A stretch of 64,000 nt of DNA from Candidatus Gastranaerophilales bacterium (GTDB taxonomy: Bacteria; Cyanobacteriota; Vampirovibrionia; Gastranaerophilales; Gastranaerophilaceae), in assembly GCA_944326605.1 (NCBI GenBank), contig CALVEM010000002.1, forward strand, positions 1 to 64,000, in the 5' to 3' direction. This document shows, in pieces, positions 1 through 64,000 of this stretch. The position numbers were made by a program, and so were the translations under genes. Numbering within the stretch: position 1 is the stretch's first letter; each line of letters starts with the position of its first letter. A model generated the notes under the pieces. The model was not told the DNA's origin, did no database searches, and saw only the letters and a program-made list of their open reading frames with translations.

Positions 1-2
1 AT

Positions 3-272
3 ACTTGTATTCCTTCCGCTGATTTAGATTTGTACGGAAAAATGTTAAAAGTTACGCAAGAAAAATATTTGGGTATGGAATATAAACCTATCAGTACTGA
101 TAGTGTAAACCCTATTGATGACATTCTATCACCATATTTCAGGGATAACAATGTTAATAGGAGTAAGCTAAACAAAATTTTACTTTATGAAAATAAAAAA
201 ATTAAGATTGTAGAAGAGTATATTAAACAAGTTGAAAAACTACGTCCGACTAGTAATCAAAATATTTATTAG
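3..272 (+). CDS. C-terminal end of an unrecognised protein (partial)
   Basis: The frame is open back to the first base of the window, so this is the 3' end of a longer gene; about 89 codons are visible. No domain is recognised. The tail is lysine-rich and probably helical. An in-frame TTG at 30 could be a start, but the open frame upstream makes a truncated view more likely. It converges on and overlaps by 23 bases the end of the minus-strand M23 peptidase gene. Confidence 0.55.
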   Translation, partial: TCIPSADLDLYGKMLKVTQEKYLGMEYKPISTDSVNPIDDILSPYFRDNNVNRSKLNKILLYENKKIKIVEEYIKQVEKLRPTSNQNIY

Positions 273-1236
273 GATTTACCGGAGTTCCTTTATAAACTCC
301 TTCTCTTATTGTAATGTGTAAATGAGGGCCTTGTGAATGACCTGTATTTCCTGATTTTGCAATTATTTGTCCCTGTTTGATTTGTTCCCCTGCATGTACA
401 TTCCAAGATGATAAATGCCCGTATTCACTGGTTACAATTTTTCCATTTATTTTATGGGTAATTATAACATATTGCCCATATCCTTTAGGATCATTTGCAC
501 CTGCATAGTAAACAGTTCCATCGGCAACAGCTTTTATTGGGGTACCGACAGGTACTGCAATATCAATTCCATTATGGACGTGTGTACTTCGTTGTTCTCC
601 ATATTGTCCAACAATTGGCCCATTGCAAGGCTTTATCCATCTTTGTGATTGAGGCAGCGTTGGGGTTTTAGGTGCAGGATTAAGTTGTGGTGCTTTAGAT
701 GTTGGCTGAGGTGTCGAAGTTTGAGGATTCTGATTCTCAGATGAGATTCTATTAGTATTAGAATTTTCTTCTTTTGCTCTTTCAAAATCTCCGTTTGAAC
801 TTGTATCTTCCACAATTTCAACAGTACATTTGCAATTCGGGTGAGGACGTTCGGGAACTTCTTCATAAAAATCAAATTCTTTGCCATCTAAAGATTTGCA
901 TACATCACATGTATTCTCACTATTTTCAGAGTGCCAGATATATTTGTTATAACTAATACCGCCCTTTAAAAGAATAGTTTCAATATTTTCTTTTTCTTCC
1001 TGAGCATCCTGATTATAATTATTTTCATTCAGTTTTTTATATCTATGCAAGTATTTGCCAATACTTTGCAACTCACTAAATTTTTTCAAAATTTTATTTT
1101 TATCTTTTTGATTAAAAACAGGATTTGAATGATTTTTCAGTAAATTTTCCTGCGATTCGGATATATCATCTAATGTATTTTCTAATTGCCTGTCATGTTT
1201 TAGTGCTTGCTGAATTTTTTCTTTTAATTTCGCCAT
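250..1236 (-). CDS. M23 metallopeptidase with phage-head-type CxxC/HPxCxC motif
   Basis: The 328-residue protein has three parts. Residues 1-95 are charged and helical. Residues 101-140 carry W101, C110-x2-C113, DGKEF and HPNCKC (H132, C135, C137), the cysteine signature seen at the C-terminus of phage Mu gpF/SPP1 gp7-like minor head proteins. After a Pro/Gln/Thr-rich linker (about 155-198) comes a LytM/M23 peptidase domain with H221-x3-D225, H274 and the HLH pair H305/H307, the usual zinc ligands of peptidoglycan-cleaving endopeptidases. No signal peptide is visible, so export would need another route. ATG at 1236 has a good AAGGAAG site. The M23 domain is clear; the meaning of the fusion is inference (phage-derived lysin, contact-dependent effector, or wall remodeler). 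Confidence 0.85.
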   Translation of the reverse strand: MAKLKEKIQQALKHDRQLENTLDDISESQENLLKNHSNPVFNQKDKNKILKKFSELQSIGKYLHRYKKLNENNYNQDAQEEKENIETILLKGGISYNKYIWHSENSENTCDVCKSLDGKEFDFYEEVPERPHPNCKCTVEIVEDTSSNGDFERAKEENSNTNRISSENQNPQTSTPQPTSKAPQLNPAPKTPTLPQSQRWIKPCNGPIVGQYGEQRSTHVHNGIDIAVPVGTPIKAVADGTVYYAGANDPKGYGQYVIITHKINGKIVTSEYGHLSSWNVHAGEQIKQGQIIAKSGNTGHSQGPHLHITIREGVYKGTPVNPNKYFDY

Positions 1237-1480
1237 TTATATTTCTTCCTTATTATTGTACCGATATATTTGTATTAAATTTTTTAGTCGGCTGCTGTAA
1301 ATTTTTAAAACATTTGTATTATAACAATTATTTAAATTGCTTACTAGACAGTGTTTTCATCTACCTTTTAATAATAGTTGACATGAAAATCCATACGGCG
1401 ACATGTTTTAAGACAGATTTGACCGACAAAAATAATAAAATTTACAAAATTTTTGTAAAAATTTTGTTTAACATATGATG

Positions 1481-1593
1481 TGTCAAATTGATACAAAAAT
1501 CACCAGAAATACTTGATATTACTACAACATAGAGTAATATTGTAAATAGGATAAAATACATAATGGGAAAATCTTGGACATTATTTCGACTTC
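1481..1593 (+). repeat. Direct repeat flanking fic, copy 1
   Basis: About 113 bp closely matching 2727-2838, with conserved stretches such as AGGATAAAATACATAATGGG. One-base indel between copies in the first 26 bases. The two copies bracket the fic gene and its promoter. Confidence 0.85.
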
Positions 1594-1606
1594 TTATACA
1601 AATATC

Positions 1607-1660
1607 TTGACAATCAGATAAGAATAATATACTATTAGGTCATATTAGGTCTAATTAGGT
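1607..1660 (+). promoter_or_regulatory. fic promoter with three ATTAGGT tandem motifs
   Basis: TTGACA at 1607-1612 is followed by TACTAT at 1630-1635 (17-bp spacer) or TATACT at 1628-1633 (15-bp). ATTAGGT occurs at 1634-1640, 1644-1650 and 1654-1660, exactly 10 bp apart, covering the -10 edge and start region on one DNA face; the last copy supplies a weak Shine-Dalgarno. This is the geometry expected for a repressor site; the repressor is unknown. Confidence 0.55.
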
Positions 1661-1666
1661 ATTATT

Positions 1667-2722
1667 ATGCTTGAAAATTTTGATATCAAAATAAACAACC
1701 AAATGCTCACTATCATCTCTGAAATAGATGAATTTAAGGGAAGTTGGAAATTACTGGGACAAATGGCACCTGAAAAATTACAGGCTTTGAAAAAAGTTGC
1801 AACGATTGAAAGCGTTGGTTCTTCGAACAGAATTGAAGGTAACAAACTTTCAGATAAACAAGTTGAAGAACTTTTATCAAGAATTAATAAACAATCTTTT
1901 GCTAACCGTGACGAGGAAGAAGTTGCCGGATACGCAAAACTTGCGGATACAATTTTTGAAGATTGGGAAGTAATTCCACTGTCCGAAAATTATATAAAGC
2001 AGCTGCATAAAATTTTATTGGAGTATTCTTCAAAAGATGAAAAACACAAAGGAGAATACAAGAAAATTTCGAACGCTGTTGCTGCCTATGATAGCAATGG
2101 TAAAGAGCTTGGAGTTGTTTTTGAAACGACAACGCCTTTTGAAACACCTTTAAAAATGCAAGAACTTATTGAATGGACTAATAAAAATTTGGCTGATAGA
2201 TTTTCTCATCCGTTAATTGTTATTGGAATTTTTGTTGTTAACTTTCTTGCAATCCATCCGTTTCAGGATGGAAATGGCAGACTTTCAAGAGCGTTAACCA
2301 ATCTATTATTGCTCAAATCCGGTTACGCTTATGTTCCTTATAGTTCTACTGAGTCAATAATTGAAGATAATAAAGAGGGATATTATAGAGCTTTAAGGCA
2401 AACACAAACTACTTTAAATTCTGAGCCAAATTACGAACCATGGTTAATGTTTTTCTTGAAAACTTTGCAAAAGCAAAAAATCAGATTAGAGTACAAATTA
2501 GAACATACTGAAATTAAAAAACTTTCAAATCTTGATTTACCTGAAGTGTCTGCAAAAATTATGGAAGTTTTTGAAAAAAAAGATCGTGCAACAATTTCAG
2601 AACTATCTGAAATGACAGGTACAAATATTAATACAATCAAAAAACACCTCGCGAACCTTGTTGAAAACAATTATTTGATAAAACACGGTAAAACTCGTGG
2701 TGCATGGTATACAAAAAATTAA
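1667..2722 (+). CDS. Fic family protein (class II, N-terminal inhibitory helix, C-terminal wHTH)
   Basis: A 351-residue Fic-domain AMP (or other NMP) transferase predicted to modify a target hydroxyl from a nucleotide triphosphate. The catalytic loop HPFQDGNGR is complete at 197-205. S53-x3-E57-G58 in SSNRIEGN is the (S/T)xxxE(G/N) inhibitory motif that in class II Fic proteins obstructs ATP binding through its glutamate. Residues ~290-351 form a winged helix-turn-helix, as in many stand-alone bacterial Fic proteins, so it may bind its own control region. It is a single gene flanked by direct repeats, with an XRE regulator gene downstream on the other strand; no classical antitoxin gene is adjacent. 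Enzyme family sure; target unknown. Confidence 0.93.
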   Translation: MLENFDIKINNQMLTIISEIDEFKGSWKLLGQMAPEKLQALKKVATIESVGSSNRIEGNKLSDKQVEELLSRINKQSFANRDEEEVAGYAKLADTIFEDWEVIPLSENYIKQLHKILLEYSSKDEKHKGEYKKISNAVAAYDSNGKELGVVFETTTPFETPLKMQELIEWTNKNLADRFSHPLIVIGIFVVNFLAIHPFQDGNGRLSRALTNLLLLKSGYAYVPYSSTESIIEDNKEGYYRALRQTQTTLNSEPNYEPWLMFFLKTLQKQKIRLEYKLEHTEIKKLSNLDLPEVSAKIMEVFEKKDRATISELSEMTGTNINTIKKHLANLVENNYLIKHGKTRGAWYTKN

Positions 2723-2726
2723 ATTA

Positions 2727-2838
2727 TGTCCAATTGATAAGTTTATCTTGAAAATACTTGATATTACTATAATATAGAGTAATACTATAAATAGGATAAA
2801 ATACATAATGGGAAAATTTTGGACATTGTTGCGACTCC
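2727..2838 (+). repeat. Direct repeat flanking fic, copy 2
   Basis: Second copy of the element at 1481-1593, beginning 4 bases after the fic stop codon. Both copies contain ATGGGAAAA(T/A)... open frames that quickly end, so a decayed gene start or a duplicated regulatory region are both possible. Confidence 0.85.
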
Positions 2839-2877
2839 CGTTCGCTCCAATTTTTATCATTTACAAGCTTAATTTAA

Positions 2878-3237
2878 TTAAATTAAATTTTTATGTGCAT
2901 CTATTTGTAAAAGTCCGTTATGGATTGAATTTATTACCTCTTTATATAAAATTAATTCTCTTTCGTTACAATTTATTATTTTTTCGATTAATGCATTTTT
3001 ACACGCATCAGATACTGCAGAAGGATTAAAACCGAATTCTCGCAGATCAATTTGCAATGCCTCTGCAAGCAGAAAAAAACTTTTTAAAGATGGAATATAA
3101 CATCCGCTTTCTATTCGCGAGATATGCTGTTCTGTCAAATCAACTTTTTTCGCAAGTTCTGCCTGCGTCATTCTCAACTGTTTTCTGTGATATTTTATTC
3201 TTTCAGCCAAATAAGCTTTGTTGTCAAATTTCATCAT
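2878..3237 (-). CDS. XRE/Cro-family transcriptional regulator
   Basis: 119 residues with an N-terminal HTH_3 domain at about 12-67 (typical RMTQAELAKKV and the recognition-helix run LTEQHISRIESG) followed by a short helical C-terminal part of unknown role. It is transcribed away from the glycosyltransferase that begins at 3393, sharing a 155-bp divergent region, and towards the repeat behind fic. It probably regulates itself and one neighbour; which one cannot be told from the sequence. Confidence 0.88.
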   Translation of the reverse strand: MMKFDNKAYLAERIKYHRKQLRMTQAELAKKVDLTEQHISRIESGCYIPSLKSFFLLAEALQIDLREFGFNPSAVSDACKNALIEKIINCNERELILYKEVINSIHNGLLQIDAHKNLI

Positions 3238-3392
3238 ACCAATAATCTCTAAAATTTATTATTTATGATGCATTTACTTATTTGAAGGACATTTAATGTG
3301 TAAGAATATAGAAAACTTAATATATTATTGTATACGTATATTATTGCATGATAATATAATGCTTGCACATAGTTAAGTGGGATTAATTTTTT

Positions 3393-4457
3393 ATGGGTGA
3401 TTATTGTAATTTTTTAGATGAATTGACTGAGGAACTAATAGCCGCCCCCCCCCCGAGTTCACAAAACTTAACATCTCCTGATATTTCAGTTATTATTCCG
3501 GCTTATAATACTGCTGATTATATTGTTGAGTGTCTGCGTTCAGTAGTTAACCAAACATTGAAAAATATTGAAATTCTTGTTGTAGATGACGGTTCAACAG
3601 ACAAAACAAATTCTGTTGTTAAAATGTTCATGCAATACGATTGGCGCATAAAACTTATTACACAAAGAAATCAGGGACCGGGAATTGCAAAAAATAATGC
3701 CATAAAAATAGCCCGAGGTAAATGCATAGCATTTATTGATAGTGATGATATTCTTGAGTATGACGCATTAGAAAAAACATACAAAATATACGAACAAACT
3801 AAATCTGATATTGTTATATTCGGGGCCTACGGGCTATGCAAAGGCAAAAAAACTAAATGCCATTACAGCATAAAAAGAGTACCGAAAAGACTTTTAGGGA
3901 AAACGCTAACTCCATTTAGTGCAAAAGACACAATGTTTAAATTACCTGTTATTGCCATGTGCAAACTATATGACAGAAAATTTTTAATTGAAAATAATAT
4001 TCTTTTTCAAGAAGTAAAAAAAGGCGAAGATCAGTTATTTTTTGTAAAATCCATTCTGATGGCAAATAAACTTTATATTATTAATCAAAATTTATACGGC
4101 TACAGAAAAGACCGAAAAGATTCTTTGACATACTCAAAACTCAAAAAAGACAATTCCGTGATATTAAATTTTTACGCAATTGAAAAATTTTTACAAACAT
4201 ATAATATAAATTATGATATCAAACTTAAAATTTTGAATAAATATTTTAACAAATGCGTTTCATGGCTTGGCAAATGTGAAAAGAGTTACAGAAACGATTA
4301 TTTTAATGAACTGAGAAAACTTATTGTATATTTGCAGGAAAATCATCCGGAATTATCCAGCGTAAACATAAAATTATCACCGTACAGTAAATATCTTATT
4401 ATAAAATTCAAATTGTTATACTTATTATTAAGGAGAAAACTGAATGGAAACAAATAA
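3393..4457 (+). CDS. Family 2 glycosyltransferase, putatively phase-variable
   Basis: 354 residues. A GT-A domain begins at residue ~30: VIIPAYNT, nucleotide-binding DDGSTD at 65-70 and the metal-binding DSDD at 116-119. The first 28 residues precede the domain and contain three prolines (19-21) encoded by a run of ten C. One C fewer gives TAA, one C more gives TGA, within about ten codons, so tract length decides whether the enzyme is made. First of three consecutive glycosyltransferases; overlaps the next gene by 14 bases. The C-terminus (~300-354) is basic and hydrophobic, suggesting membrane attachment. Transfers a sugar to a surface glycan; donor and acceptor unknown. Confidence 0.9.
   Translation: MGDYCNFLDELTEELIAAPPPSSQNLTSPDISVIIPAYNTADYIVECLRSVVNQTLKNIEILVVDDGSTDKTNSVVKMFMQYDWRIKLITQRNQGPGIAKNNAIKIARGKCIAFIDSDDILEYDALEKTYKIYEQTKSDIVIFGAYGLCKGKKTKCHYSIKRVPKRLLGKTLTPFSAKDTMFKLPVIAMCKLYDRKFLIENNILFQEVKKGEDQLFFVKSILMANKLYIINQNLYGYRKDRKDSLTYSKLKKDNSVILNFYAIEKFLQTYNINYDIKLKILNKYFNKCVSWLGKCEKSYRNDYFNELRKLIVYLQENHPELSSVNIKLSPYSKYLIIKFKLLYLLLRRKLNGNK
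3445..3454 (+). repeat. C10 homopolymer tract in glycosyltransferase codons 18-21
   Basis: Ten consecutive C followed by GA, inside the reading frame. The frame is ON at this length; both alternative frames stop within ten codons. Same length and same following GA as the three other C10 tracts of the window. Confidence 0.9.
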
Positions 4458-5352
4458 TATAAAAGTATCAATTATAGTCCCTGTTTATAATGTGGAGAAA
4501 TTTTTAAGCAAATGTCTTGACAGCCTTATAAATCAGACATTAAAAGAGATAGAAATTATATGTATTAATGACGGTTCAAAGGATAATTCGCCCAAAATTC
4601 TAACTACGTACGGACAAAAAGACAACAGAATAAAAATAATTAATCAAAAAAATCAAGGACTAAGCGCAACACGTAATAACGGGATAAGAATTGCGGCAGG
4701 AGAATATATTGGTTTTGTAGATTCTGATGACTGGGTTGATTTTAACTATTTTGAAAAACTTTATAACGCAGCGAAAAAATATGACAGCGATATAGCTGCA
4801 GGTGATTTTTACAGACAGGGTAAAATTCTAAAATCTAAAAAACTGAAACTTCTAAAAGAAGAATTTTTTACAAATACAACAATAAAAGCCAAACAAGTTT
4901 TAGTTCCAAAATATAACTATGTCTGGAATAAGTTATATAGAACAACCTTTTTATTACAAAATAATTTTTTCTTTCCGGAAGGTAAATTATATGAAGATAT
5001 GTATTGGACGATAAGAATTATCAATAATTCAAACGGACTTGTAACGGTTCCAAATACCTTTTATCATTATCGCAAAGTTCCAGGCTCAATAGTAACTCAA
5101 AAATCCATAAATTATCAAATTGACAGATTTAAAGCGGAAAAAGATATGCTTGATTATATGAAAGAGAAAAACATTCCAATACTTGTGAATTATAAATACG
5201 GGCAAAAAGAAAGGCTTAAAATTTTAGGAATGACTTTATTTAGAATAGAACATTATTATCCGAATATAACTAAATATAAGCTATTTGGTTTTATTAACCT
5301 GTTTTCACTTGAAAGAAATTATCTTGAGAACAACGAAGGTTTAGTAAAATGA
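4444..5352 (+). CDS. Family 2 glycosyltransferase
   Basis: 302 residues, GT-A fold: IIVPVYNV at 10-17, NDGSKD at 42-47, FVDSDDW at 91-97 (DXD-type metal site). AAGGAG eight bases before ATG. It overlaps the previous glycosyltransferase by 14 bases and the next gene by 4 (ATGA), so the three genes are translated as a unit. Likely adds one sugar to the capsule or O-chain; specificity cannot be read from the sequence. Confidence 0.92.
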   Translation: METNNIKVSIIVPVYNVEKFLSKCLDSLINQTLKEIEIICINDGSKDNSPKILTTYGQKDNRIKIINQKNQGLSATRNNGIRIAAGEYIGFVDSDDWVDFNYFEKLYNAAKKYDSDIAAGDFYRQGKILKSKKLKLLKEEFFTNTTIKAKQVLVPKYNYVWNKLYRTTFLLQNNFFFPEGKLYEDMYWTIRIINNSNGLVTVPNTFYHYRKVPGSIVTQKSINYQIDRFKAEKDMLDYMKEKNIPILVNYKYGQKERLKILGMTLFRIEHYYPNITKYKLFGFINLFSLERNYLENNEGLVK

Positions 5353-6431
5353 GTATACCTAAAATTATTCACTATTTTTATGACGATGTAAATATCTGGA
5401 AGAAAAATCAAAAATCTCAGGTAAGAATGTGCATAAATTCATGGCTGAAATATTGTCCGGATTACAAACTTATGCTATGGCATGATAAAATGCCGGAGTT
5501 TCAAGATATTTTAAAAAGGTCAGAATTTGTCAGAAGAGCATATAAATTAAAATTATGGGCATTTGTATCAGACTACGTAAGACTGTATGCCCTGAATAAA
5601 TACGGAGGGATTTATCTTGATACGGATGTCGAACTTTTAAAAAATTTTGATGATCTTCTTGAAAACAAATTTTTTACAAGCATAGAAGGTGACATTCTGA
5701 ACGGTAAAAATATTCCCGAGCCTGCGATAATGGGCGGAATAGCAAATCATCCCGTTTTTAAAGAAACAATGAAAATCTATGAAACTGAAGAAATTTTTAA
5801 AACAAGATACTGTATCGCAAACATAATACTTCAAAAAACTTTATTAAAATTATATGATTTTAATAAAATAAATTACACTGCTTTAGAATATGAAAAACTT
5901 GCAGAAAAATATTACAACAAAAAAACAAAAAAAATTACATTAGATAATTTTACACTATATAAAAATCAAAAAATTTTTAGAGATAAAAATAATGAAATTG
6001 CTATTTATCCGAGTGAATATTTTTGCCCTACATGGGGTAAATTTCAAACACAGGCATTTACGTGGAATACCGTTGCTATACACTGGAATCAAAGTTCATG
6101 GTGGGACAATGATGAAAAAATGCATCAATTAATATCAGGTAATATTGCGGATAAAGATTCTAACTTAAAACAAATTTTTTATTTCGCCGGATTAATTCCG
6201 CTATTATATTCAGATACAAAACTTATTAACAAAGATAAAAATATCAAAATTTATAAATTATTTAATATTATTCCTTTAATCAAGACAACAAAAAACAAGG
6301 ATAAAATACGTTGTTATCTTTTTAATTTTTTACCTCTATGGAAAATAAAAAATTATCACTGCGACAAAATGCACTATCTGTTTCAGACAATTCCGCTATT
6401 TAGAATAAAAGAAACTTACTACAAAAACTAA
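5349..6431 (+). CDS. GT32-like glycosyltransferase (DXD sugar-binding family)
   Basis: 360 residues. The N-terminal 120 residues match the Gly_transf_sug/OCH1-type pattern: IPKIIHYF start, SDYVRLYAL, then KYGGIYLDTDVE with the DXD motif D91-T-D93. Such enzymes (capsular polysaccharide synthesis proteins, LPS mannosyl- or galactosyltransferases) use a nucleotide sugar and a metal ion. The last ~100 residues contain imprecise FxxxPL(L/F) repeats (FNIIPLI, FNFLPLW, FQTIPLF), possibly amphipathic membrane-binding turns. Starts within the stop of the preceding GT2 gene. Confidence 0.87.
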   Translation: MSIPKIIHYFYDDVNIWKKNQKSQVRMCINSWLKYCPDYKLMLWHDKMPEFQDILKRSEFVRRAYKLKLWAFVSDYVRLYALNKYGGIYLDTDVELLKNFDDLLENKFFTSIEGDILNGKNIPEPAIMGGIANHPVFKETMKIYETEEIFKTRYCIANIILQKTLLKLYDFNKINYTALEYEKLAEKYYNKKTKKITLDNFTLYKNQKIFRDKNNEIAIYPSEYFCPTWGKFQTQAFTWNTVAIHWNQSSWWDNDEKMHQLISGNIADKDSNLKQIFYFAGLIPLLYSDTKLINKDKNIKIYKLFNIIPLIKTTKNKDKIRCYLFNFLPLWKIKNYHCDKMHYLFQTIPLFRIKETYYKN

Positions 6432-6497
6432 GTTTTTCGTATGTTCTTGATTTTATAAATTTATTTCATTATTATGTAAATAGAAAGTAAGATATTT

Positions 6498-7304
6498 ATG
6501 AAATCAATAAAAGAAGTTTCTCTTGAATCAAAAATTTTAAAAAGACTTGAAAATTTGCCTAACTGCACTAAATTGGTTACATACCTCTTTGCAGATGAAG
6601 AGTTGCAGGAAATGCAGGATTACGCAAACAATGTTTCCATAAAAAGACTGGGCTATAATGACCACGGTCCCGTACACATGAGACAGGTCGCAGGAAACGC
6701 TATTAAAATGCTTAATCTGCTTAAAGATGCAAACATTAAAACTTCACTTGAAACAGAAGAAGTTGGAACTTTTGAAGACAGCATGTGTGCTGTAATTCTT
6801 GCAGGTCTTATGCACGATTTAGGGATGATGATAGGCAGACAGGGGCATGAAGATATGTCAGCCCTTTTAGCCCAGCCGATTATCAAAAGAACATTGCAGC
6901 ATGTTTTTCCTGACGATCTGCACAAAAGAGTTGTTATAAAATCACTTGCAACAGAAGCAATAGTCGGGCACATGTCATCAAAAAAAATTCACTCTATAGA
7001 AGCAGGGATTTTATTAATAGCAGACGGGTGCGATATGACAAAAGGCAGAGCGAGAATTCCTATGGCAATAAACACAACCCCGCGCGTAGGCGACATCCAT
7101 AAATACTCTGCAAATGCCATAAACAGAATAGGCATCCACCACGGACACAACAAACCAATAAGAATTGATATTGAAATGTCAGGTGATGTCGGATTTTTCC
7201 AGATTGAAGAAGTTCTGCTTACCAAAATTGAATCAAGTCCGGCAAAACAATATGTAGAGCTTTATGCCGGTGTCGAAGGTCAGGAAAGCAAAAGATACTT
7301 GTAA
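6498..7304 (+). CDS. HD-domain metal-dependent phosphohydrolase
   Basis: 268 residues, cytosolic. HD-superfamily signature: H60 in GPVHMRQV, the doublet H106-D107 in GLMHDLGM, H117 in GRQGHED, and further histidines at about 158 and 167. The spacing fits HD hydrolases acting on nucleotides or cyclic dinucleotides. No GYP motif is visible, so an HD-GYP phosphodiesterase is not supported. 66 bases after the GT32 gene and same strand, but gene-end convergent with wzz; no clear ribosome binding site. Substrate unknown. Confidence 0.85.
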   Translation: MKSIKEVSLESKILKRLENLPNCTKLVTYLFADEELQEMQDYANNVSIKRLGYNDHGPVHMRQVAGNAIKMLNLLKDANIKTSLETEEVGTFEDSMCAVILAGLMHDLGMMIGRQGHEDMSALLAQPIIKRTLQHVFPDDLHKRVVIKSLATEAIVGHMSSKKIHSIEAGILLIADGCDMTKGRARIPMAINTTPRVGDIHKYSANAINRIGIHHGHNKPIRIDIEMSGDVGFFQIEEVLLTKIESSPAKQYVELYAGVEGQESKRYL

Positions 7305-7309
7305 AATCT

Positions 7310-8680
7310 TTATACTAAAACTTCAACCGCAACATTTTTCTTCATCTCTGAAAACATTGTTTTAATCTGCTTGTAGAGTTTGGAATTTGTTTTACCAATT
7401 GATGCTAAAATAACGATTTCATCAGAATTTTTAATATTTTGAACAAAATCTTCCGTTATATCAGCTTTTACCAGATTGACATTTTTATACGTCTGCAACT
7501 GTTCAACAATATTTTGCGGAATATTTTCAAACACTGTAATTGAAACTTTTTTATCCTGGTTAGCCAGAAGAAACAGTTTCAAATCAGAAAAATCGTTTTC
7601 GAAATTGTAAATTATATTTTCGCTAAGCATGGAATATGAAAGTTTTTTATCCGTATTTTCCGCAAAAATAACCGCAAATAATGAAGCAAGAAATCCAAAA
7701 ACAATTCCAAGCAATATATTAATTAAAAGTTTTGGTGATGAATATTCAAAATCTCTTAGTTTTTGCGGTTCTTTAAGAACAAGAACTTTTGAAGAATCTG
7801 ACATTTCATCAACCATTTTTGCCCATTCGAGTTTTGAAGAAAGTGCTGCAAGTTTTTCAGCCTGTTCAGTCACTTCAATTCTTGATTTCTGACCGGCGAT
7901 TACCTGACCTTTAAGATTTGCCATCGCCTGCTGAGCTGATTTTGAAAAAGCACTCATCGCTGAAATGTTTCCTGTGCTGACCATAGACTGTTCAGGCAAA
8001 CCGTTTACATTTTTAACTTTTTGATTTAATACCTGCTTAGTTTTGTTATATTCTCTTTCAATAATCTCTTTATCGGACTTGGATTTTTCACTGTTTAGTT
8101 GTTTATGAAGCTCTATATAATTATTTATAATAGAATTTACTACATTATATGCAAGCTCAGGATCTTTGCTTTTGTATTCAATAGTTATAACATTTGTCCC
8201 CTTTTTATTTTCAAAAGAAATATTTTTTTTCAAAAAGGCTTTTGTAGAAATATATTCGCCTTCTTTTTTATTCGGAAATATCCCAAAAAGTTTTTTACAA
8301 ACCAGATTATTTTCCCTGATAACTTTATCAATAACCAGAGGAGATTGCATTAATTCAAGCTCGTTTGTCAAAGCTCCGCCTCCGCCTGCCATTAAAGCAG
8401 CCATGCCGCCACCGGCGCCACCGAGTTCTTCTATGGCATAAGGATTAATCTCCATCATATTAGAATTGTTGGCTTTGTTTACATATAAGTCTGATTCAAC
8501 TTTATATTTTTTAGGCATAATAAAAGTCAAAGCAACAAAAATAACCAATATAAGTGTAAATGTTTTAACAATTAAAGATCTTCTACTCCACAAAGCAAAA
8601 AGTATTTTTTTTATATCAATAGTCAATTCTTCATCTAACTCATCCTGAGGGATATAATAATTTATAGGCTGCTGTTGCAT
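7310..8680 (-). CDS. Wzz-type polysaccharide chain-length/co-polymerase protein
   Basis: 456 residues. Wzz/GumC layout: first membrane segment at ~34-52 after a cytosolic tail, a long periplasmic part with coiled-coil stretches (~185-295), and a second membrane segment around 323-342 preceded by PQKLRDFEYSSPKLLINI (proline-rich turn of the family). About 110 residues follow inside the cell; the end, DEIVILASIGKTN... to VEVLV, resembles the last strands of a BY-kinase/ParA-like fold, but no Walker A motif is present, so any kinase part is degenerate. Last gene of the ten-gene glycan operon. AAGGAG precedes the ATG. Periplasmic glycine/alanine-rich insert (GGAGGGMAALMAGGGG) near residue 90. Confidence 0.88.
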   Translation of the reverse strand: MQQQPINYYIPQDELDEELTIDIKKILFALWSRRSLIVKTFTLILVIFVALTFIMPKKYKVESDLYVNKANNSNMMEINPYAIEELGGAGGGMAALMAGGGGALTNELELMQSPLVIDKVIRENNLVCKKLFGIFPNKKEGEYISTKAFLKKNISFENKKGTNVITIEYKSKDPELAYNVVNSIINNYIELHKQLNSEKSKSDKEIIEREYNKTKQVLNQKVKNVNGLPEQSMVSTGNISAMSAFSKSAQQAMANLKGQVIAGQKSRIEVTEQAEKLAALSSKLEWAKMVDEMSDSSKVLVLKEPQKLRDFEYSSPKLLINILLGIVFGFLASLFAVIFAENTDKKLSYSMLSENIIYNFENDFSDLKLFLLANQDKKVSITVFENIPQNIVEQLQTYKNVNLVKADITEDFVQNIKNSDEIVILASIGKTNSKLYKQIKTMFSEMKKNVAVEVLV

Positions 8681-8689
8681 AATTTCTCC

Positions 8690-9577
8690 TTATATGTTTA
8701 TTTCTCTTTTGAATACAACTCTTACAATCTTTTTTAATGCTTTTTTAGGGAATTCTCTATCAAACTTTGCACATTTTAAAGCACGTCTTTTAGAAGCGTA
8801 TAAATCCCTTTTTAAAGAAGCTATTTCCGATTTAACTTTTATGTAAGCATCTTTCCCTAAAATCAGTCTTCTAGGCAATTTTTCTTTTTCTACTTGATCA
8901 ATTATATACTTAACAGCTATATTCAAATCATTTTTAAATGAATAATAAAAATGCTTATAAAATGGTTTAATATCCTTATAAGCCTCCAACTTAGATTGCT
9001 CAACAACTGCATTCTTTGCAATATCAGTTTCAGAAAATACTCCTAGTTCAAATACCATTACACGGCAAAAGCTCCTCGTTTCATGCCAACAAACGCCTGT
9101 AAAGCCTTCAATTGCGTACTTAGAAGCACAGTAAGCTGCACCATAACTCCGTAACGATAACCCATGCATTGAAGAATTATTTATAATAGTTCCATTGTTA
9201 TTTTCTCTAAAATGTGGAAGAAGTGCATTAATAGTATTGAAGGTTCCGAAAAAGTTTGTTTCCATTACCTCTTTCATATGTTCAAGAGTTTCTTCTTCAG
9301 CGATTATACTCGTTGAAATACCCGCATTATTAGACAAAACATCAATTCTACCAAACCGGTCTATCCCTTTTTGTATAGCTTCCTTTATCGTTTCAGGTTT
9401 TGTTACATCAACCGATAAGCACAAAACATTCTCATGACAAATATCAGGGACTCTTCTTGAAACAGCGATTACATTATAACCTCTGGCTAATAATTCTTCG
9501 GCTAACTTGTAACCAACACCGCTTGAAGCTCCGGTTATAAACCAAGTTTTTATTTTTTCTTTTGCAATTTTACCCAT
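8690..9577 (-). CDS. Short-chain dehydrogenase/reductase
   Basis: 295 residues, classical SDR: TGASSGVG dinucleotide loop at 15-22, NNAG at 83-86, catalytic S135/S136 and Y149-x3-K153 (YCASK). An alkaline C-terminal tail (~255-295, many Lys/Arg) is extra. In the glycan operon between the ThDP enzyme and Wzz. Since it follows a carboligase-like ThDP enzyme, it may reduce a keto-sugar or keto-acid intermediate of an unusual sugar; that pathway is inference. Confidence 0.9.
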   Translation of the reverse strand: MGKIAKEKIKTWFITGASSGVGYKLAEELLARGYNVIAVSRRVPDICHENVLCLSVDVTKPETIKEAIQKGIDRFGRIDVLSNNAGISTSIIAEEETLEHMKEVMETNFFGTFNTINALLPHFRENNNGTIINNSSMHGLSLRSYGAAYCASKYAIEGFTGVCWHETRSFCRVMVFELGVFSETDIAKNAVVEQSKLEAYKDIKPFYKHFYYSFKNDLNIAVKYIIDQVEKEKLPRRLILGKDAYIKVKSEIASLKRDLYASKRRALKCAKFDREFPKKALKKIVRVVFKREINI

Positions 9578-9588
9578 AATTTCATTTC

Positions 9589-11268
9589 CTATTTTACCAC
9601 AGTTTTATAGCATTTTATTAAACCTTCTTCAAACTTATCTCTATTATGCTTCCACATTAAATGCAAACCATCTTGTTCATCTTTTGTACTTGTGAAAACC
9701 TCAAACAAAACAGGTTTATCAAAAGAATCATTGCAAAAAGAATCGATTTGGTACACAAACTCATCTGTTGTTTTTGCCTGTAAATATTCAAAACCACAAG
9801 ATTTTGCCCATCCTATCGCACCACCTTTGTTATGCCCTCCTGCCGCTATTAAAACATCAGTTTTATCTTCTAAAATGTTTTCTAATTCCTCACCTATTCG
9901 AAATTCCATACCTTTATTATTATTTATCACAATAATCCTTAGATTATTTCTTATATCTCTTTGCCCTATAGCATTCATATCATAGAAAAATGCCAAGTCA
10001 CCTATTACTCCAAAGCATTTTTTATTTGGATTCACAAGAGACTGACCAACTAGAGTAGAAACAGGTCCATCTATACCAAATCCCCCAACATTACAATTTA
10101 CACTTATACTTGAATCTAAATCGAAGAAATTCATGTTTCTTAAAGAATTTAATATAGCTAGGTGTAATGATGAATTTTTAGGCATAAATTTTGCTAAATT
10201 TTGACATACTAAAGCTGTACACAAAGGAAGCTCAGGATATTTTATATTCTTAATACTTTCTTCGATTTTTGTATAATAGTCCGACTTTTTGCATTTAGTA
10301 TTCTTTAATTTTTCAAAGAAATACTTTTCCGTACAGCCAAATATCTTTGTTAAAGGTCTGCTTGAACGCCCAGCATAAAGTCCATCATTTGATACTCGCC
10401 AAACCTTTGCATCCTTAAACACATTCGTATAGATATATTCTCCAGAAATTTTCCCAATATCAATTAACAGGTTAGGTTTGTTTCTCAAATTTCTTACCAT
10501 TGCAAAAGCTTTGGAGATCAAAATTTTATTACTTCCATGATATTGTGATGTGTGATCACAGAATACAGGGATATTCCAACTTTCTACAAATTCAGAAATT
10601 GCACTTTCTTCCTCTTTTGAAAATCTTTCATGAGAGCCGATAAAAACGGCAAAATCAGTATTTTCTAATTCCTGCATAACATCATCAAAGTCTTTTGAAT
10701 AGTAATCAGTTTTCCAAATATCTGCTGGTAAATCCTTTCTTAAATTATTAAAATCTAAATTGGCAGGACAATTTATATGAACAACTTTTCTTTGATGAAA
10801 TGCTTCTATTAACGCAACATTTAAAAAAGTAATAGTCTTTACAATGTCTTCGTCAGTTTTTATCAAAGGAAGTTCAACACTCAAATATTTTATATCATTT
10901 TGGCTTACACTTCTGTCGGTAAATTGCGGTGACAAATTATATTTATTACTCGTTGGGTTAAAGAAAGTTATTACAATAAGAGGAATTTTTCTATAGTATG
11001 ATTCGGTCATTGCAGACATGTAATTTCTTGCAGCAGTAGCACCTGTACAAGCTATTACAACAGGTTCACAAGTTTCAAAGTAAATCCCTGTTGCAACATA
11101 CGCAGCACTCCTCTCATCTATTACAGAAAAACATCTAAAATCCTTATCTTCTTGAACAGTAGCATTGAAAAAAGAATTTTGCATACCAGGGCTTGAAACA
11201 ATATTTTTAACCCCAAAAGCTTTTAATAAAGCGATTAAATAATGTACTGTATTAAAATTGTTTTTCAT
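9589..11268 (-). CDS. Thiamine-diphosphate-dependent enzyme, MenD/acetolactate-synthase-like
   Basis: 559 residues with the two ThDP domains of the decarboxylase/carboligase family. Residues 40-65 contain IDERSAAYVATG with E52, the glutamate that activates the ThDP aminopyrimidine. Near residue 440, GVIGDLAFFYDMNAIG ... VINNN fits the GDG(x~25)NN pyrophosphate/Mg site with the second Gly replaced (GDL). It sits between the flippase (17-base overlap) and the SDR, so a role in making a branched or acylated sugar is more plausible than menaquinone synthesis: no other men gene is present. YerE-like two-carbon transfer is one model. True substrate unknown. Confidence 0.8.
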   Translation of the reverse strand: MKNNFNTVHYLIALLKAFGVKNIVSSPGMQNSFFNATVQEDKDFRCFSVIDERSAAYVATGIYFETCEPVVIACTGATAARNYMSAMTESYYRKIPLIVITFFNPTSNKYNLSPQFTDRSVSQNDIKYLSVELPLIKTDEDIVKTITFLNVALIEAFHQRKVVHINCPANLDFNNLRKDLPADIWKTDYYSKDFDDVMQELENTDFAVFIGSHERFSKEEESAISEFVESWNIPVFCDHTSQYHGSNKILISKAFAMVRNLRNKPNLLIDIGKISGEYIYTNVFKDAKVWRVSNDGLYAGRSSRPLTKIFGCTEKYFFEKLKNTKCKKSDYYTKIEESIKNIKYPELPLCTALVCQNLAKFMPKNSSLHLAILNSLRNMNFFDLDSSISVNCNVGGFGIDGPVSTLVGQSLVNPNKKCFGVIGDLAFFYDMNAIGQRDIRNNLRIIVINNNKGMEFRIGEELENILEDKTDVLIAAGGHNKGGAIGWAKSCGFEYLQAKTTDEFVYQIDSFCNDSFDKPVLFEVFTSTKDEQDGLHLMWKHNRDKFEEGLIKCYKTVVK

Positions 11269-12478
11269 TCACTTCTCCTTGCCTAATAAATTTCAAACTA
11301 ACAAAAGTAAAACGTGCCGAAACATAAATACTTGAAATAAGTAATGCAATAACAGCACCATATATTGCATATTTATGTAATATTATTAACCCTAAAATTG
11401 TTATTATAGTTGTTTCTACCTTCATTTTTATTTTTATGTATTGCTGATCTATTGCTGTTAAGTATACCCCAAATATAGCACCATTTGCAATAAATATATT
11501 TGCTATAAAATACATTATTAGTATCGGATAAGCATTTACATAATAATCTTGACCATATAAAAGTTTTAAAACTAATTTTCCAAAAATAAGTAAGAATAGC
11601 AAAACAATTAAGAGCAAACCTCCAACTGTAATTAAATTCTTTTTTATAATTTCTATTGTTTTTTTTGTATCTGATTTAATTAACTCAGGCAACATTTTTT
11701 GAGTTTGTGCCGCTGATAAAAGCCCAACAATCATTGCAATTGTTCCTGCAGAAAAATATAGTGCAGCTTGTTCTTTGGGTAAAAAAGTTGCAACATACAA
11801 AGATGATGTCTCTGCGTATAAATAGTTTGAAACAGTTGAACCAATATAACCAAATATACTTTTATCCAACATTTTCACAAATCTTTTTATATTATTTATA
11901 GCCAATACATAATTAATTTTTGCATAATATGAGCATTGGAAGAAATTAATAAACCCTAAACATATATTCAATAATAAAAATTTTATGAGAGACAATTTAA
12001 AAATATACGAAATAATAGCTATAATGGAGATGCACACAGAGTATATTATATTTATAATTGCAATAGTATTAAATTTTTTCGCTGCCTGAAAAAATGGAAG
12101 AATCAATGCGAAAAATACACTATCAAAAAACGTTCTTATAACTATTAACGTAAATAGCAAATGATTATCCAGTTTACAGAATAATGAAAAGAATATTATA
12201 CAAAAAGCTATCATAATCGCATTAAGCAAAAATAATGCAATCTTCAATTTAACTTCATGAATATTAACTTTCGAGGAAACCAAAATATAATTTGCATATT
12301 CCATATTAGCCAGCATAAAACAGAATGTAATAATACTTTTGTAACTGGTAAACAAACCATAATCATAGACTGAAAGATAATGTGCAATAACAAATAGAAC
12401 AATAGTTCCCGCAATTTGTCTTGTATAAAGGGAAAAAGCATATAGATTATTCGTAATAAATTTAGAAATCTTATTCAT
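11252..12478 (-). CDS. Wzx-type oligosaccharide flippase
   Basis: 408 residues, almost entirely hydrophobic with about 12 predicted membrane segments, arranged as in the MATE/MOP polysaccharide flippases. A conserved-type run LLSAAQTQKMLPELI near residue 255 is on the cytosolic side. Expected to move undecaprenyl-linked repeat units across the inner membrane. It starts two bases after the pyruvyltransferase stop and overlaps the ThDP gene by 17 bases, so translation is coupled. Low sequence conservation is normal for this family. Confidence 0.85.
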   Translation of the reverse strand: MNKISKFITNNLYAFSLYTRQIAGTIVLFVIAHYLSVYDYGLFTSYKSIITFCFMLANMEYANYILVSSKVNIHEVKLKIALFLLNAIMIAFCIIFFSLFCKLDNHLLFTLIVIRTFFDSVFFALILPFFQAAKKFNTIAIINIIYSVCISIIAIISYIFKLSLIKFLLLNICLGFINFFQCSYYAKINYVLAINNIKRFVKMLDKSIFGYIGSTVSNYLYAETSSLYVATFLPKEQAALYFSAGTIAMIVGLLSAAQTQKMLPELIKSDTKKTIEIIKKNLITVGGLLLIVLLFLLIFGKLVLKLLYGQDYYVNAYPILIMYFIANIFIANGAIFGVYLTAIDQQYIKIKMKVETTIITILGLIILHKYAIYGAVIALLISSIYVSARFTFVSLKFIRQGEVNEKQF

Positions 12479-12480
12479 TT

Positions 12481-13659
12481 TTATATAATTAAATTCTCTT
12501 TCTTCTCATTTACCATCTCTAGTTTTTGTTTAATTTTATCTTTATTGCTTAATAAATTAATAATATTACTAATTATTTCTGGGATATCATTCTTTTCGAT
12601 ATTTTTCACTAATAAGGCACATTCAGGAATTCCAAACATTTCAAAACCACCTTGGAATTTATAACTATAACCAAGTCCAACTACAGGAGTTGAAGTTGAT
12701 AGTGCCGCAAAATTTGAGTGCATTCTTGATCCTATGAAAAAATCACATTTTGAAATAATATATTTTAATTGTGGTGCAGTATAATTTTTATCAATTATAC
12801 TGATAGATTCAGAACCAATCTGTGCAGCTATTTCTTTAATAGCTGTTAAATCATCTGCACATTCAGGATTTTCAGCGTTGTATGTATGCGGAATTAAAAG
12901 TATTTTATAATTTAGTTTTATTAATTTTTTTATTAAATTCACGAGTAATAAATCATAATTTTCAAATCCATCAGCATCTTTTAAATCTGTTTTAAAATGG
13001 AGAAGTCCACTTATATTAATCCCAACTGTATTTGGTTCAATCACACAATCAACAGGTTCTGGAGGCATATAAACCGACAAATCAAAAGCCTCTTCATAAT
13101 CAACTCCAATAGATTCAAGATATTTATTTGCTTTTTTATCACGAACAAAAACTTTGTTTGTATTTTTGAGTATATATTTGGACAAAATTTTACCCCAAAA
13201 TGTATTGAATGGGCCAATAGTCTGAGGTAAAAATATTATTTTTTTCTTGGTAACATTAACTAAAAACGCCTCAATAAAAATCATTAATAATCTTTTCATC
13301 CCATATATATCAGTAAAACCATCCCCCAAATTAATTGAATAAATTAAACTCGCATTTGAAAATGATTTGATAAAATTATTTTTTGTTTTTTTCAAGATTC
13401 TGTAATTAATACTTTCTAGTAGAAAATTGTAATAATCAAACTTATTGCAAAACTGATTAATTATTTTTACATCTTTCCCCCCTATATTAATTACATCTTC
13501 TTGAGTTTTTTTATTTCCTGGAGTAACAATTATAATAGAATCAACATCATGATGATTTTTGCATATTAAATTTAAAGCTCCTATTGTTAAAGCTTGGCAC
13601 CCTCTATTATTGTTTTCCTTTGAAGCAGCGCCTAATAATATTATATTTTTTGTATCCAT
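12481..13659 (-). CDS. Polysaccharide pyruvyl transferase family protein
   Basis: 392 residues. Family features: N-terminal NNRGCQALTIGAL (nucleotide/acceptor-binding loop), KKIIFLPQTIGPF near residue 145, VRDKKANKYLESIGV near 175, and C-terminal GSRMHSNFAALS with the family's RxH motif near 315. These enzymes (CsaB/WcaK/EpsO relatives) add a pyruvyl ketal from PEP to a sugar, giving the glycan negative charge. AGAAGG precedes the ATG. In the middle of the glycan operon. Confidence 0.9.
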   Translation of the reverse strand: MDTKNIILLGAASKENNNRGCQALTIGALNLICKNHHDVDSIIIVTPGNKKTQEDVINIGGKDVKIINQFCNKFDYYNFLLESINYRILKKTKNNFIKSFSNASLIYSINLGDGFTDIYGMKRLLMIFIEAFLVNVTKKKIIFLPQTIGPFNTFWGKILSKYILKNTNKVFVRDKKANKYLESIGVDYEEAFDLSVYMPPEPVDCVIEPNTVGINISGLLHFKTDLKDADGFENYDLLLVNLIKKLIKLNYKILLIPHTYNAENPECADDLTAIKEIAAQIGSESISIIDKNYTAPQLKYIISKCDFFIGSRMHSNFAALSTSTPVVGLGYSYKFQGGFEMFGIPECALLVKNIEKNDIPEIISNIINLLSNKDKIKQKLEMVNEKKENLII

Positions 13660-13662
13660 TTT

Positions 13663-14508
13663 TCATTTCCTTCTAAAAACTTCATTTTCTATAATTAAAA
13701 ATTTATATTTGAGTAATCTTAAAATTTGTTTTATTCTAAATCGAATTATGTGAAGAATATCATTTGGCATTGGGATTATTTTATAGAATTCTTTATAAAA
13801 ATTATAAATTGATAAATAATCTTGTATTGAATTGTCTAAATTTATGTAACTGTCATTATGTATTCGGAAATATGTTAATTTCTCAGGGTAATTATAAACC
13901 ATTTCATTTGCCATCTGCCCCCATAAAAACCAATCAACCCAAGCGGGTTTTGGGGAATTAAACTTACAATATCTTATGGCACTTGTTTTAACCATAACAC
14001 ATGAAAAAGTTGGAATACAATTAAACAGAGAGATCACATCGTTTAACCTATGAGGGACACTATGAGTTGTCCAATATTTATTTACATTATCAATATATCT
14101 GATGAAATTTTCACTTGGTGTTTTATCAAATACAAGATTAACAGGATTACAAATTAACTTTACTTCTGGATTTTGCATAAAAAATGCTAATTTTTTCTCT
14201 ATATAATCTTCTGCAATAAAATCATCCGATTCTACAAAAACAATATATTCTCCTCTAGCCTTTCCAATTCCCAAAACTAGTGTTTCCACTAATCCTCTAT
14301 TTTCATTATTGGGATGAGTTAATAATTTAATTTTTTCATTTTTAGAACAATAATTTTTTATTATATCTAAAGAATCATCTTTTGATCCATCATCTATAAT
14401 TAAATACTCCCAATTATTATAAGTCTGATTTATGACTGAATCTATAGTTTTAGATATATACTTAGCATAATTATAACTTGCTGTAATAATTGTTACTAAA
14501 GGTTTCAC
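13663..14508 (-). CDS. Family 2 glycosyltransferase
   Basis: 281 residues from the GTG at 14508, chosen because GAGGGG lies seven bases upstream and the GTG overlaps the TAG of the preceding gene by one base; a TTG six bases earlier is too close to that site. GT-A motifs: ITASYNYAKY, IDDGSKD near 40 and FVESDDF near 93. A WGQM... segment around 205 fits the acceptor side. Adds a sugar to the repeat unit. Confidence 0.9.
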   Translation of the reverse strand: MKPLVTIITASYNYAKYISKTIDSVINQTYNNWEYLIIDDGSKDDSLDIIKNYCSKNEKIKLLTHPNNENRGLVETLVLGIGKARGEYIVFVESDDFIAEDYIEKKLAFFMQNPEVKLICNPVNLVFDKTPSENFIRYIDNVNKYWTTHSVPHRLNDVISLFNCIPTFSCVMVKTSAIRYCKFNSPKPAWVDWFLWGQMANEMVYNYPEKLTYFRIHNDSYINLDNSIQDYLSIYNFYKEFYKIIPMPNDILHIIRFRIKQILRLLKYKFLIIENEVFRRK

Positions 14509-15695
14509 TAACAATCCCCTCTCTTTAAACTTAACTTTTTGTGTTCAAAAAAACATATACAAGCTAATAAAACATAAAAAAGATTCAATACAGTATGACC
14601 TATATATGAAAATCCTAAAAAGAAAAAAGGCAATATAAGGTATATTGTCTTCTTATATTCTAATAAATTTGAACATAGAAAAGAAGTGATTAAAACATAA
14701 CCAATAAGACCAGTTTCTATAATATATGTAGCTAAATAAGTATGAGCATAAATATGAAATACTTTGATTGTATTATCATATCCAATTCCAAATAATATAT
14801 TGTTTAACTCCATATTTTGCAAGAAATCAGAAATATATCCAAGTATATTTATTTTTGTAATAAAGCTGTTATCTTTGAGTAAAAAAATAGTAATAAACGA
14901 AATTGACCATATCACAAATATTAAAAAAACTATACTAAATATTATTAATGTTAAATTCTCAACAGTCATTTTATAAGGATTTGTATTATTTGATTTTTGT
15001 GAAAAAAACCGCATTATCATTCTATGCAAATAAATCATTATAAAAGAAAATATCGTTGCAATTATAGCAGACCTTGATAAGGTTAATATAGTAAAACATA
15101 CACATAAGTAGGTATATATAAGATATTTTTTACTTTTAAAATTTGAAAATAAGTAATAGGAATAAAATGTTAAAATTGTTGTATTTATAGCTGTTGCATT
15201 TGAATCTGCATGCAATAATGAATTTACTTTTGCGACATAAAAATTAGCTAAAATATTTAAACCTGCAAGACTAAAACGATATATTGCATCTATGAAAAAT
15301 AAAATTAAATTATAAATTATAGTACAATCAGATATTATCATTACATCCTTTATACTGCATTTTTTTAATAGTAATCTCGCAATAAGATAAAATAAAAAAG
15401 TTATTATAGACGCAAGTGTTACGATTATATCACCTTCCAATAACAATTGACTGACCAATAAATAAAAGACAAATATAATACAAATATAAACAGACAAACT
15501 TTTCTCTAAATATATTTTTTTTAAACTAATAATAAATAAATAAATTATAGCAATATAAAAAGTTAAATACATTGTAAAATATGTGGGAACATCTTTTAAA
15601 TGGAAACCACTATTAACTATGAATAAAAAAGCCACTATATATGAAAAATTGAACTTTATTTTAGTAAAATTTATATCTCTTAACACTTGATACAT
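14508..15695 (-). CDS. O-antigen/capsule polymerase (Wzy-like)
   Basis: 395 residues from ATG at 15695 (a TTG at 15704 is an alternative). About 10-11 membrane segments with a larger periplasmic loop near 270-310 (ITKINILGYISDF...NILFGIGYDNTIKVFHIYAHTYL), the pattern of Wzy ligase/polymerase proteins, in which a His or Arg in that loop is usually essential; HIYAHTY is a candidate. It lies between a GT4 and a GT2 gene, just where a polymerase is expected in a Wzy-dependent cluster. Confidence 0.8.
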   Translation of the reverse strand: MYQVLRDINFTKIKFNFSYIVAFLFIVNSGFHLKDVPTYFTMYLTFYIAIIYLFIISLKKIYLEKSLSVYICIIFVFYLLVSQLLLEGDIIVTLASIITFLFYLIARLLLKKCSIKDVMIISDCTIIYNLILFFIDAIYRFSLAGLNILANFYVAKVNSLLHADSNATAINTTILTFYSYYLFSNFKSKKYLIYTYLCVCFTILTLSRSAIIATIFSFIMIYLHRMIMRFFSQKSNNTNPYKMTVENLTLIIFSIVFLIFVIWSISFITIFLLKDNSFITKINILGYISDFLQNMELNNILFGIGYDNTIKVFHIYAHTYLATYIIETGLIGYVLITSFLCSNLLEYKKTIYLILPFFFLGFSYIGHTVLNLFYVLLACICFFEHKKLSLKRGDC

Positions 15696-15697
15696 TA

Positions 15698-16927
15698 TTA
15701 GCAATTCTCCACCATTCTAAAATAAATATCGGACAACTCTTGATAATATCTTGCTTCATTGTAATGATTAATAGCTTTTTCATAACCATTTTTACCATGT
15801 ACTTTAACTAGACTAGGATTATTCAAATACGTCACAACACAGTTTTTTAGTTGCATTATATTACCAGGCTGAAACAAAAATCCATTTTTATTATCCTCAA
15901 TTTGTTCTGGGATACCTCCAATTTTTGATGCTATAACTGGTTTGCCATGAATTAAACTTTCAATAATTGTAGTTGGGAAATTCTCGAACCAGTTGCATGG
16001 CAAAATAGTTGCAATACAATTTTTATACAATTCGCTCATTTCATCTTGATTTTTAAAGCCCAAAAATTCAACATTATCTAACTTATTCTCTTTTGCATAT
16101 TGTCTTAATTTATTTTCTTCAATTCCAGAACCAGCAATTTTTAATTTTATATCTTTGGGCAAATCTTTAATAGCTTCTAATAAATAATGAACACCTTTCT
16201 CCCTAGAAAGCCTCCCTACAAAAAGAAAATATCCTTCATTTTTATAATTTGGGACTGTTTTTAATTGTTCTTCGGTTAAAAAATTATTTATTGTAACTAT
16301 TTGGTCTTGTTTAATTCCTATGTTAGAATTTAATATTAAATTTCTAAGACTATTGCTTGGAGTAATAAATTTATTAATATATTTTAATCTTTTATTAACA
16401 AAATAAGCTCTAAGTGTCTTGCGAAAATTAACTTCAAACCCACCCTTCGCACAGCTGTTAATTAAACATTTGTAATACTTACCGTTCTTACAACTAATAT
16501 TATTACAAAAACTATGTTGATTTTTTTGTAAAGTCACAGCTGGACATACAATAGATGTATCATGCAAAGTTGCTATTGTAGGAATATCCTTACAGCAATC
16601 TAAAATAGACGGAGATAAATAAGAAATAAAATTATGTAAATGGATAATATCAGGGTTAACTTTATTAATAAACTTTTTAAAATCGTTCTTAGCTCTGTTA
16701 TTATAATACCAAGAAAAATAATTAAATAAACTAGGATCATATTCTGTAAAATCACTTGCATACTCATAACTTTTTTCAAAAAATGGTTCTTTATTACAAG
16801 CCCAAAAAAATACATCATATTCTTTTTTTTCTTTTAAGATTTTGTATGTATCATAAGCAATAACTTCTGCCCCACCCACAGGAGAAAAATAAGTACTTAC
16901 AATAAGAATTTTATTTTTTTTATTCAT
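15698..16927 (-). CDS. Family 4 glycosyltransferase
   Basis: 409 residues, GT-B fold. N-terminal STYFSPVGGAEVIAYD is the acceptor-side glycine loop; C-terminal FVGRLSREKGVHYLLEAI and ENFPTTIIESL (the retaining GT4 E-x7-E motif) bind the nucleotide sugar, followed by GKPVIASKIGGIPE. A cysteine-rich insert (~130-165; eight Cys) is as seen in some capsule GT4s. Overlaps the upstream GT4 by 8 bases. Confidence 0.93.
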   Translation of the reverse strand: MNKKNKILIVSTYFSPVGGAEVIAYDTYKILKEKKEYDVFFWACNKEPFFEKSYEYASDFTEYDPSLFNYFSWYYNNRAKNDFKKFINKVNPDIIHLHNFISYLSPSILDCCKDIPTIATLHDTSIVCPAVTLQKNQHSFCNNISCKNGKYYKCLINSCAKGGFEVNFRKTLRAYFVNKRLKYINKFITPSNSLRNLILNSNIGIKQDQIVTINNFLTEEQLKTVPNYKNEGYFLFVGRLSREKGVHYLLEAIKDLPKDIKLKIAGSGIEENKLRQYAKENKLDNVEFLGFKNQDEMSELYKNCIATILPCNWFENFPTTIIESLIHGKPVIASKIGGIPEQIEDNKNGFLFQPGNIMQLKNCVVTYLNNPSLVKVHGKNGYEKAINHYNEARYYQELSDIYFRMVENC

Positions 16928-18101
16928 TTATTATTTTATCCCACTCATCTCCAACTTTTTTCCAAGAAAAATTACTTAGAATAAATTCTCTTAATTTTGT
17001 TGAAATATCATTTCGCAAACTATCATCCTTCATTATAGCTATAACCTTTTTAGCAAAATCTTCTTCTGATATGGCAACTTTTAAAATATTTTCATCCGCA
17101 CCTATTCCTTCTGCTCCCTCAGGAGTTGTTACAACAGGAAGTCCCATTGCCATTGCTTCCAGTATTTTATTTTGTATACCACCTGCAATTTTAACCGGAC
17201 ATACAGAAACTTTACAATCTTTCATATAATCACGAACGTCATCAACTCGACCGGTAATTTCAATATTCTCAATCCCTTTTACAGCCTCAAATAGGTCTTT
17301 TCTCGGATTAGCTCCAATTATTTTGAATTTTACATCGGAAATTTCTTTTTTTATTAAAGAAAAAACTTTTGTTGCAAAGTATATCGCGGCTTCAGAATTA
17401 GGAATATACTGCATAGAACCAACAAAACAAATTGTATTGTTTAATTTAGTTTTTTGAGGATAAAAATAATCAGTATCAACACCATTCCCAAGTATTTTTA
17501 TGTTAGAATTGATACAATATTTTTGAAGATATGACTTATCAACCTCAGATATTACCGTTTGAATTGAAAATAATTTGGTACATTTGCGTTCATAATTACG
17601 TACTTTTAAATATTCTATCCCTATTTTTAATTTATCCCATAATGATTTTACCGTTTTTATTCTTCGTTCATACATCATTGATACTGCATCAACAAAATCA
17701 AGAATTATCATTTTATTTTTATGCTTTTCCAAATAAGGAGCAACTCTTATCATATAACCACTAATAATATCAAAATGTTCATTTTTAATGAGAGCATCAA
17801 CCATATTTTGCATTTCTCTACTATAAAAATACTCAACGATAAAAGGTTTATCATTAAAAATAGCCTTTGCAGCATTTACATAGGCCAATTTCTTATTAAA
17901 TTTTATTGGAATTAACCTATCAAAAAAAGAACCATCTTGCAAACAACCCTGAAGATCATCTTCTGGTGTTACTAAAGAAACTAGAGTTATTCTATGCCCG
18001 TTTAATTTTAATTGTTTTAAAATATTATATATTCGTAACCTATCACCACCAACAGTAGGGTATGGTAAACGGGTAGTAAGATACAAAATATCCTTACCCA
18101 T
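16920..18101 (-). CDS. Family 4 glycosyltransferase
   Basis: 393 residues, GT-B fold. TTRLPYPTVGGDRLRIYN near the start and GGIQNKILEAMAMGLPVVTT near 310-330 resemble the subgroup of sugar transferases with the opening (T/R)RxPYPPxxGxxxR. FVGSMQYIPN marks the second Rossmann domain. GGAGG five bases before ATG; overlaps the priming transferase by 8 bases. Second or third sugar of the repeat unit. Confidence 0.92.
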   Translation of the reverse strand: MGKDILYLTTRLPYPTVGGDRLRIYNILKQLKLNGHRITLVSLVTPEDDLQGCLQDGSFFDRLIPIKFNKKLAYVNAAKAIFNDKPFIVEYFYSREMQNMVDALIKNEHFDIISGYMIRVAPYLEKHKNKMIILDFVDAVSMMYERRIKTVKSLWDKLKIGIEYLKVRNYERKCTKLFSIQTVISEVDKSYLQKYCINSNIKILGNGVDTDYFYPQKTKLNNTICFVGSMQYIPNSEAAIYFATKVFSLIKKEISDVKFKIIGANPRKDLFEAVKGIENIEITGRVDDVRDYMKDCKVSVCPVKIAGGIQNKILEAMAMGLPVVTTPEGAEGIGADENILKVAISEEDFAKKVIAIMKDDSLRNDISTKLREFILSNFSWKKVGDEWDKIINE

Positions 18102-19467
18102 GCCTGCCTCCTAAAGCCAAAAAGACGGCCTTGACCAAAATTCCGATTTCCCAAAGTATATTTCTATGCTTGAGATAATATAAATCATATTGTAATTTTT
18201 CCGCAACATCGTCATTTGAAACACAATGCCCCTGATTTATCTGCGCCCAGCCGGTCCAGCCAGTTTTTACCCATTCTCGGCATTCATAATATGGGATATC
18301 TTTGGAATAGATTTTTACAAGATCTTCCCATTCTGTCCGCGGCCCGACAATTGACATTTCTCCGCGCAAAATATTTATCATCTGCGGAATTTCATCAAAA
18401 CGTGCTTTTCTCACAAACTTACAAAACGGAATTACACGTTTATCATCTTCCTGAGGTTCCGTATGTTCAATATTGCCATCTTGCGGAACATAATCATTAG
18501 CATACATCGTTCTTAATTTGTAAGCTTTAAAAATTTTTCCGCCTTTACCAACCCTGTTTTGAGTATAAATTGCATCACCGCCGTCTGTCATTTTTACACG
18601 AATTCCAATGTACAGCAATATCGGGCTAGTAACTGTCAAGATTATTAAGGCAGAAATGATATCAAAAATCCTTTTACAAAAATCATAGACAACTGATCTT
18701 TTGTTCATAAAATCATAGAACAGCCAGTTTATAGACATTCTATCAATATAGTATTTGCCGGTAACAAGTTCATAAAACTCGGGCATTTTGTAAACTTTGA
18801 CATTATTGGGAATATTTTCTACCATATTTGTCAAAAGAGCTTCTTCCATACGGCGTTTTATTGCAACAATAACTATATCTATTTTATTTTTTTGAATAAT
18901 TTCTTTTAAATCAGAATTAGTATCAAATATTTTAAAACCATCAGTGTTGATATATTCTTCTGACTCTGTATCTTTTACAAAACCTATAACATCCATTTTC
19001 AAGGCTTTTTTATTTATAATTTCATCAGCAATAAGTTTTGCATTTTTGTCGGCACCTATTATTAAAACATGCTTTGTTCTTTTTAAATGAAATAAATAGT
19101 AATGGAACAACACGCGGTAAATTCTTAAAATGACAAAAATAGTCAAAAGATTAGCAAAAATAAATTCAAATACCTGAGCACCAGATACAAAAATCAACAG
19201 CAATATAGCCGCAGGAATTTGAGAAAATACTATGCCTTCAAACAAAAGATAATAGTTTTTTAAAGTTGTGTTAAACTCTCTGATTTTATAGTTATCTTTC
19301 AAAAAGAGAACCATTACGCCTGACAAAACTGTTAAAAATACCGTTATATCCAGATATTCAAGCGGCAGCATAAAAATTGCATACCAGAAAGTTGTAGAAA
19401 GAGTAAAGACAATTAAGTCAAACAAAAACATTATTAATGTTGATTTTGATAATAATCTCACAGACAT
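18094..19467 (-). CDS. Undecaprenyl-phosphate sugar phosphotransferase (priming enzyme)
   Basis: 457 residues. Four to five N-terminal membrane segments, a CoA-binding-like domain (~125-245; IIGADKNAK), a fifth hydrophobic helix (~275-297) and the bacterial sugar transferase domain: QNRVGKGGKIFKAYKLRTM, KARFDEIPQ, LRGEMSIVGPR and GWTGWAQI. This is the WbaP/WcaJ polyprenyl glycosylphosphotransferase architecture. It starts the lipid-linked repeat unit and is the promoter-proximal gene of the operon. AGAGG is only 2 bases from the ATG but 8 bases from an in-frame GTG two codons later (19461), which may be the real start. Confidence 0.94.
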   Translation of the reverse strand: MSVRLLSKSTLIMFLFDLIVFTLSTTFWYAIFMLPLEYLDITVFLTVLSGVMVLFLKDNYKIREFNTTLKNYYLLFEGIVFSQIPAAILLLIFVSGAQVFEFIFANLLTIFVILRIYRVLFHYYLFHLKRTKHVLIIGADKNAKLIADEIINKKALKMDVIGFVKDTESEEYINTDGFKIFDTNSDLKEIIQKNKIDIVIVAIKRRMEEALLTNMVENIPNNVKVYKMPEFYELVTGKYYIDRMSINWLFYDFMNKRSVVYDFCKRIFDIISALIILTVTSPILLYIGIRVKMTDGGDAIYTQNRVGKGGKIFKAYKLRTMYANDYVPQDGNIEHTEPQEDDKRVIPFCKFVRKARFDEIPQMINILRGEMSIVGPRTEWEDLVKIYSKDIPYYECREWVKTGWTGWAQINQGHCVSNDDVAEKLQYDLYYLKHRNILWEIGILVKAVFLALGGRHG

Positions 19468-19475
19468 ATCCTCTT

Positions 19476-19493
19476 TACTATTATATAATAGTA
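19476..19493. promoter_or_regulatory. 18-bp perfect palindrome upstream of the glycan operon
   Basis: The core ACTATTATATAATAGT (19477-19492) plus one flanking pair reads the same on both strands and contains TATAAT at the -10 position for the minus-strand operon. It could be an operator overlapping the promoter. No convincing -35 was found. Confidence 0.4.
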
Positions 19494-19570
19494 CAACAAA
19501 AATATTTAAAATATACCCATACAGGTATTATTTTACAATTAATAATTATTTTGTAATAATAAAAATAGAA

Positions 19571-20314
19571 ATGGAAAAACTACTAAATTATTTATCTGAT
19601 TTAAAAACAAACTTTAATGCAATAGGGCTAAAGGCTGAATTTGAAACAGAAGGTGCATCTTTTGATGATATCTGCCTGTTAAAAGAGCTATCCACAAAAT
19701 CCGGGCTGCCATTATCTGTAAAAATCGGCGGCTGCGGGGATATAAGAAGTCTGATTGATACACAAAGAATTAAAGCAAATACAATTGTTTCTCCTATGAT
19801 AGAATCTCCTTACGCTCTTCAAAAATTTGTAGAAAGTTATAAACAGGTTTATGGAAACTCAGAACAGAAACCAAACTTATATATTAATATTGAAACACTA
19901 GAAGCAATTAATAATCTTAATTCAATATTTGAGAGTGAATATATGAGAGATATTTACGGAATTGTCCTTGGCAGAGGCGATCTTGCTCAATCTCTTGATA
20001 TACCTGTTGATAATAAAAAAATTGAAGATATTATACAACTGATAATTGCCAAAACAAAAAGTTATGGAAAAAAATTAATAATAGGCGGAAAAATTTCTCC
20101 TGAAAATATCGGACATTTTAACAATACCGGTATTTCAGGAATTGAAACCCGAAAAATAATATTTAAACCGCCTGTTAACAAAGAAGGCATAATAAGAGCA
20201 ATTGAATTTGAAATAAAATGGCTGGAAAGTAAACATTCAAAAAATAATTTAGATATAATTAGACTTGAAGAGTTACATAAAAGAATAAACGACATAACTA
20301 AATGTATAGTATAA
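19571..20314 (+). CDS. HpcH/HpaI aldolase / citrate-lyase-beta-like protein
   Basis: 247 residues with the TIM-barrel pattern of the PEP/pyruvate aldolase-citrate lyase superfamily: IGLKAEFETEGAS, VSPMIESPYAL (usual acidic metal ligand region), LYINIETLEAI and GIVLGRGDLAQSL (binding-site glycine/aspartate loop). It probably acts on a keto-acid or acyl-CoA-type substrate. No ribosome binding site; TTTACA-17-AATAAT upstream would give a leader of only a few bases. Sits divergent from the glycan operon, so it could supply a keto-acid for glycan decoration; unproven. Confidence 0.78.
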   Translation: MEKLLNYLSDLKTNFNAIGLKAEFETEGASFDDICLLKELSTKSGLPLSVKIGGCGDIRSLIDTQRIKANTIVSPMIESPYALQKFVESYKQVYGNSEQKPNLYINIETLEAINNLNSIFESEYMRDIYGIVLGRGDLAQSLDIPVDNKKIEDIIQLIIAKTKSYGKKLIIGGKISPENIGHFNNTGISGIETRKIIFKPPVNKEGIIRAIEFEIKWLESKHSKNNLDIIRLEELHKRINDITKCIV

Positions 20315-20318
20315 AAAT

Positions 20319-20945
20319 TCAACTCAAACGTTTTTCAATATAGATATAAACAGTCACCAAAACTAACCCCAAAACATACGCCCCAAAAACATCCGTAGGA
20401 TTATGAACTCCGAGCCATATACGGCTTAATCCTACAAATAATATCCATAAAATTGCAACGCTTACTCCAGCAATTTTTAAAACACGGTTTTTACAATATT
20501 TATTCAAATAAAATATAACCATGCCCCACAAACAAATGGTAACTAAGCTGTGGCTTGATACATAGCTGAAACTGTCAGGATGTATTGATGTAATTTGATA
20601 CTCCATCGGCGGGCGGGAGCGGTGAACAAGCGGTTTTAAAATACAATTGAGCAAAAATGTTACAAGCGGAACAGAGCAAAAAAGTATCAAATCTTTCCAG
20701 AGTCGTTTTTTGATAAAAAATATTCCGAATCCAGCAATAGGAACTATTATCATAGCGCTGTACAAAATACAGTCAGGAAGCATAGGAACCCATAATGGCG
20801 AAAATGACAGATGATCTTGCACAAACATTATCAAACTTCTGTCCCATTGAGTTACAACAGGACAGAAGATTATTAAAAATGTTAATAATATAAATATTGC
20901 CGCCAAAATTATTATTTTACGCAGCATGCGCATTTGCCCCCGCAT
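20319..20945 (-). CDS. PAP2-family membrane phosphatase
   Basis: 208 residues, about six membrane segments. Acid-phosphatase motifs: K-x6-RP in KPLVHRSRP, the SxSSH step in YVSSHSLVT, and SR-x5-H-x3-D in SRIWLGVHNPTD. Such enzymes dephosphorylate undecaprenyl diphosphate, phosphatidic acid or lipid A. It overlaps the upstream radical SAM gene by 34 bases; ATGs at 20945, 20933 and 20927 are possible starts, with the GGGGG run favouring the last. Three genes away lies a lipid kinase, which fits a lipid-phosphate role. Confidence 0.88.
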   Translation of the reverse strand: MRGQMRMLRKIIILAAIFILLTFLIIFCPVVTQWDRSLIMFVQDHLSFSPLWVPMLPDCILYSAMIIVPIAGFGIFFIKKRLWKDLILFCSVPLVTFLLNCILKPLVHRSRPPMEYQITSIHPDSFSYVSSHSLVTICLWGMVIFYLNKYCKNRVLKIAGVSVAILWILFVGLSRIWLGVHNPTDVFGAYVLGLVLVTVYIYIEKRLS

Positions 20946-22438
20946 TTTTCGGAAGGTTTAACAGACGGCTTCTCTTTTGAACAGAAATGATCTCTGTCAA
21001 CATAGTATTCTCCTTCAAGCGGGAATATTGTCATCCAGAGGTTTTCTCTCCAGTCTTTATCCAAAATTTCTTTTACATCCTTAGAATATTTATCAATTTT
21101 TGATGTAATTTCAGGGTCTGTCAGATAAGCTGCTGCATTTTCATGAGTTTCGTAAGGTTTGAATTGCTCATAATATTTACGCAGTATTTCAGGTCTGTCA
21201 ACAATCATACATGGACGGAGCATATTACCATCTTCATATGGAATACCATCTCTAATTGCACGCATGAATGGTGATGCTAGGGCTTCTGTTAATGTACAAT
21301 CTTTGAGATTGTGTGTTGCTAAGTGTACAAATGTACAAGGTTCTACGTCGCCTCTCGGGTTAACGTGAATATACTGTCTGCCGCCTGCAATACAGCCCAT
21401 CATTTCAGGACCGTCACCCCAGAAATCAACTGTCATCATTGGAAGTGTGTTTCTTGCATTATATACGGCTTTTAAAATTTGCTGCCTTTGTTGTGCGTTT
21501 GGCACCATGCTTACATCAGGGCTGTCACCGACAGGCACATAGTGGAAAAACCATGCCCACAGAACTCCTTTGTCCGATAACATTTTCATAAATTCATCAG
21601 ATGTAACTTCGTCGCAATTCTGACTTGTAGCTGTTATACTTGCACCAAAGAAAATTCCTGCTTTTTTGAGCATGTCCATTTTTTCCATAACCATATCAAA
21701 GCAGCCTTCACCTCTGACGGCATCGGTATTTTCTTTTAAACCGCCGATTGAAAACATTGGCTGAACATTACCGAGTTTTTTCAATTTTTCAACTGTTTTT
21801 TCTGTAATCAAAGAGCCGTTTGTAAAGGTTATAAACGTACAGTCATTGAATTCTTCAGCAAGTTCAAGAAATTCCTTTCTTGCAAAAGGTTCGCCGCCAA
21901 CAACAGGGATTATGTGAATTCCCATAACATCGCGGGCTTCTGTGAAAATTTCTCTCCATTTTTCTTTTGACAAATCTTCTTTAACATCATATTCATGTGC
22001 CCAGCAGCCTTTGCAGTTAAAGTTGCAGCGTTTTGTAATACTTGCAAGCAAAACTGTCGGCGGGAAAAATCCGTTTTTCTCGTTAAATTCGGTACGTTTT
22101 CTTAAATTATCGCCGTAATAACCGTTTACAAAAAAGTTTTTAATCCATTTGTTTCTGCAATTAGGGTCAAGTTCGGTTAAAATCTTTTTCCACCATAAAA
22201 GATGCGGATGCTCGGATTTAAAAAGCCACTGCATTCTTCTTGCATGGTTTATACCGCCTTTTGAACCGGATATTTTTTCAAAGATTTTTGCAAGATTTAT
22301 CAATTTTTCCTTGCTGAAATTATGTCCTAAATAGTTCAACAGCATATCTATCGCAAAATCATTTACCTTCAGTTTAAGCTTATCAAACCTTCCCATTGAA
22401 TTGGGCTGCCATACTGTTGATTGTTTTTCTACTCTCAT
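20912..22438 (-). CDS. Radical SAM protein with C-terminal cysteine cluster
   Basis: 508 residues. The [4Fe-4S]-SAM motif CNFNCKGC uses C138, C142 and C145. VVGGEPF is the SAM-binding GGE step. A SPASM-like region follows (MGCIAGGRQYIHVNPRGDVEPC) and the protein ends in KCGGKCACC, giving enough cysteines for a further cluster. The family includes HpnH-type and peptide-modifying enzymes. AAGGAG six bases before ATG. Overlap with PAP2 and proximity to a lipid kinase suggest a lipid or hopanoid-like substrate, but this is inference. Confidence 0.88.
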   Translation of the reverse strand: MRVEKQSTVWQPNSMGRFDKLKLKVNDFAIDMLLNYLGHNFSKEKLINLAKIFEKISGSKGGINHARRMQWLFKSEHPHLLWWKKILTELDPNCRNKWIKNFFVNGYYGDNLRKRTEFNEKNGFFPPTVLLASITKRCNFNCKGCWAHEYDVKEDLSKEKWREIFTEARDVMGIHIIPVVGGEPFARKEFLELAEEFNDCTFITFTNGSLITEKTVEKLKKLGNVQPMFSIGGLKENTDAVRGEGCFDMVMEKMDMLKKAGIFFGASITATSQNCDEVTSDEFMKMLSDKGVLWAWFFHYVPVGDSPDVSMVPNAQQRQQILKAVYNARNTLPMMTVDFWGDGPEMMGCIAGGRQYIHVNPRGDVEPCTFVHLATHNLKDCTLTEALASPFMRAIRDGIPYEDGNMLRPCMIVDRPEILRKYYEQFKPYETHENAAAYLTDPEITSKIDKYSKDVKEILDKDWRENLWMTIFPLEGEYYVDRDHFCSKEKPSVKPSEKCGGKCACCVK

Positions 22439-22505
22439 TTTGTACTCCTTATTTTTTCTTTATTATAAGCCAAACATAAGAATTACTCTCAAAAAATCAA
22501 ACCTA

Positions 22506-22534
22506 TTGATAACTTATATTAAGCATGCCATAAT
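22506..22534 (+). promoter_or_regulatory. Promoter placing the start site at the lipid kinase ATG
   Basis: TTGATA (22506-22511), 17-bp spacer, CATAAT (22529-22534). The ATG is 6 bases downstream of the -10 box, where transcription should begin, and no Shine-Dalgarno exists; a leaderless mRNA is predicted. Confidence 0.6.
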
Positions 22535-22540
22535 CAGACT

Positions 22541-23410
22541 ATGGAAAATGTACTGCTCGTAAACAATCCAAACTCAGGCAGGCGTCAGGCTCTGAAATAT
22601 AAAAAATCAGTGTTAAAGTTTCTGCTCGGGAAAAATCTAAGATTTAAAAGCATCGGTATTGATGAGATAGAAAAAACTCCGTTTGACGAATTTGATACCG
22701 TTCTTGTAATCGGCGGAGACGGGACGGTAAATAAAATTATTCCTTATGTTATTAATACCGATAAAGTGATTGGTATAATACCTTCAGGCACTGCAAATCT
22801 TCTGTCCGCAAAATTAAAAATTCCTGCGAATGCAAATAAAGCATTAAAAGTTATTGAAAACGGAAAAATAACAGACATTGATACCTTAAAAATCAATGAC
22901 AAATTTTCGGTTCTGAGATTTGGTCTGGGCTATGACTCTGATATTATCTGCAAAACACCGCAATCTCTAAAAAACAGGTTTGGCTACTTTGCATATTTTC
23001 TTGCGGGAATTTTGTTTGCTCTAAGGCTGAAACAAAAACATTATACAATATTTTATGATGATAAAAAGCTGTCAATTGTTGCAACCTGTATTATCGCTGC
23101 GAATGCAGGAAACATGTTCCGTGATTTATTTTCAATTTCTCAAAAATGCGAACTTAATGACGGGCTCTTGGATATTTTTATTCTAAAGGTCAAAAATCCG
23201 GTAATGTTTTTTATAGAATTTTTACAGATTATATTTGATAAAAAAAGTTCTGGCTCAAAGGCTATGTATTTTCAGACATCAAATTTCAGAATAAAAAATG
23301 ACATTACAACAGGACATATTGACGGGGAAAAAACAAAATTTAAGGATGACATTGAAATCAATATCATCCCTAAATCCGTTAAAGTTTTTTCTAATTCTGA
23401 TGTTTGCTAG
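22541..23410 (+). CDS. Diacylglycerol kinase-family lipid kinase (YegS/BmrU-like)
   Basis: 289 residues. LVNNPNSGRR at the start, VIGGDGTVNKI (the GGDGT ATP-binding loop) near 66 and IIPSGTANLLSAKL near 88 define the DAGK catalytic domain; the C-terminal beta domain has IDGE (~270) as in YegS. Phosphorylates a diacylglycerol, sphingoid or similar lipid at the inner membrane. Transcribed alone, divergent from the radical SAM/PAP2 pair. Probably leaderless. Confidence 0.92.
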   Translation: MENVLLVNNPNSGRRQALKYKKSVLKFLLGKNLRFKSIGIDEIEKTPFDEFDTVLVIGGDGTVNKIIPYVINTDKVIGIIPSGTANLLSAKLKIPANANKALKVIENGKITDIDTLKINDKFSVLRFGLGYDSDIICKTPQSLKNRFGYFAYFLAGILFALRLKQKHYTIFYDDKKLSIVATCIIAANAGNMFRDLFSISQKCELNDGLLDIFILKVKNPVMFFIEFLQIIFDKKSSGSKAMYFQTSNFRIKNDITTGHIDGEKTKFKDDIEINIIPKSVKVFSNSDVC

Positions 23411-23431
23411 AATTCATAATTATACCCCAAT

Positions 23432-23493
23432 GTGTCATTCTGAACTTGTTTCAGAATCCTATTGAGATCCTGAAATAAATTCAGGATGACAAA
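23432..23493. repeat. Paired palindromic intergenic repeats (CCTGAA...TTCAGG family)
   Basis: GTCATTCTGAACTTGTTTCA... at 23434 and its inverted relative GATCCTGAAATAAATTCAGG at 23465. Each unit is itself an imperfect palindrome. Same family elsewhere at 31741, 37796, 39311, 39390, 50258, 50354 and 60488. It fills the gap between the converging lipid kinase and SLBB genes and may act as a terminator-like hairpin. Confidence 0.8.
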
Positions 23494-23513
23494 ATTCTGA
23501 AATTTATAACAGT

Positions 23514-26057
23514 TTACCACTTGTTGATAGCGAATGCCATAACAATAATTGATGCTATACCTTTCAGAGTGTCGCAAACAGGTGTAATCCAGTCATTGCC
23601 GGCAATTCTTCTCGGCACAACAATTGTGTCGCCCGGTTCTATTGAACTTCCGTTAGAAATTTTTTCGGCACGACCGTTTACCGAAACTTTATACAGCCTG
23701 AATTTGTTTGCATTCGGAGTATAGCCGCCAACTTCTTTAATATAATATTTTGCATTCGCGCCTTTTTTGAATACAAATGACTGTTCGTTATAAACTTCTC
23801 CGATTACGCTTACATGGTTTGAAGTTCTCGGAATATAAATATCATCGCCATCCTGTACTTCAATGTTATCAAGGTCTTTTATTTTATCTAAATTATTGTT
23901 TTGAATATTAAGAGCTATCTGACCGTTATACTTTTGGGCAATATTTACGTCATCAGCTTTAAGCATTTCAAGCATATCCATTTTTGATTTTTGATCGCCT
24001 TCAGTGGGTTTATATGCACTTGCAATACGACCTTCAATAAGTTTTATATCACGTTCGTTATTTTTGTGTGCAAGTTCAACCTGTTTGCCCTGCAAATTTG
24101 TTCTTTTAAATACAATTCCGCGCAAATCAGCTTCCTGCGTCAAACCGCCTGCCATTTCTATCATATCAACAAGTCTTTTACCTTCAACAAATGTGTAAAT
24201 TCCCGGTTTTTTAACAAAACCTGAAACTTTAACGGTTTTCATAACTTCGTTTCCGCGAAGAGTTCTGAAAAAGATTTTGTCATCAGGCATAATAGGAATT
24301 GATTTAATTCGGTCTGAATTAATCATAATATCATAAAGGTAATAAACTTGAGTTGCTCCGGTAGAACTTGTAATTTCAACCGCAACATTTTCTGCCGGAA
24401 TCAGTTTGTTGGAATTTGCCGTTCCGCCCGCAAGCTGAACATCATCTTTTTCTACCGAGCCTTTATATGAAACTTCGGGTTCTTTTGTTTCTTCCGGTGT
24501 TTTTGCGTCAACATCGGATTCTAAAAACTGAATATCCGTCATTACATCATTCAACGTCATGCCGGTCGTATAAGTCAGGTGTTTTGGAAGATTTATACAT
24601 CCGTATACATCTACAAACATTGAATTTGTATTTTTATAAACGTTAATTATATCTCTGGGCTGTAAAACAGGGTCATTCATACCGGCAAAAAATTCTTTTA
24701 AGAAAACAGGAATTGTTTCAATAGAGTTGTCTTTGCCTGAAATTCTTCTGATAACAGCCTGATTTATAAATGTTTCTTCAAGTAATTCATCTTCGCTTTT
24801 CAAGATATCGGATAATCTCATTCCTTCTTTATATGCATAAGTTGCAGGATGTTTTACGTTGCCCTGAATTGTTACGATATTTTCCGCAGTGTTGTAAAGT
24901 TCTCTAAATTCAACAGCATCACCGCTTTTAAGTTTTGTATTTTTTGCCTCGTTCCAGGCAATATTTTGAGCAACTCTCTGCTTAGAATTTGTATCAAGAC
25001 CTGTCAGAGTAACTTCTGTTACCTGAGTTGCAGGTAAAAGCCCGCCGGCAAAAGTGATTATTTTTTGAAGGTTATCGCCCTCTTTTATTTCATAAATACC
25101 CGGAACTGTCACACCGTTTTTAATCGCAACAACATCTCCGATTTTGTCTACAAAAATTTTGTCGTTCGGGCGTAAAATTATACCGTCATCATTTCCTGAA
25201 AACAGTGCTTTATAAAGGTCAACAGATTTTGATTTTCCGTTTGAGGTATAAGTAATATTTCTCAAAGTACCTGTTTTTTTGACACCGCCTGCGGCATTCA
25301 AAGCATCCATGACTGATGAGTTGTTGCCCACAAGGATTTTCCCCGGTCTTGTAACCTGCCCGTAAACAAATACTGAAAATTCCTGACCTGATGCAACGGT
25401 CAATTTAACTCTCAAACTTTTATATTTTTGAGATGCCAGACGATTAGCCTCATTTTCAACTTCGCTTATTGTACGATTTTCAGCCTTTACTAAGCCAACA
25501 CCCTGTATGAATATTGAACCTTTTGAATCAACTTCTGTTTTAGTTGTCGGGTTAAGAAGATTTGCTCCTGATATTGCCATTACATCAAGAGAATCACCAT
25601 ACAGGTAAACATTTACCCTTTCACCGATATTTAATTTATAGTTGTTATCAAATTTTCCTGTTGTGCCTGTCATGGATGAAGTCGTTGATGTAAATAAATC
25701 ATAGCCGACCTGTTGCAAAGGGGTACCGGAAATTTCACTTTCCTTACCGTTAAATAATTTTTCAATCGGACTTAACAGCGCCGCCTGCGGATTTGTCTGC
25801 AATGAACTCTGATAATTATTGCTAAAAGCATTTGTATTCAATTCAACTTCTTCATTCTGAACCTGTCTCAATCTTGAAGATACTGACTGAGATTGAGGCG
25901 CTGATATTGAAGTTTGCTGTACTCCATTAGTCATCTGAACCTGCGCATTCATCTGCGGCTGACCTTGAATCTGAGAATTAGTATTGTTTACAATCGCAAA
26001 AGCTGCCGGTTCAAAACAAAAGATAGTTAGCAATAATAAAGCAAATATTTTTTTCAT
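23514..26057 (-). CDS. Outer-membrane polysaccharide exporter with multiple SLBB domains (Wza-like)
   Basis: 847 residues. Residues 1-21 form a signal peptide ending AAFA. A Gln-rich linker precedes the Poly_export domain (~130-225; NIGERVNVYLYGDSL, ...VGLVKAENRTISE). At least five SLBB/beta-grasp repeats follow, recognised by recurrent VSGxVxxPGxYxxxxGxxLxDxI patterns (FVYGQVTRPGKI, VTVPGIYEIKEG, NVKHPATYAYKEG, VSGFVKKPGIYTF, VIGEVYNEQSFVFKKG). Near the C-terminus a hydrophobic stretch (~825-843) may be the membrane helix. It would form the export conduit for the glycan made by the 7-19 kb operon. 50 bases behind a radical SAM gene and probably co-transcribed. Confidence 0.92.
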   Translation of the reverse strand: MKKIFALLLLTIFCFEPAAFAIVNNTNSQIQGQPQMNAQVQMTNGVQQTSISAPQSQSVSSRLRQVQNEEVELNTNAFSNNYQSSLQTNPQAALLSPIEKLFNGKESEISGTPLQQVGYDLFTSTTSSMTGTTGKFDNNYKLNIGERVNVYLYGDSLDVMAISGANLLNPTTKTEVDSKGSIFIQGVGLVKAENRTISEVENEANRLASQKYKSLRVKLTVASGQEFSVFVYGQVTRPGKILVGNNSSVMDALNAAGGVKKTGTLRNITYTSNGKSKSVDLYKALFSGNDDGIILRPNDKIFVDKIGDVVAIKNGVTVPGIYEIKEGDNLQKIITFAGGLLPATQVTEVTLTGLDTNSKQRVAQNIAWNEAKNTKLKSGDAVEFRELYNTAENIVTIQGNVKHPATYAYKEGMRLSDILKSEDELLEETFINQAVIRRISGKDNSIETIPVFLKEFFAGMNDPVLQPRDIINVYKNTNSMFVDVYGCINLPKHLTYTTGMTLNDVMTDIQFLESDVDAKTPEETKEPEVSYKGSVEKDDVQLAGGTANSNKLIPAENVAVEITSSTGATQVYYLYDIMINSDRIKSIPIMPDDKIFFRTLRGNEVMKTVKVSGFVKKPGIYTFVEGKRLVDMIEMAGGLTQEADLRGIVFKRTNLQGKQVELAHKNNERDIKLIEGRIASAYKPTEGDQKSKMDMLEMLKADDVNIAQKYNGQIALNIQNNNLDKIKDLDNIEVQDGDDIYIPRTSNHVSVIGEVYNEQSFVFKKGANAKYYIKEVGGYTPNANKFRLYKVSVNGRAEKISNGSSIEPGDTIVVPRRIAGNDWITPVCDTLKGIASIIVMAFAINKW

Positions 26058-26107
26058 ATAATCCCTTTTAGTTTTTTAATGTACTCCAGTGTTTGATAAA
26101 TAATTTT

Positions 26108-27187
26108 TTATGTAATAGCAATCTCCATCAAAGATTTAATGGCAGGCCATTCAAGTTTCCACAAACCCGATGCGTCAAGCGCATAGTTGCCGACACAGGC
26201 CAGTTTGCAGTCTTTGCATTTATTGACAGTTTCAATAAACAGAGGATCTTTGATAACGTCTTTCAAAGGTCTGTTTCTAACGCTTATAAAAGGCTTTCTG
26301 TCATAGCAGCGAAGCATTTCACCGTTAGAATAAATTACTGTTGCAATTCTCGGCCAGTGGCATTCATAGTATGTTTTCTTATTGATAATGTAATCCATGA
26401 AATAGTATGAATTTCTAATCGGATAGCCCTGCTTTTTGAGTTCTTTAATTTTTATAAACATTTGTGATAACTGGTCGTTTTCAAGTTCGGTCTCAACAAC
26501 GTTTTCGGCTTCATCCGGTCTTGAAGCTGCTTTATTAACCGTAAAGTATAATAAAATATCAGCATCTTTACAGTATTGAGCAACTTCTTTAATTTGTTCA
26601 AAGTTAGTTTGAGTTGATACCGTACAACAAACATAAATTCTCATCTTAGGAGAATGAATTTTATGATACTCAATACCTGACATCACCTTGTCGCAAATAC
26701 CGGGAAGATGACGGATATCATCATGCGCTTTTCCGATTGCATCAAGTGATACAAACATCAAATCAGTATATTTTGCAAAATCAGGATTAGTTTCAAGATA
26801 CCAGCCGTTTGTGGCAATTTTTGTGTACAGACCTGCGTCATGGGAAGCCTTGCAAATTTCTGCAAAATCCTGTCTTAAAAGAGGCTCTCCACCCCACAGA
26901 ATACTGTCCATATACCCGATTTTTCCCGCTTCTGTCAAAAGTCTTACAATTTCGTCAGTCGGCATGTCATCTGTGCCTTTTTTAGATTTCCAGAAACAAA
27001 AATCGCAGTCGCAATTGCACATGCTTGTAACCATTAAGGAAAAACACAACGGTTTCGGCGTTTTAGAAAGACGGCTTGCTATACATTCAAGCGCCCCCCC
27101 CCCGAGGTGTCTGTAGTATTTCAAACGTTCAAACGTCATTTTGTTTCTTGATTCATGTTTAATTTCGGGCTTTTCTTTAGTAATCAT
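26108..27187 (-). CDS. Radical SAM/SPASM-like protein, putatively phase-variable
   Basis: 359 residues. The SAM cluster motif is C57-x3-C61-x2-C64 (CNCDCDFC), followed by LWGGEPLLRQDF. The C-terminal part contains extra cysteines (CYDRK, CKDCKLAC) typical of SPASM/twitch clusters. Residues 29-31 are glycines encoded by ten G; loss or gain of one G yields TAG or TGA within five codons. GAGG six bases before ATG. It directly precedes the SLBB exporter gene, so switching it might alter glycan or an exported peptide, and could affect exporter expression by polarity. Substrate unknown. Confidence 0.86.
   Translation of the reverse strand: MITKEKPEIKHESRNKMTFERLKYYRHLGGGALECIASRLSKTPKPLCFSLMVTSMCNCDCDFCFWKSKKGTDDMPTDEIVRLLTEAGKIGYMDSILWGGEPLLRQDFAEICKASHDAGLYTKIATNGWYLETNPDFAKYTDLMFVSLDAIGKAHDDIRHLPGICDKVMSGIEYHKIHSPKMRIYVCCTVSTQTNFEQIKEVAQYCKDADILLYFTVNKAASRPDEAENVVETELENDQLSQMFIKIKELKKQGYPIRNSYYFMDYIINKKTYYECHWPRIATVIYSNGEMLRCYDRKPFISVRNRPLKDVIKDPLFIETVNKCKDCKLACVGNYALDASGLWKLEWPAIKSLMEIAIT
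27094..27103 (-). repeat. G10 (plus-strand C10) tract in radical SAM codons 28-32
   Basis: Ten C on the plus strand followed by GA. The gene is in frame at this length; minus one base gives TAG, plus one gives TGA almost at once. Identical in length and flank to three other tracts in the window. Confidence 0.9.
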
Positions 27188-27328
27188 CTCTATCCTCTTA
27201 CTTTTTTACTCCTCAGATTTAAAAATATTACTTTTCGACCCTACCATGAATAAAACATCTAATCAAGAAAAATTAGACAATCGGATATTAATAAGTAGTA
27301 TAACTTAACAATTTAAAAATATAAAAAA

Positions 27329-27607
27329 TTACCCCTGCTTGAAAGTAACCCCTTTGTTGCCTTTCGGATATTCCCAACCGAGTGAAGAACTTTCACAGGC
27401 AATTCTGCAAGCACCGCATTCAAGGCAGTTCTCAAAATTAACAATTAATTTGCGGTTATTTTCATCCCATTCATAAACTTTCGCAGGACATATAACCGTA
27501 CATATTTTTGATTTACAAATACGGCAGCACTCCTGCACGGGCTGCAGGTGTGAAACACTATCAGGTGTATATTTTACCGTGTATAATTTATCTTCAAGAT
27601 CACTCAT
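27329..27607 (-). CDS. fixX: FixX-like ferredoxin
   Basis: 92 residues from the ATG at 27607, which overlaps the fixC stop as ATGA; an in-frame ATG 18 bases earlier (27625) is the alternative. Two cysteine clusters: CCRICKSKICTVICP and NCLECGACRIACE, the second matching a CxxCxxCxxxC [4Fe-4S] ligand set. FixX passes electrons between FixAB/ETF and the FixC quinone oxidoreductase. Operon partner of fixC. Confidence 0.9.
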   Translation of the reverse strand: MSDLEDKLYTVKYTPDSVSHLQPVQECCRICKSKICTVICPAKVYEWDENNRKLIVNFENCLECGACRIACESSSLGWEYPKGNKGVTFKQG

Positions 27608-28911
27608 TTTATTAAAATGCTCCATAGTAATTTAACAACAGCCCACCCGTCTTTAAAAAGTTCGGATATACTGCGTTCTGTGAAAAACTGTTTTATAAAA
27701 TCTCTGTATTTTTTACGTTTCGGAATACTGTCAACAGATGTAAACATTTCAAAGAATGAATTAATTTTTTTCGGATAATAACCGAGAAATTCAGAGGCTC
27801 TTTCTCCAATCCCGCTCATCAAATCTTTATAAGTTCTCAAATCCTTCATTATAAATGAAGCTTCAAGTTCCTGCTGGTATCTTGAAAGAGCGTGTTCTGA
27901 GAAATCCCCTTTACCTAATGCGATAACTGCGGTTTCTCCGGCAAGCTTTCCAGAAATCATTGCCAGATTTGTTCCTTCCCAGTGCAAATTATTTACGAAA
28001 CTTGCCGCGTCACCGCAAACCATCACACCTGCACCAAACAATATCGGAACCTTTTTAAACCCGCCTTCGGGAATTAAATGAGCGGAATATTCAAGCAATT
28101 CTCCGTCTTTCAGCAGCGGGGCAAGCTCAGAATGCTGTTTCATTTCATCGAGAAGTTCATAAGGACGCAGACTTTTTTCCACAAGTTCACTTAAGGTTAT
28201 GCCAAGTCCTATGCTCACTGAATCTTTATTTGTGTATAAAAATCCCAAACCCAGCATGCCCGTCATCGGTCCGCCAAAAATTTCATAAATACATCCCTCG
28301 TCAAAATTTACATGAAATCTCTCATTAATTATTTCCGGCGGAAGTTTTATCACCTCTTTAACACTTAACGCAACATCTTCTGGTTTTAAATCCCCGCGGA
28401 GCCCGATTTGTTTCGCGAGCAAAGAATTAACTCCGTCCGCAAGCACCACAATGTCACAATAATAATCCTCTAACTCAGTTTTTACCCCGATTACACAGCC
28501 GTCTTTAACAATTAGCTCTCTTACAACCGTTTCTTCAACAAGTATAACTCCTTCTTTAGCTGCCTCATCAGCCATCCAGCGGTCAAATTTTCCTCTGATA
28601 ACAGAATAACTCACAGGATCTTCATGTTTTTTCTTATATGAAATAACCGTTGCATCATCTTTCCCTAGCAGTGCATATTTATGTTCAATAGTTTTTCTCT
28701 CTATAGGAGCATTTTTTTCAAAATCCGGAAAAATCTCACGTGTCGGCTGAGCATAAATAGCACCGCCGAAGGCATTCTTGCTCCCCGAAAATTTCCCGCG
28801 TTCTATTAATACAACCTGCTTGCCGGCTCTTGCAATTGTGACCGCACAAGAAATCCCTGCCGGACCGCCGCCTACAACTATAACATCAACTTTGTTTTCT
28901 TCATTTGCCAT
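27604..28911 (-). CDS. fixC: FixC-like FAD-dependent electron-transfer flavoprotein:quinone oxidoreductase
   Basis: 435 residues from ATG 28911 (GGTGG five bases upstream); a TTG at 28923 would add four residues. Rossmann FAD motif VIVVGGGPAGISCAVTIARA at the start, GxxSxx(A/G)-like NAFGGA, mid-protein VVLADGVNSLLA, and VCGDAASFVNNLHWEGTNLA, which binds the FAD ribityl phosphate in the ETF-QO/FixC family. Hydrophobic C-terminus (WAVVKLLWSILIK) could touch the membrane. No fixA/fixB in the window, so the electron-bifurcating partner must lie elsewhere or be absent. Confidence 0.92.
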   Translation of the reverse strand: MANEENKVDVIVVGGGPAGISCAVTIARAGKQVVLIERGKFSGSKNAFGGAIYAQPTREIFPDFEKNAPIERKTIEHKYALLGKDDATVISYKKKHEDPVSYSVIRGKFDRWMADEAAKEGVILVEETVVRELIVKDGCVIGVKTELEDYYCDIVVLADGVNSLLAKQIGLRGDLKPEDVALSVKEVIKLPPEIINERFHVNFDEGCIYEIFGGPMTGMLGLGFLYTNKDSVSIGLGITLSELVEKSLRPYELLDEMKQHSELAPLLKDGELLEYSAHLIPEGGFKKVPILFGAGVMVCGDAASFVNNLHWEGTNLAMISGKLAGETAVIALGKGDFSEHALSRYQQELEASFIMKDLRTYKDLMSGIGERASEFLGYYPKKINSFFEMFTSVDSIPKRKKYRDFIKQFFTERSISELFKDGWAVVKLLWSILIK

Positions 28912-28941
28912 TAAAACCACCAAAATTCTTTATAACTAAAC

Positions 28942-28970
28942 TATACACCAAATTTTATTCATTGTAAAAT
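28942..28970 (+). promoter_or_regulatory. Putative promoter for leaderless rsmD
   Basis: TATACA (28942-28947), 17-bp spacer, TAAAAT (28965-28970). Seven bases later comes ATG 28978, the family-consistent start of RsmD, with no Shine-Dalgarno. Confidence 0.45.
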
Positions 28971-28977
28971 GGTTAAT

Positions 28978-29499
28978 ATGATAATTACCGCAGGCAAATT
29001 TAAAAGTCAAAAAATATCCGTTCCTGATGAAAGTATTACCCGTCCGACACTTTCAAAAGTAAGAATGGGAATTTTTAATACTCTGCAAGCTATGATCACA
29101 TTTGACGGGAGTTCTTTTCTTGATATGTTTGCAGGTTCAGGAATTATGGGGCTGGAAGCACTTTCAAGAGGTTTTTCTTATGCCGCCGCAATAGAAAAAC
29201 ACCCGAAAGCCATACAAATTATTAAATCTAATTTTAAAAAATTTAATCCGGCACCGGAACTTATCACAGGCGACAGCCTGAAAATTGCCTCCAAACTTAA
29301 TAAAAGTTTTGATGTTATATATATTGATCCGCCTTACTTTGCTGGAATTTATGAAAAGAGCCTTGAAATAATTAAACATGCTGCAAACAATATAATTATC
29401 CTTGAACATGTCACTGAGGTAGATTTTTCAGGATACGAAATTCTAAAACAGAAAAAATACGGTGATAAATTTATAACATACTTGCAGCAGCTTTCTTAA
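28978..29499 (+). CDS. rsmD: 16S rRNA (guanine966-N2)-methyltransferase RsmD
   Basis: 173 residues from ATG 28978; an ATG nine bases earlier is less likely because family members begin with (M)RIIxGKFKGR, matched here by MIITAGKFKSQK. SAM-binding FLDMFAGSGIMGLEALSRG near 45-63 and the catalytic DPPY in YIDPPYF near 118 are both intact. It methylates G966 of 16S rRNA in the assembled 30S particle. Single gene, divergent from fixC. Confidence 0.93.
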   Translation: MIITAGKFKSQKISVPDESITRPTLSKVRMGIFNTLQAMITFDGSSFLDMFAGSGIMGLEALSRGFSYAAAIEKHPKAIQIIKSNFKKFNPAPELITGDSLKIASKLNKSFDVIYIDPPYFAGIYEKSLEIIKHAANNIIILEHVTEVDFSGYEILKQKKYGDKFITYLQQLS

Positions 29500-29501
29500 A
29501 T

Positions 29502-29534
29502 AAAAAAAGAAAAACCCGTATTTTTCAATACGGG
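29502..29534 (-). terminator. Rho-independent terminator of the broken fibre gene
   Basis: Stem CCCGTATT/AATACGGG (29515-29522/29527-29534) followed, on the minus strand, by a T-rich run. Nearly identical to the hairpin at 48107-48139 behind the paralogous fibre gene, showing that duplication included the 3' flank. Confidence 0.8.
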
Positions 29535-29588
29535 AAGGAATGAATACAAACAGACCGCGTTTGCGGTTGTTCGCTTTAGTAAACAAAT

Positions 29589-30767
29589 CTATTTTATCTT
29601 TGATTCAAGAGCATTCAAACGTGCTCTTTGTCGAGCATTGTCATCCTGAAGTCGTTTCAGGATCTCTTTAATTTCATTGTTTTGATCTTTTAACTCTTTA
29701 TTGTCATTTTGAAGCTCTTTATTGTCGTTCTGAACTTGTTTCAGAACAGTATTCAGCTCTTTATTGTCATCATGAACTTGTTTCAGGATCTCTTTCAGTT
29801 CTTGGTTTTCTTTTTGCAAAGTTGTGACACGCGTATCAAGTTCCTTTATCGCATTTATCATTGCAAAGAACATATCCTCAAAACGGATTGTCAAAAAGCC
29901 GTCAACACCTTTTTTAACAGCGTCAGGAAAGACTTTTTGTAAATCCTGCGCTATTACGCCGACATGAGGTGTTTTCTTTTCATCCTTTTTGAAGGTATAG
30001 TTGAATACTTTCAACTGGCGGATTTTATCTAAACCGGCTCTACTTTCTTCGCCGACGTATTTCAAGCGGCGATCAGAGCTCCCTCCGCTCTTTCCCCAGA
30101 GAGAGGCATACTTCATATCGATAACATCATCTACATAATCGTGATAACGAGAAGAACTTCTTAAATAACTTTGACCACCTTGTTCTATAGTTGTATCATT
30201 AGTATGATATTCTAACACTCCCCACTGCTTCCATGTTCGCCCGCCGCCAGCATTTTTAGCAAGATTATAAATAGGACCGGTTACAACCAAACCGCCATGA
30301 ACAACTACTGCTGTTTTATTTATTTTCCCATAATCTTCTCCAAAAGAAGGTTCTAGAGTTGAGTCATTATGAACTTCCAAAACAGCATCACCGCCGTCAA
30401 ACTTAGACCGGCTGCCGATAAATATTCGCTCTACACTGTCATTTGCACTTGAAAACTTTGAAGTACTCAAAGGTCCTGAATATTTACCCAGACAAATTTT
30501 ATTCGAACCATTAGCATATTTGCAAGCCTCGTAACCTATCGCAATATTATTAGTTCCTGAAGCTTCAGAAAAACGACCTATAGCTATAGAATCTGCCCCC
30601 TTTGCCAGAGCGTCAAATCCAATTGAAATAGACGGAGAACCGGAAGCTTCTGCAGAATAACCTATTGCAACTGAAGAAGAACTGCCGGAGGCAACTGCAG
30701 AAAAGCCAATAGCATTAGATTCTCCTCCGGAGACTTCTGTCTGGTAGCCTATGGCATTAGAATACAT
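29589..30767 (-). CDS. Fibre protein, C-terminal fragment: YadA-like head repeats, S74 chaperone domain, coiled coil
   Basis: 392 residues that continue the 30839-31735 fragment in another frame; the coding frame actually runs upstream to about 30853 without a start, so this is the back half of one frameshifted gene. Residues ~1-90 are SNAIGY.A.ASG-type head repeats; then a stalk region; SDRRLKYVGEE begins an intramolecular chaperone/peptidase S74 domain with the Ser-x4-Lys dyad used for self-cleavage; the last ~75 residues are a leucine/asparagine coiled coil (LKQVQNDNKEL repeats). The last ~160 residues are almost identical to those of the 48193-50253 paralogue. Domains certain; expression of this half alone doubtful. 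Confidence 0.7.
   Translation of the reverse strand: MYSNAIGYQTEVSGGESNAIGFSAVASGSSSSVAIGYSAEASGSPSISIGFDALAKGADSIAIGRFSEASGTNNIAIGYEACKYANGSNKICLGKYSGPLSTSKFSSANDSVERIFIGSRSKFDGGDAVLEVHNDSTLEPSFGEDYGKINKTAVVVHGGLVVTGPIYNLAKNAGGGRTWKQWGVLEYHTNDTTIEQGGQSYLRSSSRYHDYVDDVIDMKYASLWGKSGGSSDRRLKYVGEESRAGLDKIRQLKVFNYTFKKDEKKTPHVGVIAQDLQKVFPDAVKKGVDGFLTIRFEDMFFAMINAIKELDTRVTTLQKENQELKEILKQVHDDNKELNTVLKQVQNDNKELQNDNKELKDQNNEIKEILKRLQDDNARQRARLNALESKIK
29638..29792 (-). repeat. Palindromic repeat units inside the fibre coiled-coil codons
   Basis: Three units of the CCTGAA/TTCAGG intergenic family (29640-29667, 29724-29747, 29766-29790) lie within coding sequence and encode the repeated coiled-coil segment EILK(Q/R)(V/L)xxDN. 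Related units sit at 48244-48310 in the paralogue. Confidence 0.7.
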
Positions 30768-30838
30768 TCCAGAAGTTGTTGCCTGATATCCAAGTGAGGT
30801 AGAATACAGAACACCGGCATTTGCTTGATCACCTATTG

Positions 30839-31735
30839 CTATTGATGAAGTAAAGCTTGTGCACTTGATCCGATGGCTGTAGAATTGTCAGCAGTAGCAT
30901 CAGTATTTGCGCCCAAGGCTGTGGAGGATACGCCGGAGGCTTTAGCCTGAAAGCCTATAGCTGAAGATTGATTTCCGGAAGCACCCGAAACATAGCCTAT
31001 GGAATTAGAAAAAGAGCCGGAAGCTTCTGCGGAATAACCAATAGCGCTGCTACAACTTCCTGAAGCATTTGCTGAATCACCAAACGCACTACCATTTCCT
31101 CCAGCTGCTGAAGAATTTGCTCCGATAGCAGTTGCACCTGTATTTGTTGCAGAGGAACTTGTCCCGATAGCCGTTGAATTACTCCCGCCGACACTTGTAT
31201 TACGTCCGACTGCTACTGAATTTGTTACTAAATCGCCGCTCGACAAGCTGCCCAACAACAAACCGCTATCCTTAAATTTAATACGGCCTAAAACATTATC
31301 TCCCGTTTTAAACAATATATGATCTTTACCGTCTGGTGCATTGATTACTAAACGAGAGGAGGTATCGGTATTGTCTGCTTCTTCCTGACCGATCATGGCT
31401 ACCTGGGCATCGCCTAAGGCATAATATGCATCCGATCCGTTACTTGCCCACTGCCAAGGTGAGGATTGGTCCAGCTTGTTTCTTGTTGTCATGACAGGGG
31501 CCATAGCCGCCATTACAATACTTAATATTAGCATTACAACCATCATCTCGGCTAAAGTAAAAGCACATTTCTTTAGACGATAGGACGGTAAGACGTTAGG
31601 ACGATAAGTCTTTTTTAGTGAAGTGTGAAGAGTGAAGGGTGAAGCGAGTTCCTCTACTTCCCTCTCTCGGCGGAGGGATTGAGGGAGAGGGTTCATATCA
31701 TCCTGAACGTCGGATTGAAATCCGGGTTTCAGCAT
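30839..31735 (-). CDS. Fibre protein, N-terminal fragment: prepilin-like N-terminus and YadA-like head
   Basis: 298 residues. A type IV prepilin signature CAFTLAEMMVVMLILSIV occurs near residue 57-75, after a long basic leader, followed by ~25 SxAxG(xxS)xAIG head repeats as in trimeric autotransporter adhesins. Reading ends at TAG 30839-30841 because of a frame shift near 30848-30858 (two extra or one missing base in CAAGCTTTACTT); in the other frame the repeats resume as SIAIGDQANAG. The marked ATG (31735) lacks a good ribosome binding site; a strong AAGGAG-ATG lies at 31906-31908, out of frame by one base across a G10 tract. Probably a silent or broken copy of 48193-50253. Confidence 0.7.
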   Translation of the reverse strand: MLKPGFQSDVQDDMNPLPQSLRREREVEELASPFTLHTSLKKTYRPNVLPSYRLKKCAFTLAEMMVVMLILSIVMAAMAPVMTTRNKLDQSSPWQWASNGSDAYYALGDAQVAMIGQEEADNTDTSSRLVINAPDGKDHILFKTGDNVLGRIKFKDSGLLLGSLSSGDLVTNSVAVGRNTSVGGSNSTAIGTSSSATNTGATAIGANSSAAGGNGSAFGDSANASGSCSSAIGYSAEASGSFSNSIGYVSGASGNQSSAIGFQAKASGVSSTALGANTDATADNSTAIGSSAQALLHQ

Positions 31736-31740
31736 CTTTT

Positions 31741-31768
31741 GAGATCCCGAAACAAGTTCGGGATGACA
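31741..31768. repeat. Palindromic repeat unit in the fibre leader
   Basis: GATCCCGAAACAAGTTCGGG and flanks. If the longer frame from 31908 is used, this unit encodes CHPELVSGSQK. An identical unit lies at 50258-50285 before the paralogue. Confidence 0.75.
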
Positions 31769-31862
31769 GATTGCTAATTTATTATTAATAACAGCTTCGT
31801 ATCTTTGCCTCTTTGCATCTTCGCATCTAATTGCGTCTTTGCCGCCGGCGGAGCCTACAATG

Positions 31863-31872
31863 CCCCCCCCCC
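31863..31872 (-). repeat. G10 (plus C10) tract between a strong start codon and the broken fibre gene
   Basis: Minus strand: AAAGGAG, ATG at 31908-31906, ten codons, then ten G. At G10 the frame ends at TAG seven codons after the tract begins; at G11 or G8 the frame is open for 58 codons and joins the fibre frame at 31735. Confidence 0.88.
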
Positions 31873-31984
31873 GAAGCTCTTAAACCCTGTAATAACGCGT
31901 CTTTTCATACTCACTCCTTTTTTATTACAAATACTATTTTTATTACTTTTTATTATAAACTATTTTGTTAATTTTTACAAGTAT

Positions 31985-32021
31985 AAAAAAAGACCGGATG
32001 AAATTTCATCCGGTCTTTTTT
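31985..32021. terminator. Bidirectional terminator downstream of HU
   Basis: AGACCGGATG ... CATCCGGTCT stem with A-run before and T-run after, so it can stop transcription in either direction. It lies directly behind the HU gene on the minus strand. The rest of the 31736-32034 gap holds the fibre leader, the G10 tract and the fibre start region. Confidence 0.88.
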
Positions 32022-32034
32022 ATTTTTTAAATGA

Positions 32035-32307
32035 TTATTTAACCAATTCTTTGAATTTTTTACCAGCTGAAAAAGCAGGAACTGTTTTAGCAGCAATTTT
32101 CAAAGGAGCACCTGTTTGAGGGTTTCTACCTGTTCTTGCAGCTCTTTTGCGCGGTTCGAATGTTCCGAAACCAACCAAAGTAACTTTTTTACCTTTTGAA
32201 ACAGTTTTTTCAATAGTTTCTAAAGTTGCAGCAATAATGTCTGCAGTAGCTTTTTGAGAAACTTTTGCTTTTTTTGATACTTCTTTTACCAATTCTTCTT
32301 TGTTCAT
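32035..32307 (-). CDS. hup: HU-family DNA-binding protein
   Basis: 90 residues, the usual length. Family signatures: MNKEELVKEVSKKA at the start, VGFGTFEPRKRAARTGRNPQTG for the DNA-binding arm, and FSAGKKFKELVK at the end. AAGGAGG seven bases before ATG and TTGCCA-16-TATAAT upstream. Nucleoid-associated homodimer that bends DNA. Single-gene transcript. Confidence 0.97.
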   Translation of the reverse strand: MNKEELVKEVSKKAKVSQKATADIIAATLETIEKTVSKGKKVTLVGFGTFEPRKRAARTGRNPQTGAPLKIAAKTVPAFSAGKKFKELVK

Positions 32308-32385
32308 TATGAACCTCCTTTTAGTTTGTGCATACAGTAATTGAAACCATTCTCTCTCCGCATGCTTTTAATATCGACAAAATTT

Positions 32386-32413
32386 ATTATAGCATTTTAT
32401 TTAAATTTGGCAA
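32386..32413 (-). promoter_or_regulatory. HU promoter
   Basis: On the minus strand TTGCCA (32413-32408), 16-bp spacer, TATAAT (32391-32386). The predicted transcript has a ~70-base leader ending in a strong AAGGAGG site. Confidence 0.65.
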
Positions 32414-32505
32414 GTGTTTTTCAAAAAAAAATTTATATCTTTTAAATATACACTGGATTTTCACTGTTAAAAATGCAATAACACCAATAACAACAGCCGT
32501 TTTAA

Positions 32506-33378
32506 CTAATTATAAGAATCTTCGTTTACTCTGGCAAATTTTACATCTTTATAAAAATATTGTAATATTTGGTAAGCATTATACCCTTGTTTTGCAAGAT
32601 TATTTGCACCATGCTGCGACATGCCGACACCATGCCCGTTCTTTTTAACATTATCGTCAAATGAAGGAACAGAACGCAGATATGGCAGAGAACTTCCCCA
32701 GTTATCAGCATTTGTCTGACCGCCTGCAGAAGCCGAATAATAGGCATTTATAACTTTCATATTATAAGTAAGTACAATTCCTTTTGTCTGATCAACTGCG
32801 TAATTTGTATCTGCAGTTTCCTTGGATGCACCGCCGTATGCCTGATCTTCGGGAGTATCTTTAAGGTCATATCCGAATTTTGCACGCTTCCCGAGATTTG
32901 CCAGAGCATAACTTCTTGCTGCAATTGCCTGTGCCTTATGAGCCTCTGTCGCCCAGCCTGATGGCATTTCGGAAGGAACCACTCCTTTTATATAGTCTTC
33001 AAGCGGAACATTATTGATTACGGTAAGTTTTCCGTTTTTATTCTGGATCATTATAACACCGCGATACCACGTGCCTTTAGCGCTTACAAAGCCTTTATCA
33101 AATGTTCTGACAACTATATTATCCGAATTTATTTTGTAATAAGTCCCGTTATAAAGTATCGCCATAAGATTATGGTAAGGTTTTATGACGTAACCTTTCA
33201 TTGCTTCCAGATCGCAGATTGTATGGTTAGTATTTGCATCTATAATTTTGCCGTCAATTGAGGTTCCGACGGCAGCGGAATCAACATCAGTCTGCAGCCC
33301 GATTTTGATAGCATAACAAGGATTGATAACTATAATATTGCAAATTAAAATTGAAAATAATATTATAATCTTCTTCAC
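32506..33378 (-). CDS. SpoIID/LytB-domain cell-wall protein
   Basis: 290 residues. Signal peptide at 1-23 (basic start, hydrophobic core, PCYA). The SpoIID domain covers ~120-285: VPLEDYIKGVVPSEMPSGW, QAIAARSYAL, AYYSASAGGQT and GHGVGMSQHGA are the family's four hallmark blocks. SpoIID cleaves peptidoglycan glycan strands lacking stem peptides; outside spore formers such proteins modify wall during division or remodelling. The start is GTG with AAGG close by. Monocistronic in appearance. Confidence 0.92.
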   Translation of the reverse strand: MKKIIILFSILICNIIVINPCYAIKIGLQTDVDSAAVGTSIDGKIIDANTNHTICDLEAMKGYVIKPYHNLMAILYNGTYYKINSDNIVVRTFDKGFVSAKGTWYRGVIMIQNKNGKLTVINNVPLEDYIKGVVPSEMPSGWATEAHKAQAIAARSYALANLGKRAKFGYDLKDTPEDQAYGGASKETADTNYAVDQTKGIVLTYNMKVINAYYSASAGGQTNADNWGSSLPYLRSVPSFDDNVKKNGHGVGMSQHGANNLAKQGYNAYQILQYFYKDVKFARVNEDSYN

Positions 33379-33444
33379 AACCTTATTATATCACATATTT
33401 AAATAAAAGTGTTTAAACCGAAAGATTGATTTTTCTTATAATAT

Positions 33445-34056
33445 TTATTTCTTCAATGTTTCAACATTCGCTTTAACTCTCTTGGCGGTAGTCTCACCGA
33501 ATTTTTGTCCGATTGCATAAGATGTCATTGATCCGCCGACAAAAGCCAGACCCTTTATCAAAGCACCGGTTTTACCTTTAAGATTATGCTTTTCAAGATA
33601 TTCAAATACCGGTTTTAATTTTTTAGTTTTAGAAAGAGTTTTAACACCATCTTGCACAGTTTTAGAATTTACAGCCGCGTCATAATTGTTCTTAATCATA
33701 CCTTCGCCGGCAAACATTGCAGATAAAGCAGCAGCTTCTGCGACACCTGTTTCAATTTTATCATCAGACATAGCTGTTTTTAACACACCTGAAGCGCAAA
33801 TTAGCGGATTAACATTATCTGCCGCGAATTGCACGGCTTTTCCCGCATATTCAAAAGCTTTATGCTCTTTTGCAAGATCAGAAAATACACTCACAGCACT
33901 TCTTGCAGTACTTGCGACAGCACCGTCGTATTTTGAAACCTCCTGAACCAGACCGGCAGTCTGACCGAGAGCAACAGTACTTCTGCCGACATCTCCGTTC
34001 TGAGTTTTATCGACATTTCTGCAAGCAAATATACATGATGCTATAGGACTAAACAC
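33445..34056 (-). CDS. Unrecognised alanine-rich helical protein
   Basis: 203 residues, GTG start with AAAGGTGA eight bases upstream. Rich in Ala, Lys and Ser, mostly helical, with one possible weak membrane segment (~LIKGLAFVGGSMTSYAIG near 175-190). No known domain recognised. The N-terminus has two cysteines (SCIFACR). Likely a lineage-specific protein. Located between the SpoIID gene and a promoter region for secreted proteins on the other strand. Confidence 0.75.
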   Translation of the reverse strand: MFSPIASCIFACRNVDKTQNGDVGRSTVALGQTAGLVQEVSKYDGAVASTARSAVSVFSDLAKEHKAFEYAGKAVQFAADNVNPLICASGVLKTAMSDDKIETGVAEAAALSAMFAGEGMIKNNYDAAVNSKTVQDGVKTLSKTKKLKPVFEYLEKHNLKGKTGALIKGLAFVGGSMTSYAIGQKFGETTAKRVKANVETLKK

Positions 34057-34184
34057 TACAATTCACCTTTTAATCTACACTACAATTATATAAAGTATTT
34101 TTTTTTATGAAAATTGCTTCAAAAAACATTTTTTTTACATTTGTTACAAACTTAATGAACAAAAACATATATTTATTCGTTCTA

Positions 34185-34212
34185 TTGATAATGGAGAAAA
34201 AACTGTTATAAT
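34185..34212 (+). promoter_or_regulatory. Promoter for a leaderless secreted-protein gene
   Basis: TTGATA (34185-34190), 16-bp spacer, TATAAT (34207-34212). The ATG starts at 34220, seven bases after the -10 box, and no Shine-Dalgarno is present. Confidence 0.65.
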
Positions 34213-34219
34213 ATATATT

Positions 34220-34804
34220 ATGAAAAAATTACTTGTCATACTAGGGCTGCTAATCTTTACAGGGAATGTTAAGGCTGCGGAATTGCCAAACGTTCAGCTT
34301 GACATAAGAGATTACGATGCAATAGAAATTCCTGCCGGAACCTTTATTCCTGTCATAAACACTCAGGAAATTTCAACACAATACTGCTCGGAAGGCTACA
34401 AAGTCAAATTTATAGCAACAAATGATATGTACCTCCATGAGACCAATATTGTTCCGAGGGGTACGGAATTTTACGGGTATATTGAAAAAATTAATGCACC
34501 TGTTATAGGCACAAATGCCGCTATGAAAATTAAAATAACAAAAATGCTTTACAAAGACGGTTATGAAGTGCCGGTCAGAGGTTATTTATACACGTCTAAC
34601 AACAATATCTTCGGCGGAGAATTAACACCGCCCGAGAAACTTCTTAGAATTGCCCATCGCCAACAAAGAGTAAAAAAAACAACCTTGCAGATAAGACCCG
34701 GCAATGTTCGCCAGATGGGGAAACACACAACAATTGAATCAGGCTCTAACGAAATAATAGTACTGACAGATCCTGCAATGATTACCCATACCTTAACAAA
34801 TTGA
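34220..34804 (+). CDS. Secreted protein of unknown function
   Basis: 194 residues with a clear signal peptide (1-18, ending VKAA). The mature part is beta-rich: IPAGTFIPVINTQEISTQY and IVPRGTEFYGYIEKINAP resemble the 'pressure' loops of TrbI/VirB10-like beta-barrel domains, where short strands set aside a passage, and the neighbour at 34853 has the same type (VPAGQSFPAVVTTPLS). That similarity is weak and by eye. Likely periplasmic or outer-membrane. Start is probably leaderless. Confidence 0.72.
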   Translation: MKKLLVILGLLIFTGNVKAAELPNVQLDIRDYDAIEIPAGTFIPVINTQEISTQYCSEGYKVKFIATNDMYLHETNIVPRGTEFYGYIEKINAPVIGTNAAMKIKITKMLYKDGYEVPVRGYLYTSNNNIFGGELTPPEKLLRIAHRQQRVKKTTLQIRPGNVRQMGKHTTIESGSNEIIVLTDPAMITHTLTN

Positions 34805-34829
34805 CTTAATTTTAATTGTAAAATAAAAT
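34801..34829 (+). promoter_or_regulatory. Promoter overlapping the 34220 gene stop
   Basis: TTGACT (34801-34806), 17-bp spacer, TAAAAT (34824-34829). The TGA stop of the preceding gene lies inside the -35 box, so the next gene has its own promoter despite the close spacing. Confidence 0.6.
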
Positions 34830-34852
34830 AATTATAAAAAAGGAAGGTTAAT

Positions 34853-35596
34853 ATGGATAAAAAATTCACACTAACTATAACTGCATTGCTTTTTGCAACT
34901 ACAGCAGCCATTGCGGCACCGAATTATAACTACAGTCAAAATTCTCCTGCTCCGCAATATCAGCAGAGTTTTTATCCTACGCAGACATTAAGCGGCAACC
35001 AGACTTTAAAAGGCAGAGTAGTAACGGTTCCGGCAGGACAAAGTTTTCCGGCTGTTGTAACAACACCGTTGAGTTCTGCTAACCTTACAACCGGTCAAAA
35101 CGTATCAATTGCACTAGGTTCTGATTTCTATTACAACGGAAATCTTATAGCGCCTGCAGGAAGTTCAATTACAGGAACTGTTCTTGAGGTTTCAAAAGCA
35201 AAACACGGAAGCATGAACGGGAAATTAATGCTCAGATTTACTCAGATTGTAACACCTTACGGCATACAAATTCCTATATCAGCTGTTGTTAAAACTAACG
35301 ATAATACAGGCGTTTTAGTCGGCGGAACTAAAATGGATGTTGCAAAAGATTATGGCAAAGACTTAGCAGTAGGAGCCGGCGCAGGAGCTCTGGCAGGTGT
35401 TATAATTTCACCGCTCGCAGGCGGAGACATCGGTAAAGGTACAGCTCTTGCAACAGCAGTAGGGGCAGGCGGAGGACTTGTAAAATCAATTTGGGATAAA
35501 GGCAACGATGTTGAAATTCCTGCAAATTCCGCTATTCAACTTGTACTTACCCAGCCGATTACCGTTAACCCTGCAATGTTTAATACAAATTACTAA
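34853..35596 (+). CDS. Secreted protein with TrbI-like loop and glycine-zipper segment
   Basis: 247 residues, signal peptide 1-21 (ending AIAA). A Gln/Tyr/Asn-rich linker to ~45 is followed by beta segments with VPAGQSFPAVVTTPLSS and LIAPAGSSITGTVLEV, like the 34220 product, then an Ala/Gly stretch (GAGAGALAGVIISPLAGGD...ALATAVGAGGG, ~170-205) of glycine-zipper type that could insert in a membrane. AAGGAAGG before ATG. Its role may lie in envelope assembly together with the following TonB/Exb genes; not proven. Confidence 0.75.
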   Translation: MDKKFTLTITALLFATTAAIAAPNYNYSQNSPAPQYQQSFYPTQTLSGNQTLKGRVVTVPAGQSFPAVVTTPLSSANLTTGQNVSIALGSDFYYNGNLIAPAGSSITGTVLEVSKAKHGSMNGKLMLRFTQIVTPYGIQIPISAVVKTNDNTGVLVGGTKMDVAKDYGKDLAVGAGAGALAGVIISPLAGGDIGKGTALATAVGAGGGLVKSIWDKGNDVEIPANSAIQLVLTQPITVNPAMFNTNY

Positions 35597-35666
35597 GTAA
35601 ATCGGGTGATAATTTTATTTTTGTTTTAAAATAGAATTAATAAGACAGAATTTTTAAGGGGAGAGA

Positions 35667-36848
35667 ATGTCCTTATTAGGAAAATATACAGACAGTTTTA
35701 TAGAAGATAATGAGCAAGAAGAATACTCGGATTATACACCGCCTTCTGTTTTGAAAAATGATGAAGATATGAGTCTGAAAAAATCAATAATTATTTCAGC
35801 AATTCTTCACCCGACGGCAATAGGTGTATGGGGGTTAATTGTACTTATTCTCGGGATGCTCGGAATTACTCTGACTATCTTTGACAAACCAAAACCAAAA
35901 GTTAATGATATTGAATTTGTTCTCGTTGACAGGGAAGAAACTCCTATTAATAAGAATACTCCTTACCGTGCGGATATAAATTCACGTGCCGGAGGACATC
36001 ATGACCCGACAAGAAAGGTTTCTATGCCGTCACCTGCTCCGGGTGCGCCAAAAGCCGCTTCAAAACCGGCTAAAAAAGCTGCACCAGCTCCCGCACAGAA
36101 CCCGCTTCAAAAAATAGTAAAACAGGTAACACAACAGGTTCAGACACCTGCGCCTAAAAAAGCTTCCCAGCAAGCTGCACCGGGTCCCAAAAAAGTTGAA
36201 CAGGCAAAACCGGCTCCGCCGACAGCGCGGCCTTCACTAAAACCGCCGACAACTCCGAGACCGGTTGCAAAACCTTCATCAGCATTTACTGTTCCAGTAC
36301 CCAAAGGTGGTACAGGTTCAGGCAGATACGCTACAGGTCCGATAAGCGGATCAGGGACATCAGCTAAAGGCGGAGGCGGAGGAAGCTCAGCTTCATCAGG
36401 GAGAGGATCGCATGCACCGGCACCGTCGCTTGCTCCTACAGGCGGCTCGGGCACAAAACTCGCTAAAGGAGGCGGGGGAGGTACAGGCGGAATAGGCAAC
36501 CCAGGTCCCGGCAATCCAAACGGACGTCCAGGTATTGATGCAATCAGAGAACCGGATTTCGGTCCTTATATGAGAGAACTTCAAAGACGTATAAAAATGA
36601 ACTGGGATCCGCCAAAAGGCAACGAAAGTAAACGTGTTGTTCTGTTATTTAAAATTGCAAAAGACGGTAGGTTACTTTCTTGCAGCGTATTTAAATCATC
36701 AGGACTTCCCGGAGCTGACAAAGCCGCAATAAATGCAGTTCAGGCAACAGCGCCTTTCAGACCGCTCCCTGCCGAGTTCAAAGGCAACAGTATTGATATT
36801 CAATTTACGTTTGATTACAACGTATTTGGAGCATCAGGATACAATTAG
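35667..36848 (+). CDS. TonB-family energy transducer
   Basis: 393 residues. One membrane helix at ~48-73 (after a 45-residue cytosolic tail), then a long Pro/Ala/Lys- and Gly-rich periplasm-spanning region (~95-285), and a C-terminal TonB/TolA-type domain at ~295-385: YMRELQRRIKMNWDPPK, LLFKIAKDGRLLSCSVFKSSGLPGADKAAINAVQATAPF. AAGGGGAG before ATG. With the ExbB and two ExbD genes that follow it should form a proton-driven complex acting on outer-membrane partners. Confidence 0.9.
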   Translation: MSLLGKYTDSFIEDNEQEEYSDYTPPSVLKNDEDMSLKKSIIISAILHPTAIGVWGLIVLILGMLGITLTIFDKPKPKVNDIEFVLVDREETPINKNTPYRADINSRAGGHHDPTRKVSMPSPAPGAPKAASKPAKKAAPAPAQNPLQKIVKQVTQQVQTPAPKKASQQAAPGPKKVEQAKPAPPTARPSLKPPTTPRPVAKPSSAFTVPVPKGGTGSGRYATGPISGSGTSAKGGGGGSSASSGRGSHAPAPSLAPTGGSGTKLAKGGGGGTGGIGNPGPGNPNGRPGIDAIREPDFGPYMRELQRRIKMNWDPPKGNESKRVVLLFKIAKDGRLLSCSVFKSSGLPGADKAAINAVQATAPFRPLPAEFKGNSIDIQFTFDYNVFGASGYN

Positions 36849-37136
36849 AGGTCAGGAAGGCAGGAGGGCAAGAAGGCAGGTAAAAGAATAAAAAAGTGCC
36901 TTTTAAATAGTCATAAGCTATGGTAAAAAAAGAAAGGAAATTACGAAGGATTTTAAAGCAAAACAGGTGCGAGGGATAAAAAATTCCGAAACTAGTACAA
37001 GATGACTGAAATACCCGAGAGCATTGACTGTATAAAGCGATAACAAAATAATAATTCAAGTTAATGCAAAATTATAAAAAAGCGCCTCATAGAATGTCGT
37101 AAGCTATGGTAAAAAAGAAAAAAAGAGAGGATAATT
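36849..37136. other. Non-coding spacer: CCTGC/GGCAGG repeat plus first copy of a promoter-bearing element
   Basis: 288 bp. The first ~35 bases (GGAAGGCAGGAGGG...) belong to a short repeat also found, inverted, at 39226-39251 and 46745-46770. From 36939 to 37115 is one copy of an element repeated at 37835-38014. No gene seen. Confidence 0.7.
36939..37115 (+). repeat. ~180-bp duplicated element with promoter, copy A (before exbB)
   Basis: Matches 37835-38014 in order: AATTACGAAGG, AACAGGTGCGAGGGATAA, CTAGTAC, ATTGACTGTATAAAGCGATA, AATAATAAT and AGCGCCT...GTCGTAA...GGTAAAAAA. TTGACT at 37024-37029 with AATAAT at 37047-37052 (17-bp spacer) is a plausible promoter for exbB. Confidence 0.8.
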
Positions 37137-37787
37137 ATGGAACTACTATTAAATTCAATCAAAATGGACTGGCCGGTATTATTACCGATTTTAATCTGTT
37201 CAATTCTGGTTGTTGCGGTTGTAATCAACAGATTTTGTTTTTACAAGAAAAACAAAAGAGATGTTGTGCTTTTCATTCCGAGATTGAAAAAAGAACTGGC
37301 AAAAAACAACCTTGAAGGAGCAGAAACTCTTGCAGTACAATGCGGTGGAGCAATCGGCGAAGTAACAGAAGAAGCTGTCAGAATATTTGCAGAACAAAAA
37401 AGCGGATTTTCACGCTCATTTGATATTGCAGCTTCACTGGAATCAAGAAAACTTGAAAGCCACTTAACTATTCTGGGTACAATCGGCGGTGTTGCACCGT
37501 TTTTGGGCTTGTTTGGAACAGTTGTCAGAATTCTTTTCACATTCCAGGATCTTGCAGCTCAGGGCAATCAGTCCGCAGCGGTTGCTTCAGGTATCGCATC
37601 AGCTTTGATTGCTACGGCTTTCGGTCTTGGTGTTGCGATTGTTGCTGTTATCTTCTACAACTCATTCCAGTCTATAGTTAAACGCTATGAAGATGACTTC
37701 CAACTTATCAAATTGTTGTTCTTGAGTTTTGTAGATTCAAACGACGAATCAACAACACCGAGCAATGCAAACATATCACTGTCATAG
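37137..37787 (+). CDS. exbB: ExbB/TolQ-type proton channel subunit
   Basis: 216 residues with three membrane helices (~15-35, ~110-130, ~155-180). Family blocks: RKLESHLTILGTIGGVAPFLGLFGTVVRI and GIASALIATAFGLGVAIVAVIFYN, including the channel threonines. GAGAGG before ATG. Forms the ExbB pentamer round an ExbD dimer and uses the proton gradient to drive TonB. Lies between TonB and the ExbD genes. Confidence 0.95.
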   Translation: MELLLNSIKMDWPVLLPILICSILVVAVVINRFCFYKKNKRDVVLFIPRLKKELAKNNLEGAETLAVQCGGAIGEVTEEAVRIFAEQKSGFSRSFDIAASLESRKLESHLTILGTIGGVAPFLGLFGTVVRILFTFQDLAAQGNQSAAVASGIASALIATAFGLGVAIVAVIFYNSFQSIVKRYEDDFQLIKLLFLSFVDSNDESTTPSNANISLS

Positions 37788-37795
37788 ACAAGTAA

Positions 37796-37821
37796 GATCC
37801 TGAAACAAGTTCAGGATGACA
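37796..37821. repeat. Palindromic intergenic repeat unit
   Basis: GATCCTGAAACAAGTTCAGG plus GATGAC, directly behind the exbB stop. Could act as a hairpin stabilising the upstream mRNA. Confidence 0.8.
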
Positions 37822-37834
37822 ATAGAAAGTCGTA

Positions 37835-38014
37835 AATTACGAAGGCTTCTAAAAATCAAAACAGGTGCGAGGGATAAGAAGTTTCCAAACTAGTACGGAA
37901 TGACTAAAAAACCCGAGTGTATTGACTGTATAAAGCGATAACACAATAATAATATAAGTTATGCAAAATAAATAAAAAGCGCCTATTAGAAAGTCGTAAA
38001 GATAAGGTAAAAAA
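37835..38014 (+). repeat. ~180-bp duplicated element with promoter, copy B (before exbD)
   Basis: Second copy of 36939-37115. TTGACT (37922-37927), 17-bp spacer, AATAAT (37945-37950) are conserved, so the first exbD gene could be transcribed independently. Confidence 0.8.
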
Positions 38015-38015
38015 A

Positions 38016-38465
38016 ATGGCAATGAAAACTAATAAGGGGAAAGAAGCCCTGTTCACAGAAATAAATATTACTCCTCTGACAGATATCTTTCTGGTACTGT
38101 TAATCATTATGATGGTCGTAGCTCCGACCTTCCAGTCAACAGACAGTTCCATAACTATCCCCGAGATTAACAGCGGTATTTCTATTGAACAGAAAAATGC
38201 AACGGTATCTGTAACAAAAGAAGGTAAGATGTATTTGAACGGCAATCCGGTTACTGACGAAAACCTTACAGGCGAACTGATAAATTTAAAGCCGCAGCTT
38301 GAAAAACCCGAATTGGTTGTAAAAGCAGATGAAAAGGTGAGAAGTGCAAAAATTATGGAAATAATGAACGCCGCGCAGGACGCAGAATACAAAAAACTCA
38401 TTGTAGCAGGTGAACCGTTAAGCAAAAAAGAACAGAAGAACCTTGAGGAAGGTAAAAAAATATAA
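38016..38465 (+). CDS. exbD: ExbD/TolR-family protein 1
   Basis: 149 residues: short cytosolic start, one membrane helix at ~23-40 (DIFLVLLIIMMVVAPTF) with the proton-carrying aspartate in PLTDIFLVLL, then a periplasmic domain (~50-135). AAGG 8 bases before ATG. The C-terminal tail is Lys/Glu-rich. Shares the opening EINITPLTDIFLVLLIIMMV with the following gene, so the two arose by tandem duplication and may form a heterodimer. Confidence 0.94.
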   Translation: MAMKTNKGKEALFTEINITPLTDIFLVLLIIMMVVAPTFQSTDSSITIPEINSGISIEQKNATVSVTKEGKMYLNGNPVTDENLTGELINLKPQLEKPELVVKADEKVRSAKIMEIMNAAQDAEYKKLIVAGEPLSKKEQKNLEEGKKI

Positions 38466-38498
38466 TTTCCTGACTTCTAAAGCAAATTTGGAGAAAAT

Positions 38499-38891
38499 AT
38501 GGCACGAAACAGAGATACTTTTAACGAAATAAATATTACACCTTTAACAGATATTTTTCTGGTTCTGTTAATCATTATGATGGTAATAGCGCCAATGCTA
38601 GATCAGCAGGGGTTAAACCTGACCGTGCCTGAAAATGTTGCTGAGGAACAGGTTCAAAATAAAGAAACGAAAATTATGACAATAATGGTGTCTGCTGACG
38701 ACAAATTTTATCTTGACGGAGCGGAAATTCCGTCTAATGAACTGGAATCTGCAATATCTGCTCAGGCAAAAAACTATCCGGACGGACTTTTGATAAAAAC
38801 CGATGCAGATTCATCACACGGCGCAATGGTCAGAGTTATGGACAGTGCCAGAAATTCAGGCGTAACAAGTATATCCGTTGATCAAATTTAA
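38499..38891 (+). CDS. exbD: ExbD/TolR-family protein 2
   Basis: 130 residues with the same layout as its neighbour: EINITPLTDIFLVLL with the functional aspartate, one membrane helix at ~16-34 and a periplasmic domain ending HGAMVRVMDSARNSGVTSI. GGAG before ATG. Two ExbD genes beside one ExbB recall systems with distinct ExbD partners. Its last bases overlap the end of a small minus-strand gene. Confidence 0.94.
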   Translation: MARNRDTFNEINITPLTDIFLVLLIIMMVIAPMLDQQGLNLTVPENVAEEQVQNKETKIMTIMVSADDKFYLDGAEIPSNELESAISAQAKNYPDGLLIKTDADSSHGAMVRVMDSARNSGVTSISVDQI

Positions 38892-39067
38892 ACATTCCAT
38901 TCAGGGTTTCCGTCTGCAACATCAAAAAATTTCTGCATTTTTTCAGAAACCGATTTATCCTTATTCTGCGGAAACACGCTGTTAGGTTTTGTCATATCAC
39001 TATTTGCCATAGCATCAAGTTTATTTATTTTCTCTCTTATTAAATCAAAATTAACAATCTTTGTCAT
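38888..39067 (-). CDS. Small unrecognised protein (59 residues)
   Basis: ATG at 39067 preceded by GAGAGGG at a good distance, open for 59 codons to TAA. The product (MTKIVNFDLIREKINKL...) is hydrophilic and helical with no recognised domain. Ends inside the last codons of the convergent exbD gene. The ribosome binding site and codon pattern speak for a real gene; its function is unknown. Confidence 0.6.
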   Translation of the reverse strand: MTKIVNFDLIREKINKLDAMANSDMTKPNSVFPQNKDKSVSEKMQKFFDVADGNPEWNV

Positions 39068-39570
39068 ATTACCCTCTCACATATAAAAAAACATTCTATC
39101 CGCACGAATTTCAATAAACATTTTTTTATTTACAAAACTTTATCTTTTAGAAACCATGAAGCTTTTTTTGGGGGGGTGGAGCATGAGGTCAAGCTGTTTT
39201 CGTGAGCGAAGCTCTCATTAATAAACCTGCTTTCCTGTCCTCCTGCCTTTCAATACAAAATTATTCATTAAATGGGAGTTATATCACAATTTATACTAAA
39301 AAAGTGACATGTCACCCTGAACTCGTTTCAGGGTCTAACTGCTATGAGATGCTGCACTTCGTAAAGACAGGCTCACTCAAAATTTTTAAGATCCTGAAAT
39401 AAATTCAGGATGACAAAAATTTTGGTTCGCTTTGTCAAACAAGTTTAGCATGACGTTTTTACCAATAGTTGGTATAAACTGCTATATAACTTCCATCAGA
39501 TAACTATAGATATTTTTCAGCTTTTGCGTTATAATAAAAAAGTTAAAATTTATTGAGAGAGGTATTTTTA
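39068..39570. other. Non-coding, repeat-rich gap before ftsH
   Basis: Holds a T7G7 run at 39163-39176, an inverted CCTGC-type repeat (39226-39251), and two palindromic repeat units (39311-39336, 39390-39414). A plus-strand open frame at 39202 only translates these repeats (CHPELVSGS) and is not called. TATAAT at about 39531 is a candidate -10 for ftsH without a clear -35. Confidence 0.65.
39311..39414. repeat. Two palindromic repeat units in the ftsH upstream gap
   Basis: GTCACCCTGAACTCGTTTCA... at 39311-39336 and GATCCTGAAATAAATTCAGG at 39390-39409 with GATGAC, in opposite orientation, as in the 23432 pair. Confidence 0.78.
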
Positions 39571-41469
39571 ATGAATAAAAGTCAATCTGCAGGGATGTAT
39601 ATAGTACTGGCAATCGTAGTATTGCTTTTTGTTTCATCCGTATTTTTATCCAGCCCGACGACCAAAGTAACTGAAATTTCTTATTCAAACTTTTTGGAAC
39701 GGCTTGATAAAGGTGAATTCAAAAAAATAGAGAAAGCAGATGACTTTTTATTTGCAATACCGAAAGATCAACCCAAAACAGAAGTTCCCAAAACAACTAT
39801 TCCGGCAATGGATAACCCTTTCGGAGTTCCAGTAGAAAAAGCACCTGCATTAAAATATAAAGTTTTGACACCGGCATTTGATCCTGATTTGATGAAAAAA
39901 CTTGACTCATCGGACGCGGAAGTTCAAATTACACGTGCTTCAGATTCATCGAAAACTCTCGGAAATATATTAAGTTACCTTTTACTGCCGATATTGTTCC
40001 TTGTATTCCTTGCTGTTATGGCAAAAAGTATTCAGGCGGGCGGCTCGCAGGCAATGTCTTTCGGCAAAAGTAAGGCAAAAATGCTTCTCGACAGCAAGGT
40101 TAAAACAACATTTAAAGATGTTGCAGGTATAGATGAAGAAAAGAAAGAATTAGAAGAAATTGTAGATTTTCTTAAAAACGGTGATAAATACATAAAACTC
40201 GGGGCAAAAATTCCGAAAGGCGTACTGCTTGTAGGCCCTCCCGGCACAGGTAAAACTTTAATGGCAAAAGCAGTTGCAGGAGAAGCAGGCGTTCCGTTCT
40301 TTTCTATCAGCGGTTCTGATTTCGTAGAGATGTTTGTCGGTGTAGGTGCAAGCCGTGTAAGAGATTTGTTTGATCAGGCAAAAAAACACCAGCCCTGCAT
40401 TATATTTATTGATGAAATTGATGCTGTCGGACGACAGAGAGGAGCCGGAATGGGCGGCGGTCATGATGAGCGCGAACAGACACTAAACCAGCTGCTTGTT
40501 GAAATGGACGGATTTGATGAAAACACAAACATTATCGTCATTGCAGCTACAAACAGACCGGATATCTTAGATAATGCCTTATTAAGACCGGGAAGATTTG
40601 ACAGACAAATTTACATCAACGCCCCCGATGTCAGAGGCAGAGAAGAAATTTTAAAAGTTCATTCAAAAAACAAACAACTTGATACCGGAGTGGATTTGAA
40701 AACACTTGCAAAACGCACACCGGGCTTTACCGGTGCTGATTTGCAAAATTTGCTCAATGAAGCTGCACTTCTTGCCGCACGCAATAACAAAGACAAAATT
40801 TCTATGGATGATATTGATAATTCAATCGACAGAGTTATTGCCGGTATTGAAAAGAAAAGCAGGGTAATGACCGATGAAGATAAAGAACTTACATCATACC
40901 ACGAAGTCGGTCATGCTCTTATTGCAAGACTTTTAAAAGACGCGGATGAGCTTCATAAAGTGTCAATAATCCCGCGTGGCTGGGCTCTCGGTGTCACATG
41001 GACAAAACCGAAAGATGAAAAAGTTCATACCAACAAAGCAAAACTTCTTGCACAAATTACAGTATCTTTAGGCGGGCGTGCAGCCGAAGAAATAATCTAC
41101 GGCAAAGACAGAGTAAGCACAGGCGCTTCTCAAGATCTTGTAAACGTCACAAATATTGCACGTAAAATGGTTACTGCATGGGGCATGTCTGACAAACTCG
41201 GCAACATGGCTTATGGCAAAAATCAGGAAAACGTTTTCATGGGCAGAGATTTCGGACATCAGAGAGATTACTCGGAACAGGTAGCCTACGAAATTGATGA
41301 GGAAATGAAACGTATTGTTGACGAAAAATACGAAGAAGCCAAGAAAATTCTTACCGACAACAGAGATATGCTTGAAGCTATTTCAAAAGAATTGCTTGAT
41401 AAAGAAACACTTGATTCTTCCGAATTTGACGAAATAATGAACAGAGTTGAAAGTGAAAGAAACAGTTAA
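39571..41469 (+). CDS. ftsH: ATP-dependent zinc metalloprotease FtsH
   Basis: 632 residues from ATG 39571 (GAGAGG upstream; a TTG 18 bases earlier is less likely). Two membrane helices (~10-27 and ~136-155) enclose a periplasmic domain; then an AAA+ module with Walker A GPPGTGKT, Walker [12 protein letters not shown], second region of homology [22 protein letters not shown], and zinc site HEVGH. Degrades membrane and regulatory proteins. The end overlaps the following corrinoid-protein gene, an unusual operon partner. Confidence 0.97.
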
Positions 41470-42115
41470 ATATATTCTGGAAGCTCCGATTAAATCGGCT
41501 CAAAATATTATTAATTTTGATTATGACATAATAGGTCTAAAAATTGAAGAAGAAACGGATAAAAAGATTTTAACACGACTTCTTCCTGATATTAAAAAAC
41601 CTGTTATGCTCAGATGTACGGGAGACGACGAAAGGGACAAAAAACTTTTACCTGAATTTATTAAACTTCTTGACAGAGAAAGTATCATAGCTTATGCAAA
41701 CGAAAATACTTATAAAAGCATTCTCCCATCTGTTATAAACGGGAAGCATAAACTTGTTATCCGCACTCCCATCGATATTAATCTGGCAAAAGAGATGAAC
41801 ATTTTAGTGTTGGATCAAGGACTTTCTCTTAACAAAATAATTATAGATACTGATATCGGCGGACTTGGTTACGGTTTTGAATACGGTTACAGTATTATGG
41901 AAAAAATCAGATCAGAAGGTGCAAATGACAAATATTTAAGTCTGCCTCTGATATCTTTTGCCTCCGAAGAAACAGCAAAAACTAAAGAAGCAAGAGATGA
42001 AAAATCAGCGCTTTTTCTTGAAATTTCATCAGCTGCGGGCGTAAAAGCTGCGGGTGCGAATTATATTGTTTTAACAAAACCCGAAGCGCTTAAAACTATG
42101 AAGGAGCTTGAATGA
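41453..42115 (+). CDS. Corrinoid iron-sulfur protein small-subunit-like protein (CdhD/AcsD family)
   Basis: 220 residues from GTG 41453 (TTG 41447 possible), inside the end of ftsH. TIM-barrel type sequence; [25 protein letters not shown] matches the CO dehydrogenase/acetyl-CoA synthase delta block DPTTGALGYGxEYTYSxMER, and [17 protein letters not shown] the following one. It is ~220 residues against more than 300 in AcsD, so its N-terminal part is reduced. Overlaps the next gene by ATGA. Pairs with the Fe-S subunit to form a corrinoid-carrying complex. Confidence 0.82.
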
Positions 42116-43233
42116 CAGAACTTTCAGGATTACAGATTTTTAAATACCTTCCTGCCGCAAAAAAAACAGACCAAACAAACTGCAAACAGTGCGGCTCTCC
42201 AACCTGTATGGCATTTGCTCTGAAACTTGCCAAACATCAGACAGATATAGAAAAATGTCCTTATGCTCCGGATGAACTAAAAAAAATTTACATTGAAAGT
42301 TCAAAACAACCTCAAAAAACAGTTGAAATTCAAGGAGTAAAAATCGGCGGTGAAAATGTTCTTTACCGCCACGAAAAGACATTTATCAACAAAACAGCTC
42401 TTGCCGTTGTCATTGATATGTCAAAACCTGACTGGAAAGAAACATTAGAACGGGTTCAAAATTTTGAAATAACAAGAGTAAATGAACATCTAAAAGTTGA
42501 TTTAATAATAACTAAAAACGGTACTATACCGGATACTCTAAGTTATGAAGACTTGCAAAAGCTCCCGCTGACTGAGATTGTCGACAACAATTTTGCAACA
42601 ACAGCAGCTCAACTAATTAATATCAGACGCAAGGCAGTACTGGAAAAAGATGAAAAATATTCAGATCCGGTTTATGTATATTTCAAACACACGGATAACT
42701 TAAACCTTCTATGTGCAAGAGCAAGTTATTATATTTGTAAGTACGCAAACATGCTCGTATTTGAAGACTTTGACGAAAACCTGATGTCTGCACTAATGAC
42801 ACTCAGACAAAATATTTTCACAGATCCGCAAAAACCTTTGCAGGTAGAATCAAAAATTTATGAATTTAACAACCCTGATGAAAATTCTCTAATCTTTATG
42901 ACAACAAACTTTGCTCTCACTTTCTTTGCTGTTGCAAATGAACTTGAAAGCCTTCCGGTACCGTCATATTTAATTGTAATTCCCGCAGAAGGCATGAGTG
43001 TATTGACTGCGTGGTCCGCAGAAAAATTCACGGCAAAAATAGTTGCAAATACTTTGAAAAAACTTGATTTTGCAAACAGGGTAAAAAACCGTAAAATCAT
43101 TATCCCGGGACTTCTCGCTCACATGAAAGAAGAGCTGGAAGAAGAAATTAAAGACTTTGAAATAGTAGTGGGTACGGTAGAAGCATTCGCTATCGGCGAT
43201 TTTGTAAAAAATCTGAAATCTAATCAGGCGTAA
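42112..43233 (+). CDS. Corrinoid iron-sulfur protein large-subunit-like protein (AcsC/CdhE family)
   Basis: 373 residues. N-terminal [4Fe-4S] domain: C-x2-C-x4-C in CKQCGSPTC followed 16 residues later by C in EKCPY, as in CFeSP. The middle is a TIM barrel related to CdhD; the C-terminal ~130 residues (YLIVIPAEGMSVLTAWSAEKF...IPGLLAHMKEELEEEI) match the corrinoid-binding region. Shorter than AcsC (~445). GGAG before ATG; end overlaps the convergent XRE gene by 14 bases. No acetyl-CoA synthase or CODH subunit in the window. Confidence 0.85.
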   Translation: MTELSGLQIFKYLPAAKKTDQTNCKQCGSPTCMAFALKLAKHQTDIEKCPYAPDELKKIYIESSKQPQKTVEIQGVKIGGENVLYRHEKTFINKTALAVVIDMSKPDWKETLERVQNFEITRVNEHLKVDLIITKNGTIPDTLSYEDLQKLPLTEIVDNNFATTAAQLINIRRKAVLEKDEKYSDPVYVYFKHTDNLNLLCARASYYICKYANMLVFEDFDENLMSALMTLRQNIFTDPQKPLQVESKIYEFNNPDENSLIFMTTNFALTFFAVANELESLPVPSYLIVIPAEGMSVLTAWSAEKFTAKIVANTLKKLDFANRVKNRKIIIPGLLAHMKEELEEEIKDFEIVVGTVEAFAIGDFVKNLKSNQA

Positions 43234-43423
43234 ATTCAAGTAAATCCGAAACTTTGCAGTTGAAGTACTTACATAATAAGTCCAGAGTTTTGGCATCATA
43301 ACCGCCAGTTTTATTATTTCGCCATCTTGATATAGTATTTGTACTTATTCCCGTTTTAATAAAAATATCTTTTGCTGTTGTTCTATGACGCCAAATTAAG
43401 TCATCCAAATTACAAGTTATCAT
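43220..43423 (-). CDS. Small XRE/Cro-type regulator
   Basis: 67 residues, nearly all HTH_26/XRE domain: TTAKDIFIKTGISTNTISRWRNN is the HTH and ...LDLLCKYFNCKVSDLLEF the closing helix. No Shine-Dalgarno; TATACT lies seven bases before the ATG, so a leaderless, autoregulated transcript is likely. Divergent from the 74-residue gene at 43525, with two palindromes between them that it probably binds. Confidence 0.88.
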   Translation of the reverse strand: MITCNLDDLIWRHRTTAKDIFIKTGISTNTISRWRNNKTGGYDAKTLDLLCKYFNCKVSDLLEFTPD

Positions 43424-43453
43424 AACTAAAAGTATAAACTTATTATTATCGAC

Positions 43454-43507
43454 TTGACATTAATAACTATATTTAGTAATTTGATTACTATATATAGTAA
43501 TCAAATT
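43454..43507. promoter_or_regulatory. Divergent control region with two palindromic operators
   Basis: ATTACTATATATAGTAAT (43484-43501) is the core of a perfect 30-bp palindrome (43478-43507). ATAACTATATTTAGTAAT (43463-43480) is a near copy with centres 21 bp apart (two helical turns). TTGACA at 43454-43459 lies just before the first operator, so a bound XRE dimer pair would cover the plus promoter and block polymerase. Confidence 0.65.
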
Positions 43508-43524
43508 TAAAGAAGGTTTATATT

Positions 43525-43749
43525 ATGTTTTGGAAAATACTGGATTTTATTGAAGAATTTGAACAATCTTTCTACAGATTTGCATTGCATATTTACTTTC
43601 AAAACATTCTTGAAAGACATAACATTACACGCACCTGCATTCAACAGTTCAACAACTGGCAATGTAATATACTTGATATTCTGAAACACTATCAAAAAGA
43701 ATATTTTGCATTGCTCCTGAGCTGTGACAAAAACATAAAATATAATTAA
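43525..43749 (+). CDS. Small unrecognised protein under XRE control
   Basis: 74 residues, AAGAAGG eight bases before ATG. Rich in Phe, Ile, Asn and Cys (4), probably helical; no domain recognised. Divergently arranged with the XRE repressor and preceded by its likely operators, a layout used by small toxins, phage-type genes or stress peptides. A reverse open frame over the same bases exists but lacks these signals. Confidence 0.6.
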   Translation: MFWKILDFIEEFEQSFYRFALHIYFQNILERHNITRTCIQQFNNWQCNILDILKHYQKEYFALLLSCDKNIKYN

Positions 43750-43831
43750 AATATAAAATATAATATATAATATTTGACTATAGGCAAAAAATTTTCTATC
43801 TGTATTTTATGTATAATGGAAAAGGACAGAT

Positions 43832-44245
43832 ATGAAAATTCAACATCAATATAATTCCACAAATTTTAAAGGGCTATATTTCAAAAATGCTTCTCTGCAA
43901 GTTCAGGAAGCGTTCCGCCAATGTCCGGCTATTAAAAAACTCTCTGAATACAATGATGTATTTATTTCGCAATTTCAACGAGAAGCAGAAGAGCCATACG
44001 GGAAAATTCTTGAATACGGATACAGGTGCAAAATTGCCTCTTTGCCAAATCTTTTTTCAAATAAAGCAAAATTGTTATTTAACGGAATATCCCAAACAGC
44101 ACTTGATTTGTCAAAATATAAAAATCAAACAGAAATAACAAATACTGTTACAAACGATATCGTTGAAGAAATCGGCTATATTAATTCCGTCAAAGAATTT
44201 ATCGAAAATTTCAGCACGGTTATCAAAAAAGATTTTAATATGTAA
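43832..44245 (+). CDS. Unrecognised protein with N-terminal NFKG motif
   Basis: 137 residues, AAAGGAC five bases before ATG. Residues 1-16 end in STNFKGLYF; the NFKG motif is of the same kind as SFRG in the protein at 51736. The rest is helical and charged with no known domain. It ends three bases before the stop of fliR on the other strand. Lineage-specific protein of unknown role. Confidence 0.7.
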   Translation: MKIQHQYNSTNFKGLYFKNASLQVQEAFRQCPAIKKLSEYNDVFISQFQREAEEPYGKILEYGYRCKIASLPNLFSNKAKLLFNGISQTALDLSKYKNQTEITNTVTNDIVEEIGYINSVKEFIENFSTVIKKDFNM

Positions 44246-44248
44246 AGA

Positions 44249-45028
44249 TTAAATTATCTTTGCAAAAGACAAAAAGTAATCAGAAATAATATTAACAAGC
44301 ATCGGCAAAATCCATACCATTATTGCCGCACCAAGTACCGGTTTGAATAGAAAACTCAGCTGAAAAACGTTAACCTGCGGAGCTGTTTTTGAAATTACAC
44401 CGAGAATAATATCCTGCCCGAGAGTTGCAAGCAAAATAGGAGATGCAATTTGCAGCCCCATAAACAAAACATTTGAAGATAATTCCACCATATAATCAAG
44501 ATTAACAAGTTTAGCTAATGGAATTAATGTTGCATCCAACGGAAATATTTCAAAACTTCTGATTAATGCACTCAAAATCCAATAAACTCCGCCAAGATTT
44601 ATAAAAATTATTAAACCTAAAAGCGAAAAACATTTACCCACAATAGAAACCTGAGAAGATGTTGTAGGATCAAGAACCATAGCTGATGACAAACCCATCT
44701 GCATATTTACCATATCACCGCCCGCATCTATCGCAAGAAGTATTAACTGCGCAATATACCCGAGCATCGCGCCGACTACCATATTCAAAAATATAGAAAG
44801 AACAAATGACTCTTTTATTATCGCAACATCAGGTTTTACAACACAGGTCAAAACAATTGAAAGAATTAATGCAAGACTTAGTTTTACCATGCCTGGGATT
44901 TCTTTGCGGTTAAATACGGGGGCAAGCCTGAAAAAGCCCAGAAGTCTTGCGAATATGAAAATTCCCGCTGCAAGATAAGCATTCAGCATCGGAAACATTT
45001 TCATTAACTCTGTTATTACTTCTTCCAA
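44249..45028 (-). CDS. fliR: Flagellar export gate protein FliR
   Basis: 259 residues, about six membrane segments. Family blocks: ARLLGFFRLAPVFNRKEIPGMVKLSLALILS and LLAIDAGGDMVNMQMGLSSAMVLDPTTSSQ, GLQIASPILLATLGQDIILGVISKTAPQVNVFQLSF near 205-240 (each quoted here only in part by name: FliR N-terminal and central loops). Part of the FliP5Q4R1 export gate in the basal body. GGGAGG upstream of ATG; four bases after fliQ. Confidence 0.92.
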   Translation of the reverse strand: MEEVITELMKMFPMLNAYLAAGIFIFARLLGFFRLAPVFNRKEIPGMVKLSLALILSIVLTCVVKPDVAIIKESFVLSIFLNMVVGAMLGYIAQLILLAIDAGGDMVNMQMGLSSAMVLDPTTSSQVSIVGKCFSLLGLIIFINLGGVYWILSALIRSFEIFPLDATLIPLAKLVNLDYMVELSSNVLFMGLQIASPILLATLGQDIILGVISKTAPQVNVFQLSFLFKPVLGAAIMVWILPMLVNIISDYFLSFAKII

Positions 45029-45032
45029 TTAA

Positions 45033-45521
45033 TTACCTCCCGAGAATTGTATTTGTTTCTACAAAGTCAGGTTTTGGCATAGGTGTCTGCGGGCTCGGCA
45101 GATATTTCGTCTTTTGCTGGTTATCTATATACGGAACTTTCCCCGGATTTTTCATAAGTTCATTGATTGAGGGCTGATTTTTAAACTTATCATTCATTTC
45201 ATGTTCAAACGGGGAGGTATATTTGTAATAATCTGCCGGCAAAACATAAGAATCACTTTTTGAAACCAAATTGAAAGCCATTGCAAAACCTTCCGTCACA
45301 AAACCTTTTAACATATTAATAAAGCCGATGCCGCCGATAACAATAACAAGAAAAACACCGAGGATTTTTGGAGCCGCAGCAATAGTTTGTTCCTGAACCT
45401 GTGTAACTGCCTGCAAAATACCGACAACAAGACCTATACCTGCTGCAACAAGTACGCAGGGCATTGATATTGCAAGCATTATTAAAAAGCCTTTTGCTAA
45501 GTATTCAACTAGAACTTCCAT
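45033..45521 (-). CDS. fliQ: Flagellar export gate protein FliQ with C-terminal extension
   Basis: 162 residues, while FliQ is normally ~90. Residues 1-85 contain the two membrane helices and VQEQTIAAAPKI. The extra ~75 residues are hydrophilic, Pro- and Asn-rich (ADYYKYTSPFEHEMN... to the C-terminus), with no known domain; they would extend into the cytosol or to the export platform. GAGGG upstream of ATG. Between fliP and fliR. Confidence 0.9.
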   Translation of the reverse strand: MEVLVEYLAKGFLIMLAISMPCVLVAAGIGLVVGILQAVTQVQEQTIAAAPKILGVFLVIVIGGIGFINMLKGFVTEGFAMAFNLVSKSDSYVLPADYYKYTSPFEHEMNDKFKNQPSINELMKNPGKVPYIDNQQKTKYLPSPQTPMPKPDFVETNTILGR

Positions 45522-45559
45522 TTTTTTACCCTCTTTATAGATTTTTAATTTTTATTTCT

Positions 45560-45613
45560 TCCTTCTCCCCGATGGCGGGAGAAGGTGGCACATCGTGCCG
45601 GATGAGGGGGAAA
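45560..45613. repeat. Inverted repeat CCTTCTCCC/GGGAGAAGG in the fliP-fliQ gap
   Basis: CCTTCTCCCC (45561-45570) pairs with GGGAGAAGG (45578-45586), then GGCACATCGTGCC forms a second small hairpin and GGATGAGGGG follows. This is a widespread bacterial intergenic repeat type; relatives occur at 59347-59371 and within 31656-31692. A C8 run follows at 45618-45625. Confidence 0.75.
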
Positions 45614-45630
45614 AATTCCCCCCCCTGTCG

Positions 45631-46272
45631 TCAGTTGTAACTCGTTACGAGTCCCTGTACAATCAGTGCCCATCCGTCTACCGCAATAAATATCAACAGC
45701 TTAAACGGTAATGATATAATTGTCGGCGACAGCATGAACATACCTAGTGCCAGCAATATATTTGCAACCACAAGGTCTAAAACAATAAATGGTATAAAAA
45801 TTATAAACCCGATTTCAAATGACGTTTTCAATTCGCTGATAATAAACGCCGGAGCAACCTGCCAGATTGTAATCTCTTCAGGATTTTGCGGAGCCTTGCC
45901 GTTAGACATTTCTATAAAAAATGCCAGATCACTTTCTCTTGTCTGCTTCATCATAAACTCTTTCAACGGCTTTGAGCCTTCGTTAATCGCTTCAATAACG
46001 TTCTGATTTTTATGATACGGAACAGACCCGAGTTCATACATCTTCTGGAACGTTGAACCCATTGTATAAAACGTTAAAATCATTGCAAGCCCTATAATAA
46101 CAATTGAAGGCGGAACCTGCTGGGTGCCGAGTGCAGTTTTGAGCATTGAAAATACTATGACAAAACGCAAAAAACTTGTCATACAGCAGAACACCAACGG
46201 CAGCAGTGAAAACACCGTCATTAGTATCAACATTTGTAATACAGGATTCATATCTTTTATAATTGTATCCAT
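45631..46272 (-). CDS. fliP: Flagellar export gate protein FliP
   Basis: 213 residues. Family core present: CMTSFLRFVIVFSMLKTALGTQQVPPSIVI, PAFIISELKTSFEIGFIIFIPFIVLDLVVANILLALGMFML and the ending LPFKLLIFIAVDGWALIVQGL (blocks named, not fully aligned). It lacks the cleaved N-terminal extension of many FliP proteins and so has the length of the type III SctR homologues. AAGGAC upstream of ATG. Four membrane helices. Confidence 0.93.
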   Translation of the reverse strand: MDTIIKDMNPVLQMLILMTVFSLLPLVFCCMTSFLRFVIVFSMLKTALGTQQVPPSIVIIGLAMILTFYTMGSTFQKMYELGSVPYHKNQNVIEAINEGSKPLKEFMMKQTRESDLAFFIEMSNGKAPQNPEEITIWQVAPAFIISELKTSFEIGFIIFIPFIVLDLVVANILLALGMFMLSPTIISLPFKLLIFIAVDGWALIVQGLVTSYN

Positions 46273-46287
46273 TATAGTTTGTCCTTT

Positions 46288-46662
46288 TTATAGTTTATTC
46301 ATCAAGTCTTTAAAAACTTTTTTAGGCTGAGCTTTATTTATATTTACAATTGAAGGAAGCTCATCCACACCCTGCATATTTTCGGATTGTATATTTATAA
46401 CATCTCCGTTATTACTTTTTATATCAAGTTTTGAGATAAGTGATGTTTTATCTACATCCGAGGCGACAAGAAATCTTTCATGTCCTGCGCGGATTACATA
46501 AAGATTTTTGCGCGGACCAAGACCTATACAGTCCTCAATATCAAGAAATTTCGATTTTGAAACTGAACAGTAAGAGAATTTTTTATACACAAACAAAGCC
46601 AGAAAAATTATCCCTACCATTGCCGCCGTATAAACTATAAAATTTATCAAATATCCGCTCAT
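46288..46662 (-). CDS. FliO-like flagellar biosynthesis protein
   Basis: 124 residues: one N-terminal membrane helix (~6-27) then a cytosolic domain with CIGLGPRKNLYVIRAGHERFLVASD, the FliO/MopB-type beta core. Position directly before fliP matches fliO, which helps FliP assemble. GAGGG before ATG. FliO is poorly conserved, so the call relies on layout plus context. Confidence 0.75.
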   Translation of the reverse strand: MSGYLINFIVYTAAMVGIIFLALFVYKKFSYCSVSKSKFLDIEDCIGLGPRKNLYVIRAGHERFLVASDVDKTSLISKLDIKSNNGDVINIQSENMQGVDELPSIVNINKAQPKKVFKDLMNKL

Positions 46663-46771
46663 TTTTTTACCCTCTTAGTTAATCTCAGTGCTAAAAATTG
46701 TAGAATGTTCAAAATCAAACTGTTATCTATACTTTATGTAAATAGCCTGCTTTCCTGCCCTCTGTTCTTCC

Positions 46772-47971
46772 TTAAATGTCCTCATCCTCTAATTCAAAGT
46801 CGCTGTAGTCAAATTCATCCTCTTCATTTGCCGGCTGTTCGCCCTGTCCGTCAGAGGCAGGAGGCTGCTGAGAATTTGTATTATTTTCATCAGATGGTTG
46901 ATTAAATTCTTCTTCAAAACCTTCCTGTTGAACTGTTTCAGGGGCTTCAGCAACTTTTTCAGGAGTTTGAGCGATTACTTCTTCTATTTTTACGCCGTAT
47001 CTGTCATTAACAATAACAAGTTCTCCGCGCGCAATCGGTTTATTCTCAACGCTTAACGTAACTTTATTATCATATATTGATGTCAGATCAACAACCAGAC
47101 CTTGCTCAATTTTTTTCAACTCGCCGAGAGTAATTTTTACCGTATCAAATTGAGCACCCATCGCAACTTCAATACTATCCCAGAGATTAGTGTTCTCATC
47201 TGCCATATTAATTTCTCCTTCCTCATTTTCCACCGGTATAACCAGTCCTAAATTCGGGTTCAAATTTATTTCTTTCTCATAATCCTTGAACTTCATAACC
47301 ATGTGATTAATATTGCTGTTATCAAAAACAACAATATCATCAACTTCAATATTTTTTACATCAATAAGTTTAAATTTAGTGCTTCCGATTTTTACGGAAA
47401 TATCAATAACGCTTGTTGAAAAATCTCCGTAATCAAATTTATCCCCTTGCGAAACAACAGTTTCAGGGCTCAAAAGCACCTCGGGTAAAGTTATAATAAA
47501 CTTTGCAACTTTATTTTTCTCTATATCTTTCAGTAAGAATGTCAAGTGTACAACATCAAAATTAGTTCTTTTCAAAGTCGGCGGGGGCGGAGAAAGAAAT
47601 TTTGAAGTCATATTAAACATATAATCGTTAAATGCCGTAATAATTTTAGCCTCCAGATCGGTCAATTTATTTAAATTAAATCTGGAATTTGGTTTACCTA
47701 AAATTTTATCAAGAATAATTTCAACGGCTTTTTCAGAAGTTCTGAAAAACATATCATGCAGTTTATCTATACGGATTTTCGTAACGAAATAAGCATCTTT
47801 ATCCATTAAAGTATTAATATTTTTACTTATTCCGGCTAATATAAACTGAAACCCCGGCAGGAAAAATTCATCAGAGGCAGCCTGAACAGCAGGCGGATAG
47901 TTTTTTGCAAACCAGTTGTACTGTGCATACAATTCTTTATAATCTATTGAGTTGATTTTTTGATTAATCAT
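46772..47971 (-). CDS. FliM/FliN-family motor switch protein with two SPOA domains
   Basis: 399 residues. N-terminal ~175 residues have FliM-like helical character (no CheC-like motif was found); a first SPOA surface-presentation domain lies at ~185-262 and a second at ~275-335 (IEVAMGAQFDTVKITLGELKKIEQGLVVDL, FliN-type, with the RGELVIVNDRYGVKIEEV ending). The last ~65 residues are acidic and Gln/Glu/Asn-rich. It thus combines FliM-like and FliN-like parts in one chain, at the head of fliO-P-Q-R. Builds the rotor C-ring. Confidence 0.85.
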   Translation of the reverse strand: MINQKINSIDYKELYAQYNWFAKNYPPAVQAASDEFFLPGFQFILAGISKNINTLMDKDAYFVTKIRIDKLHDMFFRTSEKAVEIILDKILGKPNSRFNLNKLTDLEAKIITAFNDYMFNMTSKFLSPPPPTLKRTNFDVVHLTFLLKDIEKNKVAKFIITLPEVLLSPETVVSQGDKFDYGDFSTSVIDISVKIGSTKFKLIDVKNIEVDDIVVFDNSNINHMVMKFKDYEKEINLNPNLGLVIPVENEEGEINMADENTNLWDSIEVAMGAQFDTVKITLGELKKIEQGLVVDLTSIYDNKVTLSVENKPIARGELVIVNDRYGVKIEEVIAQTPEKVAEAPETVQQEGFEEEFNQPSDENNTNSQQPPASDGQGEQPANEEDEFDYSDFELEDEDI

Positions 47972-48192
47972 AATTAATCTGCTATCCCTTGTTCAAGTCT
48001 GTAATAATGAGTTTTCCCCATAAATACAATAGACTATTTACTAACACCGCACATCAATCATTTAATGGATATTTTTGAAAAATCAAGTTGAATATTTATA
48101 GGAAGATAAAAAAGAAAAACCCGTATTTTTCAATACGGGAAGGAATGTAAATAAACATACCTTAAGGTAAGTTTATTTTTTTATAAACAAAT
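47972..48192. other. Gap between the motor gene and the fibre gene
   Basis: Contains only the fibre-gene terminator and AT-rich sequence; no gene seen. Confidence 0.6.
48107..48139 (-). terminator. Rho-independent terminator of the intact fibre gene
   Basis: CCCGTATT/AATACGGG stem at 48120-48139 followed on the minus strand by a T-rich run. Same hairpin as 29502-29534 behind the broken copy. Confidence 0.8.
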
Positions 48193-50253
48193 CTATTTTA
48201 TTTTCGCTTCAATAGCCTTCAGGCGGGCATCTAATTTCTTATTGTCGTTCTGAACCTGTTTCAAAACAGCATTCAGCTCTTTATTGTCATCCTTAACTTG
48301 TTTCAGGAGCTCTGTCAATTGCTGGTTTTCTTTTTGCAAAGTTGTGACACGCGTATCAAGTTCCTTTATCGCATTTATCATTGCAAAGAACATATCCTCA
48401 AAACGGATTGTCAAAAAGCCGTCAACACCTTTTTTCACAGCGTCAGGAAAAACTTTTTGCAAATCCTGCGCGATTACACCAACGTGCGGTGTTTTCTTTT
48501 CGTCCTTTTTGAAAGTATAGTTAAATACTTTCAACTGACGAATTTTATCTAAACCTGCTGAACTTTCTTTGCCGACGTATTTCAGACGCCGGTCAGACAA
48601 ATACAAATGGAGCCTATTCCAAAATGTAATCCATTTATCGTCTACATTATGAGATCTGCGTATATCCTCATCGTTACGTTCTATAAGAGATAAACGATTA
48701 GATGAAAGATTATTTTGATGATCTTTTTCTCTTGTTGTTAGAAATGTATTACCTTTAACGATAAGGTTTCCGTTTATGACTACAGAAGTATCATTATCTT
48801 GAGCTAAATTACTAAGAGAATTAGAAGATAAATTATGAATTTCCAACACAGCTGTAGCATTGTTAAATTTAGATTGACCGCCTATAAATATACGTTCTTC
48901 TGCATCACTCGAGGATGCCCACGAAGAACCAGATCTCGGACCGGAATTTGCACCAATACATACTTTATTTGAACCTGCAACAGTTCGGCAAGCATTATAT
49001 CCAATCGCTACATTGTTTGAACCAAAAGCCTGCGCATAATAGCCAACAGCCGTAGAATAGGGACCAGAAGCTGCGGAACTAGCTCCTATGACAGTAGAAC
49101 CATCTCCGGAAGCTTCTGAATTCGAACCCAAGGCAGTAGAACCACCACCTGAAGCTGAGCCCGCTAAAGCGACAGACTTTAGACCGGAAGCTTCAGCATA
49201 GGCACCTAAGGCTGTGGAAAATACACCTGAAGCTGCAGAATTAGCTCCTAAGGTTACAGAATAGTTTGCTGAAGCTACAGAATTATAGCCTAAAACTATA
49301 GAATTGTATCCTGAAGCTTTTGAATTATAACCTATGGCATTAGTATAATTAGCTGTTGCTTTCGCACCTGTTCCTATTGCAGTTGAATTCTCCATTGAAG
49401 CTTCTGTATTTCCCCCAAGAGCTATGGACGAGGCGCCGGAGGCTAATGCTATATTACCGATTGCTGTCGAATTATTACCCGAGGCCTCGGCATTATTTCC
49501 AATTGCATTCGCGGATATTCCGCTTCCTATTGAACTCGGGTCAAGAACATTCGAAAAATTACCAGAAGCCTCCGCACTATTTCCTATAGCATTGGAGGAC
49601 TCTCCGCTTGCTGTTGAACTCGGTCCGATTGCGGTTGAGGCATTTCGAGTGGCACTCGAGCGTACTCCGATGGCATTGGAACTTGAACCCGAAGCGCTTG
49701 CGCCTGACCCGACTGCAGTTGCACCTGTATTTGTTGCAGAGGAACTTGTCCCGATGGCGGTTGAATTACTCCCGCCGACACTTGTATTACGTCCGACTGC
49801 TACTGAATTCGTTACCAGATCTCCGCTCGATAAACCGCCGATTAACAGGCCGCTATTCTTAAATTTAATACGACCTAAAACATTATCTCCCGTTTTAAAC
49901 AATATATGATCTTTACCGTCAGGAGCATTGATTACTAAACGAGAGGAGGTATCAGTATTGTCTGCCTCTTCCTGGCCGATCATGGCTACCTGTGCATCGC
50001 CTAAGGCATAATATGCATCTGACCCGTTGCTTGCCCACTGCCAGGGAGAAGATTGGTCAAGCTTGTTTCTTGTTGTCATGACAGGGGCCATAGCCGCCAT
50101 TACAATACTTAATATTAGCATTACCACCATCATCTCGGCTAAAGTGAAAGCACATTTCTTTAGACGATAGGACGGTAAGACGTTAGGACGATAAGTTCGT
50201 TTCTCATAATTAATGTCATCCTGAACGTCGGATTGACCTCGGCGGCTCTGCAT
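48193..50253 (-). CDS. Pilin-anchored YadA-like fibre with S74 self-cleaving chaperone (phase-variable candidate)
   Basis: 686 residues from ATG 50253. In order: basic leader (1-32), type IV prepilin block CAFTLAEMMVVML with F36 following the expected cleavage point, a hydrophobic helix to ~56, a ~50-residue region shared with the other copy, about 30 head repeats of the SxAxGxxSxAIG type (~110-450), a stalk, the S74 domain with S553-DRRL-K558 (Ser-Lys dyad for self-cleavage) and a C-terminal coiled coil made of LKQV(Q/K)(N/D)DNK(E/K)L units. Trimeric fibre assembly and release of the chaperone tail are inferred from those families. The start at 50253 has no good ribosome binding site; the better ATG at 50501 is joined to it only if the G tract at 50462-50471 is 11 or 8 long. 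Confidence 0.85.
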   Translation of the reverse strand: MQSRRGQSDVQDDINYEKRTYRPNVLPSYRLKKCAFTLAEMMVVMLILSIVMAAMAPVMTTRNKLDQSSPWQWASNGSDAYYALGDAQVAMIGQEEADNTDTSSRLVINAPDGKDHILFKTGDNVLGRIKFKNSGLLIGGLSSGDLVTNSVAVGRNTSVGGSNSTAIGTSSSATNTGATAVGSGASASGSSSNAIGVRSSATRNASTAIGPSSTASGESSNAIGNSAEASGNFSNVLDPSSIGSGISANAIGNNAEASGNNSTAIGNIALASGASSIALGGNTEASMENSTAIGTGAKATANYTNAIGYNSKASGYNSIVLGYNSVASANYSVTLGANSAASGVFSTALGAYAEASGLKSVALAGSASGGGSTALGSNSEASGDGSTVIGASSAASGPYSTAVGYYAQAFGSNNVAIGYNACRTVAGSNKVCIGANSGPRSGSSWASSSDAEERIFIGGQSKFNNATAVLEIHNLSSNSLSNLAQDNDTSVVINGNLIVKGNTFLTTREKDHQNNLSSNRLSLIERNDEDIRRSHNVDDKWITFWNRLHLYLSDRRLKYVGKESSAGLDKIRQLKVFNYTFKKDEKKTPHVGVIAQDLQKVFPDAVKKGVDGFLTIRFEDMFFAMINAIKELDTRVTTLQKENQQLTELLKQVKDDNKELNAVLKQVQNDNKKLDARLKAIEAKIK
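48244..48310 (-). repeat. Palindromic repeat units in the coiled-coil codons of the intact fibre
   Basis: GTCGTTCTGAACCTGTTTCA and GTCATCCTTAACTTGTTTCA are the intergenic repeat family read as codons; they give the (V/L)LKQV.NDNK coiled-coil units. Confidence 0.65.
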
Positions 50254-50257
50254 CTCT

Positions 50258-50287
50258 TGAGATCCCGAAACAAGTTCGGGATGACAG
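50258..50287. repeat. Palindromic repeat unit in the fibre leader
   Basis: GATCCCGAAACAAGTTCGGG with flanks, identical to 31741-31768. Encodes CHPELVSGSQ in the long frame from 50501. Confidence 0.75.
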
Positions 50288-50353
50288 ATTGCTAATTTAT
50301 TATTGATAACAGCTTCGCATCTTTGCCTCTTGACGTCTTTGCTTCCGGTTAAT

Positions 50354-50380
50354 AGATCCTGAAATAAATTCAGGATGACA
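50354..50380. repeat. Second palindromic repeat unit in the fibre leader
   Basis: GATCCTGAAATAAATTCAGG plus GATGACA. Present only before the intact copy, where it lengthens the predicted leader by 25 codons relative to the broken copy while keeping the reading frame. Confidence 0.75.
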
Positions 50381-50461
50381 TGAATGATACTTGCTTTGCA
50401 TCTATGCCTCTTAGCATCTTTGCTTCTAGCTGCGTCTTTGCCTCCGGCGGAGCCTACAAAG

Positions 50462-50471
50462 CCCCCCCCCC
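50462..50471 (-). repeat. G10 (plus C10) tract at the intact fibre gene
   Basis: Ten C on the plus strand followed by GA. OFF at this length (TAG soon after), ON at 11 or 8. Confidence 0.88.
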
Positions 50472-50598
50472 GACTTTACTTTTGTTTACATTCATTCCCA
50501 TAATTACGCCCTTTCGTTAAGTTATATTTCTTATTATAACTCATATTTTACAAATTTTGCAACTGTTATTCAAATAATATTTATAATACTATAAAATT

Positions 50599-51687
50599 AT
50601 GGTGAAAAATGTATATATACACATACCGTTTTGTAAGTCAAAATGCAAATATTGCTCATTTGTGTCATTTTGTTTACTTAACTTAAAATCCGATTATTTA
50701 TCTGCACTTCAAAAAGAAATTATACAATCTTACAAAAATGAAAAATTAAATACACTTTACTTCGGCGGCGGAAGCCCGTCATTACTAACCGCTGATGAAT
50801 TTTCTAAAATTATCAAACTCTTTATTACAGACAATTCTACGGAAATAACGGCTGAATTAAATCCTGAAGGAATTACTCCAAAGTATCTAAAAGAACTGAA
50901 AAATACAGGTGTAAACCGGTTAAGCTTCGGCTGCCAGACATTTAATGATAAAATTTTGAAAGACATCGGAAGACAGCATAGCGCCAGAGATGTTGTAAAC
51001 GCCGTAAAATTCGCTCAAGATAACGGATTTGATAATATAAGTCTGGATTTTATTTATGGTCTTCCCGAACAAACAATTGATATGTTTGCATACGATTTAG
51101 AATTCGCAATATCGCTCGGGGTACAGCATATTTCTCTTTACGGATTAAAAATCGAAGAAGGCTGTTATTTTTTCAAAAACCGCCCGCAAAATCTTCCGGA
51201 TGATGATGTTCAGGCTGATATGTATTTGAAAGCAATTGAAATACTTACAAAAAATAATTTTGAGCACTACGAAATCAGTAATTTTGCCCTTGAAAAATTT
51301 AAATCCAAACATAATTTAAATTACTGGAACAACAACAGTTACTACGGTTTCGGTGTTGCCGCACACGGGTATGAAAACGGAATAAGATATTTTAACACCT
51401 CAAATTTAAAAGAATATATAAATTACCCGAATGTACACAAGAATACTCACAAACTCACCATTCAAGAGCAATTGGAAGAAGAAATATTTTTAGGATTTAG
51501 AAAATCAGAGGGGATAAATACAGAAAAAATAAATAAAAAATTTAATATAGATTTCCGTAAAAAGTACTCAGCGACTGTGGATAAGTACATTTCTTACGGG
51601 TATCTTAAAGATACTAATACAGGTTTTACACTGACAAAAGAGGGAATACTTGTCAGTAACGTAGTTCTTTCAGAGTTTTTAGAATAA
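50599..51687 (+). CDS. hemW: HemW-type radical SAM protein (coproporphyrinogen oxidase-like)
   Basis: 362 residues. HIPFCKSKCKYCSF with C12, C16 and C19 is the HemW/HemN start motif; NTLYFGGGSPSLL, GVNRLSFGCQTF and SLDFIYGLPEQT follow in family order. HemW is a heme chaperone/insertase rather than an oxidase in studied bacteria. No clear Shine-Dalgarno; TATAAT at 50582-50587 would give a very short leader. Ends in a strong terminator. Confidence 0.93.
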   Translation: MVKNVYIHIPFCKSKCKYCSFVSFCLLNLKSDYLSALQKEIIQSYKNEKLNTLYFGGGSPSLLTADEFSKIIKLFITDNSTEITAELNPEGITPKYLKELKNTGVNRLSFGCQTFNDKILKDIGRQHSARDVVNAVKFAQDNGFDNISLDFIYGLPEQTIDMFAYDLEFAISLGVQHISLYGLKIEEGCYFFKNRPQNLPDDDVQADMYLKAIEILTKNNFEHYEISNFALEKFKSKHNLNYWNNNSYYGFGVAAHGYENGIRYFNTSNLKEYINYPNVHKNTHKLTIQEQLEEEIFLGFRKSEGINTEKINKKFNIDFRKKYSATVDKYISYGYLKDTNTGFTLTKEGILVSNVVLSEFLE

Positions 51688-51713
51688 AAAGCCCGCACAA
51701 AGCAGGCTTTTTT
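51686..51713. terminator. Bidirectional terminator between hemW and 51736
   Basis: AAAAAGCCCGCACAAAGCAG then GCTTTTTT: GC-rich stem with A- and T-runs on each side. Confidence 0.85.
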
Positions 51714-51735
51714 ATTTTCTGTGTTATTATCAATT

Positions 51736-52122
51736 TTAAGCTTCCGTTTTTTTCGGTTTGGGAGCATCAGAAGTTTCTTTTGTCTTTCTATTTCTAATCT
51801 TACCCCAGAGGCTGTCTGCACTTTCACCGATTGAGTAGAAGAATTGTTTAAATTTCTGAGTAAATCCTTCAGGATTATCAATTTTGTTGAGTTTTCCTTT
51901 ATGAACCGCAACACCGAGACCGATATAAGCAGCTGCGAGCAAGGCTACAACCGTTGCAATCACTCCGCCTTTATGACTTTTTTTATTTTTATCTCCGTAT
52001 GTATCGGCAGGTATATCAGCTTTTGGCGCTGCAGTGGCATATTTCCCAGGAGAATTAATTAAATCAGCAGAATTAACGGGCGCATCGCCGCGAAAACTAA
52101 TACCGGAAACAGAACTTATCAT
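51736..52122 (-). CDS. Small membrane protein with N-terminal SFRG motif
   Basis: 128 residues, AAGGAGG before ATG. N-terminus MISSVSGISFRGDAPV has the short [IV]SF[KR]G motif; one membrane helix at ~58-76 (VIATVVALLAAAYIGLGVAV) and a basic tail with Lys/Thr/Pro. No known domain. NFKG in the 43832 protein is similar in kind. Probably a lineage-specific envelope protein. Confidence 0.75.
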   Translation of the reverse strand: MISSVSGISFRGDAPVNSADLINSPGKYATAAPKADIPADTYGDKNKKSHKGGVIATVVALLAAAYIGLGVAVHKGKLNKIDNPEGFTQKFKQFFYSIGESADSLWGKIRNRKTKETSDAPKPKKTEA

Positions 52123-52294
52123 AAGAAACCTCCTTTTTAAAACACACTTTATCTAACAATTTAAAACGACTGATATGTTTATTTTGACTAAAATAAATTT
52201 ATTTTTCAACATTTGTTACAAAACTTTACAATAAAATTGGAATAATTTTTTTTTGAGTGCCATCTTATTAATTAGAGAATAGGAGAAAAAAGTC

Positions 52295-55200
52295 ATGGGA
52301 TTTCAACAAGATACAATAATTTATATTGATGAGCAGGACAAATTAGATGCAAGCGCTGCAGCAAACGCGTTCGCTGATAAAAATGTGAAAAACAGAGCTT
52401 ACGTAAACACCCTCGGTGCAGAACTTGCTATGAAATATCTTGCCTCCGAAAATATCAGTGTTGATGATATATACAATATTCATTCAATAAAAAAAATTCT
52501 GGAAGAACTTGACATTTCAGATGTAATGCTTCCGAATATACATATTGACGTAAGAGTTATATTTGATGAAAACATTATATTTATCCCGAAATCTCATTTT
52601 AAATACAATCTTGTACCTGACATTTATCTTGTTTTTAACCTTGCAAAAGACTTTTCACATGTAAAATTTTTAGGATTTTTTGAACCGAAACTGATTAACA
52701 AAAATAATCAGAATAATGATTATTATTTTATAGAGAAAGAAAAGCTTAATCCTGTTTCCGACTTAAAACAATATATTGAAAACTTTAAAGGCAATACAAC
52801 AACAGGGGTCTCCGAACAGGATATTGAAAACTCCGAAAGAATAATAATGGCAATGGCTGACAATGATATTTCAGAGGATGAAAAACAGTATTTAATTAAA
52901 CAATTAACAAAAAGTGCCGAACTCAGAGATAAGTTTATTGAATACGAAAACTTTGAAACGCTGTCATACAAAGCCATGACAGATCCGCAAATTGAGAGAA
53001 ACGAACCGCAAGAAGAAACAGCTCAAACAGAGCCCGCCGACGAAATTACAGATGAAGTTCCGTCAGATATTATGCAGCCGGACGTTGAAATGCTTGACAG
53101 CATAGAAAATTTTGACAATCTTGATCTTGAAGCAGTTAATGAAAATGATATAAGTTTTCCTGAAGAAACTCCTGAAACATCAGAAGCAGATAAAGACAAT
53201 CTTATGGGAGATTTAGCTGAAACCGCAACTACTGCAGCCGCGGCTGCCACAGCCGGCACTGCAGCTCTGGCAGGAGAAGAATTACTTAATTTTACAGACA
53301 CAGGAGAAAAAGTTGCTGACGCTATTGATAACACTCTTGATATTGTAGATTCTGGAATAGAAATTGCAAAAGAACTTGTTAATGACAAAACAGATGCGCC
53401 GGAACCTATTGCCTTTGACGAAATTGACACTTCTACACTTGATAATATCCCTGATACAACAGATGACAACTTCGAGGAAGAAACAATATCTTTTGAAAAT
53501 ATTGAAACAGCTCAAACACAAAATAATATTGATTACATAGATCAAATTGATAACAAAATATCTTTTGATGATATTGAAACAGATGAACCAATAAAAGAAA
53601 CAGATACAGCATCATCACAAGATATATCTGATACAATTTCGCTTGATGATATAGACACATCTTTTATGGATGAAGCAGGAACAATAGCAAATATCGAAGA
53701 TGAACAAACCATATCTCTTGATGATCTGGATACCTCTAATATTACAGGAGAATTAGAAGAGATTGAAAACAATGAAGAAGATGTTGTTTCTTTGGACGAC
53801 ATAAATGAAAATGATGCTCTTGAAACAGATATTTCGGAAGAAATCACAAATGATGATGGGATACAAGCCGAAAATACTGCTGAAGAACTGCCGGAATTCA
53901 CGCAAACAGAAGATATTGCCGTTGGCAATGATTTAGAGGATTTCAATATTGAACCTCTTGAATTGCAGCAGGATACGGATGAGGAGCAGTCTCAAGAAGA
54001 AAATACCGACAATATTAATTTTGAAGCACTTGACAATGAATCTCCCGAACTACCTGAAACTCCTGTAACAGGTATTACAACCAATGAAATATCTCAGGAA
54101 GAACCTAAATCATCAAGTTTCGGTAAAAACCTGCTTGATAATATGGCCGAAGAGAATATGAATAGTATATCTGCTGATGATCTTGAACTTGATGAAACGC
54201 CTATAAGCCGGAATGCAGAAGAAATAACTTCTGATGAACTGCTTTCGCAAATTGATGATTTGTTAAACGTAAGTGCAGACACACACACTCAAGAAAGTGA
54301 TATCCAAACGGAAGCTCAGCCTATAGAGCCGCAAATAGTTGAAGAGGCTACTTCCCGAACAGAAGATGAATTGGATAGTATACCGGACATTGAATCTCTT
54401 GTTTCTTCTTCCGAAACTACCGAGCCGGCAGCAAGTTCCAATACACCACAGGAAGTTGAAACTCCTGAAGAGAATAACACAATTGCTACGGATGAAGAAC
54501 TTGCCGATACAACTCTGGATGAACTGCTTAATCTTACTGATGATACATCAGCAGAAAATACAGCTAACGAAGATGATAAATTGGGAGTACTGTTCAATGA
54601 TACAGATCCGACATCAGACACAGACATAGATAATATTTCAACTGATGACAACAGCCTGTCAACAGACAACGAACAGCAATCCGTTCCAGGCGCTGCATTT
54701 TTAAAACAGAAAAAAAACGGGAACACAAAAACGCTTATTACAGCAGCTGCATTAATAACAATACTTGCAGGCGCTTCCGCATTTGTGCTTTTAAAACCTA
54801 AATCAGATACCGCTTCTGATATAGAAACTGCAGCCCCTGCTGCCTCAGAAATTATAAATAAACCGGATCAGGAGCAAAACAACAACGAAAATATTCTGGA
54901 AACTAATGCCCCAACCATAAACAAAACAGCTGAGAAAAAAATTCAAAAAACAAAACAACAGGTAAAAGAACTGAAAAATACTACTGCGAAAAAACCGATT
55001 TCGTCAGAATCGTATCTGGAAGTTCAAAGACTTGTATGGGATGTGCCTGATGCACTCTCATACAGCCCCAAAATACAAAATTATTTGAGAACAGCAGGAA
55101 AGAGTATAAAACTTTCACTTTCTGCCGATTTATTACTTGCAACTGAATATGCTTATTCAAATCAGGTTAAAGTAGGATTGAAACTAAGTAAAGACGGTAA

Positions 55201-55354
55201 TATTCAGGAAGCTAACATAATTTCAAGCAGCGGTTCAACAGAAATTGATAACATTGTGTTACAATCTGTTAAAGATACATTAAACGTCGTAAAACCGCCC
55301 AGCAACGAGATTAGCACCCCTGATTTCAATTTAAATCTTATCATATATTTTTAA
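52295..55354 (+). CDS. Very acidic membrane protein with C-terminal TonB-like domain
   Basis: 1019 residues, AGGAG before ATG. Residues ~1-235 form a helical domain of unknown type. From ~240 to ~800 the chain is highly acidic and repeats a degenerate (I/V)S(L/F)DD(I/L)(D/E)T unit (about ten times between ~400 and ~500). One membrane helix lies at ~808-830, followed by a Lys/Gln linker and a TonB/TolA-like C-terminal domain (~910-1019: VKVGLKLSKDGNIQEANIISSSG). So the acidic part is cytosolic and the TonB domain periplasmic. First gene of a probable three-gene unit with a sigma-like factor and an AAA/TPR protein. Confidence 0.8.
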   Translation: MGFQQDTIIYIDEQDKLDASAAANAFADKNVKNRAYVNTLGAELAMKYLASENISVDDIYNIHSIKKILEELDISDVMLPNIHIDVRVIFDENIIFIPKSHFKYNLVPDIYLVFNLAKDFSHVKFLGFFEPKLINKNNQNNDYYFIEKEKLNPVSDLKQYIENFKGNTTTGVSEQDIENSERIIMAMADNDISEDEKQYLIKQLTKSAELRDKFIEYENFETLSYKAMTDPQIERNEPQEETAQTEPADEITDEVPSDIMQPDVEMLDSIENFDNLDLEAVNENDISFPEETPETSEADKDNLMGDLAETATTAAAAATAGTAALAGEELLNFTDTGEKVADAIDNTLDIVDSGIEIAKELVNDKTDAPEPIAFDEIDTSTLDNIPDTTDDNFEEETISFENIETAQTQNNIDYIDQIDNKISFDDIETDEPIKETDTASSQDISDTISLDDIDTSFMDEAGTIANIEDEQTISLDDLDTSNITGELEEIENNEEDVVSLDDINENDALETDISEEITNDDGIQAENTAEELPEFTQTEDIAVGNDLEDFNIEPLELQQDTDEEQSQEENTDNINFEALDNESPELPETPVTGITTNEISQEEPKSSSFGKNLLDNMAEENMNSISADDLELDETPISRNAEEITSDELLSQIDDLLNVSADTHTQESDIQTEAQPIEPQIVEEATSRTEDELDSIPDIESLVSSSETTEPAASSNTPQEVETPEENNTIATDEELADTTLDELLNLTDDTSAENTANEDDKLGVLFNDTDPTSDTDIDNISTDDNSLSTDNEQQSVPGAAFLKQKKNGNTKTLITAAALITILAGASAFVLLKPKSDTASDIETAAPAASEIINKPDQEQNNNENILETNAPTINKTAEKKIQKTKQQVKELKNTTAKKPISSESYLEVQRLVWDVPDALSYSPKIQNYLRTAGKSIKLSLSADLLLATEYAYSNQVKVGLKLSKDGNIQEANIISSSGSTEIDNIVLQSVKDTLNVVKPPSNEISTPDFNLNLIIYF

Positions 55355-55391
55355 TTATGCTATAATGTGATAAGAACAAGGAAACTTTGTA

Positions 55392-55967
55392 GTGGAATTA
55401 GCTCAGGACAAAATAAATTTAATAGAAAAAATTATAAAAAGTGACCGTAAATTCACAAATAATGAAGATTTGTATGATGACTTTTTTAATGAAACATGCA
55501 AACGTTCACTGCTTATTGTAAAAACAGTTACATCGGATGAAACTTTAGAAGCTTATTTAAGAAAAATTGCAACGACTTCTATTTTGAATGTATTAAAAAA
55601 CGAAGGCAGGTTAAGAAGAACCAGAAGCGGTTATATGTCAACAAATGAAGTTCCGCTGGAAACTGCTGTTTCTTCACATTTACCGGATTATTCACATGTG
55701 CAAATAAGCTATGCACCTATAGATATTCAGGAAACTCCAGAAGATCTTGCAGTGAAAAAAGACATTTTACAAAAAATAGTCAATACAGTATATAAAATTG
55801 ATAAAGAAAATCCTGATAAAAATTATTACAAACTCTACTATCTCAGATATGAAAAAGGTATGACACAAAACGAGATTGCACAAGATTTAAATCTTTCTCA
55901 ATCCGAAGTTTCCAAAAGATTATTTAAATTAATGGATAAAGTTAAACAGGCGTTTAACCAGGATTAA
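55392..55967 (+). CDS. Sigma-70/ECF-like factor
   Basis: 191 residues, GTG start with AAGGA nine bases upstream. Residues ~30-75 resemble sigma region 2 (DDFFNETCKRSLLIVKTV..LEAYLRKIATTSILNVLKNEGR); residues ~125-190 are region 4 with the HTH YEKGMTQNEIAQDLNLSQSEVSKRLFKLM. Overall length fits ECF sigma factors, but a standard anti-sigma gene is not adjacent. Lies 38 bases after the acidic TonB-like gene and 5 bases before the next, so it is co-translated. Confidence 0.8.
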   Translation: MELAQDKINLIEKIIKSDRKFTNNEDLYDDFFNETCKRSLLIVKTVTSDETLEAYLRKIATTSILNVLKNEGRLRRTRSGYMSTNEVPLETAVSSHLPDYSHVQISYAPIDIQETPEDLAVKKDILQKIVNTVYKIDKENPDKNYYKLYYLRYEKGMTQNEIAQDLNLSQSEVSKRLFKLMDKVKQAFNQD

Positions 55968-55972
55968 ATAAA

Positions 55973-58942
55973 ATGAAATGTCCAGTATGTAAAAAAACAA
56001 TTCCTGACAATGCGCTCAAATGCCCTTATTGTAAGGCTCGTACAGGTTTAATCTGTAAAAATTGCAATACGGTTAATTCTGTGTTTGATTTTACCTGCAA
56101 AAACTGCGGAAAAGAAATTTTAAAACTCTGTCCTAATTGCAAAAGCGTTAATTTTCCATCGGCTGATAAATGCCGTAAATGCGGATATAAATTTGAAAAA
56201 TATTCAGAAGTTAAAAAATCCGAAAACAAAAAAGCAAAACTTGAGTATCCGGCAAATCTTGTATCACAACAGAGTGCAAAAAATCTGCTTGTAAAAGGAA
56301 TACTTGCCAAAGATAAAAAAATTCTATCTCTCAGCGGGGAAAGAGGTTCAGGCAAAAGCCTTGTTCTGAAAGCTATAATGCAAAGTTTAAAAGATAAAAA
56401 TATTTCGTGGCTGTACGGTAAATGTACTCCGTTGACACAAATTACACCGGGCGGACTTATTCAGGATATACTGCTTAATATATTTAATCTTCCTAACTTC
56501 TGCATTAATAATCTGGACTTCAAAAAAAATGCTTCACAGTATTTTAAAAATGAATTTCCTAACATTAACAACAACGAAATTTTTGATTTATTAAATTTTC
56601 TTTATCCAGGAAAAGAAGGAACTTTTGAAAATATTGTTGCAGCCAAAAATAAAACTTTTGAATTTTTAAATAAAATATTTGACCGCATTACAAGCCTTAA
56701 TCAATTTGTATTCGTAATAGATAATTTTGATTTTATAGACGGCTTTTCATACGAATTTATAAGCAAATATATCAAAAAAGAAAACATCTGGGGGAATTTA
56801 AAACTTCTTCTAATATATAATGAACCCAAACCTTCTAAGGGGTACTTTTATTTTCCGGAAAATAATAAAGAAAAATTATATCTTGATATCGGACTTGCCC
56901 CGCTGGAGTTTCAACAAATGTTTTTGCTGGTCGATCAAAAAAGCAGAAAAATTGACGGCTTTCCGCAGCTTAATAATGCAGAATTGCAGGAAATATATAA
57001 AATCAGCGGCGGCAACCCATCATACATAAATCATGCTCTAAGTTTATGTTTTGACTGCCAGTTGTGCGGCAGAGAATTTGAAATTTCCACAACATTTACA
57101 GGTCTTCTGGAATACAGGCTGAAACTCTTGGAAGAACTTAATCCGATTGCATACGATATTCTGGTAGGTTCGGCAATCATAGGCGATAAGATAAATATGA
57201 ACCTTGTAAAAGAGATTTTTGAAGTTAATGATGAAACTTTTAGAGATATTTTGATTTATCTCAAAAAAATGGATTATATTAACCATGTTAATGACATTTA
57301 CTGCGAATTCAGCTCACTTACTCTATGGGAAACAATACTAAAAACTTCTAAAAATTCAGACAAATACGAAGAAATAAATAAAAAAATTCTTGAATATTTC
57401 GCAGGATTTACACTGAACTCAAATGCAATCCTCGGGGTTATAGCACAAAATCTAAAGCAGCCGCGTCTTGCTCTCGATATATGGACTAAAAATACCAAAC
57501 TTGCAGCATACGTAGGCGACTTAAATCTTTATGCAATTTCGCAGAAACAGTCAATGGCATTGATTAACGAACTTGATGAAACTGAAACTTTAAAAATCAG
57601 ATATAATATTTCGGAGCGTCTGGGCAAACTTCTTGCAAATTCAAACCCGACAGAAGCAATAGAATATCTGCCCGACGCAATTTCTAACGCACAGGCTGTA
57701 GGCGACAGCCCCAAAGAAATTGAACTTCTTGCATATATGTCATCATGCTGCCGCAAAACAGGAAATTATTTCGGCGAAGTTGAATGTGTTGATGCGGTTT
57801 TGAAAAAAGCCAAGCCTGAAAATGCCCTTGATATTGCACTTTTAAAATGTACAAAACTGAATGCGCTTTTAAATATCGGCAACTGCGGACAGATTATCAA
57901 TATGATAGACACGGAAATTATGCCTGTCTTTGATACATTTTTTGCAAAAAAACAAAATTTAAAAAATCCTCAAATGCCATTTATTTATGAAACATGGCTT
58001 AAGACATATTTAATACTTGCAAATGCGCTTGCGATTCAGGGGAATGACAGATCGTTTGAGGTTTTGACAATATTATTTGATATAATTGACAGAAACCAGA
58101 TACAGGATGAACTGTTTATTTGCAAATGTAAATTAACGCTGGCACTTGCAAATACGGTTAAAGGCAACTTCAAAGCCTCGGAACAAATGCTTGAGGATGT
58201 CTTAAAATCATACCGCGAAAACATTATGGATAATGAAACCATTATCCGCTGGAATTTTATCAATATCATCAATAATTTTCTGAGAAAACGCTATGACGGG
58301 ATGCAGGAAGATTTGTTCCAGATTGTAACTTTTGCAAACAACAACGGGGACAATTTTACCAAAAACATATTAAAAACGCTTCTGGGCAAAATGTTTAAAG
58401 ACAATGACAATACAAAACAGGCAATGGAGATCTATAATGATCAGATTGCATATTTTGCTAAAGAAAAAATGGCACTCGGTGCGCTTTTAACCTGGCTTTT
58501 AATAGCTGATGCGACTCTTGTTACAGAAGGTCCGAAAAATGCACTGGAAATTGCCGAGCAGGCACTTGAGGTGGCACAAAACCCGAAAATAGACAATTAT
58601 TTCTTTACTGTTCTGTTCAAAATGGTTATTGCAAAATGCTGCATAACACTTTCTGATTTTGATACGGCAAAAATCCATATAGAAAATGCAATCTTTATGG
58701 CAAAAAAATTCAATATGAATGACCTATTATCCCGCCTGTTCCTCCTTTACGGCAGCTATTTTCAAGAAATAGGTCTTATAAAATCCCCGCAGCAGCTTGA
58801 ATATTTGCAGGCAGCCGAAAAAATGTACAAACAGTCAGAAGCAACTATTAAACAAACTGAAAATAAATATGTATACTCTGAACTTCAAAAAGCCAAAGGG
58901 GTTCTTAAATCCTTCTGCCGCATGAATTATATCAAACTTTAA
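55973..58942 (+). CDS. Zinc-ribbon / AAA ATPase / TPR protein
   Basis: 989 residues. Residues 1-75 contain CxxC pairs at C3/C6, C17/C20, C28/C31, C42/C45, C53/C56 and C67/C70, i.e. three zinc ribbons in tandem. A P-loop ATPase follows: Walker A GERGSGKS at 122-129, Walker B FVFVID at 245-250. The rest (~400-989) is a run of TPR-like helical pairs. The layout recalls STAND-type/MalT-like signalling ATPases but has no DNA-binding end seen; it might act with the sigma-like factor. AGGA and ATG five bases after that gene. Confidence 0.83.
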   Translation: MKCPVCKKTIPDNALKCPYCKARTGLICKNCNTVNSVFDFTCKNCGKEILKLCPNCKSVNFPSADKCRKCGYKFEKYSEVKKSENKKAKLEYPANLVSQQSAKNLLVKGILAKDKKILSLSGERGSGKSLVLKAIMQSLKDKNISWLYGKCTPLTQITPGGLIQDILLNIFNLPNFCINNLDFKKNASQYFKNEFPNINNNEIFDLLNFLYPGKEGTFENIVAAKNKTFEFLNKIFDRITSLNQFVFVIDNFDFIDGFSYEFISKYIKKENIWGNLKLLLIYNEPKPSKGYFYFPENNKEKLYLDIGLAPLEFQQMFLLVDQKSRKIDGFPQLNNAELQEIYKISGGNPSYINHALSLCFDCQLCGREFEISTTFTGLLEYRLKLLEELNPIAYDILVGSAIIGDKINMNLVKEIFEVNDETFRDILIYLKKMDYINHVNDIYCEFSSLTLWETILKTSKNSDKYEEINKKILEYFAGFTLNSNAILGVIAQNLKQPRLALDIWTKNTKLAAYVGDLNLYAISQKQSMALINELDETETLKIRYNISERLGKLLANSNPTEAIEYLPDAISNAQAVGDSPKEIELLAYMSSCCRKTGNYFGEVECVDAVLKKAKPENALDIALLKCTKLNALLNIGNCGQIINMIDTEIMPVFDTFFAKKQNLKNPQMPFIYETWLKTYLILANALAIQGNDRSFEVLTILFDIIDRNQIQDELFICKCKLTLALANTVKGNFKASEQMLEDVLKSYRENIMDNETIIRWNFINIINNFLRKRYDGMQEDLFQIVTFANNNGDNFTKNILKTLLGKMFKDNDNTKQAMEIYNDQIAYFAKEKMALGALLTWLLIADATLVTEGPKNALEIAEQALEVAQNPKIDNYFFTVLFKMVIAKCCITLSDFDTAKIHIENAIFMAKKFNMNDLLSRLFLLYGSYFQEIGLIKSPQQLEYLQAAEKMYKQSEATIKQTENKYVYSELQKAKGVLKSFCRMNYIKL

Positions 58943-58987
58943 TATCTTTATTCAATATATTGATAATAAAAATATTTTGAATATGTA

Positions 58988-59034
58988 TTGACAAAATCAA
59001 GTTTAAGAGTTATAGTGTGAATACATAAAGGAGG
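58988..59034 (+). promoter_or_regulatory. Strong promoter and ribosome binding site of the His-rich gene
   Basis: TTGACA (58988-58993), 17-bp spacer, TATAGT (59011-59016), then AAAGGAGG (59027-59034) before ATG 59041. The near-consensus boxes suggest high expression. Confidence 0.8.
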
Positions 59035-59040
59035 TTAATT

Positions 59041-59331
59041 ATGCACGAATGTAATCACGATCATCATTGCAACAATGAAGGACACAGCTGCGGACACGGA
59101 GAAGGGCACTGCCACGGACATGGCGAAGAACACAATTGCCACGGCGGCGGCTGTCATGGTAAAGGGCAGTGGGGCGGAAGACGCGAAGGTGCAGGCAGAA
59201 AATGCGAAAATCCGAAAATCCCGTTTAACAGAAGATTAAATGAAGAATTAATCAACAAGTTAAAAACTTACGCCTTAGAAAACGGAATTACAGAAACCGA
59301 AGCACTGGAGCGCGCAATACAAAATTTATAA
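59041..59331 (+). CDS. Small His/Cys-rich protein with ribbon-helix-helix-like C-terminus
   Basis: 96 residues. The first ~42 hold about 17 His and 6-7 Cys in CNHDHHCNNEGHSCGHGEGH-type runs, a metal-binding (Ni, Zn or Cu) sequence. Residues ~43-60 (GKGQWGGRREGAGRK) are basic; ~63-96 (NRRLNEELINKLKTYALENG...EALERAI) resemble a ribbon-helix-helix DNA-binding or small dimer domain. Could be a metal-sensing regulator or a metal store. Followed by a hairpin repeat and terminator. Confidence 0.82.
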   Translation: MHECNHDHHCNNEGHSCGHGEGHCHGHGEEHNCHGGGCHGKGQWGGRREGAGRKCENPKIPFNRRLNEELINKLKTYALENGITETEALERAIQNL

Positions 59332-59346
59332 ACAGGATACTTTGTT

Positions 59347-59371
59347 CCCTTCTCCTTCGCAAGGAGAAGGG
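59347..59371. repeat. Hairpin repeat CCCTTCTCC/GGAGAAGGG
   Basis: Perfect 11-bp arms around CTTCG-type loop (59347-59371), then GGATGAGGTG, similar to the 45560 element. Confidence 0.75.
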
Positions 59372-59390
59372 CTGGGGATGAGGTGAATAT

Positions 59391-59427
59391 AAAAAATTCC
59401 CGCTTTATTCAAGCGGGAATTTTTTTA
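59391..59427. terminator. Bidirectional terminator
   Basis: AAAAAATTCCCGCTT stem to AAGCGGGAATTTTTTT, lying between the converging His-rich and GGGtGRT genes, usable in both directions. Confidence 0.88.
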
Positions 59428-59451
59428 TTTTAATATATTTTTTTATTTATA

Positions 59452-60456
59452 CTATTTACGAAGAGCACCGTCAACGGCTACCGCAACAGCTACTGTTGCA
59501 CCTACCATCGGGTTGTTACCCATACCGATAATACCCATCATTTCTACGTGTGCAGGAACTGATGATGAACCTGCAAATTGAGCATCACCGTGCATTCTGC
59601 CCATAGTATCAGTCATACCGTAAGAAGCAGGACCTGCTGCAACATTATCAGGGTGAAGAGTTCTTCCTGTACCGCCGCCTGATGCTACTGAGAAGTATTT
59701 ACGTCCGTTTTCCCAGCACCATTTTTTGTAAGTACCTGCTACAGGGTGTTGGAAACGGGTCGGGTTAGTTGAGTTACCTGTGATAGAAACATCAACACCT
59801 TCTTTAATCATAATTGCAACACCTTCTGATACATCATCAGCGCCGTAGCATCTGATTTCGCCTCTTTCGCCTTCAGAAAATCTCTGTTCTTTAACAATTT
59901 TTAATTCGCCTGTTTTATAATCATATTTAGTTTCAACAGATGTAAAACCGTTAATTCTTGAGATTACATAAGCTGCGTCTTTGCCTAAACCGTTCAAGAT
60001 AACTCTCAAAGGATTTTTTCTAACTTTGTTAGCGTTTCTTGCAATACCGATTGCGCCTTCAGCAGCTGCGAAAGATTCGTGACCTGCTAAGAAGCAGAAG
60101 CATTGAGTTTCTTCTCTCAAAAGCATAGCTGCAAGGTTTCCGTGTCCTAAACCAACTTTTCTTGTGTCACCTACAGAACCGGGTACGCAAAATGCTTGTA
60201 AGCCTTCACCGATTAAGCTCGCAGCTTCTGCAGCGTCTTTAGCCTGTTTTTTAAGTGCAATAGCGGCACCTAATGTATAAGCCCAAACAGCATTTTCAAA
60301 TGCGATAGGCTGAATTCCTTTAACAATAGCTTCAACGTCAATACCGTTTGATTTGCAAAGTTCCTGAGCTTCTTCCAAAGATTTGAAGCCGTATTCAGGT
60401 AACAATTTATTCAATTTAGCCTGACGTCTGTCTTGTCCTTCAAATTTTACTGTCAT
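59452..60456 (-). CDS. GGGtGRT protein
   Basis: 334 residues, matching the family named for SGGGTGRT (near residue 257-264). Also CFCFLAGHESFAAAEGAIGIARN and NPTRFQHPVAGTYKKW. The family is conserved across anaerobes, usually beside an iron-sulfur scaffold-like protein as here, and its function is not established. AGAGG before ATG. The next gene upstream on the same strand is that partner (112-bp gap containing a repeat). Confidence 0.93.
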   Translation of the reverse strand: MTVKFEGQDRRQAKLNKLLPEYGFKSLEEAQELCKSNGIDVEAIVKGIQPIAFENAVWAYTLGAAIALKKQAKDAAEAASLIGEGLQAFCVPGSVGDTRKVGLGHGNLAAMLLREETQCFCFLAGHESFAAAEGAIGIARNANKVRKNPLRVILNGLGKDAAYVISRINGFTSVETKYDYKTGELKIVKEQRFSEGERGEIRCYGADDVSEGVAIMIKEGVDVSITGNSTNPTRFQHPVAGTYKKWCWENGRKYFSVASGGGTGRTLHPDNVAAGPASYGMTDTMGRMHGDAQFAGSSSVPAHVEMMGIIGMGNNPMVGATVAVAVAVDGALRK

Positions 60457-60487
60457 TTTATTTTCCTCTTAATTTTTTATATTTTGT

Positions 60488-60552
60488 TACTGAGATCCTG
60501 AAACACGGAGGTCAATCCGACATTCAGGATGACATGTCATTCCGAATTTATT
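60488..60552. repeat. Compound palindromic repeat between the GGGtGRT gene and its partner
   Basis: GATCCTGAAACACGG...CATTCAGGATGAC and GTCATTCCGAATTTATTTCG... of the same family as 23432. Sits in the middle of what would be one operon. Confidence 0.72.
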
Positions 60553-60567
60553 TCGGAATCTCCTTTA

Positions 60568-61272
60568 CTATTCAACTCTCGGATCAATTTTCTTCACAGC
60601 TTCAGCAAATCTGCCGTAAGTGCTTGTGAATTTTTCAAGAGCTTCTTTCGGATCAACACCTTTTTTAACGGCGTCCATAAATTTGCCCATATGAACGAAT
60701 TTATATCCGATAATTTCATCATTTTTGTCAAGACCTAATTCAAGAACGTATCCTTCTGCAAGTTCAAGATATCTTGGTCCTTTTTGCTTAGTTGAATAAA
60801 TAGTACCAACCTGTGAACGTAAGCCTTTGCCTAAATCTTCAAGACCTGCGCCAACCGGCAAACCGTTATCAGAAAAAGCGGTTTGAGTTCTTCCGTAAAC
60901 GATTTGTAAGAACAATTCTCTCATAGCAACGTTAATAGCGTCACATACAAGGTCTGTATTAAGCGCTTCAAGAATAGTTTTACCCGGAAGAATTTCACCT
61001 GCCATAGCTGCAGAGTGGGTCATGCCTGAGCAGCCTATTGTTTCAACAAGTGCTTCCTGAATGATACCGTCTTTAACATTAAGAGTTAATTTGCAGGTAC
61101 CCTGCTGCGGTGCGCAGCATCCGCATCCGTGTGTCAAGCCGGAAATTTCTTTAATTTCCTTAACTTTTGTCCAATCGCCTTCTTGAGGGATAGGAGCAGG
61201 CTCGCCTTTAACGCCGCGTTTAACGCAGCACATTTCTTCTACTTCTTTTGTAATTTGTATACGATCCAACAT
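60568..61272 (-). CDS. Iron-sulfur cluster assembly scaffold-like protein (GGGtGRT partner)
   Basis: 234 residues. C-rich GLTHGCGCCAPQQGTCKL near 48-65 and IGCSGMTHSAAMAGEILPGKTILEAL near 82-107 correspond to the NifU N-terminal-like/TSCPD fold blocks with candidate cluster cysteines. Family members pair with the GGGtGRT gene in many anaerobes. GGGAG before ATG. Cellular target of the putative cluster is unknown. Confidence 0.85.
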   Translation of the reverse strand: MLDRIQITKEVEEMCCVKRGVKGEPAPIPQEGDWTKVKEIKEISGLTHGCGCCAPQQGTCKLTLNVKDGIIQEALVETIGCSGMTHSAAMAGEILPGKTILEALNTDLVCDAINVAMRELFLQIVYGRTQTAFSDNGLPVGAGLEDLGKGLRSQVGTIYSTKQKGPRYLELAEGYVLELGLDKNDEIIGYKFVHMGKFMDAVKKGVDPKEALEKFTSTYGRFAEAVKKIDPRVE

Positions 61273-61348
61273 TTTCTATACTCCCTTCGGTTATATACAA
61301 GACTATTGTATTTGCTGAAAGGAGCCAGTCAAGATTTTTAAAGGATTA

Positions 61349-62161
61349 TTAATAATTCATTTCCCAGTTGTCATTTAAAAGTTTGCCGAAGCAGCCCAAA
61401 AATCTTGTACTTGATTTACATCTTGAATTAAAATATGTTTCTCTGGTTTCTTTTGCATTCGCCGGTAAAGTACATATTTTTAAAGAGTTACATGTTGGAA
61501 CAACACCTTCTTCATCTATCGTACCATTTTCAAAATACGCTAAAAAGAAAACATCTCTTCCGCCGATATTTGGACCTTTCATACCGTTAGTATCGACAAG
61601 AATATGGCTCCATCTTACATTATTGGAAGAATGCGCGGAAAGTGCCTCTATACACACAGACGCACCGCTTCCTAAAATAGCACAGTTAACATTGCCCCAC
61701 CAATTTTTAACGTTTTCTACTCCACCGCTTGAAACAGAAGCACCGTTTAAATTTTTATACTCGCTATTCGGAATACATGGAGGTTCCAAATTGTCACATA
61801 CAGTAACCGTCTTAAAATAAGTTTTTAAAAAATTATTAACTTCCGTCTGGGAAAGAAGCCCTGCCTCAGATAGCGAAACGGCATTTTTATCTGTTTTATA
61901 CTGTAAAAATGCTTGTTGCAATTCATTATAAACTTTATGAAGCTGGGTGACATATACTTTTTTCTGATGATTTTGCATCAAAGTAGGTACGGTCATTGCG
62001 GAAACTACACCTATGATTGCTAAAGTTACCAAAACTTCCGCTAAAGTAAACCCCAAGCGTGCCGCTTGACCCAACACTTCAGTTTTAAATGAACTTTTAA
62101 AACATTGACAAGAAAGTAAGAAATGTCCTCTGCACGTTATATTTCGTAAGATTGATTTCAT
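61349..62161 (-). CDS. Type II/IV pseudopilin-like protein
   Basis: 270 residues. Prepilin block LGFTLAEVLVTLAIIGVVSA, cleavage expected after the glycine (G37) before FTLAE. The 36-residue leader is longer than usual and basic. The mature part has a hydrophobic helix, then a globular domain with about ten Cys (CDNLEPPC, CAILGSGASVC, CNSLKIC, CKSSTRFLGC), probably disulfide-bonded. AAAGGAG before ATG. Minor pilin or surface protein; no assembly genes nearby. Confidence 0.88.
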   Translation of the reverse strand: MKSILRNITCRGHFLLSCQCFKSSFKTEVLGQAARLGFTLAEVLVTLAIIGVVSAMTVPTLMQNHQKKVYVTQLHKVYNELQQAFLQYKTDKNAVSLSEAGLLSQTEVNNFLKTYFKTVTVCDNLEPPCIPNSEYKNLNGASVSSGGVENVKNWWGNVNCAILGSGASVCIEALSAHSSNNVRWSHILVDTNGMKGPNIGGRDVFFLAYFENGTIDEEGVVPTCNSLKICTLPANAKETRETYFNSRCKSSTRFLGCFGKLLNDNWEMNY

Positions 62162-62239
62162 TTATACTCCTTTCTATAACATTCTGCCACTTTCAATCAT
62201 GCCTGAATGATCAAATATTTTTAACAGGATAGCTTCTTC

Positions 62240-62773
62240 TTACCAGTCAGATGAGACCATATCATCGTCTTCATCCTGAAGTGCCGACAAATCTTTGTGT
62301 CCGGTGCCGTCAAAATCTTCAGGCAGCATATCATCATCAGGCCATACTGTATCCTCGTCAAATCTGCTTGAATTCAAATTCTGGCTTGCTGATAAATCTG
62401 AATTTGATAAATCAGTTTCAGATAAAATACAACCAGCCATATCAGAGTCGGAAAAATTACAGTAAGTCATTGAAGCATAACTGCAATCCGCACCTGTTAA
62501 AAGAGAATCCGTAAAATCACATTCCAAAACTCTTGCACGCGTAAAATCAACAGATGTCAAATCTGCGTTTGTAAAATTAACAAGAGATAAACTGCAATCC
62601 GCAAAGGAACTTGAATTCAAATCCGCATCGGAAAAATCGATTTCTGACAGGTTGATACCGGAAAAATCAACTTCTGACAAGTCAACTTCCTCCTGCTCCA
62701 CTTTCCATTCATTAAATTTTTCGGGGTTCTTTCTCAATAATTCAATCAATTCTTCCTTTGTGTAATCTATCAT
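62240..62773 (-). CDS. Pentapeptide-repeat protein
   Basis: 177 residues. Residues ~35-130 form 17-20 A(D/N)LXX-type units (FSGINLSEIDFSDADLNSSSFADCS...), giving a right-handed quadrilateral beta helix. The flanks are acidic: residues 140-177 are nearly all Asp/Glu/Ser. AAGGAG site before ATG. Many members have no known role; DNA gyrase protection is known for a subset. Following the LuxR regulators on the same strand. Confidence 0.9.
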   Translation of the reverse strand: MIDYTKEELIELLRKNPEKFNEWKVEQEEVDLSEVDFSGINLSEIDFSDADLNSSSFADCSLSLVNFTNADLTSVDFTRARVLECDFTDSLLTGADCSYASMTYCNFSDSDMAGCILSETDLSNSDLSASQNLNSSRFDEDTVWPDDDMLPEDFDGTGHKDLSALQDEDDDMVSSDW

Positions 62774-62801
62774 GATTTATAAATTCTCCTTATTATTTTT
62801 C

Positions 62802-63413
62802 TTACTTAACTAAATCTGTTTGCATGGCAACAAGTACAGCCTGCGTTCTGTTTGCTACCTTTAATTTTTTATAAATACTGTTCAGATGCGTTTTTATTGT
62901 AACCTCTTTCACAAACATTTTGTCTGCTATCTGTTTATTACTTGCCCCTTTTGATATCATTTGTAACACTTCTTTTTCTTTTGAGGTCAAAAGGTCATCA
63001 GGCAAATGTTTTTCGCAATCCGAAGTTCTTTGAGTATTTCTTCTGCTTCGCCTTAAAACAGCTTCCATTCTTGCCAGAAGATTGGGTAATATAAAGGGTT
63101 TTACAATGTAATCGTCCGCGCCGATTTTTAAGCCGGAAACCATTTTTTTATCTTCGTTAACTGCCGTAAGCATTATAACCGGCAAATCTTTTGTTTTTTC
63201 TCCCGAGCGGATAGCTTTTAATGTTTCCCATCCGTCCATATTAGGCATCATAACATCCAGAAGAACAATGTCAAATTTGTTATTTTTTGAAAGCTCCTTT
63301 AACGCCTGAACACCGTCGTACACGGCAGTTACCTCATATCCGTAAAACGGAAGGGCATCTTTTAAGTATTTGGAATTGTCATCAACGAGCAAAACATTTG
63401 TCAAATCAGACAT
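62802..63413 (-). CDS. NarL/LuxR-type response regulator
   Basis: 203 residues from ATG 63413 (AAAGGA upstream); a TTG start at 63440 is less likely. REC domain with VLLVDDN, the phosphoacceptor Asp in DIVLLDVMMPNMDGWE, and IMLTA and DDYIVKPF at the switch; C-terminal LuxR/GerE HTH (~140-203; LTSKEKEVLQMISKGASNKQIADKMFVKEVTIKTHL). Overlaps the next regulator at the start. No sensor kinase in the window. Confidence 0.95.
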   Translation of the reverse strand: MSDLTNVLLVDDNSKYLKDALPFYGYEVTAVYDGVQALKELSKNNKFDIVLLDVMMPNMDGWETLKAIRSGEKTKDLPVIMLTAVNEDKKMVSGLKIGADDYIVKPFILPNLLARMEAVLRRSRRNTQRTSDCEKHLPDDLLTSKEKEVLQMISKGASNKQIADKMFVKEVTIKTHLNSIYKKLKVANRTQAVLVAMQTDLVK

Positions 63414-63432
63414 TATTTGTTCCTTTAAGTTA

Positions 63433-63999
63433 TTAAACAATTTTATTTTTTAATGCTTTTAATGCTGCCTGAAGTCTGTCGTCAACTTCAAGTTTCTGCA
63501 AAATATTTGCAACGTGAGCTTTCGTCGTATTAATACTTATAACAAGCATCTGTGCAATTTCCATATTGCTGTATCCTTCTGTCATAAGTTTTAATATCTG
63601 TGCTTCACGCGAGGTAAGGTCATAGTCTTTTCTGTTATTTTCACTTTCATAAGAAGGCGAATTTGCACTTGCTTTCAATACAATATGTGCAATACTCGGA
63701 TCAAACCAGGCTGCACCGTCAGCAACCGACTGCACAACCTGAACCAATCTCTGAGGATTAATTTCTTTTGAGCAGTATGCATTTGCACCTGCTTTTAAGC
63801 TGTTCAATACTTCTTTTTCATCGTTATGAGATGTTAATATTACAATCTTTACGTCTTTATTTGATGAACGAATTTGTTTTGTGGCTTCAATACCGTTCAT
63901 ATTCGGCAAACCTAAATCCATTATTATAACATCTATATTGTTATTATTAAAAATTTCAATAGCATTCTCGGCAGAATCGGCTTCGTAGATATTTTCTAC
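63433..63999 (-). CDS. NarL/LuxR-type response regulator (cut by the window edge)
   Basis: The frame is open to the right edge. Upstream of the M at 63921 it reads YEADSAENAIEIFNNNN-IDVIIMDLGLPNMNG, so the phosphoacceptor Asp lies at that M and the protein starts beyond the window. REC to ~ILTSHNDEKEV, then LuxR HTH with LTSREAQILKLMTEGYSNMEIAQMLVISINTTKAHVANIL. Eight bases of overlap with a TTG of the next regulator; two tandem NarL-type regulators suggest a shared input or phosphorelay. Confidence 0.93.
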   Translation of the reverse strand, partial: VENIYEADSAENAIEIFNNNNIDVIIMDLGLPNMNGIEATKQIRSSNKDVKIVILTSHNDEKEVLNSLKAGANAYCSKEINPQRLVQVVQSVADGAAWFDPSIAHIVLKASANSPSYESENNRKDYDLTSREAQILKLMTEGYSNMEIAQMLVISINTTKAHVANILQKLEVDDRLQAALKALKNKIV

Positions 64000-64000
64000 G

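Follow-up and report, generated by a model that had tools for sequence, protein, structure and literature searches.

Among the closest described systems, the homopolymer of Neisseria pilC lies in the signal peptide, and a single G-rich element upstream of the one expressed pilin gene, pilE, acts in recombination in a strand-dependent manner. In pilC and opa, a homopolymer or a repeat tract, respectively, switches a surface or pilus gene in frame, much as is proposed for the locus described here, which also shares with pilE the presence of G-rich DNA by a pilin gene and the importance of its strand. Poly-G/C tracts of at least nine bases are generally taken as a sign of phase variation; the tract given for pilC is G 9–20, and SSRs were found in only 23 of 607 silent Neisseria pilS alleles (PMC5953494). 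The phasome of Campylobacter jejuni is likewise made of poly-G/C contingency loci, strain NCTC11168 having 29 loci of at least seven repeats (PMC4965091). A 5′ poly-A tract in Listeria inlA leads to a very short truncated product, which a one-base insertion restores (PMC2831843). Finally, slippage in IS elements and dnaX offers a similar geometry for an RNA-level alternative weighed below, in that a homopolymer is closely followed by a zero-frame stop and the product is read in the shifted frame (for IS elements, PMC1088944).

The window, a stretch of 64,000 nucleotides from the genome (2,051,382 bases, or 2.05 Mb, in 26 contigs) of a member of Candidatus Gastranaerophilales, gut bacteria with a kinship to cyanobacteria, carries a fibre gene whose 5′ end on the minus strand reads, in order, AAAGGG, seven nucleotides, an ATG at 50501 that opens MGMNVNKSKV, and ten Gs running into GCT TTG TAG (Table 1). 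As assembled, the frame from this ATG encodes a 15-codon product ended by the TAG. One additional G yields a single open frame of 769 aa, in which 83 leader codons meet the 686-aa ORF precisely at its own M. A sequence-only reading had reported this start, the G10 at 50462–50471 and the TAG behind it, and rechecking the sequence confirmed that the DNA had been read correctly; the joining of an 83-codon leader to the 686-residue prepilin/YadA/S74 frame by one extra G was reproduced. Its proposals that the true start lies upstream of the annotated ORF start, that the tract gates the frame and that the assembled state is OFF are also supported.

Table 1. Features of the fibre locus and of other G10 tracts in the window
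Feature	Position	Strand	Basis
Shine-Dalgarno-like AAAGGG ahead of the upstream ATG	50509..50514	-	Sequence; SD-ATG likewise placed in other tract genes
Start and first 10 codons, MGMNVNKSKV	50472..50501	-	Sequence; near-identical in relatives, identical in paralogue L048
G10 tract, putative frame gate	50462..50471	-	Sequence
TAG stop of the assembled (length-10) frame, 2 codons 3′ of the tract	50454..50456	-	Sequence
RGCYY box (GGCTC) of the common 3′ flank, 7 nt past the tract on the G strand	50450..50454	-	Flank comparison
Remainder of the 83-codon leader, repeat-like, open in the +1 frame only	50254..50461	-	Sequence; frame analysis
Fibre frame of 686 codons with prepilin motif, YadA-head repeats and C-terminal S74 domain	48193..50253	-	ORF translation, Pfam
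Prepilin N_methyl motif (CAFTLAEMMVVM)	50089..50160	-	Pfam PF07963; motif match at 50132-50148
Peptidase_S74 (chaperone of endosialidase) domain	48433..48597	-	Pfam PF13884
Second G10 prepilin leader (L025), +1 to a 356-aa prepilin ORF	31863..31872	-	Same frame relation
G10 in conserved radical-SAM gene, in frame at ten	27094..27103	-	Comparison with relatives
G10, read as C10 at codon 17 of a + strand glycosyltransferase gene (L023), in frame at ten	3445..3454	-	Frame check

The fibre passes the cut-off for both PF07963 and TIGR02532 and contains the N-terminal methylation motif [GA]F[TS]L.E. Pfam scores for PF13884 (3e-16) and YadA_head (1.2e-38), together with the position of the S74 domain near the C-terminus, as in S74 intramolecular-chaperone fibres, suggest that the protein probably belongs to the trimeric S74 fibre class. 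The 18-nt flank type of its leader is common to 29 tracts. Like most long leaders, the stretch behind the tract is repeat-like and contains palindromes (GTCATCCTGAATTTATTTCAGGATCT), and its reading frame stays open; palindromic elements inserted in genes of Rickettsia are comparable.

Comparison with fibre orthologues showed that three of them (L079, L081 and L194) begin MGMIVNKCKK/MEKIVNKCKV, near-identical to the window start. The tract is G10 and one base short in L079, L082, L088 and the paralogue L048, G9 and two bases short in L081/L124, and in frame at G10 (ON) in L194. Three further orthologues (L080, L083 and L084) have no tract, and L083 and L084 start with an ordinary short leader. 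The window fibre and the tract-bearing orthologues have start codons, first codons and GGGG in common, and the long, repeat-like leader insert of the window copy is not found in L079. The expectation that leader codons are conserved in frame therefore holds in part: the frame relation, the start and the first codons recur, but conservation does not extend to the greater part of the 83 leader codons.

Such a tract is not peculiar to the one fibre that the sequence-only reading described: about 66 prepilins of the same genome have leader tracts of the G10 type. Exact runs of G10, G9 and G11 number 74, 10 and 2 in this genome, and of the 85 tracts of length at least nine that we examined, 66 were assigned to prepilin genes. 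Within 256 kb around these tracts, G5 runs occur 35 times on the tract strand and 27 times on the other, G6–G8 runs not at all, and G10 runs 74 and 0 times; the abundance of G10 exceeds chance. The usual layout is SD-ATG, 8–13 codons, the tract and, 7 to more than 200 codons further on, FTLAE, with gene starts assigned by an SD-ATG heuristic that required a choice between two ATGs in L018 and L060. Prepilin-motif matches number 110, compared to 1 in the control, and thus some prepilins have no tract. The approximately 110 motif genes are scattered through the genome in both directions and are mostly unclustered.

Across 33 genomes, runs of exactly 9, 10 and 11 total 148, 1621 and 150. Exact G10 was surveyed in 194 genomes of the class, which, like all the data used here, are assemblies that are apparently mostly metagenomic. 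It is plentiful in the window's genus, in genus g7 (73) and in g8 (57), reaches moderate numbers in a few others and is otherwise rare. Within the window's genus, G002, G003, G004, G022 and G024 have none or nearly none, and the ten sampled in g8 are not prepilin leaders. A relative from another genus, G096, has many exact G10 in another repeated context (G10-TAAACCGCTCATACCAAAGGTTTTGGCGAT; L225–L233), outside prepilin leaders.

For each tract we computed the bases needed to join start and prepilin frame, favouring no frame; tracts of relatives were sampled partly by length and partly by position. Among length-10 prepilins of the window's genome and of G001, G006, G013 and G015, one base is missing in 105 of 109, none in two and two in two, and the relation spans 46 leader clusters, all three start-to-tract phases, and G-coded and C-coded genes alike. 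In a second genus (G090) it applies to 13/13. When relatives' tracts were picked for other lengths, G9 needs two bases in 14 of 16 and length 11 is in frame in 13 of 16. As 9, 10 and 11 thus mostly correspond to +2, +1 and 0, the downstream frame is fixed and tract length sets the state. The own-genome tracts of length 11, 11, 12 and 16 are all in frame, and about 5 of the 66 prepilin tracts are ON. Comparison between species of length differences that toggle an intact frame revealed L060, ON at 12, versus L118, OFF at 9; at L135, two near-identical neighbours have tracts of 10 and 11. In the relative G025, sampled lengths range from 9 to 13 and frames are mixed. Tract lengths in the pilin and sugar genes of G025 (L151–L162) are greater and scattered, unlike those of its congeners, possibly through altered mismatch repair.

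The genes behind the tracts are intact. In the frame of the prepilin motif, no stop interrupts the stretch that begins at the tract in 62 of 64 own-genome cases, with a median of 85 codons, or in 59/59 cases from relatives, and open leader sequence in the window's genome totals 5,462 codons. Of 28 genes with a short leader, 26 contain no ATG, GTG or TTG in the interval from tract to motif, so their proteins must come via the tract, and re-initiation at a downstream start was ruled out as a general mechanism.

We regard as the best explanation, with about an even chance of being right, a pilin repertoire that is OFF by default and undergoes slipped-strand phase variation. A ribosome would start at the SD-ATG, read 8–13 codons, cross the ten Gs (or Cs) and stop a few codons later, such that no full prepilin would be made at length ten, and at eleven, or another length of the same frame, the leader would join the prepilin frame. 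Slipped-strand mispairing in replication would shift tract length around a modal ten, and most cells would have a given pilin or fibre OFF while a minority would have it ON, with each cell showing a different small subset. Lengths would presumably vary within the population, with ON cells making the protein and cleaving its leader. As prepilin peptidase removes the leader of ordinary prepilins, the extra glycines, prolines and repeats should spare the mature protein.

Frames, stops, lengths, strand polarity and the comparison with relatives are read directly from the sequences. Phase variation is favoured by the fixed frames with differing lengths, the orthologues in different states, the in-frame tracts of 11, 12 and 16 in the window's genome, the intact ORFs behind OFF tracts, the lack of other starts in most short-leader genes and the range of lengths in G025. 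Homopolymers of at least nine G/C are found inside the 5′ coding region of surface genes, as in SSR-mediated translational phase variation. The symmetric totals for 9 and 11 fit slippage around a set point, and the consensus assembly of a fast-switching population would display the modal length nearly everywhere. On the other side, 105/109 prepilins in the window's genome and relatives and 13/13 in the second genus would be turned ON by eleven bases but not by nine, though tracts of 9 and 11 are equally common, a choice that plain default-OFF switching would not make; this preference can be accommodated if the 11-base ON state is shorter lived than the 9-base state, which is an added assumption. 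Tract length is also far more uniform than in known systems, and phase variation needs neither the near-immediate stop nor the DNA flank described below. Slipped-strand switching, as the sequence-only reading had it, is backed by frame-fixed length differences among relatives but leaves the near-uniform ten, the uniform one-base shortfall and the replication-linked G strand unexplained. Because the exact tens, the shortfall and the strand do not follow from ordinary random switching, there is room for slippage at the RNA level.

Such programmed recoding, the main rival, which we consider somewhat unlikely, would leave the DNA stably at ten and bring some product into the prepilin frame in every cell, either through RNA polymerase adding a base on the homopolymer or through the ribosome slipping back by one on GGG GGG/CCC CCC during translation. 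Ten bases is about the length of the RNA–DNA hybrid, and slippage usually runs backward, which would produce exactly +1. The uniform ten, and the same offset of +1 across leader clusters, phases and both coding senses in two genera, are what this reading predicts, and the near absence of G6–G8 runs agrees with it. It also draws support from the closed frames: a stop falls within 3 codons past the tract in 91% of G-coded genes in the length-10 frame, compared to 6% in the other closed frame, and in G090 the length-10 frame stops 2–4 codons after the tract (median 2) and the length-9 frame after 8–25. C-coded genes show no early-stop bias, with a median of 5 codons in both closed frames. The tracts thus offer the conserved slip site, fixed frame offset and nearby zero-frame stop that programmed slippage or −1 frameshifting requires. 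However, no consistent stimulatory RNA structure was seen downstream, the mean folding z being about 0 over 60 nt against mononucleotide shuffles. A hairpin past the tract, seen in the GGCTCCGCCGGAGGC leader family, was rejected as a general feature. Tracts of 9, 11, 12 and 16 with intact genes, and orthologues in other states, are not expected if the DNA is stably ten, and neither the replication polarity nor a flank kept in DNA sense in both gene directions finds an explanation at the RNA level. Furthermore, G/C runs slip poorly. The survey of bacterial transcriptional slippage deals with A/T runs (PMC1088944).

The strand and flank data suggest a third reading, in which G10 and its flank are primarily a replication-oriented DNA signal for recombination, repair or templated writing that restores ten, and the pilin frames are secondary or reset; we judge it quite improbable. 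The G strand is uniform along each contig, with exactly two flips in the near-complete relatives G013 and G015 and in the window's genome, while prepilin tract genes run both ways (47 G-coded and 19 C-coded). By GC skew, 15 of 19 contig parts have more G on the tract strand, as leading-strand sense would give. Origin and terminus would presumably lie at the flips; dnaA, rejected as a marker of them, is not at a flip and sits within a one-strand block. On the G strand the context is almost always C-G10-C, and with near-duplicates removed, the share of prepilins with RGCYY 7–9 nt past the tract is 81% for the G type and 60% for the C type, compared to 5–9% expected. Since this flank is common in DNA sense and not in coding sense, it indicates a constraint at the DNA level. 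A strand bias with two flips per genome resembles Chi/KOPS-like elements, but these are abundant and spread independently of genes, whereas here there are about 80 copies, mostly in prepilin leaders under a strict frame relation that a DNA signal alone does not explain. RGCYY is also missing from the second genus, G090.

Outside prepilins, G10/C10 are found in genes that include those for glycosyltransferases, for a radical-SAM protein and for an AAA/FtsH-like protein, and 9 of these 11 genes are in frame at ten (Fisher p = 2.8e-10 versus prepilins). The C10 in the glycosyltransferase gene of the window is likely switchable in the opposite way, with a default ON state. At the radical-SAM site, TTA GGN GGN GGN GCN of the relatives is CTC GGG GGG GGG GCG in the window's genome and in G009; the amino acids are unchanged, and 6 of the 15 site positions are unlike those of every other relative. 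A tree built without the site does not place these two carriers as sisters (supports of 0.935 and 0.947 on the separating nodes), and such rewriting of codons in non-sister lineages argues for a DNA signal. Two gains would be the simpler reading, but the case is a single gene, and repeated losses of an ancestral tract may also account for the pattern. At 27094–27103, L264 and L266, the radical-SAM G10 has arisen by several synonymous changes. In the AAA-type gene L032, one synonymous change is enough to complete the tract, and in L039, a 270-aa gene, the tract segment differs from relatives in amino acids as well.

Phase variation, recoding and a DNA signal are not fully exclusive. In one combination, which we hold to be unlikely, dozens of loci would carry a replication-oriented G10 whose length is written, or reset, as exactly ten by templating on the exposed strand; a programmed one-base slip or dedicated tract-resetting machinery, and not random tract mutation, would then express at least 60 pilins per genome. 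That the tracts are really eleven long or the genes dead is scarcely credible and already largely refuted: MAG consensus sequences are error-prone at homopolymers and PCR slippage occurs at G8–G11 (PMC4965091), but the non-pilin genes in frame at ten rule out a systematic undercount of an 11-base tract, the same lengths recur across some 30 independently assembled genomes, and the frames behind the tracts are open.

If phase variation is correct, a single gene family would form a very large contingency system, in a gut lineage that is common but uncultured, and about 66 pilins or fibres, each a single base away from ON, would present varied subsets toward host, phage and neighbours; if recoding is, the genes would be an unusually large set of programmed frameshift genes. 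Under either reading, automatic annotation gives these proteins wrong starts or none. The exact length, the strand rule and the common flank also provide a natural case for what sets homopolymer length in bacteria. A literature search covering few subscription journals found no report of phase variation in Gastranaerophilales/Melainabacteria, and we know of no described switch of the phase-variation type with all the features of the G10 pilin system. Neisseria has few loci of variable length, whereas here about 66 prepilin genes have one length, one offset and one replication strand. The G-rich element of pilE is unlike the G10, which stands inside dozens of leaders in either gene direction. 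Listeria inlA is a single poly-A locus with no gene family and no strand rule, and the known bacterial cases of slippage or −1 frameshifting are A/T runs, unlike the G or C runs linked to the replication strand here. In Campylobacter, ON and OFF states are mixed by gene and by bird (PMC4965091); in contrast, the consensus here has almost every prepilin OFF and almost every other gene with G10 ON.
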